Below are positions 1 through 64,000 of a stretch of DNA of 64,000 bases, piece by piece (position 1 is the first letter of the stretch; each line of letters opens with the position of its first letter). The DNA lies in contig NC_084813.1 in the NCBI RefSeq assembly GCF_963583255.1, positions 6,000,001 through 6,064,000 on the forward strand. The letters are read 5' to 3'. A model generated the notes under the pieces. It searched no databases and had not been told where the DNA came from. It was given only the letters and a program-made list of their open reading frames with translations. The stretch comes from Pyrus communis (Eukaryota > Streptophyta > Magnoliopsida > Rosales > Rosaceae). Both the position numbers and the translations under genes were made by a program.

Positions 1-367
1 TTTTCGACTAGTTTCACGCATTCGATCAGCACACAGAGAACAACTACAAAAAGAACTATAATTTTGAACTTTCTGCATTTTTATACTTCATTATTCTGAA
101 TTTTCTGAGGAAACAAACAGAACCCATCATCGATAACGGAATAATGGAAATGTTAACGAAAAAAGAAAACCACCCACGAGTGAAAAATAAATATTTTCCT
201 TTAAAAAAAAAAAACTCGTATTTTGGTTGATGAAGCGAGCAAAGGCTTACAGCAGAGAAAATAATCACTTTTTTCCTAGGGAAATGAAAATTTTCCAGAG
301 AAACAAACAGCCCATAACCAAAACAAAATCAGGAGTTTAACAGAGAAAAGTGTTTCTCCAATCCTAC

Positions 368-571
368 CTTGAAGGCTTGACCCGATCATGATTTCGCAGT
401 TTGATTTTCCAGAAAAAGGAGAGATGAACAACTCCAAAAAGTCTCTGTTTCAGTGCTTTCTAGAGACAGAGAGGAGAGAGAGAGAGAGAGCGACTCAGAG
501 TGACGGAGACTGGAGGAAAGTGCGAGATGGCGTATGACCGAACCAAACCCGAACCAACGGATGGGCGACAC
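368..571 (-). other. Possible first exon / 5' leader of a minus-strand gene running off the left edge
   Basis: On the minus strand a CT-rich leader (the AG run near 470-490 on the plus strand) is followed by an ATG at 389-391 and a good splice-donor-like sequence CAAG|GTAGG with the exon ending at 368. Leaders of this kind are common in plant 5' exons. No product can be named because any further exons would lie at lower coordinates, and bases 1-360 show no recognisable coding exon. It may be a chance donor. Confidence 0.22.
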
Positions 572-599
572 GTGTGGGTGTATTTCGCGGGTATGGCTC

Positions 600-1207
600 C
601 AGAGGCAGGTGTGTCGTAGGTGAAGCGCGCGATTAGGGGCAAGGAGTGGGCCACAAGGTTGAGCATTATCCGTTTGACAAGATCCGGCCCCACTTGGGGA
701 TCAAGCCTTGCAATTATGTGCACGCAATCGATTCTTCTCCGCTACGGTCCAAACTCATCTGATAAAGCCTTAAAGGTGTATTCAAATGGAATTTTGAAAA
801 TTTTTAATTTTTTTAATGAATTTATGAACATTCAATTACGATTTTAAGTGGTTATCTGAAATTTAATGTGTATTCAATCAGTATTCAATTAGAAATTGAT
901 TTTAAAGAAATTGATTTTAAAGAAATTAAAAAAATTAAGGAATTCGAGAGAATTAGAGAGATTTCGTAGTTTATTTTAAGCATTCACAAATCTCATCTCA
1001 CCCCATGAGATTTCGAAGGAATTAAATCAAAATTTTACATGGAATTTCTATTTAATAAAGCTCCTCCAACTTTGCCTCTATAAAAGGTAGTTTCTACTCC
1101 TTTTTAAAGCTTACTGGTAATTAATGTTCAACATTATAGTATATTACAACTAAGCTTCCCAAGCGGTGCCCTAAGCATGCTTTGATATCTTAAGCATCGA
1201 TGACATT
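600..1207. other. AT-rich intergenic stretch, no gene seen
   Basis: Low-complexity AT-rich DNA with a short direct repeat of an ATTGATTTTAAAGAAATT-type phrase near 893-927. No recognisable open frame or RNA gene. Confidence 0.5.
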
Positions 1208-3760
1208 ATGTACTATTTGGTATGCAGACGGGACGGAACAGGATATAATGGAATGAAACGGAGGTTCCATGCTACGTTTGGTGTACGCACAGGCCGGAAT
1301 GGAACGAAAGATTAAATGACAATCATACGTATCTACTCCGACAAGTTCGACCTTACCTGAGCCACCGCTGATGAGTTCAACGTCATCCCTCACATCTTCC
1401 ACCTAATCCTTGTCGTCTCATCCCTCGAGCAACGGCGTCAGCCATGTCTCGCGAGTGGGTGGTCTTGAGGTTTTTGTAACGGAGGTTGACGAACTTGTCG
1501 TGGGACTAGCAGGGAGGAAGGAGGCGACGAGAGGAAGGTGGGGTTGGATTCGGATGGGTTTACTAGGATTGGGTTAGCCTGGGTTGTTGGGTTTGTGGTT
1601 GAGGAGGAGGAGTAGGCTACATGAGAGAGAAAGGCTACAAGAGAAAGGGTATATAGTGAAATTAATGAAAAATATAAGGGGTATTGTTGTCCAAAAAGTT
1701 ATAATTTTGTGTTCTATAGATTGGAACAAGTCGTTCCAGAAGGGAGGGTGGCACAAAAAATTGACTAAAATTTGTTCCACAGAATAGCGCGTCCCAGGCA
1801 AATTGGCACACCAAACATGGGATGAGTGTGTCTCGTCTCACTGCGTTCTGTCCCATCCCACGTACCAAAGGGTGCGTTTGGTATGTGGGATGGGACGGAA
1901 CAAAGTGGGACGGACGCGTTCTGTTCCATGTTTAATGCGCTAAAATTATGTGGAACGCATTGTCCCACGGAACGAAAATAGGTTAAATTTTGGTTCCGCC
2001 TCCCCCTAGAACGGGTTTTTCCATCCCGTGGAACACAAAAATCATAAAGTTTAAGACAAAAATACCTCTTAGCTTTTTCAATATTTACACCATCTATATC
2101 ATCCAACAAACCCTAAAACTATCATTTCTCTTCTCTCTGCTGCTGTGAACTTGTTCATCCCTGTATCTTCGCTTCGTAGCCTTCCCCCTCATCCTCTTCT
2201 GTGTAGCCTCTCCGTGAACTTTTAGCTCTACATCTCCATTCCAGGTTCGATTTGGTTGTGATTGTGTAGCCTCTCGATCTCTCTTTCTTTGTATTTTGTA
2301 GTACTTTCTCTCTTGGTTTGGTGTTTGCTGCTGCTTGTAAATCCTCCAATCTTTATCTTTAATTAATTTTGATGCTGCTTGTAAATCCTCCAATCCCTGG
2401 AACGGGTTTGGTGTTTGCTGTTGCTTGTAAATCTCTCTTGGTTTGGTATTTTGTAGTACTGTTGAAACTAAACCCCATACTCTTACAAATCCTCCAATCT
2501 TTATCTTTAATTAATTTTGATGTAAATTTGAAGTGGCATTATTATTCTTTTCTGATTTGCTTGTTTCGATTTCATTAACACTCAGTTTCTAATTCTGCTG
2601 AATTTTTTTGCATTTTGTAGTGCTTCGATCTGCCCAATACTGCAAATATTGTAGCTGTTATTCGTGAAGGTTGGGATAAAGCAGTTACTGAAATGAAGAA
2701 TTTAGGTGAAAGTTTTACTTTCAGAGAAGCGAAAGCCAAGTTACCTTCTCAACTTTAGGCCATGGGTCTCCCATATGATCAAGTGTTGAAAATTTCAATG
2801 AAGTTAGTGAAAGATACTGATATGATGGGTATTTGGTATACCCTGAATGACTCTCACAAGGCAGATTTCATTAAAATGTTTATGGATGGCATCTAAGCAT
2901 TAAGGGGTTTAGTATGATATGAACTATATCAATATCAACTTCTGGGGTTTAGTAAGACATTATCTTTTTTTTTTCTTTTTTTTTCTTAAGTCAGGACAAA
3001 TGTTTAATTTGGGATTTCATGTTTAAGTTCTGGATATTTCATGTTTATTGCTTTAGCAAGATAATATAATTAAATTTATATATTTTTCATCCTTGCATGA
3101 CAACCATTGCCATAGACATCCAATTGTCTCACAACTCAACTTATAATATACATATTGTTTGACACAATTTGCATTTCAATGTGATGATGAAGAGATGAAA
3201 TCAGATTGTGTCAAAGATTTCAACATAGCCATTGCATTAACGGTTGTTCTACCACACCAACCTCTTCATATGTAATTCATCACACATACATAACCATATA
3301 CATATTGTGGCTACACAGCCATGTGCCAAGTGCCAAGCCAATAGCATGCTCTTACCCTATTATTTTTTTAGATCACATAAAATTAATTGATGTATTATCC
3401 CACTAAATTAATATATGAGCAATATAAAGTACAAATACATGTCTCTTGTTTTATGTTATATACAGTACGAAATATGAACACATCCAAGTATAGTGTACAA
3501 AATATATCATAGATAAGCAGCAACTAGAAGGAAAAAAAAAAAAAAATTGTTCCGTCCCGTCCAAGCCTAAACATTGTACCAAACAATAGACGGAACATGG
3601 GTAAGTTAGTCATTTTAATCTTTTGGTTTCTTTCCGTCCTGTGCGTACCAAACGCAAAACAGAACAACTCTCCCGTTATGTCTTGCGCATACCAAACATA
3701 ACATGAAATCACTATTCCGTCCCGTCCTGTCTGCGTACCAAATGGTACCAAACTGTACCT
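1208..3760. mobile_element. Composite TIR transposon region (non-autonomous, possibly PIF/Harbinger-like)
   Basis: Matching inverted ends are visible: the phrase TTTGGTATGCAGACGGGACGG near 1215-1240 is the inverse of CCGTCCCGTCCTGTCTGCGTACCAAA near 3717-3745. A second pair of the same family meets head to head around 1840-1910 (GTCCCATCCCACGTACCAAA next to TTTGGTATGTGGGATGGGAC), and a third block lies at 3548-3670. The region therefore looks like nested or adjacent related elements. GGACGGAAC-type subterminal motifs recur throughout. The only coding trace is the fragment at 2620-2896. Superfamily is uncertain because no clean target duplication could be assigned. Confidence 0.55.
2620..2896 (+). 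pseudogene. Remnant of a transposon-type MYB/SANT-like protein C-terminus
   Basis: A frame beginning after an acceptor-like TTTGTAG at about 2620 reads FDLPNTANIVAVIREGWDKA, has an in-frame TAG after KLPSQL near 2756, and continues as MGLPYDQVLKISMKLVKDTD to a stop at about 2896. The layout (small helical C-terminal module after an MGL..DQ motif) resembles the C-terminal part of MYB/SANT-like proteins linked to PIF/Harbinger elements. That match is from memory and weak. The internal stop and lack of an N-terminal DNA-binding domain make it non-functional as it stands. Confidence 0.35.
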
Positions 3761-3769
3761 TCAGTCAGT

Positions 3770-4470
3770 ACCGCACTAGTGTCTTTCGATACTTACTTTA
3801 TTTTCTTTGCAGGTTATGTGGTGTTCTAAATATATAAATCTGAAATACAATAACATTTTTATAAAGAACGTGAAGGCAGATGCCCATTAATTGTAGTTTT
3901 ATAATAAAACAATATAAATGGATGAATTTGAGATAAGCTACACGATAGATCAGTTAACAATTTAGTTTGGACACACTTTTGACAAGAATCGGTTTTGATG
4001 AGAATTGGACTTAATACTTTGCGCTTACGAATGAAAAAGAATAACAATAGATTGTTGTGCTAAGTTGCATTCCTCAATTACAATTTAAAGTAAGGCTTTT
4101 TAGCTAAAATGGTCATTGAGTTTGTTTACCATCGACTATTGGTCCTTCCATAAAAAAAATTGTTAAACAAAGATCAAAATGACAAAAAAAAAAAAATCCT
4201 CAATTTAACAACCAATGGCCATAATATTTGACAAAACTTGAGGGTATTTTTGTTATTTTATCCTTATTTAATAGAGATTTTTCAGGGAATAACCAAAATA
4301 ATTGATAGTTGATAAACTCATGGGCCACCTCTATTGATTTCAAATCTTAGAAATCAACATAAAGAGTTATGTCAATCTCAAAGGCTAATTCGGCTAAAAA
4401 CCTTAGGTTAATGAAGTCTTCTTCCAAAAGATGTACGAAAAGATGAAAGTTGTTTATAAATTAGTGGGTG
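3770..4470. other. AT-rich intergenic stretch, no gene seen
   Basis: No open frame of interest. The part from about 4100 to 4270 has the look of a dispersed plant repeat (imperfect inverted halves around poly-A runs) but boundaries could not be fixed. Confidence 0.4.
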
Positions 4471-4478
4471 GTACATAA

Positions 4479-5088
4479 GGATGGTTTCGTATGGGATCCC
4501 AAATCGAAAATTTTTGAGACGGGAATTTGAAAACCAATCCCAAATCAAAATTTTGGTATTTCCAATTTTCAGGATTCCTGAAATATTTTCGGTATTTCGA
4601 GACGGATCGGGATTGGATTTTCGGTTTTGGGGTTGAAATTTGAAATTTGAAATTTTTGGGCTATAGACTAAAATTTGGGCTTTTTGTCTAAAATTTTGTC
4701 CTCAAATTTCATATCAATTGAAATTTAGATTTTTTACCTCATATCATTTGAAATACTAATTCGTTCATACCAAGTCAAATTAATGTTCCAAAATTCCAAA
4801 CTACTTAATTTCATATTTCTATTTATAATATAGTCTACTATTAAACTACTTAAATTCAACATTCAAAGTGCATGCAACCAAAATAAATATATATATTTTT
4901 TCGGTTCGGTTTGGGATTCTCAAATCATTGAACATGTAATTCCGATTTTCGTACCAAAAAGTTCAAGATCGGTTCTGTATGAATTTCCAAAATTTCGATA
5001 TTACCAGTTTGTGAATTTTTCGGTAAGAAATCAGATTTTTTTTTTGGTTTGATTTGGAATTTTGAGAAAAAATTTCCAGCTCTAGTGC
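4479..5088. mobile_element. Non-autonomous hAT-like element with target duplication
   Basis: The sequence TACATAA occurs immediately outside both ends (4472-4478 and 5089-5095), matching seven bases of the 8-bp duplication expected of hAT elements. Inside, GGGATCCCAAATCGAAAATTT-type phrases on the left and CGGTTCGGTTTGGGATT plus AAAATTTCCAGCTCTAG on the right give imperfect inverted ends. The element has no coding capacity. It sits about 230 bp upstream of the CobW-family gene start, so it lies in that gene's promoter region. Confidence 0.5.
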
Positions 5089-5318
5089 TACATAAAAGAT
5101 ACAAAAAACAAAACCGCCCAAAGAAAAATGAAAAATAAAAATCAAGCGCGTGGGTGGCTCTGATTGGTAGATAAATTGCGAGCACAGAACAATCCAGAAC
5201 TACCATTTTGCCGCCGTATCAGTCTATCCGCCTCTGCACTCTTCAAACCTCACATAAACCCACACCTCTTTCTTTCTCTGTCTGAACCCCTCTACCAGAG
5301 CGACGCCGTTTCGCTTCC

Positions 5319-8300
5319 ATGGCTTCCATATCGGCGGACATCGCCACGACCCTTATCGGGCTAACTTCTCGCCGCTCTACCCGACTCCCCAGGGTCGGTG
5401 CCGTAGCCCGCTTTCCCTTCACGTGGAGACCGAGGACTTTCGCACGCTTCCAAGCCCTACACTACTCGGCGTCGTCGTTTTGCCGAGCTCTTGTCGCCAA
5501 GCCCAACGGAGGCTACAGAAGGTTCACTGCGGCTGCGAGCAGCGCAACGACGTCGCAGAGCGAGAGCTCCGACGTTTTGACCCAGATTGAGCCGGATAAT
5601 CGCATCCCCGCCACCATAATCACCGGTTTCTTGGGCTCCGGAAAGGTTCGATGTTCTTTGATAACTTATGGCGGGTTTGTATCGGAGTTTCATCGTTTGA
5701 ATGCCGCAATAATCTTCATTATTTACTGAAATGTACTTGTGAAATGGAATATGCAGACTACATTGCTTAACCATATATTGACCGCGGAACACGGGAAGCG
5801 AATCGCGGTGATTGAGAACGAGGTATGGGGATGGGATTTTGCGGTTTATTGTTTTTATTGTTACCTTTTTTTGTTGTTGTGTATAAGAAGGTATGTGATT
5901 GTGTTGATTTTTCAGTATGGTGAGATAGATATTGATGGTTCTTTGGTTGCTGCGAAAACCACTGGGGCCGAAGACATTGTTATGTTGAATAATGGTTGCC
6001 TTTGCTGCACTGTGAGGGGTGATCTTGTGCGGATGATTGCGGACTTGGTGAATAAGAAGAAAGGGAGGTTTGATCATATTGTTATAGAGACTACTGGTAT
6101 GGAAATTTTTGGTTTTGTTTTATTGCACTAAGCTTTGAGTGATGTGTTGTTTGCAAGTTGTAGGGTGCATGAAATCCTAATTGTCTGAATTTGATTGGCC
6201 CTTTGGCATTGACCACCGTGTGATTTTGTTTCCTGCTTATTTGTAGGATTGGCAAATCCGGCACCGATCATTCAAACCTTTTATGCTGAAGATCAGGTTT
6301 TTAATGATGTCAAGTTGGACGGTGTTGTAACGTTAGTTGATGCTAAGCATGCTGTTTTTCATTTGGATGAAGTTAAGCCAAAAGGAGTTGTCAATGAGGC
6401 TGTAGAGCAGATTGCTTATGCTGACCGTATCATTGTCAATAAGGTACACTGATTTACTATGATTTATTTGTGAATCTAATTTATACTGCAATGCACTCAA
6501 ATTGAATCTTTGTGATTCTTGAAAACTGAAAATATGTGGCTCTAATATTTCAACAAGAAGGTTTATATGTGTTTTTTATGTTGTGGCTGCCTCCCTTTTT
6601 TTTGGGGCATCATTAATTGGAAAAAACTTTTTGATAATAAAAAATTGGAAAAAACTTATGTTCACTTGAAGATTATTCTAGGATATTATATACAGAATTT
6701 ATTTATGATTGTTACAGTTTTTGTTATAATGCCCGAGTACTTACTTGTCCATTTTCGCCTAGACCGATCTTGTTAGTGAGCCAGAAATTGCTTCTTTGGT
6801 GCAACGAATTAAGGTCTGTACCTTTCTTTTTTATTATTTTTAATTTTCTTTCCCCATTTCATCATGCTTGCTTATGATCAGTCCATTGAACAAAATGTTT
6901 TGTCTTGGCTTTAGAACATCAATGGCATGGCTCAATTGAAGCGGACAGAGTTTGGGAAAGTTAACCTGGATTATGTTCTTGGTATTGGAGGATTTGATTT
7001 GGAGAGGTAATCTTTCACACCCCATTTCATCGTTGTTGGTTTAGACAATTATGTCCTACGATTTTTCTGCTTAGTGGACATTACTTCCGTTTCTGTAAAT
7101 TAGGTTCTCCATGATGATGCATAATGGTTCTAATTGTTCTGTACAATCTGCATGTGAAAAGAAAGGCAGATTATAAGGTTTAATAGAAGTTCCTGCAAAT
7201 TATGCCTTTATCTTTGGTCATCAAACTAACTGTATCAATTGAATATTTGTATATTTGCGCTTGTGTAAATATTCATTCAGCAAGTAGGAACATTGAGGGG
7301 GACTCATGAATCTGTTTGTAAAAGTAGTAAATGTAATCAGACTACTCATGTTTTGACTAAAATTTCACTCTATGAGTCTTGGATACGAGTATAGGATCGT
7401 TGATGGAATATTTATTTCCTTTCCTTTTCATTTTTTTGGTTTGCACTTCTTCTAATCTCCCTTTGTATATACTACTTTTGAAGTTGTGTTGTCCACCATT
7501 GCCACTGATATTTTGTCTTAAAAATCATATGGCCTTTGCTTTCCCATGTGTTAATTTTCTTTGTTCTTCTGTGACATTACGCTGTTTCAAATTGATATAT
7601 AATGCTCCATAACATGCTTCCATGCTTCATAATTTCACACCAGATCTTGTGTATTGAGTTTGATATTATATCCTAATCTTGCCAGGATAGAGAGTGCTAT
7701 TGATGCTGAAGGTGAAAAGGAAGTTCATGACCATCACCATGATCATGACCATGATCATCATCACCATCATGATGAGAAACACAATCACAAGCATGGTACA
7801 TCTTTTTTATCATCAGGGCACATACTCATCTTGATGGTACCTTGTTAAATAATTGTTCTATTACTAATCACAAGTTGTTATTGCTGCAAAATATAAGTTT
7901 GTTTTTCCTACACATTGAACTCGCTGATGATGGCTTTGTGGGGACTCTTGTTCATCTGTTGGGGAAGTAAAGCTAATTAGTTCTCAAAGTCCGTTTGTTG
8001 CACACGCATAAGTGCATTTCTGGAATCTTGGTTCCCAATAGGCGGTGTTTTTGGAATTTGAAAACAAATCATTATTACATATTCTTGAGAATTATTGGCG
8101 GGGTAGTAAGTTTATGTTTAGCTTTGAAGCTCAGCTGCAGGTTTAAGTTATGGCATCACTTCAAAACTGAGTCCTCTGATTTGCCGAAACCCTTACATTA
8201 CATCTCTATGTATGCTTACTGCAGACATATAGATCTTATTGGAACTAACAAGTACTTTTAAAACACATGGGTGCAAATGGGTGGACATTCAGTGGGTCCG

Positions 8301-10080
8301 ATTATACATCTATGGGGTATGATACGTGGATGCTTAACAGTGGGTGCCATAGAACTTAGGCAAAGCTCAGAATTTAGTCAGCTTCCTGTAATGGGCAATT
8401 TTTTTTAACTTTACACGTCATGTCGACAATGAACTTTTTGTTTCCTTGCTAGATCATAGCGCTATCTTCTACACTTCAAAGGACTCAACCATAAAACAAT
8501 ATCTTGTCAATCTCATTTTCTTTGGGTTCAGCTTAGTCAAATCTTTGAGGCAGCATCCCTTGGTTTCATCTTGTTCTTTCCTTCCATCTTTTCAAATGCA
8601 TTTATTTGAAATGGGGTTTTCAGCGTATAATGTAAGTCCTATTTGGAACCCGGGGGCCAATGGCTCATGGGAGGGAATTAATGTTGTGGTAGTATGCTTC
8701 TTGGGGCAAGATATGAAGCATGACTAACTTGGAGATCTGAAGAAGTAATTATTAAGTGCTCTTCTTTTGCTGCCTTGGGTGGAAATTTTAACTGCAAAGA
8801 GCTTAATGGACTTAAGGGCCTTCAAATTGCACTAGTCTCTTAAATATGTGGGTGCTGCGGTTTCAGTCCTAGTGAAAGTGGCACTAAGAAAGCTGTAAGG
8901 GAACTAAACATAGCTGAGTTCCTCTCCAAATAGCTCAACTTTTCGGACTACTTTGCCCCTTCTAGTTATCCTAAGTTTTCTCTTTCTCCCTGTTAATTCA
9001 TTTACCATTTGTTGTTGAATTTATTTCTGTAAGAAAGGTACTAATTACCGAAGTGTAAAGGATAAGATTTTGGTGTACGACCTGCCCTTAGCAGCTCAGT
9101 CTTTCCCCTCCTACTCCAGTTATTTTACGTTTTCTCTTATGCATTTCACATTTCTTGGAATGGATAATAGATAACTACATATTCAAAGTTGGGGATAATA
9201 AGGTTTTTTTTATTTGCTTTTTGTCATGGTTACTCATAATTTTGCATTAGTTTGGTTTTTGATTGGATAATATTTTGATTTGCTTTAAGAGTTTCGATCT
9301 TCCACAATAATGTAATTTGACATTGCTACTATTTTTATTATAGATTTATGAACTGATATTCACGCATTTGATACTGATATGCAGATCATCATGATGATCA
9401 CCACGCCCATGATCATGTTCATGATCCTGGTGTTTCTTCTGTCAGCATAGTTTGTGAAGGGAACTTAGATCTTGAGAAGGTAGGATCTCTGTTTCATCTT
9501 ATTTCACGATATATTTGAATATTTCTTTATGTGTCTTCTATGTGGACCTGTTGCCTTTTGAATGACACAAGTACACATTTGAGGGCCAGTTGCATCTAGA
9601 GGCTTTGTCTGGCAGGTATGAAAGAAAACCTGACAAAGACTACTGATTTTGTTTTAATTTTTTCAGGCTAACATATGGCTTGGTACGCTGTTGTTGGAAC
9701 GAAGCGAGGACATATATCGTATGAAAGGTCTTCTATCTGTTCAAGGAATGAAAGAGAGATTTGTCTTCCAGGTGAGAAACTTGCTGCTAATGTACATTGA
9801 CATCTTTTTTACATAATGGATGTTTTGAATCTGTCTTTACTTTCTGATAAAGAAGTTCGATGTGTCGTTCTGAACAAATTTAGTCAGTGTTTATTTTTGT
9901 TGCGAATATTATTGTAATAATGTGTTTTCGGTTGGGTAACAGGGAGTTCACGATATATTCCAAGGCTCGCCTGATCGGCTGTGGGGCCCCAACGAGCCAA
10001 GAACGAACAAGATTGTTTTCATAGGGAAGAACTTGGATGCGCAGGAGTTGGAAAAGGGTTTTAAAGGCTGTTTACTGTGA
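5319..10080 (+). CDS. PTAC17: Plastid CobW/COG0523-family GTPase (PTAC17-like), 10 exons
   Basis: Exons I place: 5319-5645, 5757-5822, 5916-6096, 6247-6443, 6763-6813, 6915-7006, 7686-7795, 9385-9479, 9667-9771, 9943-10080. All phases agree and give 453 residues. Residues 1 to about 80 are rich in Ser/Arg/Ala with few acidic residues, as in a chloroplast transit peptide. The G3E GTPase core follows: P-loop GFLGSGK|TT split by intron 1 (about 103-111), the family's CXCC metal motif GCLCC (about 158-162), IVIETTG, and NKTD split by intron 4. A His-rich metal-binding loop spans exons 7 and 8. The C-terminal CobW_C domain ends in KGCLL. The family comprises metal chaperone or metal-insertase GTPases. 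Arabidopsis has two close relatives (PTAC17/At1g80480 and At1g15730), and I cannot tell which is orthologous. The family assignment is firm; the symbol is tentative. Confidence 0.93.
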
Positions 10081-10420
10081 TTTCTGAGACAAAGCTCGGT
10101 ACTTTTATTCCCCTATTAAAGATTGACCAAAAGGGATGATTGAACATTTTGATGTACATGTTCATGTGTTGTAGCCGGAAACAGTGAACGAGTCACGACA
10201 GAGAGAATCGATGGATGATTTTACATGATAGTAAACGCTTATTTCTACATTATTAACCCGAAAATTGATTTCGAGCTTTCGTAACCATGTCCATTACAAA
10301 TAACACAACAAAATATACATTTTTAATCTAAACTTTGTAGACAGCGAAGTTGCAGAGACAGTAGAACAACATTCAAGGACTCGAGAGAAAGAAATAGATT
10401 TGACAAGCAGGATCGTCTCC
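10081..10420. other. 3' UTR and short convergent intergenic region
   Basis: Holds the 3' untranslated region of the CobW-family gene and the 3' flank of the resistance pseudogene on the other strand. No other feature seen. Confidence 0.5.
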
Positions 10421-12137
10421 TTAAATTACTCGCTTCCTTTTAACCTCGTGACTGTGGATGTCCTCCAAATCCGAGTGCAGCAGAAGAGGAAAAGATCCCT
10501 TCAACTTTGGCCAATCTCTCAAGTACTTGAGACGCAAGATTTCTACCTTCCACGCAGCATCAGTCTCCCCATGATCTAAGCTGGAAAGTTCTCCACCCCT
10601 TATGTACAGCTTCTTTAAATTTCCCAGTTGTCCCGGGTTCAGCCATTTCGGTACGTGCTCTACGGGGATACCTTGGACGTCCAATTTTTCTAAATTCGGC
10701 AGAAATGCTAATTCATGGGCAGTTTGTTCTTCTATCGCGAGAGAAGCCCCTCCCCAAGATATGTTCAGGTGCCGAAGAGATGAAATGTCCTTCAACTTGT
10801 TGAGTTCCCCCTTCTGAACTAGAGCCTCATTCCCCATGTGTATACTGAGCCGCTTTAAATTCTTCAACTTGGCAAGGCCAAGTCTGCAGGGAGTATTTTT
10901 GAGAGAAGAAATGACAACCTTTGAGTACTTGCAGGGAAGAGAGCTTGTCAAGCCCTTTTGGCATCTTTTCAAGTAAGTAACACCTTCAAGTGTTTATTCT
11001 GAGCCCCCAAACCTTTTAGAAATCCCACATCTTCTCGGTTCACAAACTCAACCTCAATATGATGCGTAGCCAAGTCCTGCCATCGCCCAAGCTGAAGAAC
11101 CGCAACCTTCTTCAACTTACTAAGCCATTCCTTTTTCAAACCAAGATACAGGTCGTTGACATTGAACACAGTCAACAGATCATCCACCTTGGGGCCATCG
11201 TCACCCTGACGAATTTGATTATTGAAAATCAAGCATGCACGCCTGCAGGTTGAAGTATCATAAGATGGCATCCTTGCTCATGTTGCATAAAAGTGAAACA
11301 GCCTAGCTTCGCTGGCCAAGATGATCAACATACGGCGGATCCAAGGGTTCATTACACAACTTTTTACAAACGGACAGGATGATTCATTTGAGCCAGTTTG
11401 ACTAATCAAGCCCTTTCTCATAAGATTTTCGAATATATCTTCTCCTACCTCTTCCGCTGTCTTCTTTTGGGACGTGATGAAGCCCTTGCCGATCCACCAG
11501 TAAATCAAAGGCCCTTTCTTCATCATAGAACCATCCGGGAAGATTGAAAAAGAGAGGAAGCACAACTTCAATTCCATTCTCTCAAGATCTTCATATGCCC
11601 TCCTTATATTAGCCATGGCAGGAGTCTCAGAAATTCTATCCTCCAGGCGTAGTTGTGACCACTCTTTCGACATCTTCTGATTCAGTCCTGACTGATCGAC
11701 AGCAGACCAATGCACATGTGACAGTGGAATGAGTTGTGGGGCGGGGGCGGGCAAATTCTTCACTCCCTGGATTTTACTGCTGTAAATGGTTTCAGCTTGA
11801 AAGATAATGCTACTAAGGCGGCATTCTAGGGCAGTAAATTGCTCCGATAGAGTTTGATTAAAGATCTTCACTTTGGGTAGCAAGTCAATACATTCCATGA
11901 GGATGAGCTTATTTTCAACATATTCAAGTGCCCACCTGCTTCAGGATCTTTGGCCATATCCTTGGCTCTTCTCAAAAGATTGAGCAACTTGGGTATGGAT
12001 ACCTCCAAATCCATTGCGGTTGACATTCGCAATGTCTGAAAAGGTGCAGGAGCTGCAGAATGAGATGTGGAACTGAACATATACAACCAATGCTTTTCCC
12101 CTAGATCATCACTTTTCTGCCAATAAACCAAAATCAT
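10421..12137 (-). pseudogene. RPP13-like-protein-4 type NLR pseudogene lacking the NB-ARC domain
   Basis: Three frames read in sequence on the minus strand: a CC-like N-terminus (from about 12015, AMDLEVSIPKLLNLLRRAKD), a winged-helix region (LCFLSFSIFPDGSMMKKGPL and LIYWWIGKGFI, near 11490-11580) and LRRs (LKNLKRLSIHMGNEAL; LPNLEKLDVQGIPVEHVPKW; LGNLKKLYIRGGELSSL). Breaks: a frameshift near 11900-11930, an in-frame TGA at 11278-11280, and another frameshift around 10970. There is no P-loop, kinase-2 or GLPL between the N-terminus and the winged helix, so the nucleotide-binding part is absent. The overall look is that of disease-resistance RPP13-like protein 4 relatives. With three breaks it should not make a full product. 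It may be decayed from a working NLR or from an already NB-less paralogue. Confidence 0.75.
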
Positions 12138-12493
12138 CGGCTCCCCTTGGTGCTAAATACAAAACCAAATTATATAAAATAACATTACCAAACGATGCAG
12201 GAGCATCTCCGGCGCTGGGGTGTCAAGTGGGGCACTACCACCACTTTCAACAGTCTTTGTCACCGTTCATGCTCTAAATTGCGGTGGTGATGGTCAAAAC
12301 AGCGCATACATTGTGTAAATTTACACATTTTCTTACATATTGAAGCGAGTGATAGATTATATGATGGAATGGACGACGAGGATAGTGCCATGTGCTTTTA
12401 GATTAGTGAAGTGGTGTTTTAAGGTGTTAACTATAAATACATAAGTGTAATTATCACAATATAAAGTTAATGAAATATCAGTGCATTTCTCAT

Positions 12494-12529
<36 letters not shown>

Positions 12530-12563
12530 TACTTATAGTGTAAGATTGCTTGAAGAATTGACA
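12138..12563. repeat. Intergenic region with a (TC)16 microsatellite at 12497-12528
   Basis: A pure TC run of 32 bp lies at 12497-12528, just before a TGGTATCA sequence at 12564 that looks like an initiator-Met primer binding site. This stretch may therefore include the 5' LTR of the decayed copia element that follows, but no LTR boundary could be fixed. Confidence 0.5.
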
Positions 12564-14430
12564 TGGTATCATCGCCGACCATGGCCGCGGCAGTCGGTTG
12601 AAGATCCTTGTGCTTCCGCTACCTATGTTCTTTGGTTGTGACGTCGTCATTCCTGTTTGTTGGTGATTTCTGTCGGTGATTAAGTTTTCTGTTTGCAGTC
12701 GGTGGTTGAAACCCTAACCAATTTGGGGATTTTTCGTTGATTGCTGTCAACTGCATTAAATAAATGTAATGTGTTTGTACCTAGTACTTCACCATCCAAA
12801 ATCTGTGTTACATGTTTGCAAGGCAAGTTCACTAAACTGCCTTTTCCCAGTGTTGCTTCAAAATGTCTTGTTCCTTTTGAAGTCATCCTCATAGATGTTT
12901 GGGGTCCATCACCTAATATGTCTATAGAAGGATTTAAGTACTATGTATCCTTCATAGATGAATGTACGAGGTACACTTGGATTTTTCCATTGATGAATAA
13001 AGTAGCTGTTTTTCATACATTTGTTCAATTATTGGCTTTCATATTCAATATGTTCAATGCCAATGTTAAAATACTCCAAAGTGATGGGGGTGGGGAATAC
13101 ATCAATCATCAATTTCAAAGTTTTTTAAAAGACAATGGTATTGTTCATCAAAAGTCTTATCCATATACCCCTGAACAAAATGGGTTGGCTGAGAGAAAGA
13201 ACATACATATTATAGAAATTTCCATCACTCTTTTACAACAAGCTTCTCTTCCTTCTCAGTTTTGGTTCCATGCTTGTGCAACTGCAACTTTTCTTATTAA
13301 TAGGATGCCAACTGCTATATTGCACATGAACTCTCCATTTGAAGTTTTATACAAATCCCCGCCTACACTTCATTATCTCAGAGTGTTTGGGTGTGCTTGT
13401 TATCCATCTATGAAACCATATCGATCCACTAAGTTGGAACCCAAAACTACTGAGTGCTTGTTTCTTGGGTATGCATCTCAGTATAAAGGGTACATATGTT
13501 ATGATATCCACACCCATAAACTCATTGTGTCAAGACATGTAATGTTTGGTGAAAAAAAGTTTCCTGGATTTTCTATTGCATCTCAACCCACTTCACCTAC
13601 AACTAAACAATATTCTTTAGTTGGTCATCCTACCAAATTTACTCCTATTACTTCTATTCCAATTCCTTATCCTATTGTGGGTCCATCTTTCACTGCTCTT
13701 GGTTCCCATGTTACTCAGTCTAGTCCTTCATCAACTCAACAATGTGACCTTGTTTGTTCTTCATCAAAGGGTTCTAGCACTTGTGATTTAGCTACTTCTG
13801 CAATAAGGGAGTCTTCGGTTAATTCAGTGATACATACTGAGGACAATCCAGATGTTACTACTTCTCAGGTTGCTGATCTTTAATCTGTGATACTTAACTG
13901 TCATCCAATGCAGACTAGGTCTAAGTTTGGCATTTACAAAAAGAAAGCTTATGTTTCTCAACAGTGCTCTGATTCAATGTCTCTCCAAGAACCATATACT
14001 CTTCAAGCTGCTTCTAAGTCTGTGTAGTGGCAAGCTGCTATGAAGGAAGAAATGGATGCTCTTTTACAACAACATACATGGAAACTTGTTCCTTTACCTT
14101 CAAACAAAAATTGTGTTGGATGTAAGTGAATTTATCAACTCAAGTAAAATTCAGATGGGTCTGTGGCACGATATAAGGCTTGATTGGTAGCCAAAGGTTT
14201 TTCTCAAGAAGTCAGTTTGGACTATTATGAGACCTTTAGTATAGTTGTGAAACCTACTACAGTTCGGTTGATTTTAGCATTAACTGTGATATCCCAGTTG
14301 ACCAAAGAGTTTGATATGAAGGATCTTGGTATTTTACATTTCTTTCTTAGGTTACAAATTGAATATCAGGCAAGAGGTCTTTTTGTTCATCAACATAAGT
14401 ATGTGAAGAATAAAGAGAATTTGTCTTATT
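12564..14430 (+). mobile_element. Decayed Ty1/copia retrotransposon (integrase plus partial reverse transcriptase)
   Basis: A continuous frame at 12741-13883 carries the copia integrase: the zinc-finger CVTCLQGKF end, the core acidic residues in LIDVWGP, ILQSDGGGEY and NGLAERKN, then the FGCACYPSMKPY and CLFLGYA segments. Downstream, at 13,900-14,430, a reverse-transcriptase frame is interrupted by several stops (just before WQAAMKEEM, after VGCK, after YQLK, after RYKA). It jumps from LILALTVIS straight to LTKEFDMKDLG, so the catalytic YVDD segment is deleted. Gag and protease are missing. Several stops fit C-to-T or G-to-A decay of methylated DNA. No LTR pair was found. Confidence 0.85.
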
Positions 14431-14489
14431 TTGATTCACGAAGCAATCAATATGAAAACGAAGTAAGAATAATTGAATGATGCAATGAT

Positions 14490-16010
14490 GTGTCAATTAA
14501 ATGCCAGATGAATTTAATGATGCAACGAAAGTGATGAAATCACATATACTTGCTACAAATGTGCCTACAAGAATTAATGTCCATGTTAGACAATATAATG
14601 AGGTAGTAAATGATTTATCTGTTACACACCTGAACCGTGGCAAACCTTCAGACTCAAAATGTTCAGTCCTTCGAAAGAAGAAGAATATGGCACTACTGAA
14701 CTTTTGCATTCCCGAAGCATAACTGTTACATGCTAGAAGCATGACAGTCGCCGCATGGATATATGTCCCAGAAAAGACAATCCGCGGACATGAGAATGTT
14801 GATATCTCATGCATGAAGCATGATAGACATATAGGTTCCAATGACTCAACTCCCAGAAGTGAAGATTACAATCCAAGCTCTATAACGCTCAAGAAGAGGT
14901 TATGATTCGCATTCTCTAAATTATGACTATCCTGGAAGAGATAGTGTCATGCCCTTGAAGAGGCAATGGATATCCAGAAGAAATGAAAAAAATAAAATAA
15001 AATTTATGCATGTGCATGCACTTGAGAATATGGGATCACAGATTGATGATAACCAATGATAATTTTGGTTTTTACAAGTAGCTACTAAATTCATCAATGA
15101 GCTGTATTGATATTGAGTCATGTTCTTTTGTTCGTCGACGAAAGGAAATATTATTTGCTAAAAATGGAGAAAGGCAATTCCATTACAATCTTGTAAGAAC
15201 ATGGAAAATGGACCTATATATATGTGTATATAATACAAATAGCCAAAAGATGTTGAATCAAATAAGATTACATATGGGCATCTGTAATACAGTGAATTAC
15301 ATTAATATGATATGACACAAGGTTACTAATTGAAACCTGAAATTATGCTCTTATAAACAAATTCATATGAATAGAGAATTATATATGAAGGGTTATGAGT
15401 CGCCCACATCATATCTCCATAAGTAAATCCCTCAAATATACATGGAAGCAAATTGCCCTATATAAATTCAAAAGGAAAATGTGTCATGAAGTGTAGAAAA
15501 TCCCTCAAGGATTCAGATTGCTTGAAGAAAACCCTGGAAGGGCAAAGCATAAAATATGTACTTAAATACAAATAGATGGTATAAATTGCCTTAGTGAGTA
15601 CTATCATTATGATATTGTTGCAACATACTAAATCTCTTGCAATAGTAAATAATATTAAATTGAGACTCCTGAAGAGTCTAGAAAGATTATAAAGTGTTGA
15701 GAGAAATATTGTTTCGAACTGCAGATCGAACAATATGCCAACACAAATCTTATCCATGATGTTTATGATATTAAAGAATCATATGGATTGAAGATTATGA
15801 GTTGAATACTCAAATGATGTAGACACTAAGAATGATTGTTTATCTTCGTGAGGATAAAGATGAATTGATATTTGGTCCAGAAGTACCACATCTTAGTGAA
15901 GTATATGCTTTATTGTATTTACACAATACATTGAATGAAATAAAGCTTATCTATTAATATCTCCGAGATATTACAGACATGTATATACACATGAGTTAAA
16001 ACAAACAAAC
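14490..16010 (+). mobile_element. Second, heavily decayed Ty1/copia fragment
   Basis: Frame fragments resemble another copia lineage: DEFNDATKVMKSHILATN with HLNRGKPSDSKCS at 14,500-14,700 (the linker before reverse transcriptase) and FGPEVPHLSEVYALLYLHNT followed by YLRDITDMYIH at about 15,870-16,000 (the RNase H entry, GPEVPYLSAIGALMYLAN-like in intact relatives). Between them are stop codons in every frame. It abuts the previous fragment and has the same orientation. Whether the two are one chimeric insertion or two is undecided. Confidence 0.6.
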
Positions 16011-16640
16011 AGGATGAAGCCTTCACAAAGGTTGCTCATGTGAAGCCTCAGTACTCGGCAGTACCCCAGAAGGGGGAGGCACTGGAGATTGATCATGTGG
16101 CACCCCAGTATTTAGCAAAACACTAGAAGGGGAAGACATCAGTTGCCTTCGTAATCTAACAACGAACCTTTGGTGATCACTTTGAATCTGACTTTCGAAT
16201 TCCTAGTAACTGGTCGAGCTTTCTTTTCATGCTTGTAGAATAATTATTTGCAAGCACGTGTAACACTCTATTCTCGTGCTTGAGCCCTCTGATCTCTTAG
16301 TTAAGACTTGCTACCTCAGCCATCAATGATTCAACTTGGTGAGTTCGAGCAAGTAGGCGTTGGCCCATATTGGATACAGAGCTCGAACATTGAACACTGA
16401 GAGCCAAGGAGTCTTGAACAGCCGACTCATCAGACCGTTTTGAAAGGATTCTATTATCCTTTAGAGTGAGAAAATTCATATCTACCACAGTAGCGGTTAT
16501 GTTATTCTTCATCACAAAGTCCCCAACCGTAAAAAGACCATTAAAAGATAAGAAGGACGGGCGCCATATATTATCCTGACACTACTCGTCTATATCACTT
16601 CTAAGACTCAAATCTAAGCAAATGTTAGATGGGCAATCCA
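16011..16640 (-). pseudogene. Remnant of a retroelement-associated coiled-coil protein
   Basis: The minus strand reads MKNNITATVVDMNFLTLKDN, then SNMGQRLLARTHQVESLMAE with heptad-like spacing, then HEN and DHQ-type phrases interrupted by stops down to about 16,020. I recall this protein type as a very common repeat passenger in Rosaceae LTR elements (SNMGQRLLARTRQVESL and a C-terminal PPSGVLP tail). It is not a host gene. An in-frame stop at 16297-16299 and several later ones break it. Confidence 0.55.
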
Positions 16641-17879
16641 TTTTCAGAAATGATGAAGGAAAAATGAGGTCAAATAAAATCTCAGAAGTGCAAGAAGGGG
16701 AAAATTTCTACAGGCAACAACTTTCTGGGCATACTTTTGAACACAATTGATGTCTCTATAAAAAGAAGAGGCAATAGAGCCACTTGTTCAAAGATCGAAG
16801 ATGCACCGCTCTTCGAATTTCAAAAGCCAGATTTTCCTGAATAAAGTTTGTTAATACTTATCAGACGCAATCTTAGCTTTTTGGATATCACTTGCAACTT
16901 TGCAAAGATCTCTGACAAAGTTGAAAAAGCGTAAATCTTATTATTCTAATTACACCATAGTTGCTGACAAGAGTAAAGGCACATCACCACTACTTGCTAT
17001 TAAAAAATCTCTATATATGTCGACCTTCGCAGACATGCAAGAATACCTAACTCTTCCTCATCTCCGAGAATGCATCTTTAACAAAACATCTCAAAATACC
17101 CAGTTTTCTTCATCTCCGAGAATACCTCTTCAAAACCAATCACACTAGAGCAAGATTATCTCATATCATGCAATCTCCCTGTCCTTTCCTTTGTCCTTAT
17201 TCTTACCTGCAAGACAAGGATAAAAGAAAGCAATATGTCGGAACCTCCACTCAAACTTTCGCTGCCATGCATGGATGAGTCACCAAGTGAAGGACCATAC
17301 AAATGCAAGGTTTGCATTCCACTCTGCATCAGTGAGCAAATATTGCAAAAGAAGATGCCAAACCTGCATGGGGAAAAACTAGGAAAGATACCACTTCTGC
17401 AAGAGGAACATGTAAAGCAAGTGAAAATGATACATTGAAGCATGTGAAGACAAGCGCAACAAACACGTGTTAATTCATCCCCAAGAAAGCCGAAGATCAC
17501 TTGCCACGTGAAGCTCCTCATGGTCCAATTTCATTCAAGATCAAGCCTTGGAGGTCCTTGAAGAAATCACAAGTCCGATTCAAGATCAAGTGTCCACCAC
17601 CCTTGAATCAAATTTAGCTCCAGATAAATGAAGTAAATTCAAACTTTTGGAGAAAATCAGAAGACACTCCAGCCCAGTTCAAGAACAAGTCTGTGGAAAG
17701 TTAACAACAAGTAAATCACCTCTTTCAACAACTCTTCTCGCTAAGAGACTGTAGCAGAATGACCAACGATCAGCCTAAATGATTTGAAATCAGGGGAAAA
17801 TGCTCATCAGGAGGAGTATCCAAAAATAGATCAAGATTTTAACGAGTCAATCGAAGACTTGTGGCCATCCAAGGGCGAG
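16641..17879. repeat. Non-coding interior of a probable non-autonomous LTR element
   Basis: No conserved coding domain. It lies between the coiled-coil remnant and the candidate LTR at 17880 and contains repeated CATCTCCGAGAAT phrases near 17060 and 17115. Best read as retroelement interior, by position. Confidence 0.35.
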
Positions 17880-18191
17880 TGTTGTATAACAGTGGATGTC
17901 CACTCAAATAATTAAATAATGCGCAAGTTGCCCTTCCACTGTCTGCCGAAATTTGCTTCATACGAATCCTGCTTTCTATATAAATACAACACCCCACACA
18001 ACACAAAGGATATAGGCAGAAGACACAAGGCTCACGAAAGAGGAAGACGTTCATGGAAGAGGAAGAGAGAAAAGAGAGGAAGAAGAGAAGAAGAAGAGAT
18101 GAGATAATAGAGCGAGTTACTTTTGTACTCCTATTATTCTAATTTTGTGTCTTATTTCTTTTATTCCACTGCACACACCATCGAGTTTACA
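17880..18191 (+). repeat. Candidate LTR (312 bp) with polypurine-like tract upstream
   Basis: Begins TGTTGTATAACAGTGG and could end TTTACA, i.e. TG...CA ends. It is preceded by AAGGGCGAG, which could serve as a polypurine tract. It contains a TATA-like CTATATAAATAC near 17976 and a purine-rich block at 18,030-18,105. No partner LTR or target duplication was found, so the call is tentative. Confidence 0.35.
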
Positions 18192-18819
18192 ACATTTTGT
18201 TTTTTTATTTTTTGAGTTGCTTAAAGCACAATTAAATTGCTAAAGTAAACCTGCAAGGAACGCTGATTAGCTTGGAGGGAAAGATTTTGCTTTTAATTGG
18301 CGTTAGTTGCACTTTACACCTTGGTATTAAGTGAAATTTTATAATGGACCATAACTTTGAAATATCTGCATTTACTTGCCCATTTGTTAATATATGTGCC
18401 ACGCATAAAAGCACTTTTGACATTTCAAGTAGACTAATAGTTCATTTGGATGTTTTTTTTTTAATTTTTTTTTAAATTGATTGAAACTATTTTTGGTGAA
18501 TTTTTTGTTGAAAACAATCATTTGTTAAAATACTATAAATCCTGTAAAAGCACATATAACTGGTGCTTCTTGTAGAAAACACTTCAAATGCTTTTAGAAC
18601 CTAAAAATATTTTCTCAAAAAATGCTTTTATTAATTTTAAAATGTTGAAATATGATTGAACACACTTAAAAATGTTAAAACATTTGTGCATTATATATTT
18701 CACGTGCTGTAATATCATATTAACGGATTTGCAAAACTTTTCTCCAAAGGATTTTGTCGCAAATCTTTTAGTTTTCAAGTATGGCTGACATGGCTCCTTC
18801 TAACGTAAAATTCAAAGTA
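18192..18819. other. AT-rich intergenic stretch with MITE-like phrases
   Basis: No gene. The part from about 18,430 to 18,660 (AAAGCACATATAACTGGTGC, AACACTTCAAATGCTTTTAG) resembles a common plant MITE but no terminal repeats could be delimited. Confidence 0.35.
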
Positions 18820-20257
18820 CTAACCCACCCCGTTGGACTGGAATAAGGAGGCTACCGTTGATAAATTATTCTGTGAAGGAACACGTATGTGGGATGCGAT
18901 GCTCCTGGGGCAATTATTTTGTCCACAAGAGATTGATGTGATACTCAGTATCCCCCTGAGCATAATGGATGTACGAGACAAGTTGATTCGGCATTTCGAA
19001 AGAGATGGACGCTTCTCGGTTGGGAGTGCTTATCACATTGCTCGGAGTGAGGTGGAGTCGGGGAATGAGGCGGCTGGAGCGTCAGCTTCAAATGGACAGG
19101 TGGGAAATCTTTGGAGAAAATTGTGGAAGGCGTGTGTCTCGAACAAGGTCAAAATTTATGCTTGGCGGAGCTGCTGCGATGCCCTCCCTACTCGCAATAA
19201 TCTAGCTAAACGCAAAGTGACTCAGGACGACGGTTGTCTTTTCTGTGTCGGAAAACCGAAAACTATCGAACATGTCTTTGAGGGACTGCTCTATGGTAGC
19301 AGCCGTGTGGTTTTATTGCTTGGGTTTAAGAACTAATGATTTTTTTGCAGGTTAAGCTTGCAGGATTGGATGGCTCATCTAGCCCAAACATTATCTTCAC
19401 AAGCATTTGAATGATCCTTTGGAATATCTGGAAGACAAGGAATGAATTGTTGTGGAATGGGGTGCAATTGCCACCGGGAGAAATAGGGGTCCGTGCGGAG
19501 GGTTGACTATTGGAGTATAAGAAATGGCACTCGCCACAAATGAAGAAGAAGGATCGCACTAAGCAAAGATGGACTAAACCTGACGATGGATGGCTCTAGT
19601 ATAATTTTGATGGCGCCTGGGAAGAACGAACAAACCGTGGAGGATTGGGGGTAATCCTCAGAAACAGCTATGGTGATTTTGTTGCTGTGCTCTCTGCGCG
19701 AGTCGAGTTTGCGGCATCAGCGCTGCATGTGGAGCTTCTTGCCGCGCGAAGTGCTCTCCTGTTCATCAAACAAATCCATCATCATGAGTCTCGGGTTGTG
19801 CTGGAAGGGGATTTTCTTATTACCATTGCCACCATGAACGGCCATGGAGATGATAGCTCTCCCCTGGGTCCAATAATCAACGATATCCATGCGTTTCTCA
19901 GTGACTTTTCGCAGACAAAGCTCCATCATGTCAGACGGGAGGAAAACCAGGTGGCTCACAGGCTTGCTCGCGCTGGAGTTGGAAGCTTTCAGGAGCTAAT
20001 ATGGCTGACGGAACCTCCGTACTTAATTTTGGATGCTTTTATTTGAAGATGCATCAAATTAATTTGTATTTGCCTGGCGATGTGAGGATAGTAAACACTT
20101 GTTTATTTGTGCGAGATGTTTTTTTTTTTCCTTCCATCAGGTTGAAAGCTCCAGGCTCTTGCATAGGTTTTTACTGAGGTTCATGTTAACACACTATTCA
20201 TACTTTGTGCCGATTCCTCTCTTATCAATGAATATCATACTCAAAAAAAAAAAAAAA
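18820..20257 (+). mobile_element. 5'-truncated LINE (non-LTR) 3' end with RNase H and poly(A)
   Basis: The frame at 18833-19336 contains the reverse-transcriptase zinc-binding segment (FSVGSAYHIARSE; LWRKLWKACVSNKVKIYAWR; CLFCVGKPKTIEHVF). A frame from about 19,595 to 20,046 is a plant-type RNase H (FDGAWEERTNRGGLGVILRN, ELLAARSALL, EGDFLITIATMNGH, VRREENQVAHRLAR). Between them the frame is broken by a shift and stops. A 15-base poly(A) at 20243-20257 marks the 3' end. The endonuclease and RT palm are missing, so this is a dead 5'-truncated copy. Confidence 0.85.
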
Positions 20258-21056
20258 GGACATTAGATGAAGGCCAAATTCCACTTTTGGTTCATATCGT
20301 TGGCCCAAATTTTCACTTCTATTCATGGCGTTTTAGTTGGACCTTTCAACATAGGCATGTTACGTGTAGAAGCATTTTTGCAAAAGTTAAAAGAGATAAT
20401 ATTTACTAGCGATATGAGCGAAGTAAGTGTAAAATATCACATTGTAATTATAACACAAGGGGATGACAAATAAAAGGATAGATACTGATGTTATTGATTT
20501 TTCTGTATCACATTGTAACTATAACACAAGGGGATGACAAATAAAAGGGATAAATACTGATGTTATTAATCTTTTATTCCTCTCAGTATTTTGATAGTAC
20601 ATAGAACGCTCTATTTATAGAGCAACTTCAACGCACACCTTTTAAAAATACAATTCTTCTTCATTTCCCAAGTCAGCATGTCTCCAACTATTAAGTACTC
20701 ACTCTTAATCTATATAATTAAATTCAGAGAGAAATCACACTCTAAACAAATTTTCTGATTCCACTAACAAAAAATTACTTCCGCCGACTTTCTCTACGTA
20801 TCTTTGTATTTTATTTTGGCATCCATCAACAGTTAAGCACCCAAATTCAAATTAGAGAGCGGAAAGTAAATGACAAGTTTTATTTTGGAATAAATCACAA
20901 GTTTTTAGGGAGTGTTTAATAATTTTTTTACTTTATGATTCTTTTCTTGGTCAATGTGAACGGGATTTGATGTCCAAACCAAAGGCGGGGTTTCCTTCCC
21001 TCATGAATTCACAGAATTGAAGCTAAGCGCCCACTGTTGGACAACAACGAGCATCA
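20258..21056. other. Intergenic region / promoter of the NB-ARC gene, with a 71-bp tandem duplication
   Basis: A unit beginning TATCACATTGTAA at 20435 is repeated at 20506 (period 71 bp, a few substitutions and one indel) and covers about 20435-20572. The remainder is AT-rich. The 5' leader of the next gene is expected in the last 100 bases. Confidence 0.6.
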
Positions 21057-24000
21057 ATGGCAGTGGACGTTGCAGAATTTCAATGGAGAAAGTTCTTGAG
21101 CTCGCTTCGAGACGCCGAGTCGGAATTATCAGGTTCAATTTCCATCATGTACTTCAGAACAATAAAAAGTCTCATCTCTTCCTTCAAGTCGATCAAAAAT
21201 GGGGCCAGAGAGATAGATATAATGCCCCGCCCTCCTTACGACAACTCTGAAATCATCGATTTTCTCTACAAACTCAACGACGCGTTGGCCGAGTGCCGAA
21301 TCTTCGCAAGGGAATGCAAGGAGCTCAACAAGAAGCTCTTACTCTTCAACCCTTTTGGATTTTACTTCATCCAGAAGATGAATAATCGACTGGATGGATT
21401 GAGGAAGGAGCTGGAGAGTTTGGGGGGCGCCCGGCGGCTGGACAATGACGTCGGAGATTGTTGGGCTGAGGAGGTGGAAATACCACCTTGTCCAGTTGTT
21501 GATGGGTTTGATGAGCAGGTTGTTTATGGGTTTGATGAGCAGGCAGAGAAAGTTGAGGACTTGCTGTGTGGGGAGGGCTCTACCGGAAATGGGTTTAGGA
21601 CAATTGGGGTGTTGGGGATTGCTGGTGTGGGTAAGACCACCCTGGTGCACAAGGTTTTGAAAATGGAGAGAGTTAAGGGTAAGTTTAATCCTATAATTTG
21701 GTTACCCTTTTCGGGTATGAGGAAAGAGGAAGAACAGTATAGTAGGTTTAGCTTTGAGACGTGCATTGTCGATAATTTGGGCCAAACTCTGGATGGGAGG
21801 ATAGTTGGCCTTGGTAAGCTCTTGGAAAGGCTCAACCAACTGTTTTCTGGTAAGAGGTATCTGATTGTGTTGGATGATGTGCAGCAGCGCCACATTAACA
21901 TTGAGGATCGCTTATGGCGCGGATTGCCTAAGGGTAGCGGTGGTGCGGTCATTGTCACTAGTAGGTTAACAGAAGTGGCTCGAAAGGTGGTGGAAGAAAG
22001 GGACTTGATTTATGTTGAGCCTTTGGACAAAGAAATTTGCTGGAGCATATTTGAGGAGACTATGAAGAATAACAAAGAAGTTTTAAACATTTCATGTCAC
22101 ACAACTTTGCGTAAGATTGAGAATGAAATTAAGGATCAATGTCATGGCCTTCCATTGGCTGCTAAGGCGCTTGCAGGAATCATTCCGGAGCAGATTCGTG
22201 AGATTGAGTATTCTTCTAAACCCCTCTTTTTCGTTGATGGGTTTTGTAGATATATGGGTGAATTTGTGTACTTCATTCTTCAGTGTAACTCCTTTATTGT
22301 GATAGTGTTACATACATATAATATTGAATTTCGTGGAGTATAGACTAATGCTTAGTATTTGATGCTGCTGTACCTTGAATTTGTTTCAAGTTCTTTTATA
22401 TATGAAGTGAACTAAATAAGGTGATTCGTATATTTGTTAAGATTTGGCTCCCCAAAATTCATATTTACATGCAATAAGAATACTGTGGATCAAATTGTAG
22501 GTCCAAACGTTTCTTGAAGGAGATGTATATACCTGATGAATTGCTTAAACATGATTTGGTTGGTGAACCTTCTGTCGACATACCAAGCTGCCCAGTTTTA
22601 GTGTTTGTTGATATAAAAGATGAAAAGCTTGGAGTACAACTCCATAACGAATTTTGCTACCGTCTTAATAAAAAGCAGGTATTATTTTCTCTTTATAATT
22701 GTCTCTCCTTGAGGAAAGGCATTTTGAAATGATTATTTTAAAAAAGAAATCTGACCTGTATGATTGTAAACATGCTTAACTTGATAGTGTTCAAATTATA
22801 ATTTCTTTCCTAGGTCTTTGCTGTGCTGGAAGAGGACTCTGATTCTAAGGGACCAATAAAGGTAGAGGATCCTGAGGGCGTGCTAAAGGAGGTTTATGGT
22901 GCTCTACATAAGAGTAAAAAATATGAGTTTGCTGATGATATTCAAAAGAGGATGAGAATTATAGTGAGTAGCATGTTAAATTTATCCCTATAGCCAATTG
23001 TTCAACACTTTTTCTTCTGTTTTTGGTTTTTGAATTTGTATTTATAATTTCAACAATTTCTGACATACATTTTGGATATTTTTCCCTTAATTAATCTTTG
23101 GGTTGTGCTGTAGCTGTCTTTCTAACATATATTTCTTTTCAGATTGTTGGTGGGGGTGATGTGGTTAACCGGATTCTTGGAGTTATTTGTGATCTGAAAT
23201 TACCAGAGTCGCCCTCCATTGTGCCAATATCACATGGGACTGAAAATAACATCCCACTTTCGTTTGGATGGGTAGGACATCTTTTAGTTTATGAAAGCAT
23301 CTTTCAAGGGATCAATTATTTTTCTTCTTTTGTTGTTGATTGAGGTGGGTTTTAGGAATAAGGTGAGGTTTTGGGAAGAGTGCTGGGTCGGGACAACTTT
23401 GAGCCCTTACATGATTCCAGAGCATGATTTGATAACTACTATTAAGTATATACAGACATGTAGAAGGTGTGTGTGGTTTAGAGCTTCGGAAGAGGGTCTA
23501 ATTTCATTGTCACATTAGAATGAAACTGAAAGTGGCTGTTACCTACTTCTGCACTTTCTTCTTCTGCTTTCTGTCTAAAATTTGTTTGCTAGGTCAGTAT
23601 TGTATGCTTCTTTTAAGTTATAATTTGTTTGCTATTTTGCAGGAGGTGCCTAAAGTTGATCGTCAATCAGTGACATCATTCCTGTATCAAGTAAAAGAGG
23701 CACAACAGATAAAAACTGACAGGTCTAACTCATATTTATTGTTTTCTTATTAAAACAAGTTGGAATTTGAGGAAAAGTACAATAAGGGTTTGGGCAAACA
23801 AGCCAGGCTTGAGACAATATATTGATAGACCGTTTCCAGTAGACAAACAAGCCAAACTTGAGTATGTTTTAATGGATCCCATAATTTGGTTCTAAGAAAA
23901 TTTAGAAATTGAATGGTGTTGGGTTATATATGGGGCTTTTGTATGTGAATTGCATATTTGTTATAGGCTTCCAGTGGTAATCTTATGTGATTATTATTGG

Positions 24001-27000
24001 GTTTCAGCTGGCATATTCTCATTAAGATGAGAACTACTCAAAGTTCTACAGATCGTAAAGAAATACCACACTCTTTTCATGTATTTCGTCCTGTTCACAA
24101 AGGGGCCACAGAAACTGAGGTTCACAAAGGGGATACAGAAACTGAGGTTCACAAAGGGGCTACTGAAACTGAGGTTCACAAAGGGGCAAGAGAAACTGAG
24201 GTTCACAAAGGGGCTACAGAAACTGAGGTTCACAAAGGGGATACAGAAACTGAGATTCACGAAGGGGATACAGAAACAGAGGTTCACAAAGGGGCAACAG
24301 AAATTGAGGTTCACAAAGGGGCTACAGAAACTGACGTTCACAAAGGGGCTACAGAAACTAAGGTTCACAAAGGGGCTACAGAAACTGAGGTAACCAAGTG
24401 CTCAATTCCCCATCCCCAAACCCCCTACTCTATCCATTTGAATCACTTCTTTGAGATAAAAAGAAAGATCACCATTTTATTTGGACCAACAAAAAATCTC
24501 TCATTTCATGCCTTTACCCTCTAGTGTTAAGTATTATTCTCAACGGGCCTATCTTTTCTGTGATCCTGAGATTAATGAAGTAGTCAATGAATGATGATGA
24601 CGTCATACTTTAACTTAAATTGTAGATTAGTTCAGTTTATAGAAAATATTTGTTACTTGTCAGTTGTCAATTTAATATATTTTCTTAGACCTTTGCTCTT
24701 GATTTTATTTCCTTCTCTTCTTCAAGCATCCTTTACCTTCATAAATTATAATATCTTTGTAGATAACACCTTGGCAGTGGAGAAATCCATAATAGAGGGC
24801 TGGCTTAACCATAATGGTAATCAGAGGTATGTGCTGACGTTAGTACCACACAAATGCTGGTGGCAGCACTGTAGAAATTTTATATTGCGTGGACTGCATC
24901 ATGTTAAGTCAATCACATCAAAGGTGCAGATCCCATTGCAACCTTTGATTACTCTATGACAGAAAGACTTCAAAGCTTTCCTTGTAATTTGAGATAAAAT
25001 GTGTTCACCACTACATGGAGAAATATTCCACCTCCCTCCTATACACCTCTAAGTTTCATCTTTGGTATTTGTGGAAGGTTGGTATTGGGTCCTAATAGGC
25101 TTGATGTAGGCTTCTTGGATCCTGATTATAGCCTATATCCAACGGATCTTGAATTTCCAAAAATACCCTTGACTTCAAGAACTTGAGAACACAAACATGA
25201 ATTCATTAAGTTTTCTAATTTAAGTAAACAAAACGGTTTAGGCATCCAAAGGTTTTATGGGTTTGTTTCACACTGTTGTGACAATAACAAAAGACCTTCC
25301 AGATATCAACAATTCTTTAGGTAGTGTTTGGATAAAATAGACAGAGGTGCTTTTATAGTGGTTCCTGGAGAAACACTTATTGCTTGCTAGTGAATATAAG
25401 AAGCACTTGGGTTACTACTTATTAGAGGTTTATGCTTTTCTTAAAAGTTCCCACTAATTAGAATACTACTAAGTAGAAGTGCTTTATACAAAGTACTCTC
25501 AATTAGGTGAGGAGTGCCAGTATGAGAGTCCTTGTGAACTTAAATCTTATTAACGTTGGCTAGTTTGATATTTCTTGGGCCTTTTCTGCCCCGTCATGGT
25601 TGGTTCCGATTTATTTGGAATGATCATCAATATTTACTGGGTGAATCAAATGGTTAGCCGGATTCATGGTGAAATTTCTTGTAATCACCATGACTTCAGG
25701 GATATGATCCTGACTTGTTTGTACTTTGAATTGGCGGTTGGTAAAAGAGGTTTCAACATGCAGTACTGAAGGACCACATATGAACAATCTACTTATGAAG
25801 TCTGTACTTTTTCATTTTTATTTAATTCTCCTTACCCTCACTTCTCATTTTTTTAGGATAATCTCGAATTATCAGGAGGATTCTGGAGCTATTTCAGCTT
25901 GGGTAAGAGTATACAAGGCAGCCACCAAGTTTTTGGATTTTGGTTTTGGGTTTTTGTTTTTTATATTTTCGTTTTCCTTCTTAATCCTGTCAGATATTCC
26001 CTTTTTCCATTCATTGATACATAGCTGTATGGTTTTCCCTTTAAGAATCAATTTTGCTAGAAATCAGTTCAATAGGAAACTTTTAACCATTTGGTTATTC
26101 GCTAGATGAAGATGTCATTGTTTACCTGAAATCCATGCTGCAATTTATTTGATTTACTCGCTAGATGTCTAAATGCTCCGTGAATGTTAAATAGGCATTC
26201 TGAAAACCTGATGGAGTGTAAACCTGATGGAAAACAACAAAACTGATGGATGATAATGCGGAGAACTAAAAATGAGTGCAGAAGCACATGAAATAGGAAA
26301 GACTGCCAATAAAGCATTATTAATTCTTTTATTCAAGATATAGTGTAATGAGATGGGTGCATGGACCTTTTAATGAACTTTTCTATATTCTAATAGGACC
26401 ACAGTTCCTGATTATATACTATTTTTCCAATGAAAACCAAATATATTACCATAAAAACAGACCAGGGTTCCTGTTGTGTTTATGTTTATTGGTTTGAGGA
26501 CTTCATCATCTTCTTTAATTGACACATATCTAAATATTGGTAATGTTATATTCTTGTTTTCTTGGTATGGGGTCCATAAATTACTTTGTGAAGATAAAAA
26601 TTCTCTTTCATTTGGAGTTGGTCTTATGATATTCAAGTTTAATGACCTTAATAAATACTATAAGTACAGTGTCTTGTCTATTTATATGCCAACAGGAGTT
26701 GATGCTCCAAGATCATGCGGAGGTTACTGGTCTACTGCAAGGTAGTTATTTAGCTTATGTTCATGTAATTGAGAAGTTGGTTTGAAAACTCTTGTTATAT
26801 ATTTTGTATCTGTTAGTGATTGTGTTACTACCATTTTGTGTGTTGTTTAAGCACTTTAGACAGTCACAGATGTGCTCGTTAGATTTCTATCAAGGGAAAT
26901 CGAGAAGATCTATGGTCATGCTGGTGGCAAATGCACATTTTTAAATACATATATCTAACTTTGTAGTTTTAAGTTTTTTTAGTGTACTTATTTTTATTAA

Positions 27001-29333
27001 TATAAGGGTTAATCTGTTAGTATTGAAACTCTTGAATCTTAACCCTTCAAGACACCAACAAAAGCCATTAAAACTATAGAATCCCTGAATCAGGTCATGT
27101 TGATGTCAGCTTTAATCATAATAAGCCTTCACCATGACCTGCTAAGTTACCCTGTTGGTGTCATACAGCATTAAACACAAAAACTGTACAGTAAAGGCTA
27201 CATGAGCTCAATCTTTAAGATGAGGACTTAATTTATGCATTCCCTGGCCTTTTTCGTGCTTGTTTACATTGCCAATTAGGTGTTAAAAATCTAGTCTATT
27301 GGTGTATACAATACCCTGTTTTCATTGCTGCGTTGAAATTACCATCAGTTTTTACACAATGGTTTTATCCCACGAGTCATGACGTATGATTTTTATAGTT
27401 ACCGACGTAATTAGCAGGGTGTAACGCTTCATATATACTTTAAGCCAAGTTGAATACATAATGTTACTATGAATAGTCATTGAAACATGCTGGTTAAGGA
27501 GCAGATGTCCACAGTACAAACTCCATGTTTTATGAATTTCTGGTACTGCAACATGAATACTGCTGGTGGCCTGGCATGTATACTTGTGGTTGACCAGCAG
27601 TGCAGAAGCATGGAGTCTGCACTTGATATTGAATTAATATGGCACTCCAGCTCAGATGTTTTAGGTTTTTTGTTATTAGAATATTCGTTCTTTGATGTTA
27701 AAATTATTTTTGTCCCAAACAGGTCCTTAAAATCACTTGTAAACGTAGAGGTTATGAAGCATGGTCGTTTGGAACCACTAAAAATTCCTAGCGGGTAAAT
27801 AATCAAACTTATATTCACCTCATTTTTGTTGCTTTTGACTCGAACACTTACATTTTAAATTGATTATACTAATGTGTAATTTAGTTTCTTAAATATGTTG
27901 TTATGAACCATGCTTCATTCTCTCATCTCAAATCTCACTGGTTTGCATGATTAAATGGAGAAAAATTGTTTCTTGACTTTTCATTATGCCGTCTTCCCGC
28001 CATTTTTCCTTTTTCCCCCTTGGATTTGATAATTGTTTTACTCCAAACAGATGGAAATTTTCATTAGTGTATCAAGTATTGACGAAGCGACTATGGACTA
28101 TTTATTTCCCCTATCTTGGCATATTTCTGTCATTGTCAAACAAACTGAAGGGCAATGCTCTGTACACACACACACACATATACATTCTTCTATTACCAAG
28201 CCATCTTTTTTCATGATATGTATCCATGTGTGCATGGACAAATGGACAACAGAGGAACAAATTCACAAACATGCATACTGATGCGGAATTCTTGCTGGCA
28301 TTCTAAGTTTCTTTTTGGTGTACAGAATCAAGTCAATTGTTTGTCTTAACTTGCCAAGCGATCTTGGGGGATCATCCAATATGAACAAAGATCGAAAAGT
28401 GAGGTTCTTTAGTTTTTAGCTCTTTACCTTTTATTTGTGTGAGTGCACAGGCTAATGATTTTTGTATTTTTCGTTAGAATTTGCAAACAGTGTTCTTCGT
28501 TATTTCCTTTTTACAGTCGTAAATTAACACTTTATTGGTTGGAATTGAACAACAGAACATGAACCCATCGGTCATAAATGATGGACAGCTTGAAATTGTC
28601 GGTTTGAAAGGAGTTTTACTGGCTCAGAATGAACGTATTTATCTTGATCAGGTCATATAACATCTTGCATTTATGTTTAGACTTTTCGATTGTTTCTTTC
28701 TTTTATTTTATTTAATCTCTAATTTGTAAAACTACCCAGATATTACACATACGCATCAGGCAAGAAAAATATACCATAAAGCCAAATTTTGATTTTTAGG
28801 AACTTGATTTCAGTACTTAGTTCTTTATGTGCTTGTAACAAGCGAGCAAATTTATGATATGTGTTTGAATTTTAGAAATGAAGTCACCGATGAATTGCTT
28901 TTCCCTCCTCTGTTAGGTACAAGAAATTCGTTTTGAGTTTAAGGGTGCTGCAGAATCTGTAAAGATGAGGATTGATGGATCACCATTGAAACAAATACCA
29001 CCTGGGATGATAGATATTAAAATCTCTAGACACTCTCAAGTCAACATTCTTGGCAACGGAGATTGCGCGGCAAAAACAGGTACCTCTGACTCATTGGAAC
29101 CCCGTGCTTCTGGAACCGATGATAATAGCAATGCGAAAGATAAGTCAACTGAGGAAAGTAGCAATGCTCAAGATAGCTATAAAGAACGTAAGAAGTTTGG
29201 TTCAGCAGACACTTTCAAATACTCTGAAACCGAGGATAATAGCAATGCGAAAGATAAGTCAACTGAGGAAAGTGGCAATGCTCAGGATAGCTCTAAAGCA
29301 CATAAGAAGTTTGGTTCCGCAGGCACTTCCTAA
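21057..29333 (+). CDS. Candidate fusion gene: CC/NB-ARC resistance-type domain joined to a degenerate DGK5-like diacylglycerol kinase
   Basis: Exons I place: 21057-22240, 22501-22678, 22814-22963, 23143-23271, 23643-23722, 24008-24389, 25857-25902, 26696-26741, 27723-27794, 28326-28398, 28556-28651, 28917-29333. All phases fit, giving 950 residues. Exon 1 has a helical N-terminus, P-loop GIAGVGKTTL (about 187-196), kinase-2 LIVLDDV, RNBS-B-like AVIVTSR and GLPLAAKAL, without MHD or LRR, like the short At5g45440/At5g45490 proteins. Exons 2-12 follow plant DGK5: FLKEMYIPDELL, IPSCPVLVFVDI, SWHILIKM, GGFWSYFSLG|VDA, IKSIVCLNLPS, INDGQLEIVG, KMRIDGSPLKQIPPG, KKFGSADTFK. The kinase looks inactive: GGDGT is GGGDVV, GTGNN is GTENN, and the exon for the QGWFC region is missing. 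The exon 1 donor (GATGG|GTTTTG) is weak. If it is unused, exon 1 ends as a 428-residue NB-ARC protein at 22343 and the DGK part is a separate, possibly dead, gene. Confidence 0.6.
24093..24389 (+). repeat. 27-bp x 11 in-frame coding minisatellite (VHKGATETE)n
   Basis: Eleven head-to-tail 27-bp units fill the end of exon 6 of the DGK-like part and finish exactly at the splice donor GAG|GTAACC. Units differ by a few substitutions (GATACA, GCTACT, GCAAGA variants) and none breaks the frame. Each junction reads GAG|GTTCAC, a weak donor-like sequence, so alternative donors within the array are conceivable. In DGK5 this place is a loop between the HSLHAFHRV-like and GGFWNYFS-like segments. Confidence 0.9.
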
Positions 29334-29410
29334 ATCCGTAATCCTACAGCCATCACTCTCTGTATTTTACTTGCCCAACCCCCTGAAATTACATTGTCCT
29401 CTTACACATT

Positions 29411-29698
29411 TCACCATATTATATCAAACAATTTTGCTGCATGAATTTCATCTAATTCGTCGTTGTAAATAGTTTGGATATTGCCATAACTCATGAACTT
29501 GTATCGAATTTCAAGTGGAGAACAAAAGCAATGTGTAGCAAGAGGACTTTCTTCTACTTGTTTCTCAATTGATTGTTTGAGAAGTTCAGTGTTCCAGTCA
29601 TCTAGCACGTTGTTCATCTCATATGAGACATCTTTCAGCTTCTCCAACCAGTCTCTCACAGAGGCTTCCTTCACTTGCCTCGTCTCTGCATCGGCCAT
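29411..29698 (-). pseudogene. Fragment of an NLR coiled-coil (Rx_N) domain
   Basis: The frame starting at the ATG at 29696-29698 reads MADAETRQVKEASVRDWLEK, then LKDVSYEMNNVLDDWNTELL, the second half of the Rx N-terminal coiled coil of RGA-type CNL proteins (intact relatives have LADAEKRQVKEE..VRxWLDKLKDxSYDMDDVLDEW). The earlier helices are missing on the N-terminal side, and after about 60 residues the homology stops, with a stop codon at 29411. No NB-ARC lies nearby on this strand. It is convergent with the NB-ARC/DGK gene, whose stop is 78 bp away. Confidence 0.7.
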
Positions 29699-30580
29699 TC
29701 TTGGCGTCGGATTTGGTTGACAATTGAAGAAGAAAAACAAGGAATATATAAAGTAAGAAATGCAGAATGGTTCTGCTATTGCCCTTCTTCTCCCCAGTTT
29801 ATGTATTGTCCAATACCAACTCCATGTCAACTATTCCAGCAGCAAAGAGAATAATGGACCGACTATAATAATTTAGTATCAAACGTGTCATTCAAGTTAG
29901 TTGAATCTAACACATCCAGCTTAATTCCAAGCAAGAAAGAATATCACCAAACCAAAATGTCAACTAGCAATTGATAGTTGTAATACAAGGGCAAGTTTCA
30001 CATATTCCCTTCAACATAGGGGGCATCTCAATCGTTTTGAGGTTTGTCAATTTCCTCCATTTTACCACAGGTAGGAAGCTCGATATTAAATTATTAAGTT
30101 TGATTTATTGTGATGTTTAACCTGCACCACATAACAAACGTTATCTTTATTTGGATCTCGACCTAAAACTAAAATTTCGAAGTAACCTAGTGGGACCAAA
30201 ATTGAAATTTGTGCAGGGAAAATTTCTACTACATTTTCTGGCTATTTTGTCCCCATTTTGGTGTCTTTTTTTTTGTCTCTTCTTTATTTGCTTGACATGT
30301 GTTCATTCACTTAAATCAAGCTGAGGAGGTGTTAGTATAATGTCACAAATATAAGGGAATTTTGTGAAAACTCGATAAATCTCAAAGAGTGTTAGTGTCA
30401 TTAAGTCATTTTATGTCAAGTAAACGGACACATGTCAAAGAAAGAAGGAGACATGAAAGGGACACCAAAATGGTGACACCAGATCCGCAGCCACATTTCT
30501 CACCACCAAGTGCTTCCATATCCTGTTATCAACGACATTGTTCACTCGTTTGGTCCTTCCTTCAGCAAACCCCCAAAGCA
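29699..30580. other. Intergenic region and promoter/leader of TTM3
   Basis: No conserved coding sequence seen. The open frame continues upstream of the TTM3 ATG to about 30389, but those residues show no resemblance to TTM3 and I treat them as leader. Confidence 0.5.
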
Positions 30581-31192
30581 ATGGAAGTGGAAGTGAAGCT
30601 CCGCCTCCCAGACGCCGCCGCACACCAAAAGCTCACCGACCTCCTCTCCCCCTTCCACACCCAAACCCTAATCCAAGAGAACATCTTCTTCGACGGCTCC
30701 AACTCCGAGCTCTCCTCCAACCTCGCCATCCTCCGCCTCCGTTTCTACGACGTCGACAGGCGCTGCGTCCTCTCCCTCAAGGCCAAACCCGTCATCTCCG
30801 GCGGCGTCAGCCGAGTCCTAGAGCTGGAAGAGCCCTTCGACCCTGTCCTCGGCCGCGTCTGCGTGGCCGAGCCGTGGAGGCTCACGGCCGTTGACTCCTC
30901 CGACATCTTAAAGCGCGTGAGGGAGGAATACAGTGTTGGAGGAGGGCAAGGGTTTGTGTGCTTGGGTGGGTTTAGGAACGTGAGGGGTGTGTATAAGTGG
31001 AAGGGGCTGAAGATAGAGGTGGACGAGAGTATTTACGATTTTGGGACGTGTTACGAGCTCGAGTGTGAGAGCTCCAACCCTGACAGGGATAAGCAGGTTC
31101 TGGAAAACTTGTTGGAAGAGAACGGGATTAGGTTTCGGTACTCGGAGGTCTCCAAGTTTGCGATTTTCCGGTCCGGGAAGTTGCCGGAGTGA
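30581..31192 (+). CDS. TTM3: Triphosphate tunnel metalloenzyme 3 (CYTH domain, inorganic triphosphatase)
   Basis: An intronless frame of 203 residues. It begins MEVEVKLRLPD, which contains the family's ExExK catalytic signature at residues 2-6. Further tunnel-lining motifs follow: LRLRFYDVDRR (Arg-rich strand), CVLSLKAKP, EEYSVGG, GFRNVRGVYKWKGLKIEVDE, DFGTCYELECE, and the C-terminal KFAIFRSGKLP typical of plant TTM3. Arabidopsis TTM3 hydrolyses tripolyphosphate and is about 210 residues, so this copy is full length. I chose this ATG because the longer upstream frame is not conserved. In Arabidopsis TTM3 shares a bicistronic transcript with CDC26; no CDC26-like frame is visible upstream here. 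Synonymous GC content in the first half is higher than in neighbouring genes. Confidence 0.93.
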   Translation: MEVEVKLRLPDAAAHQKLTDLLSPFHTQTLIQENIFFDGSNSELSSNLAILRLRFYDVDRRCVLSLKAKPVISGGVSRVLELEEPFDPVLGRVCVAEPWRLTAVDSSDILKRVREEYSVGGGQGFVCLGGFRNVRGVYKWKGLKIEVDESIYDFGTCYELECESSNPDRDKQVLENLLEENGIRFRYSEVSKFAIFRSGKLPE

Positions 31193-31642
31193 AGGCTACT
31201 TTGGAACTTGGACGCCAAGTAATTGGTGTGTAAATTGCATTGGGATTCAAAGCTTTCTCATGTAGAAAATGTAGTGCTTGTGCATTATCTTTCAATTAAC
31301 AAAATAATTCCCTAGTAACGTGCAATTGTGCTTATGCTTAACAAACCGTGAATGACTGTTAGCCGTTGATGATGTGTGTTGGTTCACTTCGGTTTTTTCC
31401 TCCGACGCGATTCTGTTTTTCTTTTGGTATGGTTCTTCCGAGTTTAAGTTCCGTTGCGGAAATGGGAACAGTGTGTAGCAGAGACTCAACAATTCAACTT
31501 TTAACGACTACAAACAATAAGAACAGATCGGAAAAGATGGTAGATGCCACAACTTCCGGGACTGATAATGTTGTAATAACAGTAATATTTTCCGACCTGC
31601 CCCAAGTTTCTAAAGAAACAGTCTAAAACACTGCGAAACATT
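31193..31642. other. Convergent intergenic region
   Basis: 3' flanks of TTM3 and of the acidic-protein gene. No further feature seen. Confidence 0.5.
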
Positions 31643-33544
31643 TTATTTTACTTTCTTTCTTTCTGAAGGCAACTTGTTAAGCTCCTCGTCATCCTCATCC
31701 TCCTCATCATCATCGTCTTCATCATCATCATCACCATCATCATCTTCATCATCATCTTCATCATCGTTTTCTCCATTGCCATTAGCCTCAACCTCATCAT
31801 CAGAATCTTCTTCGTCATCATCACTATCTTCTTCCGAATCATTACCGTCATCCTCATCATTATCGTCACTGTCCTCATCGTCGACATCTTCATCATCATC
31901 AGAGTCGTCATCCTCTAGTTCACCTGCATCGTTGTTTTCAGCATCAGGCTCTTTCCCTTTATTAAGTTCGGACATTGGAAACCTGAAATGCAGTCTCATA
32001 CGCACTGCCCCATCACTTTCCATTCCCCATACTATGGAGATACAACAAACAATACAAAAAGTATATGCAAAATGTCTTTCCTACCTCTGATCTGTTCTCA
32101 CTGAATCTTGAAACACATCACGATCATCACGCAAAGATCCAACCTATTAAATAACAAACATAAAGCCAACCTGAGAAATGTAATAAAATGCATAACATGT
32201 ATCTAAAAACGTAGAATTTGGAATCAAGCAAGCTCTTCACTCCAATCATTCTTCATTCAAAGAAAGCAGAAAATCCATATCCTTCATTGAAAGAAAAAAA
32301 AAAAAGCAGAAAAGTTCCGTATCATATACGAGTAATGCAGAGACCTCGAGAAAAAAAAAAGGGACTGTTAGGCAAAATGTTATGTCTACATACACTATCC
32401 CACCAGTATGATCCATACACGGAAATATAAGCATCTTTCTTTCAAATTGTAACATCAGAAATGCTCAAATCTTCAGCCCGCCATTGTAGCCCCAAATAAA
32501 AAATGCTCAAATGTACATGTTTAGACAACATTAAAGAGCATGATGGTCTGAAAACCAGTTTTCTTCTTACTATAAATAAGATAAAGCTAAACCCATCACC
32601 ACAAGAGCATGTAAATATATCATTGGAATTAATCGCTTCTGCAAAAACGAAGCTTGTATTAAAGGCTTCCAAGAAAACATTAGTGCTTCAATTGTGGAAA
32701 GGAGAACAGTTCAATCTGAAAGCCTTACACTTTATCATTCTATTTGCTGATGAGAAACTGTAAGAAAGGAAAAATCAAATAGAATACTAACGTTCGATTA
32801 CAGTTGTACTTCAACAGAAAACCGTGCATATTCAATCTTGATGATGTTTAATTATGTTGGAAGAAATTTCAAGGAACCCACTTCACTCCAAGACGTATAT
32901 TTTTTTTTTTTACGAAGAAACGATAACGTTTTTATTGATTTAAGTATAAGTACAATCAACTAGGAGAAAAACCCGATAATATATGTTGGTGCCTCGAACC
33001 AAAAAGAAGAACCCTAATCTGAACCTAAGAAGTGTTGCAGCAGGATGCCCCCAATAAGTAAAAACAGCCAAATAACACTTTGCATCGAATCAAAACCTAA
33101 ACGTAGAGGTAGACGCAAGAAAATTCACAGACTTGTTAATGGACGACTACAAATTAACGCAAGCATTCATAAAATCATTGATAACGACCCAGAGAAAAAG
33201 AATCATCATAGTTCAATCAATTGTATCAATTTTTGAGCTTCATGGTATATATAATTCACGCAAGTCAAATTCAAAATCACAGAAAAAAATCATTTGGTAA
33301 TGAATAGTGAGCCCCGGCAAGAAATGAAATTCATTATGAGCTAATTGGAGGAGATTATGAGCAAACAAGTCAAAATTAGAGAAAATAATTATAAGAAAAA
33401 TAATAATATAATTAGGGATTGAGTGATGAGTACCTGAAAAATCAGTAAAAGAAGAGATTGGTGAGCAAGAATGGCAGCATCCACCAGCAAAGAAAGCAGC
33501 GTAAAATCAGCTGCAGTAGTGTGGAGGGAACTCTGGATCTCCAT
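31643..33544 (-). CDS. Asp/Glu-rich acidic protein, three exons
   Basis: Proposed exons on the minus strand: 33544-33434 (MEIQSSLHTTAADFTLLSLL to LLIFQ), 32143-32085 (VGSLRDDRDVFQDSVRTDQ), 31982-31643. Phases are 0, 2 and stop, total 169 residues. The last exon starts RFPMSELNKGKEPDAENN and then has about 75 residues that are almost all Asp/Glu with a few Ser/Gly/Asn, ending LNKLPSERKKVK. The first exon is hydrophobic/helical. I recall conserved plant proteins of this layout (often auto-named VHS3-like or glutamate-rich protein) but know no function. Acidic tails of this kind occur in histone or ribosome chaperones; that is only analogy. The last exon is secure. Exon 1 and the 1.3-kb intron are inferred from splice phase. 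Confidence 0.6.
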
Positions 33545-34196
33545 TGTAGCAGAGGGGAGTGGTGTAGGCTGTAGCTAAACTACGAGTAGAAAATATCACG
33601 CACTTGACAAGTAGAGGGGACAAGTGTTGCAATTCGCTCAAACCCTTGGAGATGGTGGCTGACTGCCGGTGCTGCTCGCGGCGGTGAACTTTTCTGTGTT
33701 TCTCTCAAGCTTTTTATGCCGGATTAGTTGTTTGAAAGGAAGGAGAAGGGACAGGCAATTAACACAACAGGGTCATTTAAGTCTTTTTACGTGTAACAAA
33801 GGGCAAAAATCTAAAAACCGTGGAAACAAGGCAAAGTCTTTTTAAATAATTCATCAAACGAAATATCAAATTCAAGATAAAATGTATGAATTTCACGAGG
33901 TACATTATGGGTTCAAATTTTAACGTTTTTCTAATACGACAGGATGTTGACTAGAAAAAAAATAAAATATCTATATAAGTCTTTTTAATTTTTGAAAAAC
34001 TGAATTTGAGTAACGAAACCATAAACTGATTTTCTTATATAAAAATGAGTTTATAAGAATAAAAAATATTTATAAATTATATAATAGGTTAATAAAAAAA
34101 ATACATTAATAAACAGTTAAATAATAAATTATAAAATATAATTTAAATAGATATTTCTATCGTTACCCCTTTTCCAAAACCGCGGGATATAAACCT
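33545..34196. other. Divergent intergenic region between acidic-protein gene and RH35
   Basis: The acidic gene is read leftward and RH35 rightward, so this 650-bp AT-rich stretch holds both promoters. No other feature recognised. Confidence 0.45.
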
Positions 34197-34614
34197 TTGA
34201 GACTCAGAAGAAAACCCATCAAATCCATCTGGTTTTGCAGAAGCTGTAGGCATCACGCCCCCTATCGTTCTTCTTCTTTCTTCTGCTGTGACTGTAAGTT
34301 TTCCCTCACCTCCTTCTTCTGCTTATGTAACCGTCGTTCTCTTCATTTCATTAGCATACCGTCGAATTGGGGATTTTTTTCTTAGTTTTGTGAATATCAG
34401 CTTAAATCGATAACCTTGTTGCATAAATTGATTAACTTTTTCTTTTTTCAGTTTCAATTCTATTGAGTGTTTTCTTGTGTAAAATTATATATATATTTCA
34501 AGATTTTGGTGTTAGGATTCTTGGGTCTCTTTAGTTTTTTCTGTTTTGGATATCCTATGTCTTGAATATTCAATAATTGCTGTAGATTTTTGTTTGACTG
34601 CAGGAACTTGAACC
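34197..34614 (+). other. RH35 5' UTR with leader intron
   Basis: A pyrimidine-rich leader ends at a strong donor, GACT|GTAAGT (exon end about 34293). The acceptor TTTGACTGCAG ends at 34603, leaving an 11-bp leader remnant before the ATG at 34615. The intron is about 310 bp. Confidence 0.6.
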
Positions 34615-36887
<2,273 letters not shown>

Positions 36888-37340
36888 GATTTATGTATAC
36901 CTCCTTCACTGTTCACTTTACAAGCTGAAACAGGTGAAACTTTGATCGTTTGAACTCTTTTTTGTTTATTTAGGCATATGTAGTGAGCCTTTCCCTAGAC
37001 GTGAGCCGTAACTTTAATTTGTTAGTGCTTCTAGACCATCTCATGTATGTCTTATAGATGTTTACATATTTGTATCTCATAATATAATATCTACGAACAC
37101 GTTTTTGCATTGCTGTGAGCCTCTTTAATGGAAGAGTAAATGTTTAACATGCAGCTGTTAGAACAACTTATATAGAGATTATTGTCTGTTTAATTATGAT
37201 ATAACAGTAAAGTTCTAGCCATGAAAATAACAGAATATGGTTGTCTATATTAATAGAGAGGAGATTTGAACATGGTGTTTACAAATACTATCTGGGATTA
37301 CATGTTGATGGAATCATCTATATAGTTTACAATAGATGCA
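36888..37340. other. Convergent intergenic region
   Basis: 3' UTR of RH35 and 3' flank of the coiled-coil gene. Nothing else recognised. Confidence 0.5.
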
Positions 37341-38100
37341 TCACATGAGGATCGCCAAAGTATTAGCTCTAAGATTTCTGTTGACCAGAGATGGATTTTG
37401 ATCTCGGCGTAAAATATCTGACAAACTAGCTCCCATTCTTTGATCCTGTTTATCCATCAAATGCATTGAAATCAGTCAGCCAAACATTTCAGCATATGAG
37501 TGCTGAGAAAGAATGAAATTTTGTTTCAAACTTCCAACCAATAACTTATATATGTATTGAGGATATAGCATAATTTACCTGTGACGAGTAGATACTTGTG
37601 TTTCCATCGATAGACTTGAGTTCTATTGCTGCCAAACATCTGGGATCAATTTCTAGCATCTGAAACTGCTGATATATCTCCTTCATCAACTTGTTTCTCT
37701 CTTCTGCAATCTCCAACATTTCTTGCTTCATAGTTTCAGTTTCTTCTTCAAGAACTCTCAGTCGCTCATTTAGTTCTTCAACTTCACCAGTGCACACTAC
37801 AGCCTTCCCCTTACCGGAAACATTGAGAGCCTTACTCGTTGAACCACCTCCAAGCAGCAGCTTTTTCTTCTCTGCTTTTTTAGAATCCGAAGCGCTTGAA
37901 TCCTGCAACGGTTTTTTACCACTTGACAGAGTCTTCAACTTGCACCGAGTAAATTCTCTTTCCTTTCCTATCCTTTGGTGCACCAACATAGAACCATTGT
38001 CGTCAATTCCTTCCTCACTAATGTTTGCACTTGCACGCTTCATTCTCGAAAGCTCTTTTGTCGATGAAAATGTTTCGAACTCAGGTATAACAATTTCCAT
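37341..38100 (-). CDS. Unrecognised coiled-coil protein, two exons
   Basis: Exon 1 runs from the ATG at 38100 to 37579 and exon 2 from 37445 to the stop at 37341. The donor is CACAG|GTAAAT, the acceptor AAACAG|GATC, both in phase 0, giving 208 residues. The N-terminus MEIVIPEFETFSSTKELSRM is followed by a Ser/Lys-rich basic middle. Then comes a clear amphipathic coiled coil of about 45 residues beginning VEELNERLRVLEEETETMKQ and ending QFQMLEIDPRCLA. The tail contains SLSDILRRDQNPSLVNRN. No signal peptide or membrane segment. I do not recognise the family. Frame openness, good splice sites and an (AG)n upstream leader support a real gene. Confidence 0.7.
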
Positions 38101-38306
38101 TGCAGAAAGTATAATGATTTTCCTTGGAATTTTTATAATTTGACAAGAATGTTAGGGCATACGACAGGTAAGAATTGGTTAAAGGCCATGTGGGGGGAGT
38201 GGCTTATGATTGCTTCCATGCTTTTGCTTCACTTGTAAGAAAGACGGTGGTGTTTGTAGTGTTATCATCAGTTATGGCCTATGGATGCGTACTTCAGAAT
38301 TGCAGT

Positions 38307-38309
<3 letters not shown>

Positions 38310-38353
<44 letters not shown>
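38310..38353. repeat. (GA)22 microsatellite
   Basis: A 44-bp pure GA run about 210 bp upstream of the coiled-coil gene start, in its promoter or leader region. Confidence 0.95.
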
Positions 38354-38357
<4 letters not shown>

Positions 38358-39585
38358 AAGGAAATTGCAAAGCAGTTGCAGGTATTGTCCTTTTCTGCAA
38401 ATTTGGCCTCCATTCTTATTGGGAGGAGGAAATGTCAGCAAAATCCAAGCGAAGCGTAAGTTATACGCAAGCCCTTCCCTTCTGTTCTGATAAACAAGAA
38501 AATCGTCAGCTTTGTATGGTGGGCGAATTTGGCTCCATTCCAATTTCGAGCTGAGGCTTTCTAGTGAAGGAATCAACATAGAACCAAAGCTTCAGAAAAT
38601 ATTAGTCAAGTCCTTCACTTATTTGCCGATAGCGCTTACTGCAATGGCAGAAAACAATCATGCTTATACACCCTAGTGCAGGTTCGATCCCTATCAATCC
38701 TTCTCCCCTCTAACAATTAGCAATTTAACCCACTGATGTTATCGTTTTTTACCAAAAAAACAGTCTTTCCGCCTATTTCTACAACCACGACAAAACAATG
38801 AAATTGCACCATGAGGTTTTGAAATCAAATAATGTGAATGGTTTTCATTTTGAGATACAAATGATCGATTAAGCAAAAGACGAAAGCTCTAAAATGACAA
38901 TTTTTTGGCCCATGGTGCAAGTGTGGGTACCTCATCAACATTAAACGGGTCCCATAATTGTCACATCATCATTTTAACAAAGAATCAGAAGTCCAATAAC
39001 TTAGAAGACGGATTTAAAAACAATAAACCTGAAGGGTGCAAACGTAGTTCGCCCTTTTTTCTTCATCCAGTATCAATATTCAGTAAGCAACAAGGAAAGC
39101 CTAGGAATTTGTCTTCAACAGAGAACAAACAGAACTCATAGCACATCCTATGTTCCGGTATATAGTGTGCGTGTGAGTGTGCGCGTAGTTTCTGAAATAC
39201 AGCGAAACGTATAGACACAATGTTCTCAACTTCTCATTTCGACGGGAGGGATCCCGCTCCAGTGAATGCGTAATGTACGAGACCATAACAACGAAAGGTA
39301 CAAAATCATTTACAGAGGACCTGGAGAAGTAGCCATCCACAAAATTGAAGAGAAAAAGAAAAAAACAGAGATTTGACATTTTATTGTACTCGATACACAG
39401 GTTGGTTGCCTACTCTGTTTTATTGAATTTGGAAACAGAGAATAAGAAGCATTCATACAGGGTGTCCGCATCATCTAATTTGTGCAGCAGGGATTGTCGA
39501 TGTAGTTTACCCGCCACTTCAAACTTCTTCTTGAATTGATACAGGGGGGAAATCGAACGGAAAAGAAAAAACCAGGCCAGCTAAC
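38354..39585. other. Intergenic region, no gene seen
   Basis: No coding frame of note. A tRNA B-box-like GGTTCGATCCC at 38682 followed by TATCAATCCTTCTCCCCTC may be the relic of a tRNA-derived SINE, but there is no cloverleaf. The right part is 3' flank/UTR of the calcineurin-B-like gene. Confidence 0.4.
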
Positions 39586-42504
39586 TTAGTCGATTGGCAC
39601 TTCAACCTCCATTTTCAGACCATAACTACCAAGAACCTGCATCAGATACAAAGCCATAATGAAACATGTTAAACGCCTGATGAAAATTTCAGAAGTTAAT
39701 AAAAACACGGATAGGTATTGCAGAAGTAAAAGTTGTTCATCGCGTTATTCATATTCAATGTCTCAGGAGCCATCTGGAATTTGAAATTGGGCTAATATGG
39801 GACAACAAAACAGTATAATAAACAAATGCAGACTTTTATAAACCTGCAAGTTTGTTTTTTCTATGTAGAGGCAGGTAATCAGATGATTATTTCATGGTTT
39901 TTAACTGGGAAAGGTGCGAAACCAAATGCTCGACCCAAGAATCTAAAACCCAAGTTCGCCTTCGCCCTGAAAGATAAAGCACACTCGTGCATTTGGCTAA
40001 ACTTCCATCTCTATGACGGCATTTCCACACCATTCTAATGAATGACTCCTTTTTCCAGCTTCTGGGTTGGGATTAAAATTTTACTCAAAAGATAAATTTC
40101 TAAAGAAGAAGAAATTTACATGCTGTAATACTGGGAACACCTATATGAGCAATTTAATTATTCATTAATTAGCGAGCATTGGCAATATACCATAGCCCGG
40201 CTTAGCATCTCACAGCTACATGAAGACTAAACACTATGTTCAACTTTATAATGTAGGCTTCTGTAACAAGTTCGATCCACAAAATATGAATTTCTGATAT
40301 AAGTTACATCCTCAGTTACTTAGCTAGCCACCTACTTTCTGAGTGTCTGTAATGCAACGGTTTTTTATACTTCCTTAAGACGATAACTTCATGAAGCAAA
40401 GCAAAACACAAATAACTGCACTTGATTTTTTAGCACAGACTACCAGCTGTGGAGACACACAGGGTACTACTTATTGTATGTGTCATTGGGTGCTAAGATA
40501 ACAGATAAAACAGTGATGTATGGTTCGCTTTCCTTTGTCCCTTCTAAGTAGAGCAACTTTTGTTATTGGACTAAAAGGAATGCAATAGTGATGTATGCTT
40601 CGCTTTCCCTTGTCCCTTCTAAGTAGAGCAACTTTTGTTATTGGACTAAAAGGAATGCAATGCTTAAACATTTTAAACGGCGTTCAAACAATTCAAGATC
40701 TGTAAACGTTCAACTTTGACTTCTGTTGTTTGGCTAGGCTCCATATAGACCTCTAAAATAACAAAGGTAAACTTAATGTAGATAAGCCTCAATTATCAAA
40801 TATGTTTGGACATAAGATCAGCCGCTGTAAGACTTTTTAGTTGGATAAGTTTTCTGAGTTTCTTTCTGTTTAGAAAGGAATCGTATGTCCTTCTCATTTT
40901 TTGAAATGAGAAAAAAATTATATAAATAACAGCCATATCAAGTTTCGCATCATTAAAAGCCTAAGAAAGTTCTGAGAAAGATATAAGCCAGCAAGCGTAC
41001 ACATTGTCTACCCCCTTTGCTATGATAACTGTTGTCACACAAAAAAAATATGACAGCAAAATGTAAATACCTTAACAAAGTCATCTGACGTCAAATAAGA
41101 TTCCCTTGTATACCCTGCTTCTTGCAGGACTTGAGTCAACACTTTCTGCATTTGAAAGACATAGAGCACAAGGCAAGTTAATAATTTGGTCCCTGGCTAC
41201 ACAACATTTCAACAAAGTAAAACAACTTATCAATGTATCCTAGTCAAGAACTGTCAAAAAAACAAACAACGATAAAAAAGTCGATGCCAAGACCAAGACC
41301 TAGGACTCACATGTGTAACCAAACATGCATACCTAATCATAGATCAGATATAGATGATGAGTATTCCAATTTTATCTTTTAAATGACTAGTCTGAAAATG
41401 TTACAGCTTAAATGATACTTGTGGAAAATGACTATTGAACTGATACTTTGATATAAAACTCAATATCCACCAATTAGGTGAGATTCAATCAAAAGCATTT
41501 AACTCTCGTCCTGCAATGCTATGACTATATGAACAAAAGTGGGTAAAACCATGATTTTACCTCTCTTTGCTGGTCAGACAGGAATGAACCCGACAAATCA
41601 CGCAGCACTTCTAAAATATCATTGAAAGACACCTTTCCACTACAGTCTGAGTCGTATACCCTGAAAATAACTGGAAAAGAGACAATGTCAATGTTAATCC
41701 ACCACATAAACACGTTCCTCAGAGCGCAGATCTTTCCTAATTGTCATGAATGCAAGAAAAATATATGAACATGTCACACAGATGCATATATGTATATACA
41801 TATATATACATACACACATGAAGTATTCAAATGAGTATTTGAAACAGTCAATAACATCAATAATGTAAACGGAAATACGAGTAGTCCCTAGCCCACTCAT
41901 TACGACAGCCAATAACTTATTTAGAACAATTGTACTCAAAATAAACCAAAAACATCACAACTGTAAAACTTAGCATGACCAATCACTTACGTTCACTTTT
42001 TTGCTGCATACTGGCTCTAGCGCTGAACGCAGACAAGAAGGCCACAAAGTCCTTAAAGTTCAACCCATCGACCATCTTAAGCAACCTCTAAGGAAAGAAC
42101 AAAGCAGAGCCATAAGTTACGAAACACACACCATGCATTACCAATTAAACAGACGGAGTGGATTAAACAACTACGCTCATCGTAGCAGTGGAATACCTGA
42201 GAGAGTGGATTCATCGCAAACTCGGGGACCGATAGGAATTCATCAGCCGAGATAAAACCCTTTGCATTCCTGTCTAGTTGACAAAATCTTTGATACAAGG
42301 ATACAATTTCTTGCTGAGAAACTGATTTTCACACAAAAATCAGACAAACAAGTATTAGTATTAGCATTAATGACAACAATAGCAAAGGGAACAAAAGAAA
42401 GAGAGACAAATAGAATATCAAAACAAAAGCTTACATAAAAAGTTGCAGTGTTCTTGGACTTCTTCAATGTCGTACTGAGTTAGCATGGAAGAGGCATTCC
42501 CCAT
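39586..42504 (-). CDS. Calcineurin subunit B-like EF-hand protein, six exons
   Basis: Exons on the minus strand: 42504-42435, 42321-42197, 42087-41991, 41670-41561, 41145-41071, 39636-39586. All phases agree and give 175 residues, the usual length of this plant family. The N-terminus MGNASSMLTQYDIEEVQEHC has a myristoylation-type MG start. EF-hand segments: a degenerate loop near QLDRNAKGFISADEFLSV, and VYDSDCSGKVSFNDILEVL, a canonical DxDxxGxxxxxD-type loop (D-S-D-C-S-G-K-V-S-F-N-D). A shorter C-terminal hand is YLTSDDFVKVLGSYGLKMEV. The product is a small Ca2+-binding protein related to calcineurin B; plants lack a classical calcineurin A, so the partner is not known from sequence. The last intron (1.43 kb) contains a 75-bp tandem duplication. 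The 5' flank was copied in the duplication at 53.66 kb. Confidence 0.9.
40513..40662. repeat. 75-bp tandem duplication in intron 5 of the calcineurin-B-like gene
   Basis: A unit starting GTGATGTATG at 40513 is repeated at 40588 with only two or three base differences; each copy ends with ACTAAAAGGAATGCAAT. Confidence 0.9.
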
Positions 42505-42571
42505 TGGCTCTAACAACAAAACTGAAAATTTTGAGCAAAACAATATAAACCCATTAAGCACTTGCACCTGT

Positions 42572-43126
42572 AAGACAAAACCCAGAAACCAATAAATAAA
42601 TAAACACTAATTTCCCACTTCAAAAGATTTGGCAGCAGTGTTTGGCAGCCGAGAAAACTTGCCAAGAAAAATCAAAACTTGAAAAAATCTGATCTTGTCT
42701 TATAGCCAAACATAGTTAATTTTATTAATTTCTGGGGCAGCGATTCAGTATAGGAGGCTTGAAAATCAAAAGAGTCATTACCAGAATTCCTTGCTTTCTT
42801 TTTCTCGGCAGCCAAACAGAAAGTGAGAATAAATAGGAAAACGAGAGAAAAGGTCGCTGGAATCTGAGCCAAATGGATTGGTTGGACGATCAGATAAGAT
42901 GATGATAGGATAGGTTGGGGAAAATATAAGAGAGGAGCTAGAGTTTGTCAGCAACGATAAACTTGAAAAACAGACATTGTTTTTGTCTTAGGAAGTGACG
43001 ACAACGATGTGGATGCGTTTGGGTAATGGCTAATTCCCAAAACAGTTCGTCAGGGTCTATGGGATCAGCGTCACGTAGCGTCAGAATCAAATTGAAATGA
43101 AAACACGTAGCGTCAGAGTCTAGTTG
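42572..43126. other. 5' flank of the calcineurin-B-like gene
   Basis: Part of this stretch (42572-42830) is the source of the homologous relic at 53.66-54.09 kb. At 43,068-43,130 the phrase CACGTAGCGTCAGA occurs twice just before a poly(A) run. No coding exon recognised. Confidence 0.5.
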
Positions 43127-43154
43127 AAAAAAAAAAAAAAAAAAAAAAAAAAAA
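43127..43154. repeat. 28-base poly(A) run
   Basis: An uninterrupted A run close to the left end of the copia insertion. No LINE or SINE body was recognised in front of it. Confidence 0.9.
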
Positions 43155-43196
43155 CTTACAGGATATCATATATTATGGACTACAAAACGACGGTGA

Positions 43197-43486
43197 TGTT
43201 GGGAAAAACTTTTTAAATCTGTAAACTTAAGCTTGCTGCTTAATATATTGATGGCTAAGAAGCTCTGAATTTCATAACTTTAAATGAGAAAGATTACAAC
43301 TTAAATAGGCAAACATCCCTACTGCTGCAAGTAATACAACGCTACTTTGCAGATTTTGTGGAGATACATCCCACGACTCCAGCATGCAAAAACAAACCCT
43401 AACCATGACTCCTACAACTTAGGGATCCTAACTACAAGCAACCACTTTATTTAAAAAAACAAATAACCTAAAGATAAATTTTAACA
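43197..43486 (-). repeat. 3' LTR of the copia element (290 bp)
   Basis: Near-identical to the right-hand LTR except that it lacks about 23 bp found there after TAGGGATCCT. The missing block is flanked by ATCCT direct repeats in the longer copy, so a short deletion between them is the simplest explanation. Confidence 0.95.
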
Positions 43487-43519
43487 CCCTCCCTTAAACT
43501 GATTTCTGCAGAAAACAGT

Positions 43520-45052
43520 TTAAAACCGATCTTTAGCTTCACTTTTCTTTAGCGTGAGTCCCTCCCTTGAACAAACTCCAAGCATACTTCTGAGCTTCTC
43601 GAACACTGGCTGTTTGAGAGGTTTTGTCATGAGATCAGCCACCTGATCTTCACTCTTGCAGTAGTGCAGCTCAATCACACCTTCTTTGCATATATCACGT
43701 AAGAAATGGTATCTAACATCGATATGTTTGCTTCTTCCATGCATGACTGGATTCCTGGATAGCTTGATTGCTGAAACATTATCACAATAAATTAATGTTG
43801 AGTCTTGTTGCTGATTACCAAGAACTCCTAGCATTCTTCTCAGCCAAATGGCTTGACAGGAACATGAAGCAGCTGCCACGAACTCAGCTTCAGTTGTGGA
43901 TAATGTCACGATTTGTTGTTTCTTCGAGGACCATGAAATTGCACCTGAACTCATTAAAAACACATTTCCAGAAGTGCTTTTACGATCATCAATGTCTCCT
44001 GCATAATCACTGTCAGTAAAGCCAAAAAAATGCGACTTTCCTCCCTTCTTATAGAAAATCCCAAAATCTGTTGTGCCTTTTAAGTAACGAAAAATTCTCT
44101 TGGCTGCCCTGAGATGCATCTCAGTAGGATTCTCCATGTAACGACTTATCACACTTACAGAATGCATGATATCAGGCCTTGTGGAAGTTAGATACATCAG
44201 ACTCCCTACTATCTGTTTGAAATAAGTGTTGTCAACCCTTTCCCCTTCAGGATCTTTACTCAGCTTGAACCCTACCTCTGCAGCTGTTCCGATGGGATTG
44301 CTGTTCAACATCTAAAACCTTTCCAATATTTCCAGTATGTATTTCTTTTGGCAAACAAAAATGCCAGTTTCTGATTGTGCTACTTCTATGCCAAGAAAGT
44401 AATGCATCAATCCCAAGTCGCTCATATCAAACTCTTCCATCATAGATTTTTTAAAAACATCAAACATATCAACTCCACTTCCAGTAAAAATCAGATCATC
44501 AACATAAAGGCATATAATGAGCATTTTACCTTCATCTCCTACCTTAACGTACAAGGTATGCTCATATGGACACTTTTGGAAGCCTTGTTTGACAAAGTAT
44601 GCATCTATGCGACTGTACCAAGCTCGTGGTGCTTGTTTCAGTCCATAGAGTGCCTTCTTCAACCTCAAAACCTTCTTCTCTTTTCCTTGCTGCACATAGC
44701 CTGTAGGCTGATCAACAAACACTTGTTCTTGCAGTTCACCATGTAAAAAGGCGGATTTTACATCTAGTTGATAGATAGGCCACGAGTTTTGAGCAGCGAG
44801 AGAGATTACCAAGCGAATTGTGTCTTGTCTTGCAACCGGAGCAAACACCTCTTTGTAATCGACACCATACTTTTGCTTGTATCCCTTTGCTACCAAACGG
44901 GCTTTATACTTGTCCACCTCACCTTTTTCATTCAATTTGGTTTTGAAGATCCACTTCAACCCAATAGTCTTCTGACCTCTCGGCAAATCTGTAAGCTCCC
45001 ACGTATCATTTTTCTCAATGGACCTAATTTCTGCACCATTGCCTTTTGCCAT
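43520..45052 (-). pseudogene. Copia reverse transcriptase / RNase H region with in-frame stop
   Basis: The frame entering at 45052 carries the reverse transcriptase (DTWELTDLPRGQKTIGLKWI, QLDVKSAFLHGELQEQVFV, YGLKQAPRAWYSRID, and catalytic YVDD in ICLYVDDLIFTG). A TAG at 44312-44314 interrupts it after EILERF. The same frame continues with MLNSNPIGTAAEVGF and the RNase H domain (FTDSDYAGDIDDRKSTSG, TTEAEFVAAAS, YCDNVSAIKLS) to a stop at 43520. Relative to gag-integrase the frame is shifted near 45030-45060, with a few extra residues (KGNGA) not expected in the family. Confidence 0.9.
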
Positions 45053-47592
45053 TTTGAGTCTTCAACTGCTTCCTCAAAGGTGAGAGGAGTGGAATTTGCA
45101 AACAAGGCAAAGTATGCAGTAGTGTCATCATCAGAGAGTTCATCTCCACTTACATAATCAATCATCCACGATGGTCTTTTCCTCGGTCGTTGAGTTTGAG
45201 GTGGCTGGTCATCCGTAGGTTGAGCATTTTCTGGTGGGATTTCGTCAGGCTCAGGAGACTGCTCAACCCTAACTTCTGTTTCTTCAAAGTTAGCCGGTAT
45301 TTGCTGCTGCTGCTTGCTCTTTCCAGCCCAATCCCACGTCTTTTCTTCATCAAAAAACACATCTCGACTGGTAACCATCTTCTCCGTTGTTGGATTGTAC
45401 AACTTATAAGCTTTGGAGTGTTCACTGACTCCAAGGAAAACACACTTTGCGCCCTTGTCATCGAGCTTCTTTCTTTTCTCGTTTGGAATGTGTGCATATG
45501 TTATGCAGCCAAATATTTTAAAATGATCTACTGAGGGTTTCCGCCCACTCCAAGCTTCCTCTGGTGTCATGTTCTTAACAGAAAAAGTAGGGCACCTGTT
45601 TAAAACATGAATGGACCACAGTACAGTTTCAGGCCAAAAACTTTTAGGAACACCTCCCTTCACTAGCAAGCTTCTGACCATGTTGAGAATGGTTCGGTTT
45701 TTCCTCTCGGATACACCGTTTTGCTGAGGTGTGTATGAGGCAGTGAGCTGCCTTCGAATCCCTTGCTCATCACAGAAAGCTTCAAACTCCTTTGAACAAT
45801 ATTCACCACCACGATCAATTCGAAGGGTTTTGATCTTTCTGCTACTTTCAGTCTCAACCAGTGCCTTAAAGCTTTTAAATGCATTAAAAGCTTCTGATTT
45901 TTCCTGCAAAAAATACACCCAAGCCTTTCTACTGAAGTCATCAATAAAAGAAATAAAGTATTTCTTTTTACCATTCGACATGGGACTGATTGGACCACAA
46001 ATGTTCGAATGTACTAGCTCCAATAGGTTTTGAGCTCTCCATGCCTTTCCCTTTGGAAATTGATCACAGTGCTGTTTGCTAATGACACATGCTTCACAGA
46101 CTTCAGATGGAGGTGTGATCATGGGAAGGCCAGTCACCATTTGCTTCTGATGCAGTGTCCTCAGACCGCTGAAATTCAGATGGCCATAACGTAGGTGCCA
46201 CAGCCACGATGAGTCGTCTTCTTTAGCCATCAAACTAGTTTGAACAGTTTTGATCTTAAGCGAAAACAATCTGTTTTGGCTCATTTGAACAACAGCAATG
46301 ACACCCCTTACTGGATCATATATCTCACATGCATCTTTCTGAAGAGTTATTATATAACCCTTTTCTTGTAGCTGTCCAGCACTCAACAAATTTGTTTTCA
46401 AACTAGGCACATAAAATACATTCGAAATCGTTTCAACAAAATCATTCTTAGTCCTAATTTGAATATCACCCTTTCCCATTACATTGACACGTGACCAATC
46501 CCCAAAGCTCACAGTAGTTTGAAAGTTTTCATCCAAAAATGAGAAAGATGACTTACTGCCAGTCATATGATTGCTGCAACCTGTGTCAACATACCATACT
46601 TCGAAATCAATCTCCTCCTTGACGTGGAAAGCCATCAACAGTGTCTCATCATCCTTCTTTTCAGCAAAGTTAGACTTCTCTCCTTTCTCTTTGTCTTTTG
46701 GCAGCTTTGTGTAGCATTCGTTGCAATAATGCCCAAGGTTTCCACACCTATAGCACTCGATGTTGGACTTGTCAACTTGTCCTCTGCCTCTATTCTGAGA
46801 GTGATCATCATGTCTCTTGGAACTTTGGTGTTGTCTGTCTCCATCCCGGTTGCCTCGACCACCTCGACCTCTTCCTCTACCTCTACCTCGGCCTCTTCCT
46901 CTTGAGCTTAAGGATTCAAAAAAGGTAGAAGCTTTCAGAGCTTGTTCTTCTGAGTTGACACGTTCTGTGATCCCACGGTTCAGCTGCTGCTCATGGACCA
47001 ACAATGAGCTTTGAAGCTCATCAATCGACATCTTTGCAGTGTCATTTGACTCTTCAATAGAGCAAACGATATAGTTGAACTTTGGAGCCATAGATCTTAG
47101 GATCTTCTCTACATTGGAGCCATCATCAAGCTTGTCACCATGGATTCGCATTTTCTTTGCAATCCCCATGGTCCTTGCAAAATACTCGGTGACAGACTCT
47201 CCATTCTTCATTTGAAGAGTCTCAAAGTCTCGTCTCAGGGCCTGAAGCTGTGCACGCTTCACTCTTGCTGACCCTTGGTACTTTCTCTTCATGGAGTCCC
47301 AAATGTGCTTGGAAGTATCCTTCTGGAGAATAGTCTCCAAAATAGCACGATCAATTGATTGGAATAGGTAATTCTTTACCTTCAAATCCTTCAACTTCAG
47401 TTCTTCAAGCTTACGTTGTTGCGCAGTCGTAAGCGTACTTTCTTCGGGTATAGTATAACCTGTTTCCACAAGATCCCAGTATTCTTTGGACCTTAGGAAA
47501 TTCTCCATCAACATGCTCCAATGATCGTAGTGACCATCGAAGCGTGGAATCACTGGCTGAACAAAGTTTTTTGCTGGCTTGTCAGACGCCAT
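44956..47592 (-). pseudogene. Copia gag-protease-integrase frame (878 residues, frameshifted at the end)
   Basis: Starts MASDKPAKNFVQPVIPRFDG. It has a UBN2-type gag, an Arg/Gly-rich block, zinc knuckle CYRCGNLGHYCNEC (about residue 279), protease WYVDTGCSNHMTG (about 332), a GAG-pre-integrase region (WHLRYGHLNFSGLRTLHQKQ) and an integrase core. The first catalytic Asp of the integrase is replaced by Asn (LVHSNICGPI, about 527; relatives have HSD), while the second Asp (LRIDRGGEY) and Glu (NGVSERKN) are kept. After EEAVEDSKWQKAM the frame shifts and stops, losing connection to reverse transcriptase. Confidence 0.92.
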
Positions 47593-47677
47593 GAATGCTT
47601 GCTACTGCAAGGACAAAAGCTGCTGCTTCTATTAAGAAACTCTCGACACAGGCCCAGTGGGGGCTCTGGTACCAAAT

Positions 47678-47990
47678 GTTGGGAAAAACTTTTTAAATCT
47701 GTAAACTTAAGCTTGCTGCTTAATATATTGATGGCTAAGAAGCTCTGAATTTCATAACTTTAAATGAGAAAGATTACAACTTAAATAGGCAAACATCCCT
47801 ACTGCTGCAAGTAATACAACGCTACTTTGCAGATTTTGTGGAGATACATCCCACGACTCCAGCATGCAAAAACAAACCCTAACCATGACTCCTACAACTT
47901 AGGGATCCTCCTGTAGACTAGGTAAACAATCCTAACTACAAGCAACCACTTTATTTAAAAAAACAAATAACCTAAAGATAAATTTTAACA
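47678..47990 (-). repeat. 5' LTR of the copia element (313 bp)
   Basis: TG...CA ends; followed on the plus strand by the GGTGA duplication. It has the block TCCTGTAGACTAGGTAAACA that the other LTR lacks. Confidence 0.95.
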
Positions 47991-47995
47991 GGTGA

Positions 47996-48942
47996 CAGTA
48001 AATCCATTCATTCATGTAAGTTTTTCTCTAATTTTTAGAGAATGGATACATTATCTTTATCAACTAACCTATCAAGTAATATTTTCTTATAAAATATGTA
48101 TCATGCAACATTTCTACACGAGATGCTATCAACTTTCGCAACTTTCTTTGTTTTACTTTTTCGACTCTCATTCTCATTTTGTAATGTTGCTTAATAAACA
48201 AAACAGTCTACTTTTTAAATGACCCTTTCCAAATTAACCATGTAAAAATCTACCAATAAAAAATTATTTAACTATTTGATCAACGTGGTCAAAATTTGAG
48301 TGTTTAAATAACTATTAAATGGCTAGCTGATTTCAGATTTAGTTAATTTTTGCAATGACAATCTTTAAAGGGTGATCTAAAAAGTGGACAATTCCAATCA
48401 TAACAAAGCAATGTATGATGAAAAGGAAAGTCGATAAGGTCCAAATGAGAAGGCTGCTAGCATCCCGTTTCGTACCTCATTGGTGATTTGGTATCATCTA
48501 CCGTTTTCCATCAACTAGTAGTTTGGGATGACACGGTACAAGTCCTGACATGACACAGTACAAGTACCTGCATTTTGTTCCAAGTCTCAAAGTTGTACTC
48601 ATGTATGATGCATCCAGGGCACGACATACACCGAAAAATACTAGAATTTCCGCCCAAATACTTTCCAATTCACAACGACCTTAACGTTTTTGACAACTCA
48701 GTTATTATAAAAGAAGAAACAAAGATTCAGGTGGTTTAAGTTCTGGATATTAATTAAAAGCTGTGAAGGTTAAACCACGGCATATTGAAAGACGAAAACA
48801 TACACAATTACATCACCGGCAGAGATAATACTGCCATCTTAGTACAAAAAATGGTCGAGCATAACAAATTCGACAAGTGCTCACAGCAAAGGGAACCCTG
48901 ACAGCATCAACCTTTGCTTTATTAGAGACATGTACCATAGTT
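47996..48942. other. Flank between the copia element and NDUFV2 copy 1
   Basis: No gene. From about 48551 onward it is the counterpart of 54092 onward in the second duplicated unit. The part before 48551 has no counterpart there. The last bases are 3' UTR of NDUFV2. Confidence 0.5.
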
Positions 48943-52966
<4,024 letters not shown>

Positions 52967-53655
52967 TTTGGAACAGCTCCGAAGTTCAAAGGGGAGCTAC
53001 TACGCACACCACAGTGAGAGGAGGAGACAGTTTTGGGACTTCCGATGGAATCTGAAGCTGATGAAATGGGGTGTGGGAAAAGATTACGGACCGTTGGATC
53101 TTGTTGTTTGGTTGGGATGATCAGGTGCTTCGCGGCATTAGTGACACTGTGCGACTGCGAGGAAAATGGCATGAAAATTATGGGCCTAATGTTGAAGAGG
53201 TTCTTGTGTCAAGTCACAGGATGTGGTGGGTTATACGTGTGGTGTAAGCGGGAGTGAGACACAAAATGAGGCGGGTGAACCTGACAAAATCAGGAGTGGA
53301 TTAGAGGGTGGATTTTGTCTCTTAACTTGTAGGGACACGTGATCCGGTCTAGATACGGAAGAATTTCTCCTAATTTTGATGAATCGAAAGCATTTTAGTT
53401 TTGGCTCAGTTGGTTGGAAGATAATTCGAAAGTGCAAGGAGGCGAGCTCTCGCCCTGATCAAGATAATTCGATTCGAGATCAAGTGCACAGGAACGAGCA
53501 CATGCCCTGAACTAGTCCAACTCACAAAAGAGTTTGAACTCAAATAAAACTTGCGCTCATTATTATGGTTTCTATATTGGTCACTAAATTTAAGAATTGT
53601 CCAACTATAACAAAGAGGGACGCTTTGGTCTCTAGAATTGGATTGGCGTGGATAA
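52967..53655. other. Upstream region of NDUFV2 copy 1 up to the duplication junction
   Basis: Homologous to 57683-58423. It contains TTGGCTCAGTTGGTTGGAA near 53401, which resembles a tRNA/SINE A box and is also present near 58113. Homology with the second unit stops at GTGGATAATCTAC (about 53655 and 58423), which I take as the tandem duplication boundary. Confidence 0.55.
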
Positions 53656-54092
53656 TCTACATCTGTAAGACAGAACCCATAAACCAATAAATAAATAAAA
53701 GGAAAACTAATGAAAATAGTTTGAAAACTTTGAGTTTTAACGATAAGGACAAAATAAAGGATAAAGTGAATAGTATCAGGATTGAGATTTTAATGTAAAA
53801 ATATGATTTTTCGTTAAAGTGAACAGTACCAAAAACTTTTTGTTAAAGTTCCCATAAATAAACACTAATTTCCCACTTCAAAAGATTTGGCTGCAGTGTT
53901 GGGCAGCCGAGAAAACTTACCAAGAAAAATCTAAACTTTACAAATTCTTAACTTGACGAAATCTAATCTTGTCTTGTCGCTAAAAATAGTTAATTTTATT
54001 AATTTCTGGGGCAGCAATTCAGTATAGGAGGCTTGAAAATCAAAAGGGTCATTACCAGAATTTCTTGTTTTCTATTTCTCGGCAGCCAAACA
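53656..54092 (-). pseudogene. Relic of the calcineurin-B-like gene 5' flank in the second duplicated unit
   Basis: Starts with the counterpart of 42572 (CTGTAAGACA...CCAATAAATAAATAAA) and tracks 42590-42830 with scattered differences, including the phrases TTTGGGGCAGC-like and CTCGGCAGCCAAACA. At about 54092 it jumps to the counterpart of 48551. No coding exon of the EF-hand gene is included. A MITE is inserted at 53699-53855. Confidence 0.8.
53699..53855. mobile_element. Small MITE-like insertion with ATAAATAAA flanks
   Basis: Roughly 157 bp (AGGAAAACTAATGAAAATAG to TTTTTGTTAAAGTTCCC) is present here and absent from the homologous position near 42600. ATAAATAAA occurs on both sides, consistent with a target duplication. 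The interior (TTTTAACGATAAGGACAAAA, GTTAAAGTGAACAGTACC) is a phrase I recall as very common in apple and pear genomes. Confidence 0.7.
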
Positions 54093-54490
54093 TGACACAG
54101 TACAAGTACCTACATCTTGTTCCAAGTCTCAAAAGTTGTATTCATGTATCATGAATCCAGTGCACGTCATACACCGAAACATACTAGAATTTTTGCCCAA
54201 ATACCTTCCAATGCACAACGACGACCTTAACCTTAGACAACTCAGTTATTATAAATGAAGAAACAAGGATTCAGGCGGTTTGAGTTCTGGATATCAATTA
54301 AAAAGCTGTATAGCTTAAACCACAGCATATTGAAAGATGAAAAATACACAATTACATCACCGGCAGAGATAATACTGCCATCTTAGTACAAAAAATGGTC
54401 GAGCATAACAAATTCAACAAGTTCTCACAGCAAAGGGAACCCTGACGGCAACCAAGCGTTGCTTTATTAGAGACAACGTATACCATAGTT

Positions 54491-57682
<3,192 letters not shown>

Positions 57683-58423
57683 TTTGGAACAGCTCCGAAG
57701 TTGGAAGGGAAGCTATACGCAAAGCACAGCGACAGGAAGAGAGAGTTTTGGGACTTCCGACGGAACCTGAAGCTGAGGAAATGGGATGTGGAAGAAGCTT
57801 ACGGACCGTTGGATCTTATTCTTTGGTTTGGATGATCAGGTGCTTCGCGGCATTAGTGACACTGTGCGAATGCGAGTGAGATGGCCTGAAAAATATGGGC
57901 CAAATTGGAGTGGTTCTTGTGTCAGGTCACCGGATACGGTGGGCTACGCGTGTGGTGTAGGAAGGAGTGAGACACAAAATGGGACGGGTGAACCTGATTA
58001 AATCAAGAGAAGTGGGGTAGATGGTGGTTTTTGTTTCTTAACTATAGAGACATGTGGTCCGGTCGAAATACAAAAGAATTTCTCCTAATGTTGGTCAATC
58101 GAGAGGATTCTAGTTTGGGCTCAGTTGGTTAAAAGATAATCCAAAAGTGCAAGGAGGCGAGCACATGCCCTAACCAAAGATAATTTGACATGTTCTCCGA
58201 AAAAAAACAAAAAAAAAAGAAAAAAAAAAAGGATAATTTGACCTTAAGTGCAAGGGATGAGCACACGCCCCGACGAATTAGTGTTACAAAAGAGTTTGAA
58301 CTCAAATAAAACTTATGCTCATTATTACGGTTTCTATATTGGTCATTGAATTTAAGAATTGTCCAATTATAACAATTGAGGGACGTTTTGGTCTCTGGAA
58401 TTGAATTGACGTGGATAATCTAC
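57683..58423. other. Upstream region of NDUFV2 copy 2
   Basis: Counterpart of 52967-53655 with small differences. It contains an A-rich block around 58200-58230 not seen in the other copy. Homology ends at the GTGGATAATCTAC boundary. No gene. Confidence 0.5.
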
Positions 58424-60087
58424 TATATTCAAAGTATGTTGCTTCTCAAGACCCAAAATCTTATATATCGCGTTCCAAGGGTTTGCTTCCCAATGCAGTG
58501 GTATTCGTAAACAAGGCCCCGTTTGCCATGCCCTATAAAACACCGGATAGTACTATACTACTACTATAAAATAGTGAGATTACAAGTCCAGACGACCAAA
58601 ATAGTCTTTGCATAAAATTCCCACAGTAACCAAATAATGTAATTCCTTTTTCTTATCAGGGAGGAAGGAAGAATTTCAACACTGGAAACATAAAAACCAT
58701 TAGACGAAGAACAAGTTCATACGAATCCAACCCTTCCATAACAACCAACAACACACGATACAATGTCCTTCACAAAACAATTCAGGTACAACGCTGAATA
58801 GATTACTAATTCGATTGAGCAAAGAATGGATCTTGTTACCTGCTCGACTCTTTCACTATTCTCTTGTCCTCTGCCCACCTTGTACAAGGGTCCGATATGT
58901 TTCAATCATCGCACTTATCAACGACAATTACACTAACAAGTTTGGAGCAACCAGCGCAGGCGGAGTTCCTAGTCGAGCCGCTAATATGGCTGGTATTTCA
59001 CTTCTTCAAGAATACGACTAGTACTGATTCATGGACTTACTTTAAACTGAATGGGTTCCTTCTCCTTATCTCCAACTTCCTCGTCAACAATACTCTCCTT
59101 TCATAGAGCCAGATCGGCACTCGATTCCTGGGGCTGCTTTCAGGGTGATCATTTACACTACATAGTTGCTTTTGCTTTAGTGCAGCTGCTCCGTTCCTGC
59201 AAGTGTGTGTACAAGAAAAATAACTTTCCCCATCTTCTTAAGAAAGATTGTTACACATAGTAAGCCAACATATACTTTGGAAGTGATCAAAGGCCATGTA
59301 GCAATTCGAGTGCAAATAGAGGACATCAACTTATCAAGAGCCAGCCATAATTTGGTTGTTTTAAAGATGAAAAGAAAGACGAGAAAGACGATCAGAAAGT
59401 ATAATGTTGACAGAAGTGTTGTACATATCAGATCCTAAGCTATCTATATCCATATAGTGCAAACTGAAACTTTGGAGCATGTTAATCCATTTCCTTCCTA
59501 ATCTGCAGTGAAAAGCAACAACATTTTATAAGCAGTCAACAAACAGAAGATATGAAGAGTACCAGTTGCGCTCCTGATGTTTTACAAATCTAATGGTACC
59601 AATTTCTCGTGCTTTTTTCAATTTCAGTAAAATCTACAAGATTTTGGGGATTCTAATTCGAATAGTTTACTATTATATACATTCAAACCCACACCTTTTT
59701 TCAATTTATTTTCCATGAGATTGCATCTGAAAAACCGGACGGCAGCAGATGGACAAGATCAAATCAAATGGTTTAAGATATTAATTAACACCCAATACTT
59801 CTAACAACTTTTATATTAAACAGAAGTAAATCAACTTTGAATGTGAAATTTCACCCAGAGCAAGCATGTTTCCATTAATCAATTACACAACTAATAATAC
59901 AGAATTTGAAATATGTCTTAAGTACTTTAAATACATGAAAGCATGTGCCACATTGTGCAAGGCTGCAAGGCTTCTGGCCCGAGGAAATCAAATCCAGTCA
60001 ATGATTCACAAAGTCATACATCAATTAATTGAAGGAGTAAGACGAAAGATGAAACACGAAACACGACATGTTCACACATTGAGCATA
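58424..60087. other. Unassigned region between NDUFV2 copy 2 and arogenate dehydrogenase
   Basis: No family recognised. On the minus strand, short stretches look exon-like: an open segment ESIVDEEVGDKEKEPIQFK ending at AAA|GTAAGT near 59040, and an acceptor CTTTTCACTGCAG near 59500 followed by a short frame. They could be exons of a small unannotated gene, a non-coding transcript, or extended 3' UTR of the neighbour. Stops interrupt any long frame. Confidence 0.3.
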
Positions 60088-61248
60088 TTATCTTGAAGGA
60101 GAATTCAGAGGAGCACCATTTTCGTGACCTTTCTTAGGAGTCTCATCATGCCCATTTTGAGTACCAACCGTAAGCAATTTCTGCGGCTGGGCAGTCTCTT
60201 CTCTTGGAGCTTCTGCTGCTTCTACAGTCCCAAACAACTGCTTCCTACAAACCTCGTGCAAATTCCCAAACAACTCTTGCTTAAGAGCCTCAAACGCATT
60301 GTCCAATCTCTCCAACTGCTCCATTGCATTCTTGTTATACATAAACAACCCGTAATACAAATCAAAGCTATCCCCGGATGTATTCTCCACCAAATTCAAC
60401 AATGTCTCGTACCCTTTTGTATTAATTGGTGAAGACTCCAAATTAAACCTCTCCAACACCCTCCCCATTGTATGTGTCACAAATTGCGACCCTGCCGCAT
60501 GCCTATCATGTTCGGCACACGACATTTCAACCATCCTACACCCCTCCTTAGCAAAAATGCCTAGAAATTTCTCACACCTATTGAGCCTAAAGCCATTATT
60601 CCCAATCCGAACTTTATCATACACAAAAGGAAGATTAGCCCACGAGTTCTTCCCACTCTCTGGTCCAAACATTGGGTGGGTGCACAGAATATCAAATTCA
60701 ACAGGCAAGTACTTCAACAACAAATCCCTCGGAAATTCCTTGACCGAAAGAACATCAACAAAAAGAGTGTTTCTTTTAAGCCTCTGGAATGGGAACGATC
60801 TGATTACCTTTTCAGAGGACAAAATCGAAGTGCACAAGATAACAACTTCTGGGTGTTGCTCGCAGAGATCATTCGGGTCGGTGTAGAACAAAACCCCGAG
60901 GCTTTGTGCGGCTTTGGTGTAGTCGGAGCGAGATTGTGCGAGGACTGTGTGGCCTTGCCCGACGAAGGCTTTGGCAAGGAACTGACCGAAGTTTCCGAAG
61001 CCAAGGATGGCGATTTTGAGAGCGTTGGATTTGTGGTAATGGGTTTTGATCCGGGTTTCGTAGTCGAAGGGCTGAGCTGCATCGATGGCTCGGATTCGGA
61101 GGCGATGGGGATGGAGCTGGGTGTGGGTTTTGGGGAGTTTGAGAGTGGAAGGAGGTGAGGGGAGAGAGTGAGAGATTGAGTGGGAAGAAGGGTAGAGATT
61201 TGGAGTGTGAGGTGAGGGTTTGGTTTGTGTGGAAGAGAATGGGAGCAT
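60088..61248 (-). CDS. Arogenate dehydrogenase (TyrA family), chloroplastic, intronless
   Basis: A single frame of 386 residues. Residues 1 to about 55 are Ser/Pro/His-rich without acidic residues, a chloroplast transit peptide. The Rossmann fold starts with LKIAILGFGNFGQFLAKAF (GxGxxG at 83-88). Next come ILCTSILSSEKVIRSFPFQ, FVDVLSVKEFPRDLLLKYLP, the conserved CTHPMFGPESGK motif with its catalytic-region His, and the helical dimer domain with MSCAEHDRHAAGSQFVTHTM and NTKGYETLLNLVENT. It converts arogenate to tyrosine with NADP in plastids. The C-terminal 40 residues (AEAPREETAQPQKLLTVGTQ onward) are low-complexity and variable. Plants have one-domain (ADH2-type) and tandem two-domain (ADH1-type) forms; this is the single-domain form. 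The ATG is the first in the frame and fits the transit peptide. Confidence 0.95.
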   Translation of the reverse strand: MLPFSSTQTKPSPHTPNLYPSSHSISHSLPSPPSTLKLPKTHTQLHPHRLRIRAIDAAQPFDYETRIKTHYHKSNALKIAILGFGNFGQFLAKAFVGQGHTVLAQSRSDYTKAAQSLGVLFYTDPNDLCEQHPEVVILCTSILSSEKVIRSFPFQRLKRNTLFVDVLSVKEFPRDLLLKYLPVEFDILCTHPMFGPESGKNSWANLPFVYDKVRIGNNGFRLNRCEKFLGIFAKEGCRMVEMSCAEHDRHAAGSQFVTHTMGRVLERFNLESSPINTKGYETLLNLVENTSGDSFDLYYGLFMYNKNAMEQLERLDNAFEALKQELFGNLHEVCRKQLFGTVEAAEAPREETAQPQKLLTVGTQNGHDETPKKGHENGAPLNSPSR

Positions 61249-62247
61249 CGTTGCTGTTGATTGCGGCGGGGACTTCTGAGAAAGAAGGGGTGAGGGAGGA
61301 GAGGCGGTGCAAATGCCCTATTACTCTTGCGAATTAGAAAAAACTGTAAACGCTAGTACGCGGCCGGCACTAGGAACTTGGAGCTTAGGCGAGCTTTTGA
61401 AGGGGGGCCCAGTTTTTTGACCCGTATTTCTTTGTGCATTGATATCTCTACTGTTAGAAAGTCAGAAGTTAATTTTGATGTCTCAAGGTTTCATCAAAAA
61501 TAATTGAACAACAATGCCCCTGAAACAAAAAAATGCATTAACTGAAAAAAAATACAGAAATTTTTATTAAGGGTACTTTTGTAAGTAAAAATTAAAAGAG
61601 ATTAAACAGAAGGAAAATAAGAAAATGAATTAAACGTGCAAAAAGGAAACATGATCGTGCAGGACCCTAAATAAACTGCCGCAACGGAGAAGATAAAGTA
61701 ACTCCTAAGAACTCACAAATGTAAATTGAGGAAGAAGCTTCGTCCCTGCTACTTTGAGTGGTTTGGGTAAATTTTAAAAATTATCTCCCTTATCGTTTTT
61801 GGTTTTTCTTAATTTTGGTGGTTTTATTTCAAGAAAACTAAGTTAGATTGATTTGTTCATGTGAAATTAGTTTTTTTTTTTTTCCTCTGTTTTTTTAGTA
61901 TGATGAGTTTGAATTGACGTGAACTTTTGTGTTTGGAAGGTAAATTTTGATTGAGATAGAATTGGAAAGGCAAGTTGATCGTGGGTTACTTTGAATTAGC
62001 ATGTAATCAGGTAATTTCTGTCGACATACTCTTTCTTCCAACTTCAAGTTGGATCAGCTTGTGTAAACTATTGATAAAATCATTCGTTGGTTATGTATTA
62101 TGAATACCTTCAAGAGAGAATATAAATTATAGTTTTATTCTCTCCGTTTGCACTATGGACATTAGTAATTGTTTATCAGCATGTTATTGCTTCAACAATT
62201 AGAATTCTCTTTAAAATCTTTACCTCTCTGTCAAATGTTGGTGTTTA
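61249..62247. other. Promoter side of arogenate dehydrogenase and intergenic DNA
   Basis: The first 150 bp are GC-rich leader. The rest is AT-rich with no recognised gene. The GCGGCCGGCACTAGGAAC phrase near 61360 stands out in base composition but could not be assigned. Confidence 0.45.
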
Positions 62248-62492
62248 TGTAACATCACACATCGTCTAGAAGAGTGGATCCTCTAAGCCTTATATATATA
62301 TTCACTAGCTTCGGAGTTCATTAAGCGAGTTCGGACAAGAGCAATCCCAGGATGGGTGACGCACTAGGAAGTTCTCATCTGAGTTCCCAGAAACAAAACC
62401 GTGAGGGCGTGGTCGGGGTCCAAAGCGGACAATATCGTACTACAGCGGAGTCGAACCCAGGATGTGGTGGAGGCCTGGGCCGGGATGTGACA
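62248..62492 (+). mobile_element. Cassandra TRIM solo LTR carrying 5S rRNA-like sequence
   Basis: Begins TGTAACATCACACATCG and ends GGGCCGGGATGTGACA (245 bp). The interior has the 5S-derived internal promoter region (TTAAGCGAGTTCGGACAAG, then CCAGGATGGGTGACGCACTA with the box C-like GGATGGGTGAC). The second half (AACCGTGAGGGCGTGGTCGG, AAAGCGGACAATATCGT) is the conserved Cassandra 3' part. Flanks GTTTA and ATTTA differ at one base and may be the 5-bp target duplication. No internal region or second LTR is present, so this is a solo LTR. Confidence 0.88.
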
Positions 62493-63871
62493 ATTTAGTT
62501 TGTGAGAAATATGATGATTTACTTAAAGAAATAATTTCTATTGTGTTTTTTTTTTTCCTTTACGTTTTCAGGAATGCAAGAAATTATTTTATTTTATTTT
62601 CTTAGTTTGATTTGATATGTTGATGTCTGTTGGGTGACCAATTCGGACTTCAAGTTTGTAATTTCATTGTGATCTTTCTTCTTATAGAGGGTTAGTTTTC
62701 TCTATGTATATCGAGGTTGTCTTTTTGTGCAATTTATTTACTGAGTTTGATGACAATTTAAATTGTGTATTCACATATGAATTTGTCTGCTATCATTTGG
62801 GCATAAAGTTCCACTTTTTTGTGGCATTTGTGATGGAGGAGACCGATCAGGAACATCATTTTTAGCTTCATTTTGTTTATGAGTGTTTCTTTTCTCAGAT
62901 TGAGAGGCTTACAATATCTTATTTTAAATTTAGCAATGCAAAATTTTCTACAAATTGTTAACTAAAAAGGTTAAAATGAATGAATGTCTTTTGACATGTA
63001 CAAATGTACAAATAAAAATTAAACATTGTACATTGTGCATAGCATGCTGTAATTATAAGAATGTCTTTATGTATGAACAAATGTAAAAAGAAAAAAATAA
63101 ATAACTACACGCCGCGTGTAACGCGCTGTGATGTAAAAAAGGCATTTCGCACTCGTATTAGCACGTGCAGAAAGGCTAGTGTATAATAAAAGGTTCGCTG
63201 AATACATTAAAAGTCTATTTCTACATCAAATATCATTAAAATTTAATATCAAAAGAAGAAAGATACATAAAAATTATTTAAATATTACACGTCTCACGTT
63301 TTTAGACGCAAATGTATTAATTAAGTTTATGTAATCTAATTTTTAAACCAATTTGGACTAAAATATGAGTACCTATCTATTACACCAAATTCCATTTATT
63401 TTTCTATTGTTACAACGTTAGTTACTATGTGCAGTAAATGAATGAATTACAAGGACTGCATACTAGAGCGAAGGGGATAGTAATTTTCATATACATGAAA
63501 ATATAGTTACATTTAGTGAGAAAAAAGAAAAAAAAATAGAAAAAAAAATTTGTGGAAAATTATATTATTATCCATGATTTTTTTTTTATATATATTTTCA
63601 TTGAATTTGAATTGTAATATTTATATAAATATTTGGAAAAAAAAAATTGGGGACTCGTCCAAAGTCTTTGTCCTAGGTAGGCGTCTACTTTGGCCACCCT
63701 CAGGGTCAGCTTTGCGCTAATAGAAAAAATCTTCTAGATCTCATAGGATTTCTTCACATAATCTACTAGCATTTACACAATCACACATGTCATAATTCTG
63801 ACAACACTACTCCCATTGAATGTGTAAATACTCCATTAGATGTCTTGCGTGGTTCAAACAAGTAACACGTG
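62493..63871. other. AT-rich intergenic region, possible Helitron end near 63160-63180
   Basis: No gene recognised. At 63161-63180 the palindrome GCACGTGC is followed 7 bases later by CTAGT, which resembles the hairpin-plus-CTRR 3' end of Helitrons; upstream is a CGCGTGTAACGCGC palindromic phrase. A 5' end was not found. Confidence 0.35.
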
Positions 63872-64000
63872 TTAGCAAACTAACAAGGCAAACATCATTT
63901 CAAATACCAGAGAGTGTAATGTATTTTGAGATGCATCATGATAGAACAAGCCCAAATCCAAAATACCTTTAACGTAACGTAGGATGTCTTGATCACCAAT
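63872..64000 (-). mobile_element. Ty1/copia RNase H-region fragment running off the right edge
   Basis: From the window edge leftward the minus strand reads ILRYVKGILDLGLFYHDASQ, matching the RYLKGTxxxGLFY segment at the start of copia RNase H. A stop follows at 63872-63874 after about 40 residues and the homology fades before it. The element must continue beyond the window. Confidence 0.75.

Follow-up and report, generated by a model that had tools for sequence, protein, structure and literature searches.

The window analysed here, a stretch of 64,000 nucleotides from Pyrus communis, contains what is probably a single gene for a protein with a CC-like four-helix domain, an NB-ARC domain ending after ARC1 and its GLPL motif, and a pseudo-diacylglycerol kinase (pseudo-DGK). 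We favour the reading that it is a member of an old eudicot family of one origin, in which the NB-ARC switch is gated by the pseudo-DGK as a sensor. The architecture, the support for a shared origin, the kept switch motifs and the lost kinase motifs are read directly from sequence. A tblastn search with 294 retrieved proteins matches this single locus, and no other NB-ARC/DGK copy is found in the window.

As originally predicted, an exon at 21057-22240 and 11 exons from 22501 to 29333 join into one open frame of 950 codons plus stop with zero internal stops, and the DGK exons have AG/GT boundaries. The stop-to-stop ORF 21027-22343 contains the NB-ARC domain (Pfam, E 5.6e-30) with its P-loop, LIVLDDV and GLPL motifs. 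A Pfam check had been proposed for the joined protein, and the DGK half matches DAGK_acc (PF00609, E 7.2e-10); DAGK_cat is absent from its Pfam matches with E values up to 1. The expected lack of a start codon holds, as the exon-2 frame has no Met upstream of FLKEMYIP. The revised model, with donor 22207 joined to 22501, has 12 exons and encodes 939 residues. Its features are as follows.

21057..22207, + strand: exon 1 with revised end, four-helix CC-like domain and NB-ARC to GLPL/end of ARC1 (Pfam, junction spacing shared with 15 of 16 relatives, AlphaFold)
21615..21638, + strand: P-loop (Walker A) GIAGVGKT (motif read)
21861..21881, + strand: kinase-2 (Walker B) LIVLDDV (motif read)
22146..22157, + strand: GLPL, the final NLR motif ahead of the fusion point (motif read)
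22208..22500, + strand: intron 1 of the revised model, enclosing the 22240/22241 donor as a possible alternative (+11 codons, same phase)
22501..22678, + strand: exon 2, start of the DGK half, SKRFLKEMYIP... (gene model, alignment)
22814..22963, + strand: exon 3, DGK (gene model)
23143..23271, + strand: exon 4, DGK, with broken ATP site GGGDVV at 23149-23166 (standalone DGK5 GGDGTA) and SHGTENN (standalone PLGTGNN) (alignment)
23643..23722, + strand: exon 5, DGK (gene model)
24008..24389, + strand: exon 6, DGK, containing 11 in-frame tandem copies of a 27-bp repeat (VHKGATETE) at 24093-24391
25857..25902, + strand: exon 7, DGK (gene model)
26696..26741, + strand: exon 8, DGK, shortened, lacking the greater part of the standalone segment
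27723..27794, + strand: exon 9, DGK accessory (gene model, Pfam)
28326..28398, + strand: exon 10, DGK accessory (gene model, Pfam)
28556..28651, + strand: exon 11, DGK accessory (gene model, Pfam)
28917..29333, + strand: exon 12, DGK end and tail, where a 114-bp in-frame repeat (29109-29328) doubles a KKFGSADTFK-like motif

The first donor is where the original prediction has to be changed. Donor 22240, proposed as the linking site, places 31 residues between GLPL and FLKE, while donor 22207/22208 (GA, then GTATTC), 33 bp upstream in the same phase, places 20. This spacing is 20-24 residues in 15 of 16 aligned relatives and 28 in the Fragaria isoform P0026. Pyrus and Malus records read ...EQIREIE followed by SKRFLKEMYIP or SKRFLKQMYIP, exactly at the revised join. 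Thus the relatives' spacing favours 22207, and 22240 is probably not the main donor, although an alternative downstream donor may occur, as the Fragaria isoform indicates. By chance alone an in-phase splice is a 1-in-3 event. Since domain order and join position in the alignment are shared by Rosaceae, Jatropha and Davidia, chance can be ruled out here.

Annotated proteins with an NB-ARC followed by a DGK are found by database protein searches in Pyrus, Malus, Rosa, Prunus, Jatropha (a rosid) and Davidia (the dove tree, an asterid). This range is a lower bound, as the searches give the best 120 of 234, 353 and 232 matches; with the Davidia DGK half alone as query, a second fusion is not among the best 120 of 353. 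The gene order that was to be checked in other Rosaceae is present in Pyrus, Malus, Rosa and Prunus, and its presence in rosids and an asterid makes the finding wider than first claimed. The DGK alignment and trees include 17 fusions with pear among them, near-identical Malus isoforms and other records being omitted, and 20 standalone DGKs chosen for spread. The DGK tree separates the 17 fusions from the 20 standalone DGK5s with support of 97/95, and the same split has support of 94/91, just below the tool's star, when the active-site columns are masked. For both Jatropha (p 0.003) and Davidia (p 4e-5), the tests reject a recent independent capture. The branches of Jatropha and Davidia are long in the tree. 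The NB halves and the DGK halves of the fusions each form their own clade.

Two adjacent genes merged by gene prediction or by read-through would give a similar annotation. The fusion records are mostly gene models, and there are NB-only records (P0233, P0236) as well as a DGK-only isoform in Rosa (P0022, beginning MSNRFLKEMY), all of which would suit such a merge. However, the order and the GLPL-FLKE spacing recur as described, each half forms its own clade, and a 1098-residue frame lies inside a contig of only 4,328 bases. In addition, no Met occurs within 15 residues before FLKE in 16 of the 17 fusions, and the one exception, P0218, has its Met in the NB part; among the 20 standalone proteins, 16 have one. 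A merge is therefore very unlikely. By the open 12-exon frame and the annotated relatives, the fusion is very probably real, and it looks like an old, kept family rather than a local accident.

The records show further variation. One Malus domestica assembly has two adjacent models (P0016/P0019) that split the gene within the DGK, which counts against the single-gene reading, and the NB part is tandemly duplicated in Rosa proteins P0207, P0208 and also P0206. The fusions are recorded as 'uncharacterized protein', 'hypothetical protein' or 'diacylglycerol kinase 5-like', and because of these generic or DGK5-like names, surveys of disease-resistance genes and of DGKs may both have overlooked members.

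Plant NLRs are considered to sense through LRRs or added domains and to depend on a winged helix for auto-inhibition. The P-loop is kept in 16 of the 17 fusions (missing in P0025) and the kinase-2 DD in all 17. The AlphaFold model has helices at residues 2-24, 30-52, 64-89 and 99-129 followed by the NB fold; this four-helix block, with pLDDT of 55-89, aligns with ZAR1/NRC chains. Pfam Rx_N has no match in the pear pieces or in the 10 family proteins scanned. In 8 of these 10 proteins the NB-ARC match reaches no further than position 204-207 of the 248 in the profile, the best stretch being 173 in P0206 and 115 in P0220. Pfam finds no WHD family in the 10 proteins. LRR families are likewise absent at E 0.01 from all of them (including P0235, which is also without a DGK match) and from both pear pieces. 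An MHD-like motif is present in none of the 17 fusions compared with 55 of 58 NLRs. The original assignment to an NLR type is thus borne out for the kept switch motifs, but the protein is not a full NLR, because WHD, MHD and LRR are not found. At the N-terminus, 5 of 13 fixed positions of the MADA consensus are matched, compared with a mean of 2.3 and a maximum of 6 in 185 controls; the motif occurs in about 20% of CNLs according to the part of PMC6944444 consulted. Membership in the ZAR1 clade was considered and rejected: sequence search favours ZAR1, but the tree leaves the NB-ARC unplaced (AU p 0.475 with ZAR1 held with the fusions, 23 NLRs in the test). The NB-ARC tree contains 40 of the 58 NLRs, the motif cut giving no segment in the other 18; it omits P0025, which has no P-loop, and uses one NB-ARC per tandem protein.

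The DGK5-like half had been suggested to be dead, and its motifs agree with this. The ATP-site GGDGT is present in none of the 17 fusions compared with all 20 standalone proteins, pear having GGGDVV for GGDGTA, and NSKSGG is lost in all 17 fusions compared. The ATP site GXGXXG/A (GGDGTA) is needed for DGK activity, as stated in the portion of PMC5293798 consulted, and we infer from the missing motifs that kinase activity is lost. DAGK_cat is still detected by Pfam in the relatives P0018, P0020 and P0205. In pear this domain is undetectable, the exon 8 region is shortened and a repeat is inserted, as a decaying pseudogene might show. Against such decay, frame and splice sites are intact across the 12 exons and a lipid-kinase fold is predicted. 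Furthermore, identity to Pyrus bretschneideri is 96.7 and 98.6% in two core parts of the DGK and 97.9% in the NB half; for Malus baccata the values are 91.0 and 93.8% in the core parts and 93.7% in the NB half. Conservation of the DGK core is close to that of the NB half, so the core is not simply decaying, and a pear pseudogene is very unlikely. The repeat insert and the tail are less conserved, the disordered tail being 42.4% identical to Rosa and 33.3% to Prunus. Among solved structures no sequence match to the standalone plant DGK P0042 is found at E 0.01.

In our preferred reading of a switch gated by a pseudo-DGK sensor, the DGK5-derived fold without ATP motifs occupies the usual position of winged helix and LRRs. 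The NB-ARC would be a working nucleotide switch, and the pseudo-DGK its sensing or gating part, which may bind a lipid (DAG/PA), DGK5-type enzymes or their attacker. Its state would determine which nucleotide state the NB-ARC adopts and in turn signalling by the N-terminal bundle, in a presumed setting of immunity or phosphatidic-acid signalling. Loss of activity, sensing, an immune role and a partner are all inferred. More tentatively, the family could represent a class of eudicot intracellular receptors that arose before rosids and asterids separated. As the sensor of their NB-ARC switch, these receptors would have a dead lipid kinase in place of winged helix and LRRs, and the state of a lipid or lipid enzyme, not an LRR, would set the switch.

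In a strict integrated decoy, the pseudo-DGK would mimic active DGK5 and trap an effector targeting it, and the NB-ARC would trigger immunity, perhaps with a partner NLR. A dead-looking copy of an immune enzyme is indeed attached to an NB-ARC, and derivation from a host immune component is indicated by its similarity to DGK5 together with the role of Arabidopsis DGK5 in PTI and ETI (PMC11927175, in part). In a strawberry R-gene survey, the table of R genes that have cis eQTL in fruit includes one described as DGK5 (PMC6778783, in part). Four listed Rosa rugosa members lie on contigs of identical size and two peach loci carry numbers close to each other, which resembles the cluster habit of R genes. 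However, the fusion is old, has neither LRR nor WHD, and its DGK core evolves no faster than the NB half. The literature consulted, in its available parts, contains no effector targeting DGK5. The originally suggested link to BIK1 is weak: the BIK1 site of DGK5-beta lies within its C-terminal calmodulin-binding part (PMC11927175, in part), and by eye this part is missing from the fusion tail, though likewise from three standalone DGK models. We consider the strict decoy somewhat unlikely.

Alternatively, the protein could be a housekeeping or signalling regulator and not an immune receptor, its NB-ARC ATPase tethering the pseudo-DGK and so adjusting DGK5 or the level of PA, for instance by serving as a dominant-negative partner. 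The old single origin, the conserved DGK core and the absence of LRRs would suit this role, but plant NB-ARC proteins are mostly immune, and the multiple copies and the tandemly duplicated NB part in Rosa resemble R-gene evolution. This alternative appears unlikely.

A family that keeps the switch, without LRR and winged helix and with a dead phosphatidic-acid enzyme, would tie NLR switching to PA/DAG signalling. It would make it possible to test directly how an NB-ARC stays off without a WHD, and members are present in pear, apple, rose, cherry and strawberry relatives. Among the titles and abstract starts listed for the literature on such a fusion, NLR-integrated domains, these loci and the DGK family, in part the first 15 of 26, 15 of 28 and 12 of 38, no description of an NB-ARC-DGK fusion is found; PMC4759884 Additional file 3 and PMC12787737 Table S4 may list it. 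Neither DAGK nor diacylglycerol is mentioned in the main text of the surveys and reviews searched.

A comparison with plant DGK5 (DAGK_cat and DAGK_acc) shows that the fusions are alike over most of its length, and many standalone DGKs are about 30% identical. The FLKE.YIP start is shared, and a KFGAADTFK-like tail is found in several members. The fusions differ by the loss of GGDGT and NSKSGG, the lack of an own start and the position behind an NB-ARC. Compared with CC-NLRs (CNLs) of the ZAR1/NRC type, they are without winged helix, MHD and LRR, and their NB-ARCs form a separate clade outside the 40 sampled NLRs. They resemble NLR-IDs in combining an NB-ARC protein with a foreign domain similar to an immune signalling enzyme, but here this domain substitutes for WHD-LRR instead of extending a whole NLR, and the distribution extends over rosids and an asterid.

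Joining exon 1 at 21057..22240 (+) with the 11 exons at 22501..29333 (+), as in the original prediction, gives a single open frame of 950 codons with zero stops. Pfam bears out both halves: the exon 1 product is an NB-ARC domain (E 5.6e-30) and the product of the following 11 exons is DGK5-like, with an accessory DGK domain (DAGK_acc, E 7.2e-10). The Pfam scan finds no catalytic domain (DAGK_cat) in the DGK half of the window. The nearest protein is from Pyrus x bretschneideri, with identities of 97.9% in the NB half and 96.7 and 98.6% in two parts of the DGK core. The DGK part fills 6.8 kb, introns included. A 27-bp in-frame repeat (VHKGATETE, 11 copies) is located inside the DGK half at 24093-24391, and by eye its copy number varies between Pyrus and Malus proteins. 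A 114-bp in-frame repeat at 29109-29328 duplicates the KFGAADTFK-like tail motif of DGK5. Five other features are found in the window:

10424-11940, minus strand, winged-helix and LRR fragments of an ordinary CNL, about 18 kb from the Rx_N fragment
12741-13880, plus strand, Copia-type retrotransposon open frame
29414-29830, minus strand, Rx_N fragment of an ordinary CNL, just downstream of the fusion gene
30368-31189, plus strand, CYTH-domain gene, shortly downstream of the fusion
44959-47601, minus strand, Copia-type retrotransposon open frame

No NB-ARC is detected by tblastn on the minus strand between the Rx_N and winged-helix/LRR fragments, which may come from one broken CNL or be unrelated to each other.

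The donor at 22240 proposed originally is probably not the main one. EQIREIE directly abuts SKRFLK in the Pyrus and Malus proteins, and this junction fits a donor at 22207/22208, which lies 33 bases upstream and keeps the phase. With this donor the protein is 939 residues long, and its GLPL-to-FLKE spacing is 20 residues versus 31 for the 22240 donor. The spacing is 20-24 residues in 15 of 16 relatives and 28 in the Fragaria isoform P0026, which looks like the use of a downstream alternative donor. The Rosa chinensis isoform P0022 starts with MSNRFLKEMY, so the gene may have DGK-only products too.

The fusion is not confined to pear; its domain order and junction spacing recur in other Rosaceae. 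Among the best 120 of 234 matches to the DGK half, the top 15 (Pyrus and Malus) carry both NB-ARC and DAGK_acc, as do proteins of Rosa, Prunus speciosa and, ranked lower, Davidia involucrata. The whole Davidia protein as query (best 120 of 232) adds Jatropha curcas and further Malus fusions, and its DGK half alone adds no further fusion among the best 120 of 353, so that the family range from these matches is a lower bound. The Davidia query is covered to 98% by proteins from Prunus campanulata, armeniaca and persica, for which no DAGK family is annotated. Coverage is lower in Prunus mume (77%) and brigantina (48%), and with this coverage the brigantina protein may be the NB half only. Two tandem NB-ARC units precede the DGK in P0207 and P0208 (both Rosa) and in another relative, P0206. 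P0206 has 1,098 residues, yet its contig measures only 4,328 bases. As the DGK part of the window by itself fills more than this length, the contig is very probably a spliced transcript.

In the DGK tree of 17 fusions and 20 standalone DGK5s (without NB-ARC), one branch separates all fusions with support of 97/95 (96% of 200 bootstrap trees). With the three active-site motifs masked, the support is 94/91 (92%), slightly below the tool's star. With this masking, a tree in which the fusion from Jatropha groups with standalone DGKs of Euphorbiaceae is rejected (AU p 0.00345), as is one in which the Davidia fusion groups with Davidia and Cornus standalone DGKs (AU p 0.00004). The exact position of these two fusions is unsure because their branches are long. 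In an NB-ARC tree with 40 NLRs, 16 fusions and three NB-only records, 19 family members in all, fall into a single clade (100/100), whose branching order broadly fits the species. P0235, an Erythranthe guttata record in this clade, is annotated after a phloem protein 2 (PP2) piece with no DGK, and either has a different domain partner or is a merged gene model. Davidia belongs to the asterids (Cornales), Jatropha to the rosids (Malpighiales). The agreement of the two trees suggests that the fusion arose before rosids and asterids diverged, a split over 100 million years old.

The P-loop is kept in 16 of the 17 fusions and the kinase-2 DD in all 17, while an MHD-like motif is found in none (55/58 in NLRs). 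GGDGT is present in 20/20 standalone proteins and in no fusion (GGGDVV in the window), and NSKSGG, a nucleotide loop, in 15/20 and none, respectively. The standalone proteins have 204 invariant columns. All fusions retain 18 of them, and 23 are retained in none (including N43, S44, S46, G52, G111 and T112), some of the 23 falling in a segment absent from many fusions. GXGXXG/A is described as required for plant DGK activity (PMC5293798). Together with the motif counts, this makes the lipid kinase look dead in every member compared, with the NTPase half retaining its site. Conservation of the DGK core is similar to that of the NB half (63.5 and 62.8% vs 58.5% identity to Rosa; 58.0 and 57.9% vs 53.0% to Prunus), which argues for function. 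The tail is poorer (42.4% and 33.3%, respectively).

Arabidopsis DGK5 is reported to produce PA in PTI and ETI, with the BIK1 target Ser506 in a C-terminal calmodulin-binding part that isoform alpha does not have (PMC11927175). By eye, this part is absent from the fusion tails but likewise from three standalone DGK models; direct control by BIK1, though it may occur, is therefore unsupported. The kinship of the NB-ARC suggests an immune role, as do four Rosa rugosa fusion-family records on contigs of one identical size and a strawberry table in which a gene described as DGK5, a candidate fusion, is found among R genes with cis eQTL in fruit (PMC6778783). An NB-ARC without a winged helix requires another hold on its nucleotide. 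The pseudo-DGK is proposed to be both this hold and a sensor, and would read DAG/PA, DGK5 or some attacker of DGK5.

In their main texts, two integrated-domain surveys from 2016 (PMC4759884, PMC5067614), a 305-genome survey (PMC12787737), a 2022 review (PMC9528084) and a peach NLR paper (PMC13269891) do not use the terms DAGK or diacylglycerol; the fusion may be listed in supplements. Six family locus names have no mention in the literature searched. The fusion is thus an NLR-like protein with a foreign domain, in a form new to the main texts searched. It departs from NLRs in two of their defining features, the winged helix with its MHD motif and the LRR.
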